A DNA stretch of 64,000 bases from assembly GCA_949317995.1 (NCBI GenBank), contig OX439037.1:52858080-52922079 (forward strand). Reading direction: 5' to 3'. The stretch is from Acholoe squamosa. Taxonomy: Eukaryota; Annelida; Polychaeta; Phyllodocida; Polynoidae. Both the position numbers and the translations under genes were made by a program. Positions within the stretch are counted from its first letter, which is position 1; each line of letters starts with the position of its first letter. The notes beneath the pieces are model-generated. The model was not told where the DNA came from. It made no database searches and saw only the letters and a program-made list of their open reading frames with translations. Shown here one piece after another: positions 1 to 64,000 of the stretch.

Positions 1-199
1 TATCATTCATGTCATAGTTTATGTCATCCATAGATACTGTCACTGCTGTGATGGACAAGCAGAATATAATACCTGTCTAGCTTTTTGGACAAGCAGCTTT
101 GAAATATCTGTTCAGACTAAGAAAGAAAGGACTTCATGTCCATAAACTAATGAGGCAGTCCCATGAGGTGTAAGAGCCTTTAATAGGACGTTAAACGAA

Positions 200-272
200 C
201 CAATCAATCAATTAATCACCATGAATATTACCTTAGCTATCGAAATAGCGTTCAACATCTATGACTCACTCA
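200..272 (+). repeat. SINE 3'-tail fragment
   Basis: A fragment reads CCATGAATATTACCTTAGCTA, then a diverged GCGTTCAACATCTATGACTC and a CACTCATTCAC end. This matches the 3' part of the SINE family whose full copies lie at 563, 26716, 45994 and 60458. It is preceded by ACGTTAAACGAACCAATCAA, another animal interspersed-repeat tail. The 5' half is missing. Confidence 0.5.
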
Positions 273-292
273 TTCACTAACCCTGTCCCTAA

Positions 293-460
293 GGGGCCAT
301 CCACAAATGGCGTCATGCTGAAGGGGAGGAGGGGGGTCTGGCCCGGCATGACAAAACAAATTTTCCGTATACCTTCAGCATTGGCAAATTGGCAAAAACC
401 ATGGGGAGGGGGGGATCAAAAAAGGTCAAATTTTGCATGACGTCTTTTATGGATGGCCCC
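293..460. mobile_element. Foldback MITE, GGGGCCATCC family
   Basis: The ends are inverted copies: GGGGCCATCCACAAATGGCG at the left and the reverse complement ending GGATGGCCCC at the right. Both are followed inward by a CGTCATGC-type motif and G-rich stretches. There is no coding capacity. A second copy is at 19658-19793 and longer relatives with the same layout are at 49426 and 55024. The GG-rich termini suggest PIF/Harbinger; no clear target duplication is visible for this copy. Confidence 0.65.
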
Positions 461-562
461 AAACCCTGATCCTATCCCTTACCCTAACCCTATCCCTACC
501 GTATCCCTTACCCTAACCCTAACCCTAACCCTAACCCTATATCCCTACCGTATCCCTAACCC
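461..562 (+). repeat. Interstitial telomere-like CCCTAA repeats
   Basis: Runs of CCCTAA are mixed with CCCTAT and CCCTAC variants. Similar degenerate units continue after the SINE at about 748-800. The motif is the complement of TTAGGG, the usual animal telomere unit. The array is short and impure, so this is an interstitial remnant rather than a chromosome end. Confidence 0.7.
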
Positions 563-747
563 CGGGCTTCCCTAGCCCACTTAAAAGGGTCTGTATCTTC
601 TCTTTGCTATCCCCTCAGGATGTGTGTGGTGCACATATGCGCAGGCAGTGACACATTCCTCTACGAATTGTGTAATGTAGTTCTCGCCATGAATATGACC
701 TTAGTTGTCGAAATGGCGTTAAACATCTATTACTCACTCACTCTCAC
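563..747 (+). mobile_element. SINE copy 1 (GGGCTTCCCTAGCCC family)
   Basis: The body starts GGGCTTCCCTAGCCCACTTA and ends with GGCGTTAAACATCTATTACT plus a CACTCACTC tail. It is flanked by the 12-bp direct repeat TATCCCTAACCC (551-562 and 748-759), a target-site duplication made in the telomere-like array. I do not see convincing tRNA A and B boxes. Other complete copies are at 26716, 45994 and 60458. Confidence 0.8.
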
Positions 748-1396
748 TATCCCTAACCCAATCCCTAACTCTACCCCTACCCTTAACCCTAACCAGGGAA
801 CATCCTGCATACAGTTAACTTGTATATAGTAGAGAGAAAATGAACACAAGGTTCGTGCCAGTTTTTCAACCCCTTGGGCTTGACCTAACGGGACCAAAAA
901 AAATTGAAGGGGGAGTGGCAAAAGAATTTTCGCAGTTTTCAGCTAAAGAAAAAAGCCTGCGCAATATTGTAGGTTTAAAGGGTGCATTCAGCATTCGATT
1001 TTCAGTCCTTCCAGGGGTGGCAAAAAAATTCAGCATTAAGAGGGGGCATATATTTGTTGGCTTCTCCACGCGCTAACCCACCCATTGTTAAAAAGTTATA
1101 AAGATCATGTAATGCATGTGTGGTGAAAATAAAAAAGGCCGCTGGCATTTACTCCAACAGGACCTATAAGGCATCCCTGAACCAGTTAGTGTACATGCAT
1201 ATCATATATATGGCCCCGCTCACAAGTGACATGTCCCCCCCCCCCCTCCCCCATCAATAATTATTTAGCCAACTGACATTGGGTGGTGTTGCAGAGGGCT
1301 GGGTATGGTCTGGTCATGGGTGTGGGTATCTTTGAGCGCCATTAAGCGTTTATTGATCTAATAGCGGTAACAATAAGAACATGTGATTTATTACAG

Positions 1397-1449
1397 GATG
1401 CTATTATCGGCGTGAAGAGATTTGTGTCGGTCCTCTCCATGTTGGGGTG
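1397..1449 (+). CDS. Receptor exon a: start of TM1
   Basis: Acceptor TTACAG, donor GTAAGT. It encodes DAIIGVKRFVSVLSMLG and ends after two bases of a Cys codon (phase 2). It enters in phase 0, so at least one upstream coding exon is required. Confidence 0.8.
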
Positions 1450-4400
1450 GTAAGTTGTCCTGATATTTTCTCCCTCAGTGCTTTCAAAATTACCAAATTC
1501 TAGATAAGTTGCTAGTTTTATTTATGCCACCAGTTGTCCTTGCTAAATCATTAATACGGTTTTATTTCCAGTTTGGCAGCCATCATCGCTATTTGGCTGT
1601 TCAGGAAGTATTTGATATTCATCCAGGTAAGTACTGACAGAATCGTTCAACATGACGCAGATTTTGACATGAATTGAAGAATTGAAAGGTTTAATATTAC
1701 GGGATTATACTGCATTTGTATACGTCCCTGATCAATAAAGTTTGGTAATTGAGATCCTGTTGTCACTAATATTTTGAGTTTCATAAACGACATTTCATTA
1801 TTTTCAGCGACTGATCCTGTACCTCTCCCTCTCTGCTTTTTTCGAGTCTATTTTTTTCATTGCGGTAAGTCAAAACGTAATAAAGGGTTATTGCTTGTTG
1901 TATTTCATTTTGTAAATTGGACATAAAATTGCATGGTGTAGAAGCTTTTTTTTTCATTAATTGTTTTTGGCATCTCTTGGATCTCTACATTAATGCAAAA
2001 TTTTATGGAAATCTGTCTGACAGATGGTATCTATAGTATTGATTTCCTCGATTTCCTCAATAAATGTGTTTTATTTTGTTGTAGGGAGACCAGCACGAAC
2101 CTGGCCCACTCTGTACATTTCAGGCATGGGCTCTCTCTTTTTTCTGTAAGTATAACCCCCATCTCACTATTTGATAAGAATGATTTCCGGAGAATATCTT
2201 ACCTTAATCATAAAACCCGCAATTCGAAATGTGCATAAAAAAAACACTAGCTCGGTCGATCCCTCATTGGTACTACATTGTAGTTATTGGATTTGTCAGT
2301 CAAAGAATCGGTCACTCACGAGGCAATACTAGTACATAAATAAACTCCCCAACTCCATGTTAGAATATGGTAATCCTCTCATCCCTGCTAGAGATCCCCC
2401 CCCCCCCATTATTGGCTCAGGGTCCCCCTGAGTCTATACCGCCGGGTTGGCGGTGGCATTTAAAAACGAACAAAAGTTAATTTTTCATTTTACATTTTCT
2501 ATAGGAAATAGAAGTTATACATTAATTAAATTGTTATAAATGATTAGTTCATATATTTGTCTGTATATTCATGCAAGAAAAAACTAAACATGCACTCATC
2601 TATTTACCATGATTATTGGCTCAGGGACGACCCTGAGTCTATACCACCGGGTAGGTGGTGGCATTGGCAAAAAGTCAGTTATACAATTTTCAATCTCAAT
2701 TTTCTACAAGAAATAAAGCATGTAAATAAATAAAATTACCATACATCAGTAGTTCATATATCAGTCTTTACTTACAGTAAAGAAAAAAATTCAAAAATCC
2801 ATCCATGAGTTCATACAAAATTAAAGAAAGAAAAAAGTCATTTCATAAAAATATTTTCACCAATCCAGTCCTCCATAGGGCTGGACTTTTCTCTCTTTGT
2901 TCCTATTTGTTTCAAAAACAGCGTCTAAAAGTGAGACGGTTTGGACGCCTTTCAAAAAATGATGCGCCAATCCACTTCCCCATAGGCTTAGGTCCTGGTA
3001 CGACTTTTCTCTCTTTATTCTTACATAGATTAAACAAAAGCGTCTTAATGTGAGATGCTTTTGTTCAATCATATAAGAATAAAGAGAGAAAAGTCACTAA
3101 CTCCAGGTGAATTGACATTTGACTTGCTCAAGTGAATAGATTTATGAGGGAGGGAGATTTGGGAGCGAGGGGGCTAGGTGTCCAGGGGGGGCCAGGTTCT
3201 CAGGGGGCCAGGTGTCCGGGGCTAGGTGTCCAGGGGGCCATGTGGCCAGGGGCAAGGTGGCCAGGGGCAAGGTGTCCGGGGGCCAGCACACCAGGGGGCC
3301 AGCACACCAGGGGGCCAGCACACCAGGGGGCCAGCATGCCACGGGGCCAGCGTTCCAAGGTGTTCAGTAAGATAAGATTATGCCAGACTGGTGTCAGTAC
3401 ATGTATAGATAATAGTCTCTATTTGTAAGTAATTAGTCAATATGTCGCAAGTGCTGATTCCTGTGACCCTACAGGGTTGATAGAGGATTTTACGGTACCT
3501 ACCCTGAGCCTTCTGTGCTTCAATGCACAACGCCCAATTTTATCACCAGACAGTTATGTCTGGCAAGTAACTGTTAATTGTTAAAACTTCCTTCCCCCTA
3601 CAGCCTGGGCTGTCCTGATCTGGAATGGCATGGTGACATTCAACCTGTATATGACGGCCATAAGGAGCATCAAAACAGACAAAGTAGAGTGGTGGGTGTC
3701 ACATAATTACACCGAAGTCTACAAAGTAGCATAGTATTTTTTTTTTTTTTTAAATAGCACTAGCGTGTAAATAAAAATGGTCATTTTCTAACAATCCAGT
3801 AAACGTCAAACCTAAAGATTTTCAAAGCAAATTAAGAAAAATGATTCACCTAATTTACGTTGGTTGTTAAGAAATATGATTCATTTCATTTAGGTTGTAT
3901 CATCTAATATCATGGGGAGTGTCCTTTGTTATCGCCTGTCTACCGTTGATTGGCAATCATTATGGACCAGCAGGCATGTGGTGGTGAGTGAGATATGTTG
4001 ACATTTCAAATACATTACCGGGGTGTCATCAAATAGTTCAGATTTTGTCTTATATACATGTACCAGATAATATGATTTCATTAAACCCCCATGAGATCAA
4101 CCAACTTTGCCATTGATTCTGGCAACAACCAGAGTAATCGGTGCCACAGTATGGGGCCCTTGGTTCAATTAACTACCAGTACCCGTATATGAATAATTAC
4201 CGTACAGGTATACTGTAGACTATCCATTCAGGTACGCTTACCAGGTACACTTCCTACCCCCCCCCCCCAAAAAAAAAAAAAATAAAATAAAATAAAATAA
4301 GATAACTGACGGTAATTCACTGTTTCTCTTCTTCCAGCTGGATCACTGATAATTGGGGGTGGAGATTTGGGACGTGAGTATTTTAAGTTTTCAACATCTC

Positions 4401-7400
4401 AATTAAAGTACTGATATCTTTTTATGGAGATCCTGAGCGTTTATTAGATCAGCTCTCAAGTCAGGGATGAAAGTCTTCAGGGAATTCCCTGATTTCAGGG
4501 ATTTTGAAATTCCAGGGCCCTATACATTCATATAGAAACCCAGATTTTTAGAGCAAATATTTCAGGGATTTTCATGCTCTGTGACTTTCATCCCTGTCAA
4601 GTGTCAAGTGATGGATGTAATAAAAATAGATCGGAAACCCGCCAATAAAATATTTTTATTTCTTTAATGCTTCCATCGTCGACATACAATCTGAGATTTA
4701 GTAGTACATGCTATTCAATAGAATTCACTTGGTATAATAAAGAGACAGGCAACTAATGTGTAGCGACGTGCTTTTGCTACTGCAATTGGCGTAGTTTTCT
4801 TTGCTACAGTAGCAAGTAGCAAGTCCAGTGGGGGGCCAATTTAGTTCAGCTTTTATTAGCTGGTTGACGAAGATTCAAACGAGGTAACAGGTTTAGTTGA
4901 CAGCACTGACCAATTCATCGATATGCCCTTTCTTGTCCGATTATGCAGTGCACATATCTTTCTAAATGTACCTGATAATTACATTTTAATGACCTGGTGT
5001 TAATCATTTTCACATAGATAACTCAAAGTAATTTTCAAATAACAGGTGTATCTTCCCTTTCTTTTTAACCAGGTTCTATTTGCCTCTTCTCATATCACTG
5101 ATGGCAATGCTCGCTGCCTACATTTACATTGCCATCATGGTCAATAGGCAGGTCAGTTTGTACTTTTCTCTTTCATTATCTTTCTACGGAAAGAACTTTA
5201 TTAGAAGTGAAAAATATGTATACTATCCAGTGCCAGTAATTAACGCGGCAGACCCGCGCTTTTGGTATCGCCCAAAAAGCCATGACACCTTATAGGGAAG
5301 CTCGATGTATTGATTTTTCAATCCGCCTTAAAGGTAACAAATTTCAACCATCCTCTTCTAATTATGTGGAATAGGAGGGGAAGATGTTGGATCGCACTTT
5401 AAACGTTATATTTCTTGTGAAAACAGTGTATTATTATACAAAAAAGGGAAAGATGTAGATAAGACGCTTGGATTAAGACCGTTTCAAGTCTCGCATTGTA
5501 TCATCAGATATTGGGAGATATTGCATCTATGGTTTAGAGATTACCACTGTGAACAGAAGTGCAGACAGTATAGAAACAAAGCAGACGGCTAGAGAGAGGA
5601 TTACATGTAGCGTCGAAATGACTTCATAGCAGGTTAGTAAAAGCGAATTGAGCCCTGTGTCTTCATTCAGGGATTGAGGCCGCTATGGCGACAAAATGCT
5701 CACGGGGTGTGTGAGGGTAGTGTCCGGCCCAAGCTGTCCGCCGCCGCGTTCATTCCACGTGCCAGTGTGGAAACAAGTCTATATTTTTGATATAACATAG
5801 AAGTGCTCTGCCCTCTCTGTTCCAATTGTTTGACTTCTGATTAATGACGTTCATTATTTCATTTACAGAGTCGAACGTGGGAAGGTCTCTACGATCCTGA
5901 TGTGGAGAGAAAAAAGGTGTGTGTATATACATATATATATATGTGCACAATATTTCTCACGCGGGAAATATTGGTATATATTGATCCAACTAGAGGTCGC
6001 TTGTGTTGTTGTATTACTACGCCCTGCCTTATATATAACAGGGACTATTTCCATTTCCGCCATTATTCAAACATTCCCACGTCGCCAGGTTCAATTTTTT
6101 CTTCTTGCCATCATGCCTAATGTTTGTGGAGTATGCAAGGAGGAGTATGATGGTCGCAAGAATGAATGCCCTTACTGCAAGGATGACCAAGATTATATAT
6201 CAAGACGGAATGAGCGACGTGCAAGTGTGCGAAATGAGGTAATACGAACTCAGACTTCTGGTGCGGTGGGAACTCGTGCCAGTGTGGCAGGTGATCTTGA
6301 TGACAGTATTACAGAATTGGTGGATATGTCCTCAGTCATCAGAGAATTTAATAGACTGTCTGTTAATTTAAATGACAGAATGAACAATATTGAGAATCTG
6401 ATCCATGATATTGGGAGACGGTTACCTGTTGCGCAAAACACACAAGATGGCGTAAGCGGTGGGGGTGTTACCGGTACTCAAGGTGGCAGCCATGTTAATC
6501 CAATCATGAATCACCACTTCAACTTCAGCGCTACACCTGATAATGATGCAGTTCATGTTGAGCTAGCTGTACCAGCTGGTAATCCTTCAGTTGGGAATAA
6601 TGCTTCCACTTCCAGTCGCCAAAATTTGGGTAGAGGAGAACCGTCCTTAGAGCCGGTTCGTCAAGCACATACCCAAAGCTTGGATGGTGGTGCTCGTGGA
6701 GGCCCTTCTGCAGATTCATTAGCTGATGGTGCTGAGTCCGAGAGGGATGATCCAAATGCCCTGAGTAAGTTTGATTTGCGCAGATTTTTGCCAGCTGCAG
6801 ACAGAAAAAAGCCTTTATCAGTTGAGTCCCCAGAAAAACTTATCTATTTACTCACACGTCTTATGGAGGACTTATCACACCGAGGTTATGATGTGTCTGG
6901 GCTTTTGCAACATATTTCATTCATTTCATGGATGGCTTCATCTGGCATTTACACTACAGAGGCTTTGGTGGATTATGATTATGAAGTCCGTGACAGGGCT
7001 CGTACCAGAGGCTGTAAGGCATTCACAGGAGGTGATACTCATTTGTCTACTATGTACTTAGGTGCTACCGGTACTAAGGCCTACAAAGCTCAGAATAAGC
7101 CTAATACGGGTGCCAACAATAGCTATGGCAGAGGTCGTGGTGGAAATTACAGAGGCGGGGGCTACAACAACAGAGGTAGAAATAGTGGATTTACGGGTTG
7201 GAGGAGAACAGCAGCTGATAGAGACATTTGTTTTGAGCATGCACAAGGTAGAAGGTGTGATGGGTGTCGCTTCAAACATGAGTGTACGTGTGGGTCAAAG
7301 GATCATCATATGTTAAATTGCCCTCACTTCCCCCGTCGTAGGGATAATGACGGTGGTGCCGGCAATGCATGACTTACCTCAGAGATCGTTGACACACACT

Positions 7401-10400
7401 TGGTTGATGACCAATCAATCTCAAGTAGTCAGGAGGTGTCAAAAACACTTGGTAATAGTAGTGACAATGGTTCAAATTCATGCCCGGCGGCCATGTTTGT
7501 AGGTCAAGTGGAGCAGTCGAGCGACTTCGAGTCGTGTGTACACGATTATAATTGCATATCTGATAATTCTATTGATTATGAAGATGCACATATCAATGGC
7601 TGGGGAGATGAAAATCTTGACAAAAATGGTGATTATTGTCCACTTGATATTAGTTCCCTGGATAGTATTGGTTCTGACAAAAAATGGGAAAAATGTTTCG
7701 AAAATTTGGGAGTCGCGCCAATCAAAGTGGAGTGTTTACAAGATGGCGTCGCTAACATTGAAGTTTGTTGTATTCACGACTCACTTTGGGAATCATTGCC
7801 TGAATTTGTAAGTGTTACCTCTCAAATTGATGTATTACGTCACTGTAGTGAGTCTTTTGATTGTGATGTACCTATTTATTCAGTTGAAGTAGTTCCAGGT
7901 GGTTGGGTACCAGTTTGGCGCCGCTGTGCTGAGGGGGTATGTTCTTGTGTATATACGTTAGAGGGGGAGGTGAGTCAACTCAAACCTTGTCGCTTTGTTT
8001 CAAAATTCATGGAATTTCATGGAAAGAGTACAGAGGACATTTATGTGATAACAGGCCTGTATAGGGGCTTCAGGATTGTAGCCATGACTGCACAGCAGCT
8101 TATTACTGTAACAATTACGCTTCCTTATTAGGAAGTAAATTTGCTGGCGACATGACTCAAAAAATCGAGGAAGAGTTGGCTGCAGGCAATGTAAGAAAAG
8201 TTAATAGGCAGCCACAGTGTGTTCATGCGATGGGGGGCATTGAAAAATCTGATCATACCCTACGCCCAATTACAGACTGTTCCAAACCTAAAGGCTTAAG
8301 TATTAACAATTTCATGAACACTTCTTGTAAAAAGTTCCGGTATAATTCCCTAGACGATGTGGTTGAATTGTTAGAGGAAGGTTGCAGCTGTAGTGTGACT
8401 GACATTTCTTCAGCTTACCGCAGTGTTTGTGTTATAGCCAGTCATAGAAAATTCCAAGGTTTCTCTTGGGATAGAGGAAAAGGTGCTGGGCTTGAAATGT
8501 TTGAGGACTTACGTCTTTGCTTTGGGCTAAAATGTGCCCCATATATTTTTACCATGATCTCAAACTTTGTGGTAAAAATTGGTCGTCTGGGTAGCTTCAG
8601 TAAATGTATTAATTACCTAGATGATTTTTTGGTTACTGAAGCAAATGAAGATATTTGCAAACGGTCCCAGGGAAGTCTGTGTGTATGTCTAGAGAATCTG
8701 GGGTTCGTGATCTCAGCCAAAAAACAAATACCTCCATCAACTGAGGTAAAGTACCTTGGTATATGGATAAACACTGTGGACATGACATTGTCTGTAGGAG
8801 AAGACAAGCTGTCTCGAGTGAAGCAAGGTATCGTTGATATAAAGTCAAAAAGTACATGTAAAAGAAAGGACTTGGAGCGCTTAGTAGGACTTATTGCCCA
8901 CTGTGCAACCGTGGTCCGGGGAGGACGTACTTATGCAAGGAGGTTGTACAATTTTCTGGCAGAGACTGAAGGGCAAAAGATGGTAACGTTGGATGAGCTG
9001 GCCAAGTTAGACTTGAACTGGTGGAGTACATTCATGGCTTGGTTTAATGGTAAGGCGAGGATATTGAACCATATTGGTAATGTCTGGAATTACAGCTGTG
9101 ATGCATCAAAATATGGTTTTGGCGGGCATTGGGAAGAGGATTTCACTTGGGGGTGCTGGGATGGCCCAGGTGATCGTTGCCCACATGAACATAGACCCCC
9201 GACAGAAAGGTATGATGATCACATAAATGAACAAGAGTTGTGGCCAGTCTTAGTGTCAATAGTAAGATGGGGTGGCAGATGGCGAAATTCCATCATATAT
9301 GTGACAACAGACAATACTCAAGTATTAGCAGTCCTCAGGTCAGGTAGGAGTCAGAATGCAACAGCCATGGCTTGGGCGAGGGAGTTGTTTTGGTCCTGCT
9401 CTTTTTACAACATACACTTGAAGGCCAATTGGATACCAGGTGTCGACAATATTGTGGCTGACTCCCTGTCCAGATTGAACAATCACGATTGTGTGGCTAT
9501 TTGTGCAGCAGTCTTACCAGGATTTTATACTTGTTGTTCCAGAATTGAGCATCCTGTGGGACGAGTGGCTAGATCTCAGGGAAGAGGCGTGGTCTGCAAA
9601 TACTAAGAAGGCTTACTCTTCGAGGTGGAATAAATATTATGGCTTCTGTGCTGAGTACAAGTTCTCACCATTACCAGCTACAGTGACTACAGTGTGTTTG
9701 TACATTACTTACATGGTAAAAACTCTGAGTTATGTTTCAATCAAGAACTATGTGTCGAGTCTATGGGTCCTTCATGATATACATGGATATGAACATGTTG
9801 ACCCAGTTTCTTTCCTCATCAAGAACACGCTGGATGGAGCTAAGAGACTGTTAGGCAATCAAACACGACAGGTGGATCCCTTACATCCACAGGACCTGGT
9901 GAGGATGTCTGGTGTATTGGACATGAGTGTTTGGTCTGACTTCACTTTCTGGTGCGCCTTATTATTGAGCTACCGGTGTTTACTTCGTGTGGGTCATGTA
10001 TGTGCATCTCCACATACCCTAAGAGTGAAGGATTTGTTTTTCTGGGATGGTGGCATGGATGTATTCATTCATTCATCAAAAACAAATCAGTTCAGAGAGC
10101 GTTCTCAGTGTGTACCGGTAGTTGAATTTGTGGATGGGTTGCTTTGCCCAGTTAGGCCTCTACGTATATATATCTCCAGATGTGGACTCAGACATGAGGA
10201 CTATGTATTTCCTTACACATACAGAAAGTACAACCAGAAACTTAAGGAAACACTCCAAGCTGCTGGGATTATAGGGGACTATGCCACTCACAGTATAAGG
10301 AGAGGAGCTGCAAATTACTTGTCAACTTTTCTTCCCCTGCATGAGGTGAAGAAATATGGAGATTGGAGATCCTTGGCGGTCTTACTTTATCTATCTGATG

Positions 10401-10814
10401 ACTATAAGACTCGTAAGAATAAGGACATTGTGGTTGCCAGACATCTAGGTATTTTTGGTTAGGCAAAAGTGTTGTTATTTGTTGGGTTTTTTGCCCCTGA
10501 GTTTCAGGATTTAGGCAAAAGTGTATTCAACCCTTTGTGTGTTCCATTCTCGTAACAGATCATATGTGCACAATATTTCTCACGCGGGAAATATTGGTAT
10601 ATATTGATCCAACTAGAGGTCGCTTGTGTTGTTGTATTACTACGCCCTGCCTTATATATAACAGGGACTATTTCCATTTCCGCCATTATTCAAACATTCC
10701 CACGTCGCCAGGTTCAATTTTTTCTTTTTTCTTTGTTTGAATAAATTGGCCCCTGAGTTTCAGGATTTAGGCAAAAGTGTATTCAACCCTTTGTGTGTTC
10801 CATTCTCGTAACAG

Positions 10815-10888
<74 letters not shown>

Positions 10889-13800
10889 TGCAAGGCTTAA
10901 ATGTAAATTATATTTGAATAGAGGTGATTTTTGTATCAAAATGTTCCACATCTTTTATTGAACTATGATTCAATTATATATTAGCCTAGGGGTATTAAGT
11001 TAATATGGTAGGAGACTATTGTGAGAATTCACATTGTCCTTTTCTTGTGAGATTATAAGTGCCTATCCATTTGATAGCATTTAATAGTTAAAGAATTGCC
11101 ATGTAGTTCTATCTATGTTACAGCTGATATGTACACGTGTATTTCTATTTACAGCAACTCCTGAGAGAGGATTTGAAGCCACTACGGTGGTACCCATTTG
11201 CATACCTAGCAACGTCTGTGTTTCCCCTTATTAACAGGTTAGTGTAAACCCTTTACGTCTGTGCTTCCCCTTATTAACAGGTTAGTGTAAACCCTTTATG
11301 TCTGTGTTTCCCCTTATTAACAGGTTAGTGTAAACCCTTTATGTCTGTGTTTCCCCTTATTAACAGGTTATTGTAAACCCTTTATATCTGTGTTTCCCCT
11401 TATTAACAGGTTAGTGTAAACCCTTTACGTCTGTGTTTCCCCTTATTAACAGGTTAGTGTAAACCCTTTACGTCTGTGTTTCCCCTTATTAACAGGTTAG
11501 TGTAAACCCTTTACGTCTGTGTTTCCCCTTATTAACAGGTTAGTGTAAACCCTTTATATCTGTGTTTCCCCTTATTAACAGGTTAGTGTAAACCATTTAC
11601 GTCTGTGTTTCCCCTTATTAACAGGTTAGTGTAAACCCTTTATATCTGTGTTTCCCCTTATTAACAGGTTAGTGTAAACCCTTTATATCTGTGTTTCCCC
11701 TTATTAACAGGTTAGTGTAAACCATTTACGCATGGATCCTTTATATTACGAGTGTGTGCAAATCCAGATTTTAAACGAATTCAACTTTATTACAGCTTGT
11801 ATAACAAATATCATTCATTACAGGATACAGAATGCTATAAACCGCAAACCAGTGTTTGCACTGACGATGCTGCAGGTGCTCACCAACCCACTCTATGGTA
11901 AGGAACATATTTTGTGATCGTAGGTGCGATCGCCGTTATATAATCAGGGATATGACGTCATAGTTACAGATAGATATGCCTGCATGATTAATGATTTCAG
12001 TCATTTGTATTTTGAGAAGTGAGCAGAGGCATTTTGTCAGGGGGACTTGGCGGAGATTTAACGAGGAGGAAGATGACACAGTCAGCCTTCTCATTTGAAT
12101 ATAATGATAAACGGATATTGTATTTGTAGGAGAATAGACATCAAGATTTCTCATACTGCATAATATTTCTTTCAATAGGATTCATTCTCGCGATCATCTT
12201 CTTTGCCGACAAAGAGATCCGCAGTCAGATTACACCCTCCAAGATGAAGGTAAATACATTAATGTCAAACTAACTGAAAAGTGTAGTTAACTTGCGGTTA
12301 CTATATGTATATGCTTTGCATTACATGGTAGAGTGCATAAATGTCAGTCCATTTGGGAAAGACTGGGAAAAATGTGTAAATGGATGTAAGAATCACAACC
12401 ACTCTAGGGTCACATACACAGTTGAGCCTTCAATTGGTAAGACCTACCCTGCATATATGAACCGAAAGCCTCAAAATGATTCACAAGATCATCTCTTCAC
12501 TTTGAAACTGCTGACAATGTTCCTATGTAAATTATTAAATTGACACCATCAAGTTTAGACTACCGGTAGTTATTTAAATCTCATTATGCATTTGAATTGC
12601 CAGTACTTGGCCCAATTCATAGCTGCTTAATTCTCACAACTTTCAATCAAGTGTGAACTTTCAATCAAGTGTGACTCTTGTGTGCATATAGTTAGTCGTA
12701 TAATTGACATTATACCTACAGCCTCCTGCCTGCAAATCTGTGATCTTGTACAAACTTTTCCACACTGAACACCGTCGCTTCTACCTACAACCTATTGCTG
12801 CAAATCTGTCCGATGTCATTATGTCATTGAACAGATTGAATATGTGGTACCAGTACTATGATAGATGAGTGAATGTGAAATACTCGGTACATGTATTGTG
12901 ATTTCTCTCAATGATATATAGCGCACTGTAGATATAAGGCGCCTTTGCATTTGGGCATTCCCTTGGTGCTACTGAAACCTCACATATTTATAAGCTGTTC
13001 CTGAGGCCTCAAGAAGGGTATTTCCCAAACACCTCACATGTGAAGAAAAAAAAAAACAACGAAAAACAACAACAGCAAAGATTGAAACGTTGAAACGAGA
13101 AAACGGTGATGTTGACAAGAAGCCTGATATGGAAATGTACCGACAGTTCAACCAGAAATCTGCTGATATGGAAGTTGAAGGCAGTACGTGAAAAAGATAT
13201 CTATAAACAGGAAACCAACCAAAAATCTTTATGTATACGTGAATTAAGTTTGTAGCTGGTTAAAAGTCATTAGTAAAAACAGAGACGCGCATATGAGGTT
13301 GGGTTAGTGCAAGGAGGTTATAAATGCATCTTGGTCAACAGGGTAAAATGTACCTTCATGAGGGGCCTCAGGAAGTTATTTTTTACCTTGATGACCCAGA
13401 TGCAGTTCAACTTTCTTATCAAAGACGACGTTACATCTCATAGATCTGCCGGACATTCGAATGTCAGTGGTAGTGCTCACCTCCACAATTTTTTTTTGGT
13501 CACTCCGTCCCCACTGACTGGCACAATGAAGACCTACAGTATTTATACTGTGTCTAGATATTAAAGATTTACCAAATCTCAGTCCGTTGCTCTGGCAACA
13601 GATCTTATCTCAGTTATCCATACCTTTAGGCTTACCAAGTATGGTAGCATTGTTGGCAGCGGGTCTTTCCCTTCACATATCACGGACGTGATCACTTCTG
13701 TTTTGGACAGGCAGCCTGTAGTTGGAAAGTAGCAATCACTAAAAACGAGAACATAGCTGTACTACCTGTATTCCAGCAAATTGTCATCATCCATTGCCAT

Positions 13801-16800
13801 GACTGGTGATCAATGGTGACATCTTTTTGAGTGATAACTCACTTTGTCATCTTTCACCACTATGTGTCAGTTTCACATGGCATGGCAAATCATCACCATG
13901 CCCCACAGGATGGATCTAATTCAATATGTGACAATGCTCCACTTCCTATCCTCTCCTGTTATCTCATCGCATGCCAACTGATCACTAACATGGATTTCAC
14001 TCACTCTGTGGTGATGCGCCACTCCCTGTCAACTCTCACTCAACATCGCGACTTTTCATCATGATCGCCAACATGGATCTCACTTACTGGGTGACAATGT
14101 GCAACTCCCTCTTAACTCTCACGAAGCATGATAGCTTATGATCGCCAATACAGATCTCATTAGGTGACTATACACCACTCACTGTCCACTCTCACAAAGC
14201 ATGGTGACTTATCACCACCTTTGCTAACAGGGATCTTACTCATTCGGTGAGTATGCACTACTCCCTGTCGACTCTTACAAAGCACGGCAACTTATCACTA
14301 CTGACGCCAACATGGACCTTGCTCACTGTGTCACTATGATGTCAACTCTTGCAAAGCATAGAAGATTCTCACCACCGTTGCCAACATGGATCTCACACAT
14401 TGCGTGATGATGTGCCACTCCTTGTCAACTCTCACTGTACATGGCGACTTTTCACCATGATCAGCAACATGGATCTCACATACTGGGTGACGATGTGCCA
14501 TTCCTTGTTATCTCTCACCATGATCGCCACCATAGATCTCACTCACTGCTTGAATATGGGCCACTCCCTGTCATATCTCACGCAGCATGGCAACTTATCA
14601 CCAGGTATCACCATCGCTGCCATCTGTTATAGCGATGTGTTTGATCAGCAGTTTAACTGTATTGCCAACTCTGTTGACCCCGAGTGTTCACCACTGTCGC
14701 CATCCATGGTGAACCTGTGCTTTTTATCAATAAGCTACATGTGCATTGCACATGTGCGTTTCACATCAGTATTCTACATGTGCGTTTTAACATTTTATCA
14801 ATAAGCTACATGTGCGTTTCATCTAGCGATGTGGGTGTTCACTAGTGTCACCACCTCAGGTGAGGCTGAGTGATTAGCACCATAGTCATCCTTGGTGAAA
14901 CTATGTGATCACCAGCATTGCCATCCATCGTGAACATATGCTATAGCAACATGATGTGCATTTCATATAACAACATGGATGATAACCAGTGTTGCCAAAT
15001 CTGGTGACACTGAGTGATCACCAACATTGTCATCAGCAGTGAGGCCATGTGATCACTGCCTGGTGACACTGTGCTATAGCGGTGTCGCGTTGCATCTAGT
15101 GACGCATGTGAGGTACTCACACAGGATAATGATTTGCTGGGCTACTTTGGTCTGGATGGTTCGTAAAGGTATTAAACTACAGTGTGCTGAAATGATCCAT
15201 GTATCTACAGTAATAAATGAATATTTAGAAAGGTCTCCGAAAACCATTTACCACTTGCATCATCTTCACTGTCAACAACAACATGACCTGTATTGCTAGA
15301 AATATTTGAAGTAGACAATGCAATCCAGTATGTTTTTGGGAAGTAGACAATTTCTTGTTCATGCCTTTATTCCTCCTCAGTTATGCTTGATTGTATGAAA
15401 AAGCTAACTCAGAATTCAGCGAGTTAAGTAGTCTTTATGTACCACTTTCCCCATACCTTTGTCCTCTTTCTGGCTAAGAATTTTGTTGCTTACCTAATTA
15501 CGTCTGCTTACATTCACTTAATACTAGGTCTAATATCTAACGCTTTCTTTCATCTCTGGTTATCCGGTGTAGGCTGTTGTTAATGTATTAGTTTTCATCG
15601 TTTACCTTAAAGCATCATTCCAATAACATTGGAAATTATTGCTAATTTTAATATTTCAGCGAAAGCCATTTCCCACTTTTGATAGCACTAATTTCGATGT
15701 ATTCAAGCACATCTAAGTCTGGACAGACCAGTATCATAGTTCAAATATCATAATTAATGCACTAAGCTATTTCAAAAAAGGAGTATTAATTGATGGTATG
15801 ATTTCTTTCTTTTCTTTTATGATAATATTCCACCACAGTTTTGGATGTCCCACTCTTGTTAAAGAATCATTTTATGACAGTTTCTTTTTATCAGAAAGCA
15901 TTCGAATAATAACCAGTAGGATGGTCCTGAGTTTGAAAATATATAATGTACTGTCAAGGACGATTTGGTCAAAATGATACCTCTCTGAAGGCTACATGCA
16001 TAAATATTTGTGAGTCTCACTGAAATTCCATATATCCTTTTTGGATCATCTACACATTCCAAGTACTTTATATAAATGTGTTAAACATATCATTAATACC
16101 CCTTATTATTATTGCTAACACACACAATTTCATCGCTAAGCTAACAACAACACTCCACCTTCATTTGCTCCCTACTCTCTCACCAGATGGCCCTATTGAA
16201 TCGTCGCCATGCCACAGAAATTCACGAATACCCAGTGCCCCCGGCGGCGGCAACAGCAGAAGAAGCCCCAAAGTTTAACGATCTAGCCTACTCCAAGATA
16301 CAATAATGTATTCAGTTATACGCATAGTATTAGGCTACTATTACTGACATCGACACACAATTTAATTTAATTTGCAACGCACATAATTATGATTAGCTAG
16401 TGTCTCCTTTGTGATAACTTGTGGTAAGGTAATCCGCCACAGAAACACCTTCACACAAGATAGTATCTGTAGTTTGTCCCATTTAATCTTGCATGTTTTT
16501 GAGAAGTATTGTAATTTGTTACTGTTGCAGTTGCTGGTATTAGCTTTATATTGTATACAGCAGTGTGCTGGCCCAATCATGTTGAGCCAAGAAATACCAT
16601 AAAACCTTGTCTATGATCTAATATACCATAATACCTCGCATAGGCCCAGCGCAGCTTACACGCAAAGATAAATCCCTGTTGGACCTTAAGTAAGGGTTGC
16701 ACCTTGAGGCGAAATATATACATTACATTAGTACCGTAATACCCCGTGTATAAGGCGTGGCTTATATGCGAGCATAGACTCATACAGAGGCTTACTAGAT

Positions 16801-17630
16801 TAGCAAGCCTCTCATGCAAGCCACATACCGTAATCTCCCGCGTATAAGGCGCAGCTCGCGTATAAGGCGCATCCCCAACTAAGAGAATGCAATTCCACGT
16901 ATAAGGCGCACCTCTAAGGGCAGATTTTTGTTAATTTAGTACTGTTCTATAGTAAAATTACCCCCCCCTATAAGGCGCACCCCAAACTCAAGGCAATGTC
17001 CCTCCCATGTATAAGACTCAGCAACATTTTGTTTGGCGTATAAGACGCGCCTTATACGCAGGAGATTATGGTAGTGAGTTTGGTGTTTTGTTTTTCTCAA
17101 TCCTTAGTTTATATATAAAATACCAAATGTTAAGCTGCACCCATACCTAAGAAAAGCGCCATTAGGTGATTAGGATCTCAGGAAGCAAATTCAAATATGT
17201 CTTGTAAACTAGTCCGTTATTTTATAAGTTGATATATTTTCTCATTATTTTCAAATGACTTCAAAAGTTTATATGTAATATCTTGTATAATATCTGACCA
17301 AAAAAGTACCGGGTACAATATTTCAGATTCCGCATGTTATCTTCAGATGATGTACCATACTACCCGGTACATGTATTTACTGTGTATACTTCTCTCACTG
17401 AAAAGTGAGTGATCAAATGGAATGTATCACGTTGTATTGATTTTACCTTTTGTGTCTGTGCTTAAATGTAAAATTCATAATTATATTATATAACGGACCT
17501 CATGTTCCGATGTCCCATATTCTTTCAAATATAAGTTTTCTATCATTGCTGTAATACATATACAACAGTGTGTCCGAGTCACAAACTGAAGTTTTGAATC
17601 ATATAGTCTCTATCAGAGTTGATAATACCC

Positions 17631-17705
<75 letters not shown>

Positions 17706-18053
17706 GCGAAATCCGACTCGAACTCAATAGCAAACACCACAAGACTCGTACTCTTTTAACACCATTTATTGACCTGGCATTGGGCCACACCATCTACTCG
17801 GAGTTCACTGGTCCTCGGAGATAACTTAATACTGGAATTACTTGTGTCTTCAATAAACTCTGGTGCCAAAAATGAACTAGCATTGACTCCCAGCTTCCTT
17901 ATATAGTAGTGATTGTCTCCGACGCTGGGTCACTCCAGCATCGGAGACTCATCTTACATTTACTCCGACCGGCTCAGGCTCCGGGAAGATGAGGCTCCGC
18001 CGCCCCCATCCAGGATGGTTACGGCTTTGCCCCGCCTCCCTCGGCCTTACCAC

Positions 18054-18099
<46 letters not shown>

Positions 18100-21000
18100 T
18101 AATCTCGCTTACTTAGATTCATCCCTGCCCTTCATCTCAGGGCCTTTTTTGGTCTAGTATATCTCCTGCTATGCAAATCGAAGTCTGAAGTCATAAATAT
18201 GTTTGCATATGTATTAAAACTAATACAGATATGAACCAAGAGCAGTGTTGTGAATAATCACAGGCGTGATATTTGGGAGATAGGTGGTTTATTAAAATGC
18301 TATCTAGAGTTTTATACAGGACAACAATATGGTACCTTGATAGTTTTACCTGGGCTTCAGTGTGCTGGGAATTTGGTATAGTTGCTGACTGGTATATCCC
18401 TCCTCCCACCCTTGTAGCTGACACACACACCTATACTTGATGTCTGACTGCACAAGCAGAGCAAATTACAGCTGCCCATATAAGATTTGTATGAACACAC
18501 ATATCCTAGACCCCCACCCCTCCAAACCCAACAGAGACCTCACCAGGGTAGCGCCAGCAGGTTTGGGAGGGAGGCTATCTCAGGGAGAATATCTCATGGC
18601 TATCTCGGGTTATCTCCTCACTATCTCTGGGCTATCTGGGATTATTACACGACTTCTGTGATTTTGGGTGCTTTTTCTGAATATTCCCATGCACATACCT
18701 GACGATATTGCATTGCATGATGCATGCCTCCTTACATGTCATATGTTACATGTTAAAACCTACAAAATTTTCATTGCCAGGGTAGGGGTCGAACCTGCAG
18801 TCTCCTGATCCCAGATCCAACTCCCTATGCAGTGTGCCACAGGGACTGACGAGAAATGCTTGGTTAGAACCAAGTGTCTATAAGTCATTGATGTGGTTGT
18901 GACCCCCCACAACAACTCTCACATGTGCAAGGTTAGAATAGCATTATAATTATAGAGGACTGCTGGACGCCTTCAAACCAAGCCAAGCCGGGCGCTGAGG
19001 TGTGTGACCCGGTGGTCTAGTGGCTCAGCTGCTAGAGGTAGGCGGGATTAGTCCCGGTCCGGGCGTATATTTTTTTTCGCTGTTGCTGTCCGCGACGACT
19101 GCGGGACGGGTTCAGACCAAACCAACGGCTGCCGGGCGCCGAGGTGTAGTGTGTGTACACACACTATGGCAGGCTTCGAGTCCCGGGGAAGGGGAACAAT
19201 TTTTGTTTTCAACTTGAATTTATTAACTCGAAAAGCGAGTTATAAAGAGACACGCTGGGGCACTGCACTTTCAGTCATTTTGGTGGTGCGAATGAGTTTT
19301 GTTTTAAAAAAGATGGAAATTTTATATATAAGAGGCAGAATTACTTAACGAATTTGTAGTGCCATTAAAGGAGGATATGTAGGGGTCTTGCAGGAAAAGG
19401 TATTTCATTACCAAGTTTTGTAAATTTTGAGAAATTGTCAATAATGTACAGACTCAGTTGGTTGGCAGCCATAAGACACTTTGCCTCCAGTGGTGAAGGT
19501 ATATGATGTTGATCCATGTATCTACTTTCCCTCCTTTTTTGGCAATGTGGTGCGAATAGCTCAGTTTTGGCAGGAGTTATGCGAATAGTGGCTTGGTGGT
19601 GCGAATAACTTGGGTGAGGGAGTGCTGATGCAACAGGATGAGTGCACAACTCATGGGGGGGCCATCCACAAATGATGTCATGCTGAAGGGGGGGGTCAGG
19701 CCCGCCATGACGAAATAAATTTTCCATATGCCTTCAGCATTGCAAAATTGGCAAAAAAAACATGACGAGGGGGGGTCATTTATGGATGGCCCCTGGGAGC
19801 TAATCACAGGCTTTTCACTTTTCGAGTTATCAGCAATTTACATTGCTGCATTATATTTGATATTCTATTGATTATCTATTGATATCGTGTAATAAAATAA
19901 GTAGTTAATGGATAATTCATGACAAGTGTGTGTTAGCAAAGGATAATTACACCCGGCTGCACCCTCGTGTAATTATCCTTTGCTAACACACACGCGTCAT
20001 GAATTATCCATTAATTACTTGTTCATTATCTCATGGCTATCTCGGGACTATTGCAGGTTATCCCATGGCTATCACAGGGATATTGCACGTTATCTTGGGG
20101 CTATCTCAGCTATCTTTGGGCTATCTCATAGTTATCTCAGAGCTATCTTATGGCTATTTATTGGTCTACTATCATGCCCTGCCTGGTATGATACACTCTA
20201 TCTCTGAATAATCTACTGAACATTGGAGATAGCAGTTGACCAGAGCTATGCTCTCACTATCTTTTGTTAGTGATTCTAGAATATTTAGAGTAAGGTGCAA
20301 CTACCATAAAATTTAATATGACTAGGAAGGTAAATGTAACTGTCAAGCACAGTCTGTCATGACGTAAATCTTACGCTTTCATGAAGTGCTTTACACTGCC
20401 CCCAATGTTTTTGAAACTGGTATGCACTTGAATTTATTTTCACCTAGTTATATTGGAAAAACGAATTATGATTAGCTTCAGTAAATGAATCAACTCTGTA
20501 CCACAAATCGACATTAAAGCTGCACGTTATATTTGGAAGAAGGATGTACCGTAATCTCCCGCGTATAAGGCGCAGCCCGCGTATAAGGCGCACCTAGAGT
20601 TTTGGAAAATTCTCAAAAAAATGAAAAATTCATAACTTTGGTTCCACTGAATGAATTTTCAAAATTCAAAAACCTGTGGGTAGCTTGGGCCCTCCTGGGC
20701 CCCATTTTGTCCTATTATGACCAAGGAGGCATGTAAGATATCAAAAGAAAGGTCTTGGTGTCCCCCTTGTGGATCCAATGAGAACTAAAAACCCCCGTAT
20801 AAGACGCGCCTTATACGCGGGAGATTACGGTAGGCCACACCCAGATCCAAAAAAATACTCGTGTAGTAGACAGGAAAAACTGTATACGTTGCACCATGAA
20901 TTTGAGAACATTCTATGAACTGCAGTACCCCAGGTAGGCCTCAGATTTGCCGTGCCTTGTATGGGGTGTTTTACATAGAATTAGTGGGTGTGGTGCATTG

Positions 21001-23541
21001 AAGCACAGAAGGCTCAGGGAAGGAATAGTACCGTAAATAATTATACAAGGAGAATCTCAGAGGCAAAGAGTGTAAACAACTTAGAGATCATATGGCTGCT
21101 GACCCAACCCTTAACAGTAAGGAAATAATTGATACATATTACACACTTCTTGACTCTGCAATCCCTGTCCTGTTCAAGGTCTAAAACAACTAAATTCCCT
21201 CAAAATCTGTGGTTTAATGCTGAGTGCAAGTTAGCAAAGAGGAATGTGCATGACTATGGTAAAAATTATGACCTCAAGGTTGAATTCAATAAAGAAATGT
21301 ATAACCTGCTTAAGAGAGAATACAATAGACTAGTCCAGAAATGTAAAAGGAGTGATAAAAGAAGAAAGGGTCTCGAGTTTGAAAGAATGTTGGAGATAGA
21401 AAATAATAATAATAGGTTCTGGAAGTCGTGGAAGCAAATACAAGGTAAAATGACCCGTTGTGATATCAAAATAGCGGAGTTTGTTGAATACTTCAAGAAG
21501 CAACAGACTCCTCCACATATTGACTATTTTGATTATGATAATATGAAAGAAATAGAAACATTTGTCGATAACTTTGAGTGTAGCTATGGTTCAGAGGATA
21601 TAGATGCATTGATACAATTCCTATTAGACTCCTCTATCACTATAGAAGAGGTAGAAGATGCAATAAGATCTCTAAAAAATAAAGCAGCCGGAACAGATGG
21701 TATACCTGCTGAATACTTAAAACAAGGAGGGAAAGTTTTTGCTGAGGTGATTCAAATTATGTTTAACTGTGTATAGGACACCGCTGAATTTCCAGAGAGA
21801 TGGGCAGAAGGAATAATAAGTCCCTTACATAAGAAAGGAGATACAAGCGATCCTGATAACTATAGGAAAATTACTATTATGAACAGTACATGCAAACTTT
21901 TTGAAATAATTATTAATAACAGATTGAAATTCAATAATGATATGCTGAATCAGAATGACCCTCTACAGAACGGGTTCGTAGATAAAGGTAGGACAACCGA
22001 TAATGTATTTATACTATATACTGCTGTGAAAATGGTGCAGGCTGAAGGTAAATCTCTTTTGTTTTATTGACTTTACTAAGGCCTTTGATTATATTAACAG
22101 GAAGGCATTATTCTATAAGTTGATGTCTGGGCAGGTAAAAGGGAAAGCACTTAAAGTTCTAATGAATCTTTACAAGAAGTCTCACTCAAAGGTTCGGGTC
22201 AACTCTGAATTAAGTGAGGACAGAGATAGTTTATATGGTGTGTTACAAGGTGGAGTACTCAGTCCTAAATTATTCAATGCTTTTCTCTTAGATATTGATG
22301 AACATCTTGACCCTAATCTTGGAATTGATGTTTGTGGTATGCGTGTTGCTTATCTGCTATATGCAGATGACTTGGTTATAATGTCCACCTCAGCTAGGGG
22401 TCTGCAGAATCAGCTAGACAATTTGTTTCAGTATTATAGAAAATGGCATCTACTAGTAAATATAAATAAGTCAAACATCATGATATTTATCCACAAAAAG
22501 AAGGATATTACTAACACCTTCAAGTATGGTGAAACACAGCTAGTAAGAGTAGAAAACTATAAGTACTTAGGGTTTATACTAACAACTAATCATAAAGACA
22601 TCTTCTTTGATGCATACAATCGGCTCTATGACAATGGTAGAAAAGCTGCCTATCAATCATATTCATGTTGCTATCAACATATTGGAAAACCAGATCCCAG
22701 GATGGCGCTCAAGTTATTTGATAGCCAGATAAGGCCCTACCTTGACTATGGTTGCGAGGTATGGGGCCTGACTAAGGGAAATAAGGTGGAGAAACTAGAG
22801 TCCATACTCCTAAGGTACTTAAAATCGATGTTGAGTGTTAAGTGCTAAAAAGTGTTAAAATCGGTCGGAATAGTCTTAATCCGACGATTTATAATATATC
22901 AAAAGTATTGAAAAAAATCGGTTGGATTGGTGTTCAACCGACCGATTTACTCCTATGGAACCAGCACTTTAGAAAACAGACAACAGCAGCTGCAGTATAT
23001 GCAGATACAGGGAGGGTACCTCTATAAGCACAATGGGAAATTCGAGCACTCAGTTACTGGGAAAGAATTGTACACCTCCCAGAGTCACACATACTACGTA
23101 AGTGTTACAAGAAGCTAACTTTGCTTGAAGATGCTGGTCAGATAAATTGGTGTAGTAATGTTAAATGCTTGTTGAACTCATTGGGTGAACGATATATTCA
23201 ACACTGGATTAACCAGACAACTTGTGACGACCCTAAAGCTATCACTGCTGTAACTGGACCGATAAATAGGAAATATATAGAACAAACAATGAATGAAATA
23301 ACATCAGCTGGTGAAGGAAAAAAAACTAAGAACATACAAAATATTCAAAACTGAGTTCAGGCTTGAAAGTTATCTATTCTGTATCCCTAACCAAGCCCAC
23401 CGTATAGCATTGGCTCATTTTAGACTCAGCTCTCATAACCTGGGTATAGAAACGGGAAGGCATTGCTGGGCGCCAAAACCTGTGTGTAATCGGATTTTTC
23501 TATATTTTTCTAGTGGCCATGTAGATGATGAAATACATTTT

Positions 23542-23591
<50 letters not shown>

Positions 23592-24321
23592 TATTATTAT
23601 TATTATTATTAATATTAATCATCTAAAATGCAACCGTATAGGCAAGGTTTTACAGACGTGATAGCTTTTCGGATCTTGGAGATTCGTTCATTAGAAAAAA
23701 AAAATTATATGATTTTCCCTTTTTTTACCTTTCCATGAGCTCAGGGTGGGGCTATTTCCTCTCTGATCTTATGATATGGACTGAACTAGAAATGTCAAGC
23801 GTCTTAGAATTGGGGGGGGGGGGAGGGCTTGGTTAGGCTACATAAGAACATAGAGGGAAATCATTGAATTTCATAGTTGGGTGTATGGGAAAATTCCGAT
23901 GAACAAAATGGCACATTATAAAAACCATTCCTTTTTTTTTTTAAAAAAAAAAGGTATAATGGTTCTGCTTTGTTTGTTTGTTTGTTTTTTTAGGTTGTTT
24001 TTTTTTGTGTCAGATACAATAACATCTTGTTCATCGATCGGCATGTGTTTTTACAAACTATTTGGAAATTCTGGATGAAAATTTAGATTGGAAATTGGAG
24101 GACTGGTTGGAAAACGCCACTGCCAACCCAGCGGTAATGACTCAGGGAAACCCTGAGTCAATCATGGAAGATATTTCTAGTCTTTTATCGATTCACTTTG
24201 TCTAATTTAGGATGCTTTCAATGTCCACTGGAACCGTGAGGCGAATATCATCCGTGAGTACCCAACCGCAGACCATGGCTCCCTGGCACCCAACCCATCT
24301 GGCGACTCAGCGCAGGCCTGA
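1397..24321 (+). CDS. Seven-TM receptor, cAMP-receptor-like/GPR157-type (gene-level, 5' incomplete)
   Basis: Twelve exons with GT/AG borders and matching phases (1397-1449, 1572-1626, 1808-1864, 2085-2145, 3604-3691, 3894-3983, 4338-4373, 5073-5151, 5869-5916, 11155-11237, 11824-11897, 12179-12249) give 265 codons without a stop. Either of two terminal exons (16187-16306, 24211-24321) adds 39 or 36 residues. The product has seven hydrophobic segments, a Cys at the top of TM3 (PLCTFQAW) and a WCWI motif in extracellular loop 2, the pair expected to form the conserved disulfide. The ISWG motif in TM4 and overall layout match the Dictyostelium cAMP-receptor-like group that includes animal GPR157. 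Coupling and ligand cannot be read from sequence. The start codon and extracellular N-terminus are missing: they lie upstream of 1397 or outside the window. The introns carry a Ngaro element, a LINE and several satellites. Confidence 0.82.
1572..1626 (+). CDS. Receptor exon b: TM1 and first cytoplasmic loop
   Basis: It completes the Cys codon, then encodes LAAIIAIWLFRKYLIFIQ. Acceptor TTTCCAG, donor GTAAGT, ends in phase 0. Confidence 0.82.
1808..1864 (+). CDS. Receptor exon c: TM2
   Basis: Acceptor TTTTCAG, donor GTAAGT, phase 0 to 0. It encodes RLILYLSLSAFFESIFFIA, a complete hydrophobic helix. Confidence 0.85.
2085..2145 (+). CDS. Receptor exon d: extracellular loop 1 and start of TM3
   Basis: It encodes GDQHEPGPLCTFQAWALSFF plus one base (phase 1). 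The Cys is the expected TM3-proximal disulfide cysteine. Acceptor TTGTAG, donor GTAAGT. Confidence 0.82.
2409..2815 (+). repeat. Diverged tandem duplication of about 200 bp with hairpin heads
   Basis: Two units begin ATTATTGGCTCAGGG (2409 and 2612) and carry CCTGAGTCTATACC followed by short palindromes (ACCGCCGGGTTGGCGGT and ACCACCGGGTAGGTGGT). The rest aligns with about a third of bases changed. The arms of the small palindrome differ between units but keep pairing (GCC/GGC against ACC/GGT). Confidence 0.6.
3002..3095. repeat. Near-perfect 94-bp hairpin
   Basis: The left arm starts GACTTTTCTCTCTTTATTCT and the right arm ends AGAATAAAGAGAGAAAAGTC. They pair over about 44 bp around a TAATGTG loop, with a few mismatches. 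A half copy (GGACTTTTCTCTCTTTGTTC) lies upstream at about 2876. This looks like a small foldback element inside the receptor intron. Confidence 0.65.
3135..3360 (+). repeat. G-rich GGGGCCAG minisatellite
   Basis: Tandem units of about 16 bp (GGGGCCAGCACACCAG four times) are preceded by GTGTCCAGGG and GTGGCCAGGGGCAAG variants. All frames are repetitive and no gene is implied. The many G tracts could form quadruplexes on the plus strand. Confidence 0.75.
3604..3691 (+). CDS. Receptor exon e: TM3 and second cytoplasmic loop
   Basis: Acceptor CCCTACAG, donor GTGGGT. It encodes SWAVLIWNGMVTFNLYMTAI followed by a charged RSIKTDKVE stretch and ends in phase 2. This is the end of TM3 and a G-protein-facing loop. 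Confidence 0.82.
3894..3983 (+). CDS. Receptor exon f: TM4
   Basis: Acceptor CATTTAG, donor GTGAGT, phase 2 to 2. It encodes LYHLISWGVSFVIACLPLIG and then NHYGPAGMW. The ISWG motif in TM4 is typical of the GPR157/cAMP-receptor-like group. Confidence 0.83.
4338..4373 (+). CDS. Receptor exon g: extracellular loop 2 (36-nt microexon)
   Basis: It encodes CWITDNWGWRFG and part of a Thr codon between CTTCCAG and GTGAGT. With the preceding exon it gives WCWI, the loop-2 disulfide motif of the family. Its length is an exact multiple of three, so skipping it would keep frame but delete the disulfide cysteine. Confidence 0.78.
5073..5151 (+). CDS. Receptor exon h: TM5
   Basis: Acceptor TTAACCAG, donor GTCAGT. 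It encodes FYLPLLISLMAMLAAYIYIA followed by IMVNRQ and ends in phase 0. Confidence 0.83.
5869..5916 (+). CDS. Receptor exon i: third cytoplasmic loop
   Basis: Acceptor TTTACAG, donor GTGTGT, 48 nt, phase 0 to 0. It encodes SRTWEGLYDPDVERKK, a charged loop. The Ngaro element starts 24 bp beyond its donor. Confidence 0.8.
5941..6103 (+). repeat. Ngaro split direct repeat A1
   Basis: It starts ATGTGCACAATATTTCTCAC and ends in CAATTTTTTCTT. The same 163 bp recur at 10564-10726. It carries TATATAAC (about 6030) and probably the element promoter. Confidence 0.88.
6113..7372 (+). CDS. Ngaro gag-like protein
   Basis: About 419 residues from an ATG ten bases after A1. The frame is open further upstream into the receptor exon, but the internal Met (MPNVCGVCKEE) is the likely start. 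It opens with a CxxC...CxxC zinc ribbon (CGVC, CPYC), has an Asn/Ser/Gly-rich middle with a short possible coiled coil, and an Arg/Gly-rich GRGRGGNYRGGGY stretch near residue 330. The Cys/His-rich C-terminus (CRFKHECTCGSKDHHMLNC) is typical of DIRS/Ngaro gag. It would package element RNA. Confidence 0.8.
   Translation: MPNVCGVCKEEYDGRKNECPYCKDDQDYISRRNERRASVRNEVIRTQTSGAVGTRASVAGDLDDSITELVDMSSVIREFNRLSVNLNDRMNNIENLIHDIGRRLPVAQNTQDGVSGGGVTGTQGGSHVNPIMNHHFNFSATPDNDAVHVELAVPAGNPSVGNNASTSSRQNLGRGEPSLEPVRQAHTQSLDGGARGGPSADSLADGAESERDDPNALSKFDLRRFLPAADRKKPLSVESPEKLIYLLTRLMEDLSHRGYDVSGLLQHISFISWMASSGIYTTEALVDYDYEVRDRARTRGCKAFTGGDTHLSTMYLGATGTKAYKAQNKPNTGANNSYGRGRGGNYRGGGYNNRGRNSGFTGWRRTAADRDICFEHAQGRRCDGCRFKHECTCGSKDHHMLNCPHFPRRRDNDGGAGNA
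7400..9606 (+). CDS. Ngaro reverse transcriptase/RNase H (one frameshift)
   Basis: Two open frames, 7400-8131 and 8152-9606, form one RT polypeptide interrupted by a 1-nt shift at roughly 8070-8095. The second frame is open back through NNYASLLGSKFAGDM, the expected DIRS/Ngaro RT N-terminus. The RT core has CLRPITD-like and YLDDFLV (catalytic DD) motifs. RNase H follows with the acidic residues in CDASKYGFGG, NEQELWP, TTDNTQ and GVDNIVADSLSR. The acidic Cys-containing 7400-8080 part has no domain I recognise. The shift is most simply damage or an assembly error; programmed frameshifting is possible but I see no slippery site. Confidence 0.82.
9491..10462 (+). CDS. Ngaro tyrosine recombinase
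   Basis: 323 residues, overlapping the end of the RT frame by 116 nt. It has the catalytic YR set: Arg in SYRCLLRVGH, HxxR in ATHSIRRGAANY, and a Tyr in SLAVLLYLSDD near the C-terminus. The N-terminal helical core-binding region starts around WDEWLDLREEAWSANT. The enzyme joins circular cDNA to the genome without a transposase-type target duplication, consistent with no clear duplication here. Confidence 0.85.
   Translation: MWLFVQQSYQDFILVVPELSILWDEWLDLREEAWSANTKKAYSSRWNKYYGFCAEYKFSPLPATVTTVCLYITYMVKTLSYVSIKNYVSSLWVLHDIHGYEHVDPVSFLIKNTLDGAKRLLGNQTRQVDPLHPQDLVRMSGVLDMSVWSDFTFWCALLLSYRCLLRVGHVCASPHTLRVKDLFFWDGGMDVFIHSSKTNQFRERSQCVPVVEFVDGLLCPVRPLRIYISRCGLRHEDYVFPYTYRKYNQKLKETLQAAGIIGDYATHSIRRGAANYLSTFLPLHEVKKYGDWRSLAVLLYLSDDYKTRKNKDIVVARHLGIFG
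10493..10563 (+). repeat. Ngaro split direct repeat B1
   Basis: 71 bp starting GCCCCTGAGTTTCAGGATTT and ending CTCGTAACAGATCAT. Repeated at 10749-10819. Confidence 0.85.
10564..10726 (+). repeat. Ngaro split direct repeat A2
   Basis: The second 163-bp copy of A1, directly abutting B1. The B1-A2 border is the expected recombination junction of the circular intermediate. Confidence 0.88.
10749..10819 (+). repeat. Ngaro split direct repeat B2
   Basis: The second copy of the 71-bp B repeat, at the 3' end of the element and running straight into a (TA)n tract. Confidence 0.85.
10817..10885. repeat. (TA)n microsatellite
   Basis: About 34 TA repeats at the 3' edge of the Ngaro element. A short ATATATAT tract is also at its 5' edge, so the target was probably a TA tract. 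Confidence 0.95.
11155..11237 (+). CDS. Receptor exon j: end of loop 3 and TM6
   Basis: Acceptor TTTACAG. It encodes QLLREDLKPLRWYPFAYLAT and SVFPLIN, ending in phase 2 at AACAG/GTTAGT. The last 26 nt plus the first 17 nt of intron form the first unit of the 12-copy minisatellite that follows. Reading through this donor gives a TAA within four codons. Confidence 0.82.
11212..11727 (+). repeat. 12 x 43-bp minisatellite built from a splice-donor junction
   Basis: Exactly twelve 43-bp units start (A)CGTCTGTGTTTCCCCTTAT and carry TAACAG/GTTAGTGTAAACC. The first unit is the real end of the receptor TM6 exon and start of its intron. Units differ by one or two bases (ACG/ATG/ATA, CCC/CCA, one GTTATT). 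The array therefore presents up to twelve 5' splice sites. Only the first keeps the frame, because every unit has an in-frame TAA just after the donor. Confidence 0.92.
11824..11897 (+). CDS. Receptor exon k: TM6/TM7 loop and TM7 start
   Basis: Acceptor CATTACAG, donor GTAAGG. It encodes RIQNAINRKPVFALTMLQVL and TNPLY and ends in phase 1. The NPLYG junction with the next exon is in the position of the NPxxY-like end of TM7. Confidence 0.82.
12179..12249 (+). CDS. Receptor exon l: end of TM7 and helix 8
   Basis: Acceptor TTCAATAG, donor GTAAAT. It encodes GFILAIIFFADKEIRSQITP and SKMK and ends in phase 0, which fits both candidate terminal exons. Confidence 0.82.
12250..13810. other. Intron sequence without recognised genes
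   Basis: First part of the large receptor intron. A-rich and AT-rich low-complexity stretches and short spurious frames only. I see no splice-bounded exon continuing the receptor frame here. Confidence 0.5.
13820..14620 (+). repeat. Degenerate tandem repeat of about 80 bp
   Basis: The phrase CAACATGGATCTCACTCACT, followed by GTGA.GATGTGCCACTCCCTGTC and a CATGGCGACTTATCACCA-like end, recurs near 13911, 13990, 14073, 14150, 14229, 14307, 14384, 14468 and 14530. Spacing is mostly 77-84 bp. Looser GTGATCACCA repeats continue to about 15080. The open frames inside it are products of the repetition. Confidence 0.7.
16187..16306 (+). CDS. Receptor terminal exon, version 1
   Basis: Acceptor CTCTCACCAG. 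It reads MALLNRRHATEIHEYPVPPA, an Ala/Glu-rich stretch, and ends AYSKIQ then TAA. It is in phase with the exon ending at 12249. The EYP core is shared with the exon at 24211, which suggests two alternative cytoplasmic tails. No AATAAA lies close downstream, so the poly(A) site is uncertain. Confidence 0.72.
   Translation: MALLNRRHATEIHEYPVPPAAATAEEAPKFNDLAYSKIQ
16624..16790. repeat. Degenerate TATAAGGCG foldback relic
   Basis: TACCATAATACCTCGCATAG and ACCGTAATACCCCGTGTATA with scattered AAGGCG motifs. It is a decayed relative of the intact copy next to it at 16826. Confidence 0.45.
16826..17073. mobile_element. Foldback MITE, TACCGTAATCTCCCGCG family, copy A
   Basis: It begins TACCGTAATCTCCCGCGTAT and ends with the near inverse (GGAGATTATGGTA). 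Inside, the motif GTATAAGGCGCACC is repeated in both directions. All copies here have the form TA-CCG...CGG-TA, compatible with a TA target duplication. No coding capacity. Confidence 0.8.
17634..17700. repeat. (TA)n microsatellite, left of solo LTR
   Basis: About 34 TA units. A second TA tract lies at 18056-18092 on the other side of the LTR-like block, as if the block had inserted into one TA array. Confidence 0.9.
17701..18059 (-). mobile_element. Solo-LTR-like block in a TA array
   Basis: On the minus strand a 359-bp unit starts TAGTGGTGG and ends CGCTACTA, with short inverted termini. It has a TATATAAGG promoter-like motif (about 17898-17908) and AATAAA signals downstream of it, the order expected of U3-R-U5. 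A perfect 16-bp inverted pair (GTCTCCGACGCTGG.../...CCAGCATCGGAGAC) lies near 17905-17950. No internal coding region is attached, so it is either a solo LTR or a DIRS/Penelope-type terminal repeat. Confidence 0.5.
18560..18665 (+). repeat. GGCTATCTC short tandem repeat, copy 1
   Basis: Repeated GGCTATCTCNGGG/TTATCTC motifs of about 15 bp. A larger relative is at 20025-20170 beside a hairpin. Confidence 0.55.
18776..18850 (-). mobile_element. tRNA-derived SINE head or tRNA pseudogene
   Basis: Read on the minus strand: GTGGCACACTGCATAGGGAG, then GATCAGGAGACTGCAGGTTC and GACCCC. GGTTCGACCCC fits a Pol III B box and TGGCACACTGCATAGG loosely fits an A box. The acceptor ends do not pair, so it is not a working tRNA gene. 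Confidence 0.45.
19005..19205 (+). mobile_element. Possible tRNA-derived SINE
   Basis: GGTCTAGTGGCTCAGCTGCTAGAGG resembles a tRNA D-arm/A box and a later GGCTTCGAGTCCCGGGG resembles a B box, with a GC-rich body unlike its surroundings. The A-B distance is about 140 bp, too long for a tRNA, so the unit may be rearranged. Confidence 0.35.
19658..19793. mobile_element. Foldback MITE, GGGGCCATCC family, copy 2
   Basis: 136 bp with ends GGGGCCATCCACAAATGATG and its inverse ending ATGGATGGCCCC. It shares the TTCCATATGCCTTCAGCATT core with the copy at 293. Confidence 0.7.
19900..20170. repeat. 53-bp-arm hairpin followed by GGCTATCTC tandem repeat
   Basis: The left arm (19900-19952) reads AGTTAATGGATAATTCATGA...GGATAATTACAC. 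The right arm (19967-20020) is its inverse with about three mismatches and a 14-nt loop (CCGGCTGCACCCTC). From 20025 to 20170 the motif CATGGCTATCTCGGG and variants repeat about nine times. Together they look like one end of a foldback element. Confidence 0.7.
20547..20832. mobile_element. Foldback MITE, TACCGTAATCTCCCGCG family, copy B
   Basis: TACCGTAATCTCCCGCGTAT at the left and its inverse (GCGGGAGATTACGGTA) at the right, with GCGTATAAGGCGCACC inside both ends. The central 170 bp is unrelated to the centres of the other copies. Confidence 0.82.
21050..23620 (+). pseudogene. Degraded LINE, RT domain, 5'-truncated
   Basis: Open blocks at 21129-21776, 21879-22070, 22120-22848 and 23311-23530 form one decayed ORF2 with several frameshifts and stops. 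The endonuclease is missing. The linker before RT is followed by NKAAGTDGIPAEYL, DPDNYRKITI, a GVLQGGVLSPKLFNAF block and the catalytic LLYADDLVIM. A C-terminal GIETGRH...DEIHF block matches the zinc-finger tail of the LINE at 32410, so both belong to related clades. It ends in an (ATC)n(ATT)n tail. It lies in sense orientation between the two receptor terminal exons. Confidence 0.8.
23541..23612 (+). repeat. (ATC)n(ATT)n tail of the LINE
   Basis: About 17 ATC units followed by about 7 ATT units directly after the LINE C-terminal coding block. Short tandem tails are usual for CR1/L2-like LINEs. Confidence 0.85.
24211..24321 (+). CDS. Receptor terminal exon, version 2 (alternative C-terminus)
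   Basis: Acceptor GTCTAATTTAG. In phase 0 it reads DAFNVHWNREANIIREYPTA, then DHGSLAPNPSGDSAQA and TGA. The NR..EYP pattern resembles the exon at 16187 (NRRHATEIHEYP). It could be a duplicated last exon used by alternative splicing, or a relic of a neighbouring receptor copy lost to LINE insertion. A second frame is also open here, so the assignment rests on phase and motif. Confidence 0.6.
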   Translation, partial: DAFNVHWNREANIIREYPTADHGSLAPNPSGDSAQA

Positions 24322-26700
24322 CTGTTAGTGACTGATGAGGAGCAAGAGGAGGAGGAGGATGAACTGGACATTAATGATACTCCTCGGGGTCTATAAATGG
24401 GAGAACAGACATAAAAACTAGACAACGTGTTTCTGATAACAGAAGAGTTAGGAAACCCCATGTACCATTAAGGACATGTATCGTTGTTACAAAATACCAT
24501 TTACCGGTACTTGTTGTTATACAAAGGTAATTTGCACAGCTTCATGGTATACATTTGGTCTCGAAACAGATCATTGCCGTTCAGATGAACATTTCAAGAG
24601 CTTTTCTCGAAGAGCTTTGAATGATGTACAGTGTCTTTAGAATGTTATTCTGGCATATTTTTTGAAAAAGTGTGCTCATACATCTAAAGTGTGTGATGTA
24701 GTAAATGCAGCTGTACTGTTCTTGACATGTGCTTTCGGCTTTCAATTATGAGATAGATCAGCTGTGGCCACTTTCTGAAGGAACTTGCTGCATAGTGCAC
24801 AGGAGCAATAAGATTGTTTTCCTCAAGATAATTGGATCTTTGCACGAGAAATGTTTGAACCATGCGGTGCTATCAGAATCTTTTGGCTTCTGTAGTCGAG
24901 ATACAGTGTCGTAGTGAAGAAGATGTTCCATATCACAATACTCATACCTGATATTAAGGCTAGGGAATTCTTGAGGATATCGTCTTTGCTGACCTATTTG
25001 GTATGGCAAAATGGACCTTCGCCACTATAGTTTACCGAAAACGTATTTATACGAATCACGTTTAGATCTGCTCTCAACGTATCTACTTGGTTATTTTGTG
25101 CTTCAGTTTTCTGTGTGTGAGCCTTTCACCCCGTGGGAAGTCTCATAAATGAGCTATGTTTTACAGTGCCAGTATTCATTCAGACATTCCAAATCATTCA
25201 ATGCGTTTTTGGATACTTTGAAAGAAAAATAGGATACATTTATGGCTACCATACAGTGATACCTCGCTTATACGTTGTGTTAGAGATACGAAGATACCTT
25301 TATATCTCTGGTTGTATCATGAGTTAAAGCAACCAAAATCAGGCACAGCTAGGACTTGATTTTGTCCAATTTAGTACTAAAGTTAATGTACCTTGCCTAC
25401 TGTACCCATATTGTGGGACCATTCTACTGTAATACATGGCATGCAAGGCTGATACACGGGGATATGTACCTCTAAGGTCAGCAAACGTTGGAGGCGTGCC
25501 TTATAGGCGAGGAATTTATACTATAGAACAGAACTAAAATGACGAAAACTATACTCCAGGTTTGACTTGGGATTGTATCTTATACATGAGGTGGCGATAT
25601 ACGCAGTGTATTATGGTATAAGGCGCATCTAGGGTCATCCTCGCACAATTAAAGCCATGCGTCTCATGCGAGGTACCAAGGTACATAAACATTGCTGAAT
25701 GAGTGTCCATATGCAGAAAGAAACGTGCAATATTAACTTAGTTTGTAATTGCCTCTTTCATTGATGTAGTAGTCGAAAAGGCTTTGATAAATCCAGTGTG
25801 TTTTGATATCTTTTTTATTACTATGTGTACCTGAATATATTTTGTGTGATATCTACTGTAGATGATGTACTTGATGTACATATAGGAGACATAAGTTGCA
25901 ATATTCTAAGATTCTCATATTAATATGTATTGATTAGGATGTATATTTAGGTAGCTTTTGATAGATATATAATATATGTATAAGGATTCCACGTCTTTAA
26001 TATGTTCATTCAAACAGGTTTCTCACATGGGGTCCCAAATATTTAAAGCATTTTTGTTGGATTCTGTTATATTCATGAGCAGAGAGCTAAAGGGATACCT
26101 TAATATCTATGTCATGAGTAACGGCAGGGTAAGCTGGGCGATCTGCAACAGCCATTGATTTATACAATGGAACTAAGACATTGCTGGACATAGAGATATT
26201 GGTAGACAAAATGAGCCCAATCATTCTTAAAGAACACCACAATGTAGATTTTATACAGAATGAGTTACGTGTCGTGAACATTTAAGTATCGACTGGATAT
26301 TTCGAGAATTTCATATTCATCTCTTATCTAACCAAGTTGTTGTTTCCTGGGAGGGGGTATTATAATTCATTGTGATCAATGAAGAGATTTCACTATGTCT
26401 ACTTTCATATATTTTCATACAATGATAATTATTGACATCGTAATTATGAACATAACAACACTAATAAAGATGTCAAGATTATGTATATATCATATTCAAT
26501 CATGATATAATGAGATTTGATTCTCAAAATTGTAAAATGCCATGCATACATTACCATGAACATATTGAATAATGCACATGTATATTGGTTATAATGATGT
26601 TTTTAAGATATGTTTTGAGAGGGAACATAGGAAAAATACTGATTGTTGAAAGGTGTAATTAGGGCATGCTTTTCCTGTAACTCTATATGTTAGAAACAAA
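24322..26700. other. Possible receptor 3' UTR and non-coding DNA
   Basis: No coding exon seen. AT-rich sequence after the TGA at 24319 could be 3' UTR; an AATAAA lies at about 26464. A decayed TATAAGGCGC-type repeat covers roughly 25250-25690. Confidence 0.4.
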
Positions 26701-26715
26701 AGTACATGTATGCCC

Positions 26716-26905
26716 CGGGCTTCCCTAGCCCACTTAAAAGGGTCTATTTCTCCTCTTTCCTATCCCCTCAGGATGTGTGTGGTGCACATATGCGCGGGCA
26801 CTGACACATTCCTCTGTGAAATTGTGTAATGCAGTTCTCGCCATGAATATGACCTCAGCTGTCGAAATGGCGTTAAACATCTATTACTCACTCACTCACT
26901 CACTC
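26716..26905 (+). mobile_element. SINE copy 2
   Basis: Complete SINE ending in CACTCACTCACTCACTC. The 12-bp direct repeat ACATGTATGCCC (26704-26715 and 26906-26917) flanks it. The body matches the copy at 563 with scattered changes. Confidence 0.85.
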
Positions 26906-27535
26906 ACATGTATGCCCTTTGGTAGTTGGGGTCGCTGCCATTCATCTCAGTGTTGACTCCTGAATATGTAACATTTTATATCTACCCCCCATCAACCTTT
27001 TCTCTTTGATGTATCGTCTAATCATTGCAGGTTTGAATACTAGAGAGATTGCCTGTTTCTATGCTGCCTTTATTTTTCATAAAGAGTGCAGCAAAAGTAA
27101 TGTAGGGGGGTTGAAAAAAGGTACCACAAAAGCCGTTATTGGTCTTCATATCAGACAGACTGGCACCTTCAAATATGCCAGCCTATGAGGTGTGTAGTCA
27201 GCTGTGACAGACACTGGGCTCTGACGACCTCAGCAGTGGTAGACTGGTTGTCAACACTCCTCTCCACTCACTGTCTCCCTCCTTACTGGTCACGCCTCAG
27301 CACTCTCACATACTAGAATAGCTATCAGATTGACCTGCACTATAGCCTATAGGCTGCATAATGCCTCTAGGTTTATGTTCTATTGTTGTCTTGATGCACC
27401 AATGCAGTGTCGTAGTCTACTGACCAAGGCTGCATTAATGCATCATACCAACTATATGGGCTGCTTAATGCCTCTAGGTGTATGTTCTATTGTCTTCATG
27501 ACACTGAACACACTTAACCCTTTAGAGATGGCATG

Positions 27536-28975
27536 CACCCTAACCCTGTATGCCTGCCTGTATGATCAACATGATACATAATGCACCCTAACCCTGTATG
27601 ATCAACATGATACATAATGCACCTTAACCCTGTATGGTCAACATGATACATAATGCACCTTAACCCTGTATGGTCAACATGATACATAATGCACCTTAAC
27701 CCTGTATGGTCAACATGATACATAAATGCATCCTAACCCTGTATGATCAACATGATACATAATGCACCCTAACCCTGTATGATCAACATGATACATAATG
27801 CACCTTAACCCTGTGTGGTCCACATGATACATACATGCATCCTAACCCTGTATGATCAATATGATACATACATGCATCCTAACCCTGTATGATCAACATG
27901 ATACACACATGCATCCTAACCCTGTGTGGTCCACATGATACATAATGCACCCTAACCCTGTGAGGTCAACATGATACATACATGCATCCTAACCCTGTAT
28001 GATCAACATGATACACACATGCATCCTAACCCTGTATGGTCCACATGATACATAATGCACCTTAACCCTGTATGGTCCACATGATACATACATGCATCCT
28101 AACCCTGTATGATCAACATGATACACACATGCATCCTAACCCTGTGTGGTCCACATGATACATAATGCACCCTAACCCTGTGAGGTCAACATGATACATA
28201 CATGCATCCTAACCCTGTATGATCAACATGATACACACATGCATCCTAACCCTGTGTGGTCAACATGATACATAATGCACCCTAACCCTGTGAGGTCAAC
28301 ATGATACATAATGCACCCTAACCCTGTGAGGTCAACATGATACATACATGCATCCTAACCCTGTATGATCAACATGATACACACATGCATCCTAACCCTG
28401 TATGATCAACATGATACATACATGCATCCTAACCCTGTGAGGTCAACATGATACATACATGCATCCTAACCCTGTATGATCAACATGATACATACATGCA
28501 TCCTAACCCTGTATGGTCCACATGATACATACATGCATCCTAACCCTGTATGATCAACATGATACACACATGCATCCTAACCCTGTGTGGTCCACATGAT
28601 ACATACATGCATCCTAACCCTGTATGATCAACATGATACACACATGCATCCTAACCCTGTGTGGTCCACATGATACATAATGCACCCTAACCCTGTGAGG
28701 TCAACATGATACATACATGCATCCTAACCCTGTGTGGTCAACATGATACATAAATGCATCCTAACCCTGTATGGTCCACATGATACATACATGCATCCTA
28801 ACCCTGTATGATCAACATGATACACACATGCATCCTAACCCTGTGTGGTCCACATGATACATAATGCACCCTAACCTTGTGAGGTCAACATGATACATAC
28901 ATGCATCCTAACCCTGTGTGGTCAACATGATATATACATGCATCCTAACCCTGTATGATCAACATGATACATACA
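27536..28975. repeat. 36-37-bp minisatellite, about 39 units
   Basis: The unit is CCTAACCCTGTATGATCAAC plus ATGATACATACATGCAT. Two length classes alternate: a 36-bp form with ATAATGCACC and a 37-bp form with ATACATGCATC. Variants at the GATCAAC/GGTCCAC position occur in higher-order runs. In a 36-bp run (27514-27723, minus) the unit is open and would encode a 12-residue MYHVDHTGLRCI repeat, which I regard as chance. Confidence 0.92.
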
Positions 28976-29249
28976 TGTTTGTATCACATAAGTTCTCTCT
29001 GTGATCGTTTGTTACCTCAATATTCACGCAACAAAACATTCCAAGCTGTGTTAAATGTTATTATTGCCTATCAAACAGTATATCCTAGATCTATCGTTCT
29101 GCGTTTACTGCATATTTATGGGATTAACCTCTCAGCTTTAATACAGATAGGTTGTTTTGGTATTTCATCATAAAAAGATGTTTATTTGGACAATAGACCT
29201 TGTCTTCTGGCTCACCATTAATAGTAAAGCTTCTAATTCAAACCGTTCT

Positions 29250-29250
<1 letters not shown>

Positions 29251-29311
<61 letters not shown>
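29251..29311. repeat. (GA)n microsatellite
   Basis: About 30 GA dinucleotides. The ORF across it is an artefact. Confidence 0.95.
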
Positions 29312-29315
<4 letters not shown>

Positions 29316-29596
29316 AGAGAGACGTTCCTCTCAGATCAATGGCTAGAGAAAAATAAACCGCCATAAATGTTTAATCTTTTTTTATTTTCTTAGTCTATAT
29401 TTCTCCGTTAGATATAAGTATTGCTTATGTGTGTTCCGATGATGCAGATAAACTGTATTTTAGTGAAACTTTTCTTTTTTAAATCCCCAGAAATAGTTAT
29501 CTTGGAACCTATCGCGACGTGCCGTTCGTGACCTTGAATAACGCCACTACCTTAAAGAATAAATCAAATGCAAAGAAAACAGAGATTGGATGGTCG

Positions 29597-29602
29597 TTTA
29601 TT
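29597..29602 (-). terminator. Candidate poly(A) signal of the RING gene
   Basis: AATAAA on the minus strand, followed by a T-rich TTTTCTTTGCATTTGATT stretch. It would give the RING gene a 3' UTR of about 970 nt. An ATTAAA variant also lies only about 8 nt after the stop codon, so the real site is not settled. Confidence 0.35.
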
Positions 29603-30438
29603 AACAAAATATTCTTAGCAACAAATGCTATCCTACATATATAAATAGCGTTTAACCTCTAGCTGCCCGCATAAAGCGCTTCAAATTTAACTTCTGAGTA
29701 TTCTTAAGTAGACTTATGTCTCTTAATCTATGACTATGCTAATGAATACACGCGTATGTCCCATATACACCTATCACAAGAGTTTAACAATTAACAGAGT
29801 AAACAATGTCTAACGGCAGTTCTAATAGAACATGTTGGAACTTAAACCTTGTGGATTCAGGATTTTGAAAGGACATGCAGTGTCATGATATTGGAAAATC
29901 CTTGCCTTGTGATTTAGGGTGGTAATCTTGTTCTGCAAAGACCGACAAACGTAGCATTTAATGCAGATGCTATGTTATATGTACGTCCGCAATCATGATG
30001 CAATCATAATCCGCTTACAGCTCATTTTTATATCGGGATAAACCTTTTCTCTGGTATCAATATCATTCCTCACTACAGTCTTGAGTAAATGTATAAGTTC
30101 TGATGAGGCCAATCGGTCTTATACAGCTGGATCTAAAGGTGGATGTCTAAAAGGGGCATTTAGCAGTTTCATTACAAAACTCAATAAATCACTTATAAAA
30201 ATACCGTGAAAATTCTCTTCCGGTTTGTCATTAATTTAGACTTTTCGTCACTAACAATCGCCGAGACTTAACACCTCATTGCTCTTAAGCCCATTTCTTT
30301 TTATAAACAGGCAATATACCTTCCGCTATTGTCTATAGACATCACTCTATAGTCCATATATTGATGCCAAAAGCGTGGGTCCTCCGTAGTATGTATCTGA
30401 CCAATACCCATTGCTCCTTCAAAAGTGCCCATATTCAA

Positions 30439-30440
<2 letters not shown>

Positions 30441-30529
<89 letters not shown>
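30441..30529. repeat. (TG)n(TA)n microsatellite
   Basis: Short TG run followed by about 38 TA units. It lies in the presumed 3' UTR of the minus-strand RING gene. Confidence 0.9.
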
Positions 30530-30531
<2 letters not shown>

Positions 30532-30570
30532 TTGTTCTACACCAAGCCAGGTGTTTGCTTTAATTGTGGT

Positions 30571-30773
30571 TTACAGCATATAGACATGAAGGCGGCTCCT
30601 GATGACGCTCCTACACACTGGACACTTGGCCACCTTCCCTGAGCACGGTTCACAACAGATGAGGTGTGAACAGCTCAGGAACAACACCTGTACCTGGTTA
30701 TTCAGACACACCTTACAGCGCATAGACGTCCGCAGCGACTCCAGCTCATCCTCGTGACTCAGGTGGTCAGTGT
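30571..30773 (-). CDS. RING-gene terminal exon: C3HC4 RING finger
   Basis: Acceptor ATTTCAG, first two bases complete a phase-1 codon, stop TAA at 30571-30573. It encodes TDHLSHEDELESLRTSM, then the RING with CKVC, CSHLICCEPC and CPVC, and ends SRLHVYML. The spacing of Cys and His residues (CxxC, CxHxxCxxC, CxxC) is the compact IAP-type RING. Such a C-terminal RING recruits an E2 and transfers ubiquitin. Confidence 0.85.
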
Positions 30774-33700
30774 CTGAAATAGAACGGATCTAACAGTGGG
30801 TAAAATGGTCAAAAGTAGTGGGGGTTTTACGTACTTAGGGAGCGTTCATTATTTATGGCAGGGGGGGACGACAATCTGTCAGAATGAATACGTCAGAAAA
30901 AACTGACCCCCCCCTTCAGAATGGGTTGAGAAAAAATGACCCCCCCTTTCGGAATGGGTTGAAAAAAAATGACCCCCCCCCTTAGGAATGGGTTGAATAA
31001 AAAGACCCCCCCCCCCCCTCAGAATAAATTGAAAGAAAATGACTCCCACCACATTTAACTACATTCAACAGAGGCTACATCAGGTCCTTTCATTATACAA
31101 GGTGATATTAGCAGCTTTAGAACCATTTCAGTTATATGTCATCTTTTGAGCAGTCAAATTGTGAATACACTGCTGTTGATTGATTTACCTCTAGGTAAAA
31201 TATCAATTTGAAGGCTAGCATGGATAAGACGTACTTGCGTGCACATTTTTTTAGCTGGTTTCTGTGAATTTGTGAACGATCTTTGAGCAGGTACCCATAT
31301 TGTTTTTTCCCGTGCTAGCCCCCCTTTAAGGGCCGGCTAGCATGGGCTACTACTGATGCAGCTAAAATAGGTATGTCTTAGTAAAATATTCCATGTGACC
31401 TACTCCTGACCAATGGAAAAATTGTTCTGATTGAGGGACTTGGTTCTGGTTTCTTTTTCAAAAATTTTATATACGGTACAGAAAAAAACTTTTGTAGCTT
31501 GTCTTTCTCTTTAGATTTCATTGTAATCTCAGTTTTTATATCAATTTGAAGGGTGTTATAGACATAATTCTTGTCAGGGTTGATTTCATCAATGGGTGAA
31601 AACAAGAGTTAAATCTGGAAAGATCTGATTGCGAGTTGCGGTGATTTTAGCATGAGGTGTATGGTGTAGCACCACAAAGTGCTGTTTGTGGTGTACCATA
31701 CCCTTCCCAGTACCCCTTTAAAGGAAAGTACTTATTTTCATGATGACATCTTTTGAGACAATCAGCAGGGCGAGCAAAAGAACAAGGAACATTGTGTCAC
31801 AAATTGGGCCAAATACTTCAATCTCAAGAGCTGAACAGTGTTACACCCCAGGGAAAACTGTATACATATACCAATTTACAATTACAATTTTACAATTTAC
31901 AATTTTATTTATTCACATCCTCATCAGAGGTAAAGGAAAGAAAATAAGAAAAGAAATCAGCTCTAGCTGATAGTTACAATGGCTTCACTGAGTTACAAGT
32001 GTATAAACATTACAAGTGTGATAATAAGTTTACATATAAATGAATGCAAATACTTAAAACAGAAAAAGATCAACTTAGTACCTGACTATGTACATTTGTA
32101 GTAGGACACAAAAGTACTACTGATAATACTTCATCCAGCGGATGTGAGGGCCAGGCAAATCTGGCAGTACCAATAAAATAAGTTGAGATTCTCGGTCTCC
32201 AGCACCGATGAGCACCATGTTGACTAGTAAACGGTGTGAAGACGGTATGAGGTATAGGAGCACCACACAAACTACCTAATTTGACTAGTGTGTCCTAATG
32301 ACAATATAAAGTACAGTACACCACTCTAGCTATCCAACTTTTATCTATCCACCATGGTAAGATTGATGGGTCAATATGCGATGAAACAGTTACACTATGC
32401 TTTGGGCTATTATTGCATAGACTTTTTCCTTCTTGCCCGCTTTTTATTGTTCTTTTTTGCTGGGGCTATCCTCTTCGTGGGTCTGAATTTTTCCATGACA
32501 ATTGCACAAAATTTGGATAAGTGTGTAAGAACAAAGGGGTTTTTGTTATTAAAAAGATCCACCATAGCCACTGTACTTGGTCGTGGTGGTATATTATTGG
32601 CAAGAAGTAATGCTCGATCATGGTCAAAAGCTGGACAATGGAAAACGTAATGCAATTCATCCCCAATGTCATCACTCTTGCATAGGGGGCACTTTCTTTG
32701 GGAATACTCAATACCAGCGTATCTCCCAGTTACCACCGGAAGGCGGTGATTTCCACACCGGAATCTACACAAAGGGATTGAATACTTTTGATTAAGGTTA
32801 AGCAGATATGGTTCAAGATTGAGCTCAGTTTTGAAAATTCTGTAATTGTAACAGTGTCCAGAGCCCATTACACTACTGTGCCAATCCTGATATTCTATGT
32901 CAGTGAGTCGTCTTTTAACTTTGGCTTTTAACAAGTTATGTGGTATATTAGTAGCAGCATGCCCAAGAAGATTGCCAAGTCCATTTTGATCCATACATCT
33001 CTGGACATATGTGAGCCACTGTGACTGTAGGCTACCATTAGTCTGCTTACCATGCACAATATTATACAATATAAGAGATATCTTGCTTGTTTTCCCTGTA
33101 ACAATCTTGTGCCAGAAATTAATTACCCTCTGTTTTACCAAGCAACTTAGCCTGGAGCGACCAAGCTCTCCTAGTGCAACACAGTTGGCTGTGCGGCCAT
33201 TCAATTTTAGAATAAATTTACAAAAATAGCTCTGGACACGTTCAATCTCACTTAAGTCTGAGAAACCCCATACTTCACAGCCATACAATAGTATTGGGAC
33301 AATGCAAGAATCTAATAGGTGGCACTGTATGTCAACTGGTAGTTGAAGTTTTCTTGACTTTGATAGTAGGCTGAACAAGGCCCGCTTAGCCTGTGTGACT
33401 TGCTTCTTTATAGCTTGGGTGAATTTTCCATTAAAATTGAATTCTATACCCAGATATGTGTAACTATATTGTACTTCAAGCTGCTCGTTCTGGTAAAACA
33501 GTTTGGGTAGTTTCTTTACCTTTCCCCTAGAGAAAATCACTACTTTTGTTTTTGGGGTATTTACATCAAGTTTCCAATCATGGCAATACTTCTGCAGCAC
33601 ATGAAGCATGTCTTGCAGATCCTGGGCTGACTCACTAAGTAGAATTGTGTCATCGGCATACAATAAGATATAAAGCTTCAGAAGCGCTTGAGATTCAGGA

Positions 33701-36700
33701 TCAGTACCTAAGGAGCTAATACCTTTGCAGTGATTTTGAAAATGAATTTCCAGATCATTCAAGTAAATTGCGAAAAGGAGTGGGGAAAGATTCTCCCCTT
33801 GTCTTACTCCAATGTTGCAGCTAAAATACTCAGATAGGCAGTTTTCAACCCGGATGCAAGATTTTGCAGCCTTGTACATGTTCTTAATAACAGTAAGTAC
33901 CTTGTCATCAATATTAGTTTTAAGGAGTTTCAACCACAATGATGACCTGTCCACAGTATCAAATGCCTTCCTATAGTCAACAAAGGCACAAAATAACCTT
34001 TTTTTTTCTGGGAAAGAAATAGTTCAATTATACAGTGCAAGTTAAATATGTGATCAAGTGTGGAGTAACCTTCTCTAAATCCTGCTTGCTCTTCTCCTAA
34101 CATATTGTTATGTTCCAAGTAAGTGCGTAGGCGTAAATCTAGTAACATAGTGAACAACTTTTCCATGCAACTAAGTAGAGTTATACCTCTGTAGTTGTCA
34201 GGATCGTTAATATTACCCTTATTCTTATATATAGGTACTATAACACCAACAGACCAGCTCTCGGGGACAATACCAGTATCTAGCACCAGATTAAAATAGC
34301 CACAGATCACAGTTAAAAGAGAGCGAGGACTGTTTTTCAAAAACTCATTAATAATGGAGTCATTTCCCGCCACTTTCCCATTTTTTAGTCTCTTTACCGC
34401 TGCCTCAATTTCTGCGACAGTTACTGGCTTGTTGAAGGATAAATTACTAGCCTCAGGCAGCAGGCCCCCATGACCAGTCCTTAAACCATCATCGTCAGTA
34501 TTTGCATACTCAGAAGGTGCATTCGTTACCACATTCAGGCTTTCAAAGTGGGTCTTGAAAGAGTCAAGAGAGATTAGGACACTCTTGTTTTTCGAACCCT
34601 GGGCATTGTTAATGATCTTCCAGTATTCTTTAGGGTTTGTACTTTTTACACCCCATAGCTTTGTAGTCAACTTACTGTGGTAGTTTGATATGGCAAGCCT
34701 TATGGTTTTCTTGTATTTCTTGTTTAACTGTTTTAACAAAAACTTATCTGCAGGGTCCTTGCCCATGGCATAGCGATTTTTTATCTTGAGCACTTCTTTT
34801 CGGGCTTTCTCACACTCCTCCGTGAACCAGGGTTTTCTGGGCATTATGCGTTTCCGGTATGCACCTGTGCTATTATTTGTAGCCCTTCTGTGGGGTAGAG
34901 TTTTAATAACACCGGTATGCTTACCACTCTCCATGTACAGCTGGGTGACCAACTTGGATATGTGGTAAATGTCTGCCTGGACTACTTCGGTACCTGACTC
35001 TTGCATGTTTCTGATAAGTGCATTTATATTCCAAACAATATCCAGATCAAACGATTCATTAAACACTGGACCCTTACCAACTTCCCAACATACCCTAGTG
35101 GAAGGCACTTGAAGGCCAATATCCCGAGTACAAGGCTCATTCTGTGTTACCACAGGTGGACTTGATGCAGAGAGCTCTAGAATGATAGGGGAATGCACAT
35201 CTGACAGGCAGGAGTCAAAAGTACCAACAGAGAAAGTGTTTATAGAGGGAAACAACGATGCAGTTGCAACAGCGTAGTCTATAGTGCTCGCACCTTTACA
35301 CGTAAATTCAGCCAATCTTTTGCCAAATCTACCGTTTACAAGGAGGAGGCCTGCACTTATGCAGAGGTCAATAAGCTTCTTACCATTTAAGTCGAGCTTC
35401 TGGCCAGTCCACATCCTTTCTACTTCTATACCCAGCCTCCTCATAGCAGTAGTGTCTAAGTAGATTTCACTTGCAATGTCCTCCAAACCTGTTTCATGTT
35501 GTACATGTTTACCTGGTTCTGTAAAGTCATGTGCACTTCCAGTCCTTGCATTAAAGTCACCGACCAGACATATTTCACAATCAGAATCAAGACTCTGTAT
35601 ATTGATAAGGTCAGACAGTATGCTTTCAAACTCCTCACTTGTGCTGTAGGGGGAGTCTGAGGGGGGAATGTAAACGGTTCCTAAAATGAGGTTATATCCT
35701 AAGATTATTGGTTCTAGTCTTAACCACTGGACAAATTCATTCTCACTAGGTTTGGCGGGGCTAACATATTTTGCTATTTCATTTTTGATAAATGTAGCTA
35801 TGCCCCCTGACTTCCTCGAGAATTTCTCCCTATGATGATAAAACGGGGTAAAACCTTCTATGTCTATATTTGCCTCATCAAGAGCATCAAGCTTTGTCTC
35901 TGATAGGCTAATGACATCAAAGTTATCATAAATATAGTCTTCTAGTACTGCATAGTTAAGCTTCGAGATAAGGCCACAGACGTTCAGTCCTAGGATTCGC
36001 AGGTGTTGGACTTGACATTTGATATCCACATTGGAAATAACCTCTGGGCTGACTAACAAGAGTGGATGTGACTCAGCTCCTGGAGCTCTGCAGAAACTGT
36101 TTGAGGGTGGGGTTTTAGAGAAACCATGCCCATGGGGTGATGTTAACGGAGTAACATCATTGGGACTTGTCCCCATGGGCTCTGGCCCCAACCGCCGGGC
36201 ACCATCGCCTGCCAGCTGGGGTGGGACGGCTGTAGCCCAACATTATAGACAATGCCAGGTCGAGCAGGGGTACTAGGTGATAATTGACCAAACCCACTCT
36301 GTAGCTGTGCAAAAGGCATTTGCGGGTAGGTCATCTGACCTAGGTTTGGTGGTTGGACATAGGGCAGTACTTGTGTAAGCCCCGTAACCCCAGTAAAGGT
36401 TGGCTGCAAGATTTGGGTCTGGACTTGTGGTAGGGTAGAGCTAGAAGTATTACTATCCTTGTCCTTGGTTGCCGTTCCCTGGTTGCTCTGGTTTGGCTGG
36501 GAGGCTTGGGCCTGAGCTTGTGGCACTTGATGTAGGGCAGGGCTAGGGTCGTTACTATCCCCATCCTTGTCCTTGTCGGACGACTTCTGGTCGCTTGTGC
36601 ATGTCTGGGGGGCTTGGACCTGAGCTTGTGGCTCCTCCTCATCTTTTAGGCATACAAATGTTTCTTTCATGAGTTGTTGCAACTCATCCATGATCATTTG

Positions 36701-39700
36701 CTTTTCAAAGGCCACGGATGGAGATGGTTGTGGGGTAGAGGCCTGAGGGACCTTCTTGGCCTTGGCCTGCCCTCGACTGGGTTGCTTTGGATAGGCACCC
36801 TTATTACTGGGACCAGTAACATCCTCTTCAGATTCTAGTTCTGAGAATCTATTGCTGACCGGTATCGGGACAGCCCTCGGGTGATTCTGTGAGTTTTGGC
36901 CACCCTTTAGTTTATTGTGCACAGGGGCTGACCAGCCATTTCCTCCAGCAGGGACTTGGCAGGCCGTTTTCTGATGGGCCACTGTCACTGGGTTATTTGC
37001 TGCCTCCTCTCCTGAGATCACAATCTTCAGATTAGTTGCTACTTGCTTCAAACCTGGCTGACGAAGATGCAATTTGTCCTTCTTAAGCCTACTGGGCAGG
37101 TATTTGAAAGTGGAATTGTGGTCCACAAAACACACCCGCTCTGAATGCAGTGACTCCAAGAAATCATTGAAGTTGTCAATACGGTCATTAAGGTTCAGGT
37201 GCGCCTTGTCATAGCGATGGAGTATTCCTGAGAGCACCACCTTTGTGTCCTGGTTGTAGAACAGGATGTCACTAACCAATGCCTGGTATTCAGACTTCAT
37301 GCTGTTGAAATATCCCTGTTCCACATTATTCGTCCCACAATGGACGATGACATACTTAGGAGTTTTCCCTTGTAGCACATTCGCTATGCGGCGCCGGACA
37401 CCCTTGATGTCTGCACCGGGGTTGACATCTACAAAGGCCCGGACATCTCCCATGCACTGCTCAATGCCTTGCAGCATTGAGTCTGAGAGGATAATCACGT
37501 CAGTTCCAGCAGGGGTGCTTGGCACAGTGCACGCACTTGTGTGAGCTGCAGTTGTTTGGGTTGTGCCGGCTGTAGGGGCAGCAGGGGGGATGAGGCTGGT
37601 CTTTCGAATCTCTTCCCTGACGTTCTGGAGAGTGACTCCCATGAGGTTTACCCCTTTACCATCTCTGCCAAATCCCCAGCATGAGTCCGTCTCCATGTTG
37701 TGGATGAGTTGGCTGGTACCAGTGGCCTGGAGGGCGTCATAGTACTCCCGTGACTGCTGTGCCTGAATTGTTCCTATGTGCAACATGACTTCCCCTTTCA
37801 TGTTGTCCCAATCACTGGAAGGCTTGGGTATGTTTTAGCTTCCTCATTTCTTCAGCTTTGTCATCGAGCCCATGCTGCTTCAGCTTGTTGAAGCAGTACA
37901 GATGCTCCTGTGATTTAAATGACAGGCCCTTGTCTGTCAAATGGCATATGTAGTGGGTGGAGAGTATATTCTTCCACCCTCTGAAGTAGATGACATCATT
38001 GTTACTGTCTTGGAGGACCTTTAACTGGTCCCTCACACTTTCAAGCTCATCACGCAGCAGGGAGTGGGCAGCCTGGAATGTATCAAATGATGCTAACCAA
38101 AGTGGTAGTGACTGGCCTCATCCATGTTTAAAGGGGGCTTATCATGTCAAATCTTAATATGGGTACCTGCCAAAAGATCTTTCACAAATTTGTAGGAACC
38201 AGCGGAAAAATTCCGATGCCCCGATTGGTCAAGGAGTGGTCATGTGAGTTGGTAACACAGGTACCGGTACATCTTATCCGTGCTAACCACCCTTTGACAC
38301 ACAAAGAAGTAAGACTCCGATCATATAACATAATCAAATGGATTTGAATTAGAGGTAGCTGGTAACAAAATGTTGGGCAGAATTATATCTAGAATTATTA
38401 CTGAAAACCAAATAGTTAAAATTCGCGACGTGTCGCAAAAATTTTTGTTCCTTTGTCATAAAATTTGCATCACATTGGCAAATACTCCCCAACAGGAAAC
38501 TACCTGGCCCTCGGGAATGGGTAAAAAAAAAATGACCCCCCCCTCTAAGAATAGGTTGAAAAAAAGCGACCCCCCTCTAAGAATAGGTTGAAAATAAATG
38601 ACCACCCCCCTTTGAATACCTCCAAAAAAAATGACCCCCCCCCCTTCATTTGGTCATCCCCCCCGCCATAAATAATGAACGCTCCCTTAATACGCCCGGT
38701 TTCGCTGGATTTCTTTGATCAATTGCACCTACCGTAATCTCCCGCGTATAAGGCGCGTCTTATATGCAAATCAGACCGGGGATGGGTCTTATACGCGGGA
38801 GGCAAGCTGCCTTGAGTTGGGGGTGCGCCTTATACGTGGGTTTTTCCAATAACTCATTTGGGATTAAGTCAGGTATGATGCTGATCATATATATTTTTTT
38901 TAATGCCACAAATGAGGTGTGGCCAGAGGTAGAACTTGTTTCTAACATTGTATCATCAGTTCTTTAGATTTCTTTTCCTACATTCATGTATTCTCTCAAT
39001 GCTGTAGCATGTTAGAGAATGAATTTAGATCAAAACATTATCTAAAAATAGTTTGAACATCTATTCTTAAGTCAAACACATAGCAAGTTTATATAAATGG
39101 TATACTGGCTCCATCTGGTGGCACTTCTAGGAACCATTCCTATTGAATACAGGATTATAAATGATCATGATCAAGATACAGTTTGCATTATTATTATGTG
39201 TTAGATTGTATTCCCAGTTCTGTAGTTGTAAATCGATTTTAGGTTATCCATGCTTAGATCACTGTTTTACATGATAGATTTTATGCTATCATGTAAATAA
39301 GTCATCATGATGTGGTTGATTTGTCAAAACTGTCAGAAGACAGTATGCAATTGAAATTTACCTCAAACTGTACCTTAATCATGATCATTTATAATCATGT
39401 ATTGGAATGGTTCCTAGAAGTGCCACCAGATGGAGCCAGTATACCATTTATATAGACTTGCTATGTGTTTGACTTCAGAATAGATGTTCAAACTATGTTT
39501 AGATAATGTTTTGATTTAAATTCATTCTCTAACATGCTACAGCATTGATAGAATACATGAATGTAGGAAAAAAAGAAATCAAAAGAACTGATGATACAAT
39601 GTTAGAGACAAGTTCTACTTCTGGTCACACCTCATTTGTGGCATTAAAAAAAAATATATGATCAGCATCATACCCAACCTCATCGTCGGGAGGCGTGGCG

Positions 39701-42073
39701 CAGTCGGTAGCGCGTCCGCTCACAGGCCATAAGGTCGTAGGTTCGGTTCCCGGCCCGGCCGGGGCATAGTGGTGGTTCTAAACGTCGCCGTAAGGTGTCG
39801 TTTGAGTTCCTCCCTGCTCTGGCTAGGCTGTGCTGGAAAGTCTCTCGGCGGTCATGGCAGACAAATGACTTGAAACGGCCTGTCCATCTCTCACTATGCC
39901 TATGTAGTGACGGATGTTAAAGAACCATTACCTCGGTAAATGTTTAGGGGCGTGATTTCTACCTTCCCATAGATGCGGTCACCATCATCCCCCCTCCCCA
40001 TTAGACTAGGGTCCGGGCATGCAACGCCACAAGGGTAATCTCACTTCGGTGTGGATACAACCCGCGGGACCTCTCACCCTTGAGTGTCAGCCGCAAGGAA
40101 GGCACGAGGTGAGATAAAATTCGTCACTCACTCAACCTCATCCCCCCTCCCCATTAGACAAGGGTCCGGGCAACTACGCCACAAGGGTAATCTCACTTCG
40201 GTGTGGATACAACCCGCGGGACCTCTCACCCTTGAGTGTCGGCCGTAAGGAAGGCACGAGGTGAGATAAAATTCGAGCAAGCAGCAACCTGATGTTAACC
40301 TTAACTAAGTCTATCCCCAACTACATCCTGAGATGGGGGTGCGCCTTATACGAGGGTTTTTCAAAATACCCATTCAGGGAAGATAGGTGCACCTTCTACG
40401 TGAATCAGCCTTCCCTGAGTTGGGGGTGCGCCTTCTACGCGGGCTGCGCCTTCTACGCGAGAGATTACGGTATATGCACCTATTTCCACTATTGTGAATA
40501 TGAATATATATGCCTACATCAGAACAGGGTGGTTATACTTAAAAGATGATTTCGTAAAGAATTTAAATTATAACCATGCATGTGCATAAATGAATATTGG
40601 ACTTACAAAAACCAATCTACTTTTATGTAAGAAATTTGTGTGAAAGGGAAAGGAAGGCAACTGATGGATACATATCGCTATACTTATGGATGTTTCTCAC
40701 ATATGGCTATAGATCTATGAAACAAGAACTCACTGAAACATCTTCTGTCTTTGGTGAGCTGCTCTTCCTGACAAGGTTGCAGAATATTCCTTTCTTGGGA
40801 ATCTATTTTTTCAATGCATATTGGTATTACTTGGAAATCAGTTTGAGTTCCTGAATTGTGCCTCCTCCTTTTGCTGGTTTCCTCGAACCTACATGCACCC
40901 TGAATCTGCCCTGCTTGCTCAGTATTGTTTTCCTTTAGGGAATCGCATACATCAATGTCTTTTAAATGATCGTTGATGGAAAGAGAGTTTCCTGGAATAG
41001 ATGAAGTGGCATAATATTACTATCAATAACAGTTCATAATTAAGTCTTTTATCTTGCAAATACTGATGGTCTTAAAGACATATATACATGAGGTTGTAAT
41101 TATACTGGAATTATCTACCACCCCTTTGACTGAGTCAAAGGATTTATAAAAGACTGAATGTATAATCGGTCAACTAATGAAAAATATGGAGAAAGGTAGG
41201 CATAATGCAAAGTTACGATGTCATTGAGATTGTACTCACTACATGTGACTTCATCCTCATGTGTCTGATATGGTACCTGGGTGTGGAACGAAACAGATGC
41301 ATTTATGAAACTTATACACTGGTGAAATGGGCCGGTAAGGTGGTTGTACTTCTATAATTTACCTCTTTGAATTAAAGAGGTATGCATGTCATCACCTACA
41401 GCCTAGGAATATCACATCATTTTAGGCCACCATTACATGTATGTCCCATTCAGGTTAACCCATAAGTACTCACGCTGGGGGTGACCCGCCAATGACAAAC
41501 AGCCATGGTAAATATATCACTATTTATACACATCCTAAAGACCCCTCGCTTCGGCCATGTTACTTGGATTGGGGACTTTTTGGTGAATAAAACCGTCGAA
41601 AAAAAAACAAAACACAGGGCATCATTTTGCTAAAAGATCCAAGTGGAGTATTCGTAATCCAAGTAATGGTGATTAAACAAGCCAGTCATTACAGGCACTG
41701 TCAGCCTAGCGCACCAGTTTTACAGTGGGTAGCTTATTATTTGGGACTACACTGATAGTTCATGTTCCCATCGACCCGATTTGGGTTCTACTCTATGTAC
41801 TACGGCGGTATGTACTGCCCATTAAAATTCGGACCGAGAGTGTGGTTCTGTGGCACACAGGTGAGATTAACTTTTAAAAAGGAAATCAACTTACCGTCTT
41901 TGAGTATGACGGTCCAGCGGATGGATCAATTGACACATTTCGATGGGCCTTGGGAGTTTGTGAACTGGTTAAAATAGTGTGTAATCCAGATGAACATGCA
42001 ACTTGCTCTGTAGATGTGGATGAGTGTAGAGAAGCAGGCCTATCCATGACGTGCCACAATACAAGTAATATAC
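30571..42073 (-). CDS. RING-finger E3 ligase, IAP-type C-terminus (gene-level, 5' incomplete)
   Basis: Four minus-strand exons join with matching phases: about 41895-42073, 41240-41276, 40734-40991 and 30571-30773. The order is a Ser/Thr-rich segment, a 12-residue VPYQTHEDEVTC microexon, an acidic/Gln-rich exon of about 86 residues, then a C-terminal C3HC4 RING. The RING ends in a hydrophobic VYML tail like BIRC-family proteins, whose final aromatic/hydrophobic residues support RING dimerisation. BIR domains would lie further 5' (above 42.1 kb or outside the window); I did not find them, so a non-IAP RING protein remains possible. The 10-kb intron between the last two exons holds the TIR/LINE composite. 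A possible additional 35-nt exon is at 42257-42291. Confidence 0.65.
32410..33954 (-). CDS. LINE ORF2, 3' part: RT catalytic core and zinc-finger tail
   Basis: 514 residues. It contains GVRQGENLSPLLFAIYLNDL and the catalytic LLYADDTILL motif, the thumb region, and a C-terminal GRYAGIEY...CPLCKSD...DELHYVFHC zinc-finger block. It ends in a very basic KKNNKKRARRKK tail. No RNase H follows. The upstream open bases continue the preceding ORF across the frameshift. Confidence 0.88.
   Translation of the reverse strand: MDRSSLWLKLLKTNIDDKVLTVIKNMYKAAKSCIRVENCLSEYFSCNIGVRQGENLSPLLFAIYLNDLEIHFQNHCKGISSLGTDPESQALLKLYILLYADDTILLSESAQDLQDMLHVLQKYCHDWKLDVNTPKTKVVIFSRGKVKKLPKLFYQNEQLEVQYSYTYLGIEFNFNGKFTQAIKKQVTQAKRALFSLLSKSRKLQLPVDIQCHLLDSCIVPILLYGCEVWGFSDLSEIERVQSYFCKFILKLNGRTANCVALGELGRSRLSCLVKQRVINFWHKIVTGKTSKISLILYNIVHGKQTNGSLQSQWLTYVQRCMDQNGLGNLLGHAATNIPHNLLKAKVKRRLTDIEYQDWHSSVMGSGHCYNYRIFKTELNLEPYLLNLNQKYSIPLCRFRCGNHRLPVVTGRYAGIEYSQRKCPLCKSDDIGDELHYVFHCPAFDHDRALLLANNIPPRPSTVAMVDLFNNKNPFVLTHLSKFCAIVMEKFRPTKRIAPAKKNNKKRARRKKSMQ
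33930..36191 (-). CDS. LINE ORF2, 5' part: endonuclease and first RT motifs
   Basis: 753 residues. The APE-like endonuclease shows LGLNVCGL, SLSETKL, LVGDFNARTG, STIDYAV and LSDVHSP, so all catalytic blocks are present. RT begins with GNDSIINEFL, DPDNYRGITLL and EEQAGFREGYS. The frame breaks at a run of nine A (plus strand 33999-34008), after which RT continues in the next ORF. A homopolymer indel, real or from sequencing, explains it. Confidence 0.88.
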   Translation of the reverse strand: MGPEPMGTSPNDVTPLTSPHGHGFSKTPPSNSFCRAPGAESHPLLLVSPEVISNVDIKCQVQHLRILGLNVCGLISKLNYAVLEDYIYDNFDVISLSETKLDALDEANIDIEGFTPFYHHREKFSRKSGGIATFIKNEIAKYVSPAKPSENEFVQWLRLEPIILGYNLILGTVYIPPSDSPYSTSEEFESILSDLINIQSLDSDCEICLVGDFNARTGSAHDFTEPGKHVQHETGLEDIASEIYLDTTAMRRLGIEVERMWTGQKLDLNGKKLIDLCISAGLLLVNGRFGKRLAEFTCKGASTIDYAVATASLFPSINTFSVGTFDSCLSDVHSPIILELSASSPPVVTQNEPCTRDIGLQVPSTRVCWEVGKGPVFNESFDLDIVWNINALIRNMQESGTEVVQADIYHISKLVTQLYMESGKHTGVIKTLPHRRATNNSTGAYRKRIMPRKPWFTEECEKARKEVLKIKNRYAMGKDPADKFLLKQLNKKYKKTIRLAISNYHSKLTTKLWGVKSTNPKEYWKIINNAQGSKNKSVLISLDSFKTHFESLNVVTNAPSEYANTDDDGLRTGHGGLLPEASNLSFNKPVTVAEIEAAVKRLKNGKVAGNDSIINEFLKNSPRSLLTVICGYFNLVLDTGIVPESWSVGVIVPIYKNKGNINDPDNYRGITLLSCMEKLFTMLLDLRLRTYLEHNNMLGEEQAGFREGYSTLDHIFNLHCIIELFLSQKKKGYFVPLLTIGRHLILWTGHHCG
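36143..38118 (-). CDS. LINE ORF1: NADAR domain + SGNH hydrolase + Pro/Gln-rich tail
   Basis: The 5' part (to about 37812) and the main frame (37801-36143, 552 residues) are one ORF with a 1-nt shift near 37815-37830. The N-terminal 130 residues match NADAR/YbiA: an IYFRGWKNILS start, FKSQEHLYCFNKL (SEH-type motif), SDWDNMKGEVM, and the diagnostic ETDSCWGFGRDGKGVNLMG followed by VREE. NADAR enzymes cleave ADP-ribose-guanine N-glycosidic bonds. An SGNH esterase follows: the Ser of LSDSML (residue 108 of the main frame), GTNN (156-159) and DKLH (242-245). A Pro/Gln-rich tail contains a duplicated PQAQ...DKDKD unit. LINE ORF1 proteins normally bind element RNA; what NADAR adds is unknown. Confidence 0.8.
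38872..39674. repeat. Long inverted repeat (about 310-bp arms)
   Basis: The left arm opens GGTATGATGCTGATCATATA; the right arm closes TATATGATCAGCATCATACC. Both carry TGGCTCCATCTGGTGGCACT or its inverse. If transcribed it would form a long double-stranded RNA hairpin. Confidence 0.88.
39688..40135 (+). mobile_element. tRNA-derived SINE
   Basis: The head GGGAGGCGTGGCGCAGTCGG has an A box (TGGCGCAGTCGG, 39696-39707) and a B box (GGTTCGGTTCC, 39740-39750) at tRNA spacing. A long body with GACGGATGTTAAAGAACC follows and it ends in TCACTCACTCAA. Pol III transcription and LINE-mediated retroposition are expected. Confidence 0.82.
40136..40275 (+). repeat. Second copy of the SINE 3' part
   Basis: It repeats CCCCCCTCCCCATTAGAC through GTGAGATAAAATTCG of the preceding SINE with few changes (for example GGGCATGCAACGCC against GGGCAACTACGCC). 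Probably a tandem 3' duplication or a truncated second insertion. Confidence 0.8.
40734..40991 (-). CDS. RING-gene exon: acidic/Gln-rich linker
   Basis: Acceptor CTATTCCAG, donor GTGAGT, 258 nt, phase 1 to 1. It reads NSLSINDHLKDIDVCDSLKE and continues with ETSKRRRHNSGTQTDF and QPCQEEQLTKDRRCF. It has no Met, so simple ORF searches miss it. The composition suggests a disordered linker with a KRRR basic patch. Both phases match their neighbours. Confidence 0.65.
41240..41276 (-). CDS. RING-gene microexon (37 nt)
   Basis: Acceptor CACACCCAG, donor GTGAGT. It enters in phase 0 and leaves in phase 1, exactly bridging the phase-0 end of the 41895 exon and the phase-1 start of the 40991 exon. It encodes VPYQTHEDEVTC. 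Confidence 0.55.
41895..42073 (-). CDS. RING-gene exon: Ser/Thr-rich segment
   Basis: Donor ACG/GTAAGT is strong. The open frame reads RPASLHSSTSTEQVACSSGL and then SSQTPKAHRNVSIDP. Two acceptors are possible: CATCTACAG before 42073 (adds ILLVLWHVMD) or GGATAG before 42039. The second would join in phase to a 35-nt candidate exon at 42257-42291. Confidence 0.5.
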
Positions 42074-42299
42074 CTGTAGATGAAAGATACATGTATCATA
42101 CATGCAGTGTTTTAAGATTCTACATGGACTACTTACATGTATTTTGCAAACACATAAGGGAATTCATAAGATTCCGTTTTACATGTATATAACTGGATGT
42201 AGTTGATGCAAATGTCGACTTTAATTGATATGGACATAATACCTTCAGAAACCTACCTGCATGGTGCCACTGGATGACTGATACATACTTCCTGTTTAA

Positions 42300-45200
42300 A
42301 ATTACGCTACTAATATGGCAAGCCAAATGTTCACTTGAAGTCTTACACATTTCTTTAGCAAGTCTATGTCTTACCCGCAGTGATGTACATGTATGATGAT
42401 ACTGGTGTTGGAAAAGTATCTAGGAGCAAGTTTATCATTCAGAGGCCTCTAGAAGTCCACATCCATCTGGATGGAGTTACAGACATTTCGCGTTATGTAC
42501 GACGCAACACTTGAGCTCGGACATGTTGCAACGTCGATGGTGGTTCAGCACCTAAAACCATCTTTTAAGAGAGAACTGGGATGGATGACGTCATAATGGT
42601 AAAACCACGTCTACAAACACCTCCACTTGACAGTGCAAAAAAAAATCCCAATAACAAAGGATTGCAAAAACATGTAGGTGACATTGGTAAAAGTGCATAA
42701 TTCTTATCGCCGACACTTCATTGGTGCATCATGCGGGGGCATCATGCATGTCGATCATGTCGGCCATCCGGGAAGTCCTGCGTCTACCCGGTTCTATCCT
42801 GTGATGTAGGGATCCCATTGGTTTGCATGAATGCAGTCTGGTGAGTTGCTCGCTGGGGTTGCTCGCCAAGGTTGCATGAATGCATTAGGCCATAATGCAC
42901 CCTGCAACTAGTAGCACATAATTGCTATGGTGTCTGCTCGTGGTTATAACGAGGAATTCGAGGTATTTTCAATTGCGTAATATTACGTGTGCATGTATAT
43001 GGTTAACTTATACCCTCAGTTTATGTTCACGACGCATCCACTATCGTTCCTATTACCATAATGACCCCGGGCTCGGCGTGTTGACTCAGTGGCACGTGCT
43101 TCCTTCAGTTTAGTCATCACCACAAAACTGTCGCTGATGTGAATAGTACGTATACAGGACTAGCACATTGCTAGTACAAAGAGGATCAGCTGGATGGCTC
43201 ATGCAGTCGGGGGTTAGATCATCATTTGGCCTCTTTGTATAGTTTAGTTTGACAACCTGCCAATTGATTACTATCCATGGGATTTTTCTAAAAATTATAT
43301 GTGTGGACTCTCCATATCAACAACTTAAAGTATATGATCTTGAAATAGATTAAATGTTTAAAATAAAAGTGCAATAGATCATTGAAATTTCTGTTTGACA
43401 GCACAGGTAAGCCAATCAGGGCATTGTTTCCCTATCAGGATTATTACTTTCCATCACACCTGAAACAATAGAGAGGTACTTGGGGTGATTAAGATTAGGG
43501 ACAGAGTGCAGCTTGTCAGTCCTATCAGTTGCCATTGTTCTAGAGGGTGATAAGAGATTTACCCAGAATGCCCTGCTCTGGAGTCGGGGGCCTAACCAAG
43601 ATGGCGACCTCCATAGCCTAATATGCTAATGCCCTATAGGCCTATACCTCGCGGGTTTACCTGCTCTTCCAGCGTGGCCACTGCATAGAACCTAGATATG
43701 GCACCCTATTAAAGGCTGTTTTTTTTCTATAGTATACTTGGATAACGGATCCTGGGGCGAGAATTTTGACATTTTCTTTTTTCTGGCGGACGGGATCTTT
43801 GGACCATATGACAAAAGAATATCCATTGAAGAAAAATATGAGTATAGTCACCACACATTTTGAAATTCATATGAGGTCATTTCTCCACATTTCTACATGG
43901 ACGTAGTATAGGAAACATCATGACTTTATGGATTTGCTTAAAGATTTTAATTGACATAACCCTTTTTCTACTGAATGGATTTTCACAATCCAAAAACATA
44001 TGTACAGTTGTAACTCCAATGTGCCTATACGAAGATAAGAGCCCCGTTTTGCCTGGAGGGAACATTGGAGAGACCTGGAGGGAACGTCATCAGAGAGGCT
44101 TTGGGTGACCCCCTCCCCCCATCTCCAGTGGTCTGATTGGGTCTAAGCGTCGACTTATGCGCGAGGAGTTTTGATTATTGATTAGAATCAAATGGCCTAA
44201 TTATGGCAGATGTGGTAGAAAATGTGAGTCCCTTTACATGAAGGGTGGATGTCAGAAATCATACTCCAATCAAGGGTAACTATTCCACACTCTTCACCCC
44301 ACTGACCCTGCAGAAATGAACAGTATACATGGATAAGGTGAACGAATGAAGGGAACACTGCACTTAAATGCACTTACAATTACCATTTTAATCTTGATTA
44401 TAGCCAAAACGGAGGGTCTCTATGTTTCTCTAATTTTCATATATATGGGAACAAGCCCTTTGATTTGGTGCTCTAATTAGGCCTATGGGAGGAAATATTT
44501 CCAGAGGAACGTGCCAAATTTCATGACTTAATATAGTGACCCCAAAGAATTGCCCAACCTCCAGTAACTATTAACCCTAGGAAATAGAGCAACGCATTAT
44601 ATCCTGGTCGTAAACAATACCCATTTTTGGCATGGAAATGCCTGCTTTTTGTGCATCTGTGGTGTCAAATTCCCCTACTCCCTAAAAATTGAATTCGAAA
44701 AAGGCCTTGATGATAAGTCTGATATAGCTATATAGATGGTCAGGAAGTGGTCATTATTTATCAACAGGGGGTGTTGGTTTATCCCGCGGATGGAACGCAA
44801 AAAAATCTTCGTGCCCCTCTTTGATCTATAGTAGCGCACAGGCTTTTATAAAGGGTCAATTTTTAACGCCCTCTCAAGAGGGGACAAAAGTTTTTGCACC
44901 CCTCTCACACCCAGGGATAAATTAAAATGACCACTCCATAAGTCTTAGTGTATCCTGGACACTATCTATAGATTATACCTGCAAAGTCATGCATGTATGA
45001 TCATGTACCCGACCGTGATACTTGTTTATGGGTCAGGTCATCAGAAAGTGTAAGATTTTGCCCTTGAAGGCCCTGAAAAAATTTTTTTTTTTAATTACTT
45101 TATACAACCTTAACAAATTGGCCAATGTACATCTCCTCAGCTCAGAAAAACAAAAAATACCCACCTAGGTCATCCGGTTCAATTTTTATTGCTTGTTTTG

Positions 45201-45312
45201 TGGAATGTAACGTCCAGTACCAAAATGATGAAATATAGAGGTAATTGAAGTTGCTCTCAGTAATATAAGAATGTCCCACTATGCATAACAAACACATGAA
45301 ATAACAAGACCA

Positions 45313-45354
<42 letters not shown>

Positions 45355-45990
45355 ACTTAAATTACAAAATGGGACAAGATTTGAGGTATGCATGCACAGT
45401 GGACTGCCTCCTACATTGTACATGATGGTAAACGTACCAGACGTTACGTAACATCCGGTACTTTTATCAGAATTATTTCACATAAGCTGATCTCACATGG
45501 AGACAAATGCTGATAGACACACAATTTCTTCACCATAGTAGCGGACAATAGGGCCCTTCATATAGATAATAACAAAGATTTTGAAGTTTCATTTTTTCCA
45601 TGTTTCATAACTGATTTAGATTTAGGTACCGGACGTTACAAACTACAGATTTCCATTTTGAAAGACACATCATGAAAAATTCTCATTCAGTAACAGGTCC
45701 AAACCTCATGGAAATGATACCTATGATCATATACAATACAAAAAATAAATTTGGGATACTCCAGATGTTCTTTATTCAATGCAGGACACTTGTAAAAAAT
45801 AAAAAAAAGTATAAAAAAAAGAAATTTGGCCATTTTTTTCACTTCACCAGTCTATAAGTCTTAGAGTTTTTGATGAATGACCACAAATTTACATCTTTCT
45901 GATAGCCCTAAGTGTCCTCTATCAAATAGGTCTACGTAAGACAAGATTGGTTCACAACTTCTTTCTCCAGAGCCATAAAAGTTCAAAATG
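42300..45990. other. Intergenic region between divergent genes, part 1
   Basis: Between the minus-strand RING gene and the plus-strand CNNM-type gene. No splice-bounded coding exon was convincing. GC-richer islands at about 42480-42860 and 43540-43690 (with CAAGATGGCGACC) may hold promoter or 5' UTR sequence. A (TA)n tract lies at about 45316-45350. Confidence 0.4.
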
Positions 45991-45993
45991 ACC

Positions 45994-46177
45994 CCGGGCT
46001 TCCCTAGCCCACTTAAAAGGGTCTATTTCTCCTCTTTCCTATCCCCTCGGGATGTGTGTGGTGCACATATGCGCGGGCACTGACACATTCCTCTGTGAAA
46101 TTGTGTAATGTAGTTCTCGCCATGAATATGACCTTAGCTGTTGAAATGGCGTTAAACATCAATTACTCACTCACTCA
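45994..46177 (+). mobile_element. SINE copy 3
   Basis: Complete SINE. The direct repeat CAAAATGACCC flanks it (starting at about 45984 and 46176). Confidence 0.85.
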
Positions 46178-46179
46178 AA

Positions 46180-47500
46180 ATGACCCAAAAACACAAAATC
46201 TACTGCTTTCTGGCGACCTGACCCATATATACTAGTCACAGGCTGAGACTCTAATGACACTTCGTTTTAGAGTCTCAGTTACATCCGTAGGAGTAGTTGA
46301 GGTTGACAGTGGTCCTGTGTGATAAAACCGGAAGTGGTACAAGCATTGTTTACATGTGCTTGGTTTGAATATTTAGAGAAAGAATTGGTCCAAATCCTTT
46401 AGTCAGTATAAACTTTAGGTCTATTTCTAGATGTTTTCAAAAGATTGAAGGATAGCTTGGTACATTTCATATATTACATGAGCTGCCAGTTCGCCGATTG
46501 AATTTCCGGAAATCCAACATGGCCGCCATGTTGTTTCTCAAGTGAAAAATGTCAGGATTTTTAAAAACGCATTTTATGAAGGTTAAAAAAATCGAAACTT
46601 AATGAAATTGATTGTGGTACAAGTTAAAGGTCTAAAATATACAGAAATTTAAGTTATGTTTAGATTCAAGTAGAAATAAAGGCAGGAGAGTGCGCCTAAT
46701 GTCAAGGCGCATCCAATCTCAAAAACTCAGGCCCCAGTATGCCCAACTCACAACAAGTATGTGAGTTGGGCGCCGATCCAACTAATATATACATACAGGA
46801 ACAGCGGGCTATCCACTGTGCATACCGAACTGGGTCATGCTGGCCTATTTTGGATCCTGCCATAGAACGCTCCTACTTAATAGGGAGAGCACACACGACC
46901 TGCTGTCCACCTCTGACAGGTATGGGGTGGCTATAGTGTCGTTGTACCGAGGATTGCCATGGTCACTACCAGTCTATGCTAAGAATAGCTATATACAGAC
47001 AATAGAGGGGACTGCACCGTCTTACGTCTCAACCCCTCAGGTACTGTATGATATTGCACTACTGTATGATCTTGCACTATAGGAACTGACCTGTGTGGCA
47101 GCCTGCCAGTGTCACAGATATTATATACAGTTGTGTGTCCTACTGCTAGTGCTATAGACTGATATAGTACTATCCTGGATCTCGACTGTGCCCGCGATGT
47201 GGTCGTCTATGGATCCTCTCCATGTTATTCTGGTGAATCTTCATACTATTTGCTCGACACTATATTGATTGATGATAGAGGAATTGAGAATAATGCTGTG
47301 TCAGGCTGACTTCATTACACACCTACGGTATACCCCGCGGTACGTTATTGGACCTCGAGATATAATTACCATCGAACCCAAAATAGGATATCTATAGACA
47401 CCCATCTAAAATCCATATATATTAATCAATGCATGACACTGGTTGTCACTACCTAAACCATTACTAAGCTATATGTCAGCATTCTGGTCACAAAGCCAAG
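46180..47500. other. Upstream region of the CNNM-type gene
   Basis: No coding exon recognised. It could include 5' UTR exons: CTCTGACAG/GTATGG near 46915 and CCTCAG/GTACTG near 47038 resemble splice borders but cannot be confirmed without transcripts. Confidence 0.35.
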
Positions 47501-47666
47501 ATGGATACACCTAGTGAAGGAGCAGTGTGGTTGAACTGTAGCCTAATAGGAGAGCAGGTGATGTGTAATGGGACATTGTACACATTGCCAGAAGCTCCAC
47601 TCACCTACACTGACACATGGTTCTGGGTCTACCTCGGCATCTATGTAGGCCTGGTCTTATTTGCAG
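47501..47666 (+). CDS. CNNM-type exon 1: start and first membrane segment
   Basis: The start AAGATGG has a good animal initiation context. It encodes MDTPSEGAVWLNCSLIGEQV and reaches YLGIYVGLVLFAG, ending in phase 1 at GTATGT. No cleavable signal peptide is obvious. Confidence 0.8.
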
Positions 47667-50600
47667 GTATGTATAGAAAGTTGTATTCTACATGACCCAT
47701 CAAAGCCCATGGATACATAAATTTACACCGACACATGTCCCAGGCATACGCCTAGGTGGATGTTTGCACTTCATTTTTATTATCGCCCCAAATGGGTAGT
47801 AAAATCGACAAGGGGACAAGGGCACTTCCTGAAATCAACAAGGGACATGGACTTAGAGACAAATGACAAGGCCACTTCTTAAAATCGACAAAGGACACGG
47901 GACCCCCCCCCCCTGTCTAGGGCCCTTTTATTGGAAAGAGATATGGATGTAGGTATGGCCCTAGACCCCTAAAATCGACATGGTGACAGCCATTTCTTAA
48001 AATCGACAGGGTGACATGGCCATTTCTTAAAATCGACATGTGACATGAGACTTAGTGACATGGAAAATAGGGTCTGAAAAACATCTCATCTATCCTCAGA
48101 ATGCACCTTTTGGTCTTGACTTGTTCCAAAATTTCCCGGGGAGGCCCCAGACCCCCTATTGCCTAGGCCTCAACCCAGGGGCATCTTATAGGCAAGCATT
48201 TTACACTGTAGAACAGAAGGCCTGCTAAAATGACTAAAATTTGACCCTAGGTGCATCCTATAGAATCTAGTCTAAATCTGGATGTGTCCTATATGTGAGG
48301 TGCATTCTATACACAAGGATTTACGGTAGCTATGTAAGTGACACTAGTGACATGGGTTTTTGCTTAGTGACATGGGCAATTCTTAAAATCGACATGTGAC
48401 ATTGGGGGCCCCCCATCAAGGGCCCAGTAGGTGGTAGATTCCCAATTGACAAAGAACGTGTTGTTAAGGTTTGCAAAATGCTTTGGGTAAAACCGTTTAT
48501 AAAAACGTTTTGTTAGTTAAAAGCTTTCGAATGTAAAAACGTTTTTTTTTTGTACACATTCCGACATTTTGGTATCATGTCGAACAGGTTTGGGAGTGAA
48601 CCACCCCAGCATGGTCAACATGATGTATTAAAGCAGCACTGCTAAGTTACTGAACAGTGCTGATGCATTCATGCATCATGGGACCCGATGTAATGGGCCC
48701 CAATGCACGATATGCCCGTTACGATTCAACTTAAGGACCATTTAGACACCCCTTAGTCCATAGTCATCTTGATATATATGTATCAACGGGATGCATCGGT
48801 AATGTGCAGGTCCAGGAGCTTTTAGTAGACTTGCTTTGAATCTCTTGGTTGGACAGAAAAGTTTAAAAAAATGTTTAGCCTTTCATCGATAGATGTGCTA
48901 AAGTCTCACTTGCATTCATCCTTTGCATTCATATGTATTACCTTTAGGAGGCACAGCATGTTGCTTTTGAGATGAATGACAATAAAAACAATTAGGGTGA
49001 CAAAAGGGTTTAAACCTAGGTGTAATTGATTAAAGCACGATGCAGCCCTTTAAGGGGGAAAGTATATGTATTAAATAGAGGTAGATAATACGTGTGTGAT
49101 ACATGTTAATTTACCCCTTACATTGATATACAGGTCTGATGTCAGGGCTGACCTTGGGCATGTTGTCCCTGGACATCATGACGCTAAAGGTGTTGCAGGA
49201 GGCAGGGTCAGACAGGGAGAAGAAGTATGCTGCCAGGATCTTCCCGGTCGTCAAACGTCACCACCTGCTGCTCGTCACCCTATTGTTGGCTAATGCTGTG
49301 GCTGTGGAGTCTATGCCGCTGTGCCTGGACCGTATCTCAGATCCTATCACTGCCATCGTAGTCTCTGTGTCTGCCGTGCTGCTGTTTGGAGAGTAGGTTT
49401 TATGTTGCTCTATAATAGGAAATTAGGGACCATCCATAAATTACGTACGCACTAAGGAGGGGGGGGGGGTCAAGCCAAATGCGTACAGGTGCGTACTACG
49501 GGGGGGGGGGGGTCTAGAGTCATTTTGGCATACGCATTGTGTACGCAGGGGGGCTTCTTTAGAGGGCAAATTTGGGGTTATTTAGGGCCATGTTAAGGGT
49601 CGTTTTATAGGGGTAAGTTTGTTCCAATTATATTTTCATAATGATTTTCTTGGGGGGGGGGGGTCCGGTGGTTGAAATTCACAAAAGAAAAGTAGTCAAA
49701 AAATGTATTATATGTATATGCATTCTTCATGCCTCACATCGATCTCAACCTACCTCGGAGGGGGGCAGGAGGGTGTCAAGAAGGTTTGAGTATGTACGCA
49801 AGGGGGGGGTAGGTCCAATGCGTATATGGTGTGGGGGGTGGGGGGGGGGGTCAATTTTCGGCCAAAAAGTGCGTACATAATTAATGGATGGTCATTAACA
49901 GATAGACTGATGTGTCGCACATCAGTGGTGGATTTAGAGGGGGTAAATATTATGAGAAAGGTCACCCCATATGCAGGTCAGTTGCCAATATGTAACTAAC
50001 AGAAAACCATAGCAATAAACAGTTATGAGTTTCATAACAAAAAAAAATCAAAATTCCATAAGTATATTGTTTCTAAAATGTATTTGAATTTTTTAGTCAC
50101 ATACCGAAATGAGGTATACAAAGATGTCAACTTTGTATGCCCCCATCCATGATACTATCTCTCTACGGTATAGGTTTGTTGTTTGCAAATTGTACAATTT
50201 ATGAATCTACAGCATCTAAAATATATAAAAATTTCTAAAAATTTTCTAACACGAGCCAATCCAGAAAAAGCACCATCATATACATATAGATAATGCTTGC
50301 TAGATAAGCTTACACTTGAAACCCCATCCCGGGTGAGCCTTATAGGTTGATTTTGAATGGTATAGGCCAGGGTGTAGGAATGGGTCAGGGATGTAGGATA
50401 TAACTACATTAGATTAGGGGTAATCTACTAAAAATGATCCCCAATGTGCACCAGTGACCACATAGGCATTTAGGCATTCGGGGTGCCTTATCTGTGGGAT
50501 GCTATGTGGGGTTGCCCAGGTAATTTTCTATCAGATTTATATCCCATTAATTCATCACTTTGGGTGCATCAAAATCCTTTAAACAATGATTTGACATCCT

Positions 50601-53600
50601 TTTTCTTTCAACTCTTTTTCATGAGGGGTAGCTCCAAATCATTTTCAAATGAAACTACTAGATTTACACCCAGTGATATAGAAATTTCTTAGGCCTTAAG
50701 ACTACAGTGTTTGACACCAATATCTAAAAATTTCCTTGGGAGACAAGCTTAGCAAAAATTAATGTATGGTATCAGGACATAAATTTGCATCCCTTGCTGA
50801 AAATGCTTGTCTATACCAAAATGCTTTAAATATAAGTTTGATGATTATTTTATGAGAGGTTTCTTTGGGCATGACCCAAAACTCTCTTAATCACCAGTGC
50901 ATAACCATACTCATGAGGGTACACCAGAATGCTTTAAACTTCAAGGTTTGACATCTATTTTTCAATAGATTTCCCAGGGGTGGTTCAGGCCCCCACACCC
51001 CACTTAGACAACAATATCTGAACGTACTAGATTCACATCTGAGGCTAGTTGAACCCCTTAAACTATAGTTTGACAACTATATTTGAATTTTTTTTGAGGA
51101 ACCAGCCCCCAAGACCTCACAAACGACTAAGCACATAAGATTTGCACCTCCTTATATGGAAACCCTGCCCACCCTAGCTTTACACCAAAATGTTTTAAAA
51201 TTTGGAGTTTGATATCTACATTTCTGAAATTTTCTAGGGGGCATACCCCCAAGCCTTCCCCAAACACCATTGTGCAATCAAAATTTAATACGATTTTCAT
51301 TCCCTGTTCTCATAATCATCTGATGGTAAACCAAAATGCTTTACTGGATTGGGCTAGAAATGCATCAGAATGCACCATTTGATGTCTAGATTTCAAAATT
51401 GCGCTTGCGACATCGCAGACATGCCCCTGAAATCTCACTCATGTCCATTCTCAGAACTTGACAGCCCTGGGGGCATGGACTTAGAGACAAATGACAATGC
51501 TGGGACAATGAAACTTCTTAAAATCACAAGGGAGATGGGGTTGAGAGACAAGGGAAAAGGCCACTTCTTAAAAGTCACATGGTACCTCCTAGTCCATTCA
51601 ACTAAGCTTGTCAAGTTGGGAACTCACTAATCCTGCCAGTGGTTGTCAGTCACTCAATAGACAGTCATTTATGTGTTAAGCCAGCTTATCGCTGTTGTTG
51701 TCAAGACTAAACTCTAAAGTGTAGGACTCACTGACTCTACACCTAACTACACTCTACAGTGCCACCCAACCCATTTAGTGCCAGTTTGGTGTTAGGACTC
51801 AATAACTCTTAACATCCACCCAATATTTTGGCTCAAACTCGAAAAAAAAAAATCTTGAAATCAAACTCATCATGGGTGATAATGAGGATGCTGCTGCTCC
51901 ACCCGGTGCCAGTGCTGGTGCCGGTGTTGGTGGTGCTTTCGGTGAAATTCCCTTTTATCATGTGTTTAATGAGAAAGCACCGGATATATCAACAGAATGG
52001 GAAGATTGGCAAGAGGGGTTGGAGGCTATGTTCGCTCTCCAGAAATTCACAGAAGGGCAGGAGGATCAGGACAAATTTGCCAAGCTCTTCTACTACCTCA
52101 GAACAATTTGTAAAATTCTCAAAAAACTAGACAACAATGGGGTGGCAACTAAAAGCTATAAGTTTGCAAGTGAAGCACTCACTAAATATTTTTGCCTAGG
52201 CGTGCGCGATATCATGGACTCGCTGGACCTGACAAAGAAGACGGTTCAGGAGATCGAGGAACTTCTAATTATCACCCAACTTGTGAACTGCACCACTAAT
52301 GTGGAACTCGGGCGTACAACACTGCGCACTCGTGGGGTGCTACAACTCAAGAACTTCCCCAACCGGGCTCGCTGTGATGAGTCCGCACTCAAAGAGTCAT
52401 CAGAGATTAGTGGCACCGCTAGTGGTATGACGGCTACTCTGGCAGTGAATACGCATCGTCCTAAGAATAAGTCAGGTCAATCCGCTCAACCCTCCGCAGC
52501 ATCCGCTAAGAGGAAGACATTGGCACTGACACAATCAGGCAAGTGCCTGTACTGCAGTGGTACTCCTCACGACGGTCGCCGATGTCCAGCAAGGAACTGC
52601 GTGTGCAATAACTGTCAGAATAAGGGTCACTTTGTGAAGGTTTGTAGGAAACCCAGGTCGGTGAACGAAGTGGCCGGGAGTGAAATCCACTCGGAAGTGA
52701 AACAGACTCAGGAGACCTTCCTCTGTTCAGTCGACACCACTCAGGGACCGGTGACGAAGAAGGTACCCAAGGTCATCATAAATGGCATCTCCACTCCAAT
52801 GCGTATCGACACCGGGGCGGAAGCAACGCTTATCGACAGTTAGCTATATGCCGAGAAGGTCACCTCTGAAAAGCTACTCGCCTCTGACTATGTGTTCCAG
52901 GGTGCCAAACAGGGACAATTCTCCGCTCTCGGATACTTCAACGCAGAAGTTTAATTTTATATTCGCATTCTCCACATATGTATAAGTTTTAAGATTCTAA
53001 ATCAGAGACACAGTATTACTAGTATCAGTTTAACTCGTTCATCAATATTATCTTTGAACCTCAAGGATCTGTATTATCATCTAGTCTGAAGACTCTATTC
53101 TAGTCCTTTGAGCATAGTATCAAAATGCGAACACTCATTTTATTTGAAACTCAAAGACTCATATCATATAATACTCAAAAGACTCAAAGAAAGATGTAGA
53201 ATACGTTCCGATATTTGCAGTCGCGCGGTTGCGGGTAACGCGCTCCATATTAAATCTATGAGTAGAGTTTTTAGCAATCTTGCATCTATCTCTCTCTGTA
53301 TTCTACCAGCATAGAGTCATGACTATAATGTAAAACTTAAGCAATATAAATGATGCATTTAACACAACACTGCATGTCAAAAGCATGTTCCAAGTTTTTC
53401 TTAGTCAAATACAACTAACCCTTAGTCAAAGTGCCCAACTTGCCTTGGCTTACCTGATTTTGACTAAGATTCCCTGGGGGTTTTGACTAAGTATGCAATC
53501 TAATTACTATTTGGTCTAATTCGAATAGTGATTGTAAGCTCTATATAGGATCCACATCCCACAAATCATTGTCTCATCATAGAGGAAGCATGTGAAATGC

Positions 53601-56600
53601 CTCATATCATTTTCATTGGAACCCCGGAGTCAAGTTACTCCGGGTTTCCCACAAAGAAGCAGATACATCTGTGGATATTTTACTTATCTAGACTCCCACA
53701 GAATAGGTGTTACAATCTGTCTACCTAGTTAATTTAACAAATCATCAACCTATTTGATATATTTTGCCAAGCTTGATGTTATGTTGAATTGTGAAAGCCT
53801 CAAATGTATACAATGCCTGAAAATCACCATCATTTTGACATCCATCAAACAATTTATGGTACGAAGCTACCAGAAAAATCCTATTTCAAACCACGCTGCC
53901 ACCTGGTGTGTAAAGGCAACCCTATGCCAATATACATTAGTCAAAGTCACTATCACAAGGTATCTTAGTCAAAGGTACTAAGATCCCTTAGTGACAGTGG
54001 CTAAGATAAGTTAGCTTGCCCAAAACTCCTAGCAGATACCTTGTTCAAGATTGTGCTTGGAGAGAGAAAATAATTTGGGTAGTCAATGTGACTAACATAC
54101 GCTAAACATATTTAGTCACACATTTATAGTCATATGTAATAACTAAGATTATTTGGCTGTTTTGACTAAGTTAAGTTAGACCGACTAACTTGGATTTTTT
54201 TTCTGTGCAGAGAATGCAAAGGTGGCAGACTTTCTCCTGGCCCAATATTGCCATGGTTAAATACAATCCATTGTCTTGCCTTTTTTATATATTCAGAGTC
54301 TTTCCTCAGGCATTATGCTCACGGTACGGCCTGGCAATTGGAGCAACACTGGTTCCGTAAGTATCTTTATGTTTATTTGTCTTTCCCTGAAGCATACACA
54401 CAAAAAAATATTCTGAATATCTTAGGCCTTTCGCCTAACATTTGTTGGACTCGCTAACCCAAGTTCAGAGTTTGCACATCCCCAAACCACCGAAGTTTTC
54501 TTGGGAGTTTATGCCTAACCCTTAGGAAAAATGCCCGACTTGCCTGATTTCTCCTAACTTGCCTTAGACTTTTCCACTAACTACATAGACTTTCAAGCAA
54601 CATAGCAATTCTCTTAATTCTGAAATGGTAAGTGTAAACTCCACATAGGTTAAGACATCCAAAACAGAGCCTCTCCATTTGAGAAGCAAGTTCAATACCT
54701 CACATCATTTTCTTTGCAACCCGTGAACTTAGTTGCTCTGGGTTTATCATAATGTCAAAGATGTGGATATATGAGTAAATTAAATTTCCACAGAAAAGGT
54801 GTTTCCATTCTTCTTCATTGCTCCTTCAATAACAAATATGTATTTATTAGGTGTATTCTGTTTAATCACATGCCAGGTTGAATTGTAGAGGCTTTATTAT
54901 GTTGATAGTTATTGAAAGCACCATTATTCTGACATTCATAGGCTTTTCCATGATATGCACTTACCATAAAAATCCTCATGTAAACCACACTGCCACCTGG
55001 TGTGAAAAATCTACTACCCCTTAGGGGCTGTGTACAAATGACGTCATGCAGGAGGGGGGAGGGAGTTCCCACTTCCCATGACCAAGCATGACAAGGGGGG
55101 AGGGGGGGTCATGGGCTGCATGACATCATGTCATCAAGAAATCAAAATTTGTTTTAGGCCCTACATGCATGCCTTCCTCAGACATCTCACTCAATGACCC
55201 TCCTCCTCCCACTCCTTGAGGTATCAAAATTATTTTGCTCCTCTCCCAATCCACCCCCTCCCGTTGTTGAGGAGTAATCCCTTGGAGCTTTCCACCACCC
55301 TGTTGCTATTTTCATTGAGGACATGCTTGGGGAGATGTAAAAGGGACTTCCCCCTTAGTTTACTCTCCACATCTTTGTCTGAATGGAACTCTATGGGACT
55401 CACCTTATTTGCAGGTACTACAGTAAAATCCTGAGGTGACTCAATTGCTTTGTAATTTCATAAATTGGAAGTATGATTGCAATTGATGGTCTTCTGAGAA
55501 TTTGTGATACTTTCTGAGATCTGGTATTGGACTATTGACCTAGACAGTTTTTAGGACCTTTTGTGACAGGAAATACTTGTATATGATCACTACCATAATA
55601 CTCTGTGTATTAGGTATGGATATAGTGCATCCTGCATATAAGGACCCATAAGCCTGGGGGGGCACCCTCTATGTAATGTATACACATATGTGCGGCTGGC
55701 AAGGCAACTTTTTCTGGGTAAAGTCCCTAGCAAGCCTCCTGTTTCAGCCACAAATGTCCCTATAGTAAGGGTCTACTTTTGAGCAAAATGTCCCTAGCAA
55801 GGGTTAATGTTCAGCAAAATACCCTGATTAACGTTGAAAATTCAGAAATGTTCATGTATATTTTCTCAGTTCTCATGAAAATAGCATGAACAAAATTCAA
55901 ATTTTCTCCAAATAAGGTTGATTTAAGACATTTTGAGCAAAATCTAAGATTGTCATGTCAAAAATTCCCTAGCCAGAGTAGAGTTTTGACAAAAAACCCT
56001 GTGAACAAGTGCAATAGCAAGGGTAAATGTAGTTTGCGGGTTCAGCCACACATCCGTATCATAAAACAATTGAAGTGCCCCCCCTCCCCTGGCCCATAAG
56101 CTGATAATAAGCTGACAGTGTTTGACATGTTTCTCTGTTCATTTGTTGATCAGTGCTAGTTCATCTTATCTTTAATTGCCAATTCACCCCCACTATATGT
56201 CCCTTTGAACCATTTCAATTAATTTTGTTTTTTGGCTATTCCATGGTAGCAGATCCTTATTGGGGTGACCCCTGCTCAAGCTGGTACCAAGCTGATAAGG
56301 ACTGATAACAGCCAGGGTGATGGTACTGGTACAAGGAGTTTTGTAATGCACCCTAAAAAGTCCACCGAATGAAGGGAATTTTCTGATTGGTCAATAATGT
56401 ATCCGGCTAGGTCGGAATAGGCCTACACTTTTCATTAAACTTGGGGGGGGGGGGGTAGCTCTCTGCATGACATCATGCTGAGGGGGGGTCAAGTGTTGTA
56501 TGACGAAACATGACAAGGGGGGGAGTCAAAAATGGTCCAAAAATGCATGACGTCATTTGTACACAGCGCCTTAGACAAAAGTGCTACCCCTTAGACATGG

Positions 56601-59600
56601 CTAAGTCAAGTCAGCTTGCCTTAATAGGTTAGTTAATACTACTAACACATTAGTAAGATGTTACTAACATGTTGGGTATTTTGCCTAATGGCTGATTTTG
56701 TCTAAGTTAGATTAGTATTTACTAACTTGGATTATTTTCTGTGTATCACATTGTTACCATCATGGTCATGAAAAAATGATTCAAAGAAAAAAAGCATGGG
56801 TTCCTATGACGAAGGGGAAAAGATATAGCCTGACTGATAGATTTTGCACCATTTGCCTCTCTGTCTCCGGGCTCTGTCTGTCTGCCTGCCTCTCTCGACG
56901 CCTGTCTCTCTCTGCCTCTGTCTCTCTCAGTGTCTGACTCTCTCTTCCTAACCCCCGCCCTCTCTAATATGTATTGGTATATTTTTATCATCTGCTTTCT
57001 TGCAGCGTGGTTTACTTATTGATGGGTCTATTCTTCGTAATAGCCTGGCCCCTATCTAAGCTGTTGGATTGCTTACTTGGGGCTGAACATGCCACCTTCT
57101 TCAGGCGGGCTGAACTTAAGGCCCTAGTAGGGTTACATGGACCTGATGAAGAACAGACTGCTCATCACGCCGATCAGGATGACGGCCCTTTGTCAATAGA
57201 TGAGGTCCTTATCATAAAGGTTTGTATAGACATGTGAATGGGTTCTACTGTAGCTAAATGTTTGAGGCACTTTTATAAATCATTCCCTCTGTCAAAAGCA
57301 ACAGGCATACATACTGACCTGCCATATAAGTCATATGCCTGCACTGAATCCGGTGCTATGGTCTAGCCCAGCAAATTGGTGTCATTCTGAGTCACTGTGT
57401 GTGAGTACTCACACTGGTGCTGTATAGAAAAAAAAATGCGCCACCAGGTGTGACTGATGACCCATACTGACGCATGCTGACACATGTGTCATGGCACATG
57501 CAAACCCATACTGACACCTGGGATATAACACATACTGACTCAGGCCTGACACATGCGTCATGGCAAATCAACACTCATACTAACACCTGAGCTATAATGC
57601 ACAATGACTCAGGCCTGACACGTGTGTCATGGCACATGCACACTCATACTGACACCTGGGCATTAACACATACTGACTCATCCTGACTCATCCTGACACA
57701 TGCGTCAGGTTTTTTCCCCTGGGATAGGGATGGGGGGAGGGGGTTTGGGAGGGGGGGTAGGGGTATGACTTTATTCTGCATTCATTTTTATTCTGAATCA
57801 CTGTCATCAATTGAGCTGCATGTCTATGTCCATGGAAGGGTTTCCTGTAGATTCCTTTGTTCACTTTTTCCATTCCTCAAAATGCCTTCTTTGTGCCTGT
57901 CAAACAAAAATTAAACATTTAAGTTCAATAATGCATTACACAAATACCTTTAATATAATCAGCACAAGATTTTTTACCCTCCTCACCTCCCTCCAAAATA
58001 TGTTGTGAGATATTTTCATTTCGGAGGGGGGGGGGGCCTAAAATTTTCCCCTGAGCCAAGTACATACCCTCTCCCTGAATGAGTTGACCTTTAATGGGGG
58101 CAGGGGAAGATAAAATTATTTGGAGACAAAATCACCCCCCCCCCCCTCAGAAACAAAAATAATATTCTTGCCCCTCAAACTGACCACAACCTAGTCCACC
58201 ACTCTCCCAGGCCCCCAAACCTGCAAGTTACTGACATATGCTATATCAACTGTATCAATACTGTAAGAGACTCTAAAGATTAAGGTGGGCACAAAAGAAG
58301 ATACTATGATATATTACTGTAGGTTACTTGGAGTTCTGTAGGACTGTAGGATTACCCACCTTGTCTTCTCTCCTTGCTGTTCTGTGTCTGTGTGTTGTGA
58401 AATACTGAGAACAAAGAAACCAAGAAAAGAGCGGGAACTTTGAAATGGACCAATGAGGGACCAGGAGTTTGAAATCAACCAATCAGACACAATATTGACG
58501 CAGTACTGACGCATGGTCACACATGTGTCAGGTACTTCCTGGAGAGAAAATTTCAGGATGGGTCACTGTGAGTCAAGGTGTGTGAATATGTGTGAGTATT
58601 GACACATAGTGACGCATACTGACGCATGTGTCAGAACCTGTTGTGTTTGTTGAAGTGAGGCACTTTGCTCCTATTATCACCCAAAACAACATTATAATTC
58701 ACCTCATATTATGAATTCTTACCTATTTCTCATGGTAATATGGCATCACCTTGGGCAGCATGCACCATACTTTCAAGGAATTACTACACCAAGACTAATG
58801 TAAGCCTGAATACCAAATAGGAGGTTGATAATTGAAACTCAGTGTTATCTCCCATAGACAAAGAAAATTGTCTTAAAATACACCAAAAGAGAATATAAAC
58901 CCATGTTTCTCAGTCACCATTATATTCCCTATATACATATTGATAGATATCATCTATAAACACTTTGATTTATAAGGCAGCATCAATAGAAAAAGCAATT
59001 CCCTAATTTGGCCCAAGCCCAAAGTGCAAGTATATAGTGGAACTATACAATTTCCCCAGTCTCTTTATACTGACACTGATGACATTTCGAGTCACTCCGG
59101 GTGAGTACTGACACATAGTGACCCATGTTCACTCAAGCGTCAACACCTATCTTTTGAAAGATGAGTCACTATGGATCAGTCCGTGTGACTACTCACACAG
59201 ACTGGCTCATGCTCACTCAGTGTCACCTCATGCAAATAAGGAAATGAGTCACTATGCGTCACTCCCTGTGACTACTCACCCTTACTGGCACATACTGACG
59301 CGATGTTAGCTCAAATGGGTTAGGAAATGAGTCACTATGTGTCAAACTGTGTGACTACTGACACTGACTGACGCATGCTCACACTTGTGCCACATTATGT
59401 CTTGTGGAGAAGTGTCATAATGAGTCAAACAGTGTGAGTATTGACACCTTGTGACACGAGCTGAAGCACTGGTGTTATAACCCGAAAGGTGCTCACACAT
59501 AGCAGCTCATTATGACTCACACTGACTCCAATTTGCTGGAAGGTCATGTCATCAATTAATATATCTCCTATGCGTGCTACTTATAAATATGGTACACACA

Positions 59601-61828
59601 TTTAACCCTTTAGTGCTAAGGAAATTGCATTGTCATTGTAGTGCTTCATGTCCCTAGGATTTCAGCAATCTTGGCTAAAATATTAGACTTTTGCCACCCT
59701 ACATACCTCACATTGATTCGTTGGAGTCCATTCTGATCCGGAAGGTTGATATAATTTCTACTCTGATTTAAAAAAAAAATGCCCTTGTCACTGAGAGCAT
59801 TTGATAGCATGGCAAGCCAACCCCCAATATCAGTTATGGCTCAGATGACTATAAAATTTTGACATAGTTGAGCTAAAGAGCGACAAAGATAAGCTCAAGA
59901 GTTGTTTTTTTTGTGAATATTATGTCATTAATATACAATCTACCGTAATCTCCCGTGTATAAGGCACGTCTTATAGGCCAAACAAAATGCTGCTGGGTCT
60001 TATACGTGGGAGGTAAATTGCCTTGAGTTTGGGGTGCGCCTTATAGGGGGGGTATTTTTTACTATAGAACAGTACTAAACTAACAAAAATCTGCCCTCAG
60101 AGGTGCGCCTTATACGTTATAACAGATCTCCCTGAGTTGGGGATGCGCCTTATAGGCGAGCTGCGCCTTATACGTGGGAGATTACGGTAGTTATGTTGTT
60201 AGAAACAGAACAAAATCGGTGAAAATTGGGCCGTTTTGAAAGCACTACTCACCGGCATTTTCTGGACATGTAAGGGTCTAAAGGATTAGTACCCGAACAG
60301 ATTTTGAAAAAGTTAATTGGTATAGAGAAAAGGCAGTGGGCTACAGCATACCGACACACCGTAGTCCTGTTGCTCCTATACAAACTGCTACAAAGAACCT
60401 TTTATTACCCCCTTATAGAGAGGAAGCAAAAGTAGTTGAACTACGTCATGTGGATATATGGGCTTCCCTAGCCCACTGAAAAGGGTCTGTATCTCCTCTT
60501 TCCTATCCTCACGGATGTGTGTGGTGCACATATGCGCAGGCACTGACACATTCCTCTGTGAAATTGTGTAATGTCGTTCTCGCCATGAATATGACCTTAG
60601 CTGTTGAAATGGCGTTAAACATCTATTACTCACTCACTCATGTGGATATTAGACATGCAAGGTTTATCAGACATGGCCATACTTGATATATTTATTACCT
60701 TTTGAACAGGGGGCTCTTGAGATGAGAGATAAGACTGCTGTTAACGCTATGGTACCGCTCGACAGTGTATTTATGATAGATATAAATGCCAAGATGGATA
60801 GATCTACAATGAAAAAGGTAACTACACTTTGTACAAAATTTAAAGGACTATTTAGTCTTTGATAGGTCGTTAAGGTGCCTATACATGGGTGCTCAAAATT
60901 TTCAGGATATCAGGCCATCACTTTTTTAGGAAGGATGAAGCATCACCCTGTCACTTTTTATGTATATGCCAATGTACTGGGAACCTTTGAAATTGTTGCC
61001 GTCTGTCATTTTCTAAAACCCCGGCGTACCGACCATCACTTTTTAAAACCCCTCCGTCACAAGCGTCACTTTTTACCCATGTATAGGCACTTAGTCCCAC
61101 TCCCGATTGTGTATAGTCCTCTTCACCGAAATAAAAAGCCCTTCCTATGTATACATTCAATTCTCACTTATTTCATTCTCCATTTCTCTACAGGCCCTGC
61201 AGACAGCCCACTCCCGTATCCCAGTGTATGAGAATCATTACGGTAACGTGCTTGGGGTCCTACTGATGAAGACACTCATCATGTTGGATCCTGAAAAAGC
61301 TGAACCAGTCTCCAAACTCATCCACAACCCCTGCTTCTCCCGCCAAGTCACCTATGTAGACGAGAACAAACCTCTCTATGATATACTCAATGAGTTTCAG
61401 ACTGGTAAAAGTAAGTATGGCGGTGCATGTATTTTCTGTCAAGGGATATACTGGTATAACTTTGCCACCACCCTTTTTCTTTGTCGTTCATTCTAACGTG
61501 TGGCAAAATAAAATTACTAATGACTAAATAGAAGTACATGTACATGCAGTTCCCAGTGGCACTGACAGACACCGGGGACCAAATTCAAATTGACAATAAG
61601 TCAAATACATTTTCATCGCATGTTCCAAAGGCTTCCATAAGGAATGATGAAGTGTGGATGTGGAATATGAAAAGAGGTGTTGACTGCCATATGACGCACA
61701 AACTGTATGGTCATCAAGAAATTATTCTCTTCTTAGGTCATCTAGCCTTTGTTCTCCGGAAGTCAGAAGAGGAGGTTCCACACTCTATAGAATCAATAGA
61801 TTACTCAACAAATCAACCCCCAGGAACG
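47501..61828 (+). CDS. DUF21/CBS membrane protein, CNNM-type (gene-level, 3' incomplete)
   Basis: Seven exons (47501-47666, 49134-49392, 54297-54356, 57006-57219, 60710-60817, 61194-61410, 61737-61828) splice without a stop into 372 residues. The short N-terminus has two N-glycosylation sites (NCS, NGT). A DUF21 region with about four membrane segments holds the GLMSGLTLGMLSLD, NAVAVESMPLCLD and LLFGEVFPQALCSRYG signatures. Then come FFRRAELKALVGLHG, GALEMRDKTAVNAMVPLDSV and two CBS-type blocks. CNNM proteins handle Mg2+ or other divalent cations at membranes, with CBS domains sensing nucleotide. The NAxAxESxPxxLD and FRRAELKALV signatures resemble plant/fungal DUF21-CBS proteins more than vertebrate CNNM1-4. 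The end lies beyond the window. Confidence 0.88.
47790..48420 (+). repeat. Degenerate AAAATCGACA repeats and TATAAGGCG relic
   Basis: The motif CACTTCTTAAAATCGACA, with GGGACATGG spacers, recurs about ten times at irregular spacing. It reappears at 51470-51600 (TTCTTAAAATCACAAGG). A decayed TATAAGGCGC-type foldback lies within it at about 48175-48330. No coding potential. Confidence 0.55.
49134..49392 (+). CDS. CNNM-type exon 2: DUF21 core
   Basis: Acceptor ATATACAG, donor GTAGGT, ends in phase 2. It encodes LMSGLTLGMLSLDIMTLKVL, the IFPVVKRHHLLLVTLLLANA stretch and VVSVSAVLLFG. This is the most conserved part of the family. Confidence 0.9.
49426..49894. mobile_element. PIF/Harbinger-like MITE with G-rich interior
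   Basis: Left end GGGACCATCCATAAATTACG (then TACGCACT); right end AGTGCGTACATAATTAATGG (then ATGGTCA). Direct TTA flanks it (49423-49425 and 49895-49897). The interior has several runs of 8-13 G alternating with GTACGCA motifs. It lies 34 bp after the exon 2 donor. Confidence 0.7.
50470..51400 (+). repeat. Degenerate satellite of about 110-160-bp units
   Basis: The phrase ACCAAAATGCTTTAAA followed by TTTGA..TCTA.ATTT and AGGGGG.CAG.CCCCCAAG recurs near 50568, 50817, 50929, 51045, 51188 and 51332. Units are much diverged. Confidence 0.55.
51872..52960 (+). pseudogene. Gypsy-type gag-protease fragment
   Basis: A 323-residue frame starts MGDNEDAAAPPGASAGAG. It has a gag core (DWQEGLEAMFALQKF), a Cys/His zinc-knuckle pair (CLYCSG...CPARNC...CNNCQNKGHFVKVC) and the start of a retropepsin with the catalytic MRIDTGAEATLI. 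A TAG follows and the frame runs on for about 40 codons before fading. No RT, integrase or LTR was found. The remnant lies in sense orientation in CNNM-type intron 2. The upstream Pro/Ala/Gly-rich start and intact gag suggest a fairly recent truncation. Confidence 0.75.
53388..54211 (+). repeat. 800-bp diverged repeat, copy 1
   Basis: It begins GTTTTTCTTAGTCAAATACA and ends CGACTAACTTGGATTTTTTT plus CTGTGCAG. It is rich in TTAGTCAAA/TTTGACTAA motifs in both directions. It aligns along its length with 54494-56745. It is upstream of CNNM-type exon 3. Confidence 0.7.
54297..54356 (+). CDS. CNNM-type exon 3 (60-nt microexon)
   Basis: Acceptor ATATTCAG, donor GTAAGT, phase 2 to 2. It encodes EVFPQALCSRYGLAIGATLV. 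It carries the conserved Glu of the FGEVxPQ motif. It lies between two diverged copies of an 800-bp repeat. Skipping it would keep frame but remove the signature. Confidence 0.88.
55024..56570. mobile_element. 1.55-kb TIR element (PIF/Harbinger-like, non-autonomous)
   Basis: TIRs of 27 bp: GGGGCTGTGTACAAATGACG (then TCATGCA) at the left and its inverse, with one mismatch, ending ACAAATGACGTCAT-complement and CAGCGCC at the right. Direct TTA at 55021-55023 and 56571-56573. No transposase is seen. It contains a nested element at 55654-56092. Confidence 0.75.
55654..56092. mobile_element. Nested MITE with 9-bp target duplication
   Basis: CTGGGGGGGCAC at the left and GTGCCCCCCCTCCCCTGG at the right, flanked by direct CCCATAAGC (55645-55653 and 56093-56101). 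The interior repeats AA.TCCCTAGCAAGGGT units. A relative with CCAAAATCCCTCTCACCAAG units is at 61855-62183. Confidence 0.6.
57006..57219 (+). CDS. CNNM-type exon 4: last membrane helix and acidic helices
   Basis: Acceptor TTTCTTGCAG, donor GTTTGT. It encodes VVYLLMGLFFVIAWPLSKLL, then DCLLGAEHATFFRRAELKAL and an acidic DEEQTAHHADQDDG loop, ending in IDEVLIIK (phase 0). Confidence 0.88.
57380..57715 (+). repeat. TGACACATGCGTCA repeat field, part 1
   Basis: Repeated short motifs TGACACATG, GCGTCATGGCA, ACACTCATACTGACACCTG in a 60-65-bp rhythm (57470-57680). Many are palindromic TGAC...GTCA pairs. Similar fields are at 58490-58640 and 59060-59540. Confidence 0.6.
58490..59540 (+). repeat. TGACACATGCGTCA repeat field, parts 2 and 3
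   Basis: At 58490-58640 and 59060-59540 the order GAGTCACTATGTGTCA, TGTGTGACTACTGACAC, TGACGCATGCTCACA recurs about six times with 60-70-bp spacing. The stretch between (58640-59060) is plain AT-rich intron. Confidence 0.6.
59941..60189. mobile_element. Foldback MITE, TACCGTAATCTCCCGCG family, copy C
   Basis: TACCGTAATCTCCCGTGTAT at the left and GTGGGAGATTACGGTA at the right, with AAGGCGCACC motifs inside. Flanked by TA as in the other copies. Confidence 0.82.
60458..60638 (+). mobile_element. SINE copy 4
   Basis: Complete SINE ending CTATTACTCACTCACT. The 11-bp direct repeat CATGTGGATAT (60447-60457 and 60639-60649) flanks it. It lies 71 bp before CNNM-type exon 5. Confidence 0.88.
60710..60817 (+). 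CDS. CNNM-type exon 5: start of CBS pair
   Basis: Acceptor TTGAACAG, donor GTAACT, 36 codons, phase 0 to 0. It encodes GALEMRDKTAVNAMVPLDSV and FMIDINAKMDRSTMKK, the usual entry to CBS1. Confidence 0.88.
61194..61410 (+). CDS. CNNM-type exon 6: CBS1 to CBS2
   Basis: Acceptor TCTCTACAG, donor GTAAGT, ends in phase 1. It contains AHSRIPVYENHYGNVLGVLL, an extended loop, and ENKPLYDILNEFQTGK. Confidence 0.88.
61737..61828 (+). CDS. CNNM-type exon 7: CBS2 strand and linker
   Basis: Acceptor CTCTTCTTAG, probable donor GTAGGC. It encodes SHLAFVLRKSEEEVPHSIES and a polar linker. The family's next block (LGIxTLEDVxEE) must lie on an exon past the window end. Confidence 0.75.
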
Positions 61829-61854
61829 GTAGGCAATGATGATGATTGGTTACG

Positions 61855-62183
61855 CCCGGGGGGGGGGGACACTCACTATATGCCACAGCCAGGAGTGTGT
61901 GGCTGGCAAGGTCACTTTTTAGCCAAAATCCCTCTCACTAAGGCCTGGTTTTGGTCAAAATTCCTCTCACCAAGGGTCACTTCTAGCCAAAATCCCTTTC
62001 ACCAAGGGTCACTTTTCTCATATTTTGACCCTGCACGTCAAAATAAGTACCAGTTTTCGGGATTTCCATCAAAATTTCTGCCAAATATGGTCAGTTTTGA
62101 TAAATATTCCGCATATCAAGGGTAAATTTCAAAATAAAAAACTTAACTGTGAACATTTTTTTACCAAAATCCCTCTCACCAAG
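61855..62183 (+). repeat. CCAAAATCCCTCTCACCAAG short tandem repeat
   Basis: About six units of 28-30 bp (TAGCCAAAATCCCTCTCACC plus AAGGGTCACTTT) follow a G tract. The Gypsy LTR starts at its right edge, so the LTR inserted into this repeat. Confidence 0.6.
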
Positions 62184-62367
62184 TGTTGTGAGATCCGCGT
62201 CACTCGCGTCTACCGCGCAGTGCTGCCGCATGGTGTTAAAAGTAGATACTACTGTAACTAACGTTGTAACCGTACTTCCGCATTTCCGTTATTAAAACAA
62301 CTGTTGTTCCGGCCATGTCGTCGTCCACATGAGTTTCTCACTGAGCAGATAAACCCATCTTAAAACA
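62184..62367 (+). mobile_element. 5' LTR of a Gypsy retrotransposon
   Basis: The block runs TGTTGTGAGATCC...CTTAAAACA, with TG/CA ends, 184 bp. It is directly followed by a primer-binding site. The 3' LTR is outside the window, so the left end is inferred. Such short LTRs occur in Mag-like Gypsy clades. Confidence 0.65.
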
Positions 62368-62385
62368 TGGTGTCAGAAGTGAGGA
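62368..62385 (+). other. Primer-binding site, tRNA-Leu type
   Basis: TGGTGTCAGAAGTGAGGA begins at the base after the LTR. Apart from two changes it complements the 3' end of tRNA-Leu (TGGTGTCAGGAGTGGGAT expected). Confidence 0.75.
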
Positions 62386-62879
62386 TTTTTTGACCATCTG
62401 CCAGTGGAAACAACAACAATGAACAACTAGACTTTAGTCAATAATGTGAGAGTATTTTTGAGGGTGGATGGCAGGTTGGTAAGGAGATATTTGTGGGTGA
62501 ATTTCAACAATTGAGACAACAACACTGGACCACCGGTAAGGCTGAATATTTTATTCCTAGTCAGTCAAGTCAAGTCTACAAGTCAGTCAAGTCAACATAT
62601 TCAGTCAAAGTCAAGTCACTGTCAACCTGTGGTTATTGTCAGATACAAATTGTGCCGTATTTGACATTGTCAAGTCCATGTAAAGACAATTGATGTAGTC
62701 ACCCTACTTCACCAAACCTTGCCACTCTATACCTAAGCCCCTCAAATAAGCCGCCAAGTCTAGTAGGTGCCTGTCTACAGTGGTACGCACTAGTGTGTAA
62801 CAGTCAAGTCAGTCAAGAGAATCAGTGACATTTTTCTTAATACATACAAAGCACTAGTAGGCCTACCCACCTCGTCAAA

Positions 62880-64000
62880 ATGCCTAAATATCAGCCGCCA
62901 GAGCCATTCGACTTCACTAAACCGGCATCATGGCCGGATTGGAAAACCAGGTTTTCTCGTTATTTTATTCTCGAGAAGATCCGTGATGAGGAGCCGGACG
63001 TGCAAGTTTCAGCCCTGGTATATACTATGGGCCGCCAGGCTGAACATATCTACAAGTCCTTTAAGTTTGCCGCACGCCCCGAGCCCACAGACGACGAGCC
63101 CGATCCGGTCGACCCGAAAGACGATTTCGAAACAGTTTTGAAGAAATTTGACGACTATTTTGTCCCGCGGAAGAACACCATCCACGAGCGAACAAAATTC
63201 TACCAGCGCTCGCAGAAACAAGGTGAGTCAGTCGAATGCTTCGTAAGAAATCTGCATGAGCTTGCAGAGCACTGCAACTTCGAGGAGAAGGAAGACGAAC
63301 ATATCCGCGATCGTTTAATCGCCGGAATGTTAGACAAGGAGCTATCTCGCGAATTGCAGATGGAGCAAGACACCTTGACGCTTGCAACAGCTACCGATAA
63401 AGCGCGACACAAGGAGCTCGTGGAGTCGACCCAGAAGGAAGACACGTCAGTCAATGCCGTCCACAATAGAAGCCAGGGATACAAAAAGTCAACGCGTCAG
63501 CCACAGTCAAATCAAGGTCAGTCAAGGTCAAGGTCAGGAGGTCAGTCGAAGCAGAAGTGCCCAAATTGTGGATACGTGCACAGGTCGCCAGGGCCCAATG
63601 CCTGCCCTGCGATCGGGAAAACGTGCAAGTCCTGCCAGAAAGTCGGACACTTTGCCTCAATGTGTCGTAATAAGAGCGTCAGAGAAGTCTACGACGATAC
63701 CGAGGGAGAAGCCCAGTTTTGTGGTGCGGTGAACTTTGACAACTTCATCGGTGCCATAGACTGCGACGACAGTGGCTCAGCCTGGAAAGTCACACTAGAC
63801 CTCGGAACGTCATCCGAGACGTTCAAGATAGACACGGGTGCAGACGTCTCCATAATGTCCTATTTGAACTACCTCAAGGTGAAGCCGCGACCACCCCTAA
63901 AAGACGTCAAAGTCAAATTGTCAAGCCCGGGGGGTCCACTCAGTTGTCGAGGACAGTTCATTGCCAACACCGTCTACAAGGGCCAGAAGTACAACTTCCG
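62880..64000 (+). CDS. Gypsy gag-pol, 5' part (runs off window)
   Basis: A single open frame of at least 373 codons starts MPKYQPPEPFDFTKPASWPD. A capsid-like gag (WPDWKTRFSRYFIL...FYQRSQKQGESVECF) is followed by a zinc-knuckle pair (CPNCGYVH...CKSCQKVGHFASMC) and a retropepsin with catalytic KIDTGADVSIMS. Gag and protease share one frame with no stop. The 512 bp between LTR and ATG form a long leader with repeated CAGTCAAGTCA. No frameshift or stop appears, so this copy is probably young. It lies in sense orientation in the intron after CNNM-type exon 7. Confidence 0.88.
   Translation, partial: MPKYQPPEPFDFTKPASWPDWKTRFSRYFILEKIRDEEPDVQVSALVYTMGRQAEHIYKSFKFAARPEPTDDEPDPVDPKDDFETVLKKFDDYFVPRKNTIHERTKFYQRSQKQGESVECFVRNLHELAEHCNFEEKEDEHIRDRLIAGMLDKELSRELQMEQDTLTLATATDKARHKELVESTQKEDTSVNAVHNRSQGYKKSTRQPQSNQGQSRSRSGGQSKQKCPNCGYVHRSPGPNACPAIGKTCKSCQKVGHFASMCRNKSVREVYDDTEGEAQFCGAVNFDNFIGAIDCDDSGSAWKVTLDLGTSSETFKIDTGADVSIMSYLNYLKVKPRPPLKDVKVKLSSPGGPLSCRGQFIANTVYKGQKYNF

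Follow-up and report, generated by a model that had tools for sequence, protein, structure and literature searches.

Introduction

NADAR domains hydrolyse guanine-ADP-ribose (PMC11543638; this and the other papers cited here are represented by excerpts), and small molecules such as riboflavin intermediates are also substrates, in this case of YbiA (PMC11543638). A His-type of the domain has been defined and assigned to phage gp30.3; T4 gp30.3, which is of this type, hydrolysed guanosine-ADP-ribose in vitro, and YbiA and phage NADARs failed to save cells from DarT1 in vivo, though active in vitro (PMC11125620). What NADARs do outside DarT operons, and in eukaryotes at large, is described as unclear (PMC11125620). 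Invertebrate RNA viruses gained NADARs, which were proposed to reverse host macromolecular ADP-ribosylation (PMC9503650), and guanine N2 in DNA is ADP-ribosylated by shellfish CARP-1 (PMC8053099).

A NADAR-like ORF1 has already been published for Tx1 LINEs of Crassostrea gigas, and Gypsy LTR retrotransposons of Ectocarpus bear a NADAR for which RNA processing was suggested (PMC12477816). In type IV ORF1s, known from CR1, L2 and RTEX elements (ZfL2-1, 4c1b), a coiled coil is followed by an SGNH esterase (PMC3905857, PMC4120745).

Results and discussion

We analysed a stretch of 64,000 nucleotides of Acholoe squamosa DNA (the window), which holds one LINE insertion and the remnant of a second. 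The features, with NADAR residues in Phytophthora numbering, are as follows (P0002 is a metagenome protein, treated below).

31874..38096, minus strand: whole LINE insertion, 5'-truncated (from a related LINE-free site in L011 and the match to L029)
37812..38096, minus strand: end of the coiled coil and N-terminal half of the NADAR domain, in a separate frame, with the E43 and K50 positions (translation; P0002 alignment)
37604..37834, minus strand: C-terminal half of the NADAR domain, carrying LIHNMETDSCWGFG in a second frame, where His occupies the Glu125 position (PF08719 match)
37007..37501, minus strand: SGNH/GDSL esterase domain with LSDS, HCGTNN and DKLH (PF13472; limits from the motifs)
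36143..37006, minus strand: low-complexity tail at the C-terminus of ORF1, whose last residues are ...SPWGQVPMMLLR (translation)
33930..36242, minus strand: first part of ORF2, with the endonuclease and the beginning of the reverse transcriptase (RT), overlapping ORF1 in another frame (PF03372, PF00078)
32410..34023, minus strand: second part of ORF2, frame-shifted, with the RT and a C-terminus that contains Cys (PF00078, E 2.1e-24)
31874..32409, minus strand: 3' UTR and TTGTAAA-like 3' tail (tail read by eye; end from the L011 comparison)
21035..23547, plus strand: what remains of another LINE, namely ORF2 sequence alone; L021 family (95.5% and 93.8% identical to L021, RT 92%)

The limits of the insertion were set by the LINE-free site, in which L011 positions 477-1072 match window 38690-38096 (95.0%) and positions 1069-2063 match window 31873-30963 (87%); as a direct repeat there is no more than the 4-nt overlap between these two matches. 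L029 matched window 38097-32263 at 98.0% identity. An earlier note on this DNA had placed the 5' limit at 38118; LINE sequence in fact begins at 38096, and the copy is 5'-truncated. The endonuclease and RT of ORF2, the 5' truncation, the simple 3' tail and the comparison with the empty site identify the element as a LINE. It is a dead copy, in which a 35-nt deletion, seen by comparison with five other copies, shifts the frame within the NADAR domain, and in which ORF2 is broken. The normal endonuclease-RT ORF2 described earlier thus stood as to its domains and its overlap with ORF1, but not as to its integrity. In its first part the endonuclease profile PF03372 scored above the cut-off (E 8.8e-8, 32.6 bits) and the start of PF00078 below it (E 0.0011).

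The RT of the window family matched those of R2 (E 3.2e-11) and L1 (E 5.2e-7), and a tree of ten rows, built without reference clades, joined it to the L021 family (96/96); assigning the LINE to RTEX would be a guess. ORF2 parts are 98.6-99.3% identical between copies of the window family, suggesting that the family was recently active.

The C-terminal NADAR half and the esterase share a single frame (window 36146-37834, minus strand), in which positions 83-163 of the PF08719 profile matched residues 7-77 (E 1.8e-11, 45 bits; cut-off 35.1) and PF13472 matched residues 140-259, also above its cut-off (E 4e-8). The Pfam search that had been proposed as a check therefore returned both domains. 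The claim that NADAR and esterase are fused in one ORF1 frame holds in the window for this half of the NADAR but not for the N-terminal half, which lies in a different frame (37812-38117); this piece alone gave no Pfam match, but 60 aa of it could be aligned with P0002 at 35% identity (E 3e-10). The LSDS, HCGTNN and DKLH motifs, together with a coiled coil that we infer from long helices predicted in P0002, place the window ORF1 among type IV esterase ORF1s. Its tail end is resembled by those of P0002 and a second metagenome protein, P0001.

Four other copies cover query residues 2-563 at 97% identity and are stop-free, and one of them sits in an open frame of 1077 aa (L030). Because this unbroken frame scores for both NADAR (E 3.2e-18, 66.9 bits) and SGNH (E 9.6e-8), a chance fusion is excluded. 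The NADAR-SGNH layout is common to diverged subfamilies and to P0001 and P0002. PF08719 was above the cut-off of 35.1 bits in all seven proteins of a set that included L030, P0002 and L036, the last two at 74.3 bits. The esterase Asp is displaced from its usual place in P0001, L034 and L036, and PF13472 was absent from the Pfam matches listed for P0001 and L036. With a significant NADAR match and other copies carrying the domain, neither of the results that the earlier note had named as fatal was seen, and its proposal that a retrotransposon recruited a NADAR is upheld.

A one-off chimera, or a NADAR carried along as a functionless passenger, would fit the truncated and frame-broken state of the window copy and also the NADAR pN/pS close to 1 among young copies of the window family (0.97, 14 N : 4 S, vs 0.22, 6 N : 8 S, for SGNH; Fisher p 0.068, not significant). 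These counts exclude the out-of-frame start of L031 and include L033 for NADAR but not for SGNH, and they show no sign of recent constraint on the NADAR of this family. The chimera is nevertheless rejected by the recurrence of the fusion in the four further copies, the diverged subfamilies and the two metagenome proteins. Against a passenger, the NADARs of window-type subfamilies remain 37-59% identical (SGNH 29-49%, alignable N-terminal part 24%, tail 20-35%), with dN of 0.31-0.61 where dS is at least 1.5 or saturated, and other LINE lineages of the genome also have NADARs; dN/dS is withheld because dS is saturated in most pairs of subfamilies. Taken together, we consider this explanation very improbable. 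In two LINE families other than that of the window, the pooled NADAR pN/pS was 0.37 and 0.31, and in the L021 family SGNH was the more constrained domain (0.11 vs 0.37 for NADAR).

Further searches added no relatives. The P0002 NADAR domain alone gave five candidates, none significant; alignment A2 scored none of 7993, missing even P0001 and P0002, and hence carries no weight; and none of 35 pattern matches in viral contigs was confirmed. Among phage records, P0002 had 19 matches (best E 3e-5), too weak for an origin to be named.

Structure prediction against YbiA, also suggested earlier, was carried out on P0002, a relative of the window copy. Residues 371-520 of its AF2 model had pLDDT 79-96, and the first two Foldseek matches of its NADAR were 8bau and 2b3w (probability 1.00), a YbiA-like fold; two modelled proteins matched 8bau, solved with ADP-ribose, and YbiA at this probability. 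Fusion to a LINE-type esterase was borne out by the match of P0002 to 4c1b in sequence (E 0.003), and weakly by fold (rank 44, poor rmsd).

The key NADAR residues had been described as intact. By residue alignment, the window family retains E43, K50, D130 and W133 but has His for E125, and we therefore reject a fully intact catalytic site. This position was His in 9/9 window-type rows (some of them from one subfamily) and Glu in all 23 other rows, including L021 and the L1-type families. Window-type rows had E43 in four of five (Lys in L035) and Lys50 in four of five (Arg in P0002); across 28 aligned rows, Asp130 was present in 28, Glu43 in 27, and Lys or Arg at position 50 in 28. The window type thus lacks the Glu in the last strand that marks the YbiA subfamily and has the His that marks the gp30.3 type, an assignment made on this residue, with no gp30.3 sequence compared and no descent claimed. 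The substitution suggests a gp30.3-like catalytic variant.

The LINE family of which the window contains this dead copy thus has an ORF1 made up of a coiled coil, NADAR, SGNH esterase and low-complexity tail. With roughly even credence, we favour the reading that its NADAR would de-ADP-ribosylate the element's RNA or cDNA. In favour of it are the NADAR profile scores, the fold matches to an ADP-ribose-bound structure, the conservation of positions 43, 50 and 130, the identity of NADARs between subfamilies, the pN/pS of the two other LINE families, and what has been published on guanine-ADP-ribose hydrolysis, on the NADARs of RNA viruses and on CARP-1. The ORF1 protein would multimerise through its coiled coil and coat the RNA of the element and the cDNA as it is made. 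The esterase would tether this particle to membranes, a role that was suggested for ZfL2-1, and the NADAR would strip ADP-ribose, most plausibly from guanine in RNA or single-stranded cDNA. The ADP-ribose would have been added by host ADP-ribosyltransferases, and its removal would leave template and cDNA usable. A whole-genome search for a Scabin-type guanine-modifying writer (PF22596) gave no match, and as none of 14 control genomes matched either, this result is not decisive. Against a protective role stand the change of Glu125 to His, the Arg at Lys50 in P0002 and the Lys at Glu43 in L035, the missing sign of recent constraint on the window-family NADAR, the higher constraint on SGNH in the L021 family, the failure of YbiA and phage NADARs against DarT1 in vivo, and the small-molecule substrates of NADARs.

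The same His in every window-type row, the replacement of W133 in L006, L009, L010, L015, L016 and L027, and the lack of recent constraint in the window family are what might be expected if the NADAR were a binding module that holds ADP-ribosylated protein or RNA and so localises the ORF1 protein, with catalysis lost or incidental. A nematode trans-splicing protein has a NADAR domain (PMC9303266), and RNA-linked, non-obvious roles of NADARs are therefore known. However, the remaining catalytic-site positions are mostly kept, and the His-type T4 gp30.3 cleaves its guanosine substrate in vitro (PMC11125620); we regard a binding module as unlikely, though a serious contender. It is also conceivable that the substrate is a small molecule (an ADP-ribose derivative, a reactive riboflavin intermediate or an NAD-derived signal), in which case the NADAR would blunt a diffusible host alarm and not clear nucleic acid. 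YbiA works on riboflavin intermediates (PMC11543638) and its short loop is common to window-type NADARs, and soluble ADP-ribose derivatives were proposed as targets of phage NADARs (PMC9503650). The ORF1 protein would, however, be expected on the element RNA, which would favour a local nucleic-acid substrate, and the NADARs of eukaryotic RNA viruses were argued to target macromolecular adducts (PMC9503650), making this explanation rather improbable.

De-ADP-ribosylation of the element's own nucleic acids, our preferred reading, is also favoured by the LINEs of this genome at large, where at least three distant RT lineages have a NADAR in ORF1, in one case with an L1-ORF1p-like protein. PF08719 was above its cut-off in 8/8 LINE-side and 2/2 host-like ORFs, and the NADAR adjoined an L1-type or esterase-type ORF1 module in 22 of 24 loci inspected by eye. 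In the L021 family, ORF1 carries a NADAR and an SGNH-like domain. In the L013 family, the RT matched LINE-1 ORF2p (8sxt, E 6.8e-68) and the NADAR lies in ORF1. L1-type ORF1s here aligned with that of L010, another LINE family, outside the NADAR, which is added at their end; the modelled L010 ORF1 matched 2ykp (E 3.7e-6).

In a 28-row NADAR tree, which omits L034 and L038 (NADAR split over two frames) and P0001 (half domain), the window type formed its own clade (100/99) and L013 sat on a long branch among NADARs of bacteria, phages and hosts (93/91). A single origin of all 15 LINE rows was not rejected (p-AU 0.245), and neither was one of the window type with L021 (p-AU 0.342). With the window NADAR pieces, tblastn found none of 28 loci at E 1e-5; the window type is therefore distant from other LINE NADARs.

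That several distant LINE families have NADARs may be a sign of a concealed chemical contest in which the host and its genomic parasites are engaged. As a tentative and somewhat unlikely proposal, invertebrate hosts may ADP-ribosylate retrotransposon RNA or cDNA, and LINEs of at least three distant RT lineages may have answered with ORF1 NADARs. Of the two layouts, one would have the NADAR follow an RNA-binding protein of L1 type and the other would have it precede an esterase, and one lineage would have shifted the catalytic Glu to His. Mobile elements that multiply NADARs would offer a way into this question, as what the NADAR removes would reveal what the host adds.

Comparison with known systems

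The Tx1 LINEs of Crassostrea gigas are alike in having a YbiA-family NADAR in a LINE ORF1, and the L013 family described here likewise combines an L1-like RT with an ORF1 NADAR. They differ from the window family, which has another RT, an SGNH esterase and a His-type NADAR; the excerpt of PMC12477816 gives them one sentence, in which an esterase fusion is not mentioned. The Ectocarpus Gypsy elements share a NADAR inside a retrotransposon. L1-type ORF1p (2ykp) is matched in fold by the L010 ORF1, but here a NADAR is appended at the end.

Type IV ORF1s share with the window family a coiled coil and then an SGNH esterase, and the transposon-specific His of ZfL2-1, four residues before the oxyanion Asn (H191/N195), is present in the window by our own mapping. 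The difference is the NADAR between coiled coil and esterase; the term NADAR is absent from PMC4120745 and unmentioned in the excerpts of PMC3905857. With the YbiA and gp30.3 enzymes (8bau, 2b3w; PMC11543638, PMC11125620) the window-type NADAR shares the fold, a gp30.3-like His and, out of five catalytic-site positions that were compared, four, and it differs from them in being embedded in a retrotransposon ORF1, with a putative activity. As far as the literature was searched, the NADAR-esterase fusion, the His subtype and the spread over LINE lineages appear to be new, and an enzyme domain joins RRM, PHD, CCHC and esterase in the list of LINE ORF1 modules (PMC4120745).

The NADAR-esterase LINE of the window

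We delimited the LINE carrying the NADAR domain by comparison with L011, a separate locus of the same genome at which matches to window 38690-38096 and 30963-31873 adjoin; because this related site joins both flanks without the LINE, the insertion is placed at 31874-38096. The window copy's match ends at 38097 and two relatives, L029 and L030, extend further. On its sequence, the copy is an ordinary 5'-truncated LINE insertion. The LINE features of the window are:

31874-38096, minus strand: LINE insertion, limits from the L011 site
37812-38117, minus strand: NADAR N-terminal half, in another frame than the C-terminal half
36146-37834, minus strand: NADAR C-terminal half, SGNH/GDSL esterase and low-complexity tail in a single frame
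33930-36242, minus strand: ORF2 frame with endonuclease, overlapped by ORF1
32410-34023, minus strand: ORF2 frame with reverse transcriptase (RT), separate from the endonuclease frame
21035-23547, plus strand: remnant of a second LINE with 94-96% identity to the L021 family, only ORF2 sequence remaining

The frame at 36146-37834 scored above the Pfam cut-offs for both domains that the earlier note had proposed, PF08719 over the NADAR C-terminal half (E 1.8e-11, 45 bits, cut-off 35.1) and PF13472 (E 4e-8, 34.4 bits, cut-off 32.9). The N-terminal piece by itself gave no Pfam match, and could be aligned to P0002, an unnamed ENA metagenome protein. The note had placed NADAR and esterase in one ORF1 frame overlapping a normal ORF2; the shared frame of the NADAR C-terminal half and the esterase stands, as does the overlap with the endonuclease frame, but the NADAR N-terminal half lies in another frame and ORF2 is broken into two. 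Because the NADAR halves and the ORF2 parts are split between frames, the window copy is non-functional. Aligned with its ORF1 region, five fetched relatives (L029-L033) show 23-37 mismatches and span a 35-nt stretch missing from the window copy; L031 and L033 each have one more gap. Their ORF2 parts are 98.6-99.3% identical to the window's (3837 nt for L029; 542-1007 nt for the rest), so the family has probably been mobile recently.

Other elements of the window were read by eye. Just upstream of the LINE, one sequence occurs twice, mutually facing (38861-39690), and these copies seem to form a long, foldback-like inverted repeat. A retroelement at 5834-10462 (plus strand) with gag-like, RT/RNase H-like and tyrosine-recombinase-like (HSIRRGAANYL) ORFs is reminiscent of the DIRS type, and a gag-like ORF with CCHC knuckles and an aspartic protease start (DTGAEATLID) at 51806-52843 (plus strand) likely marks an LTR-type element.

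Recurrence of the fusion

Searching the same genome with the 563-aa window frame yielded 112 candidates, of which 77 were scored and at least 68 matched, including the window itself and four more stop-free copies (residues 2-563, 97% identity), one more copy with a stop, fragments, and matches diverged to 24% identity. Within limits that we set, the NADAR part was covered in 31 of the 68 rows, the SGNH part in 25 and both in 15, a split that is no census of domain loss, as many rows are fragments. Open ORF1 frames occur in L030 (1077 aa; NADAR 459-591, E 3.2e-18; SGNH 654-773, E 9.6e-8) and L036 (717 aa; NADAR E 1.8e-20; esterase motifs present, PF13472 not listed by Pfam at E <= 0.1). Beyond this genome, the same layout is found in two ENA proteins, P0001 (498 aa, beginning at the NADAR C-terminal half, esterase assigned from motifs only) and P0002 (907 aa; NADAR E 1.8e-20; PF13472 E 0.0029, under the family cut-off). 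The earlier note had pointed to other copies, in which absence of the domain would speak for a one-off chimera; the NADAR-SGNH pair was present in further copies, in L030 and in P0001 and P0002. A one-off chimera is ruled out by the four 97%-identical copies, the diverged relatives and the two ENA proteins.

The AlphaFold2 model of P0002 (15-row alignment) was poor overall (mean pLDDT 57.3), with NADAR (371-520) at 79-96 and SGNH (541-710) at a mixed 61-91. Foldseek against the PDB returned first 8bau, an ADP-ribose-bound NADAR (E 5.9e-8), and 2b3w, the YbiA structure with which comparison had been suggested, and then chiefly SGNH hydrolases, with 4c1b (ZfL2-1 ORF1 esterase) at rank 44 and a poor rmsd of 19.1 A. 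Sequence matches of P0002 were 5.6e-8 for 8bau, 1.4e-6 for 2b3w and 0.003 for 4c1b.

NADAR domains in other LINEs of the genome

A NADAR profile search gave at least 150 passing loci (150 scored, 150 passed; 3224 first-look candidates). Two short proteins, L001 (184 bits) and L002 (169 bits), look like host NADAR genes. These single-domain NADARs are 63% identical, and in the tree their closest neighbours are a bacterial and a phage NADAR. We inspected 24 further distinct loci, chosen non-randomly for variety (20 fetched, 4 as 3.4-kb loci): from translation and similarity we read 15 as an L1-type ORF1 plus NADAR, 7 as L021-like and 2 as other. All fetched loci but L027 (19 of 20) include an RT frame with an xADD motif, L027 having none in its 9 kb, and PF08719 was above cut-off in 8/8 LINE-side and 2/2 host-like ORFs scanned. 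The NADAR ORFs of L023 and L027 (274 and 230 aa) are 45% identical over 196 aa.

The L021 family, source of the second LINE remnant, has an ORF1 (757 aa in L021 and L022) with NADAR followed by an SGNH-like domain, assigned by reading the sequence and unreported by Pfam as PF13472. The L010 ORF1 model matches both 8bau and human LINE-1 ORF1p 2ykp (E 3.7e-6), which at this locus supports by fold a predicted fusion of L1-type ORF1p to NADAR; Transposase_22 was unreported by Pfam in the scanned L1-type NADAR ORFs, as was L1 ORF1p for L013 by sequence search.

The three RT groups are only 18-28% identical pairwise over the aligned RT region, indicating that at least three distant RT lineages bear NADAR ORF1s. 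The window family, the L021 family and the second window LINE group together in a 10-row RT tree (96/96), the L013 RT is L1-like (E 6.8e-68 to LINE-1 ORF2p 8sxt), and the RTs of L009, L010, L015, L016, L023 and L026 have a common G(V/I)PQGS..(L/I)GPL motif, which we take to be typical of CR1/Jockey-like RTs. The window RT weakly resembles R2 (3.2e-11) and L1 (5.2e-7), the L021 RT being somewhat closer to L1 (2.7e-26). The domain may have spread by repeated capture or by ORF1 exchange; a single origin of all 15 LINE NADAR rows was not rejected (p-AU 0.245). The NADAR of L013 (1007-2578) sits on a long branch of the tree, placed (93/91) among those of bacteria, phage and host instead of with those of the remaining LINEs, and is possibly a separate capture.

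Catalytic site and selection

We mapped NADAR rows by alignment onto the Phytophthora residues described in PMC11543638. The earlier note had called the key residues intact, and in the window-type rows E43 (4/5), K50 (4/5, Arg in P0002), D130 and W133 (5/5 each) are retained, but His occupies the E125 position in 5/5 of these rows and in 9/9 rows of a second alignment, some of them mutually close relatives, against Glu in 23/23 remaining rows. The catalytic position is given as Glu in the YbiA family, Asp in the BC4488 family and His in phage gp30.3, and guanosine-ADPr was hydrolysed in vitro by every type tested, including T4 gp30.3 (PMC11125620). The window-type NADAR is like gp30.3 and unlike YbiA in this position, and His there does not by itself mean that the domain would be inactive. 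Lys replaces E43 in the window-type NADAR of L035 (1003-1824), altering the catalytic site of one subfamily.

We estimated pN/pS from events counted against the majority codon, so that the values rest on small numbers and include post-insertion decay. NADAR gave 0.37 (8 N : 6 S) and SGNH 0.11 (4 : 11) in the L021 family; in the L013 family NADAR gave 0.31 (13 : 12) and the RRM-CTD part 0.49. The in-frame parts of L036 and L038 differ by 6 N : 2 S in NADAR and 1 : 1 in SGNH. Among six copies of the window family, some of them partial, NADAR stood at 0.97 (14 : 4) versus 0.22 (6 : 8) for SGNH (Fisher p 0.068), and recent constraint on NADAR is not apparent in these six copies. A ratio near 1 would suit a NADAR that is a mere passenger in LINE ORF1, a reading we consider very improbable. 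Between window-type subfamilies NADAR is 37-59% identical, and dN of 0.31-0.61 while dS is >=1.5 or saturated speaks for long-term constraint on the domain.

Proposed role and known systems

The anatomy of the fusion and its conservation are observed directly; with a presumed enzyme action, substrate and writer, they form the model that we favour, in which ORF1p with predicted NADAR activity would clear ADP-ribose at guanine from element RNA and cDNA. The shellfish protein CARP-1 modifies DNA guanine at N2 (PMC8053099). A search of the genome for Scabin-like genes gave zero matches, its controls being likewise silent. A similar role has been put forward for NADARs of invertebrate RNA viruses (PMC9503650).

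NADAR in retrotransposons is already known, and the NADAR-esterase fusion is new within the open-licence literature searched: the papers listed there included no report of the fusion and, beyond PMC12477816, none placing NADAR in a retrotransposon. That paper describes NADAR in Ectocarpus Gypsy elements and notes, in one sentence, divergent NADAR matches in ORF1 of oyster Tx1 LINEs.
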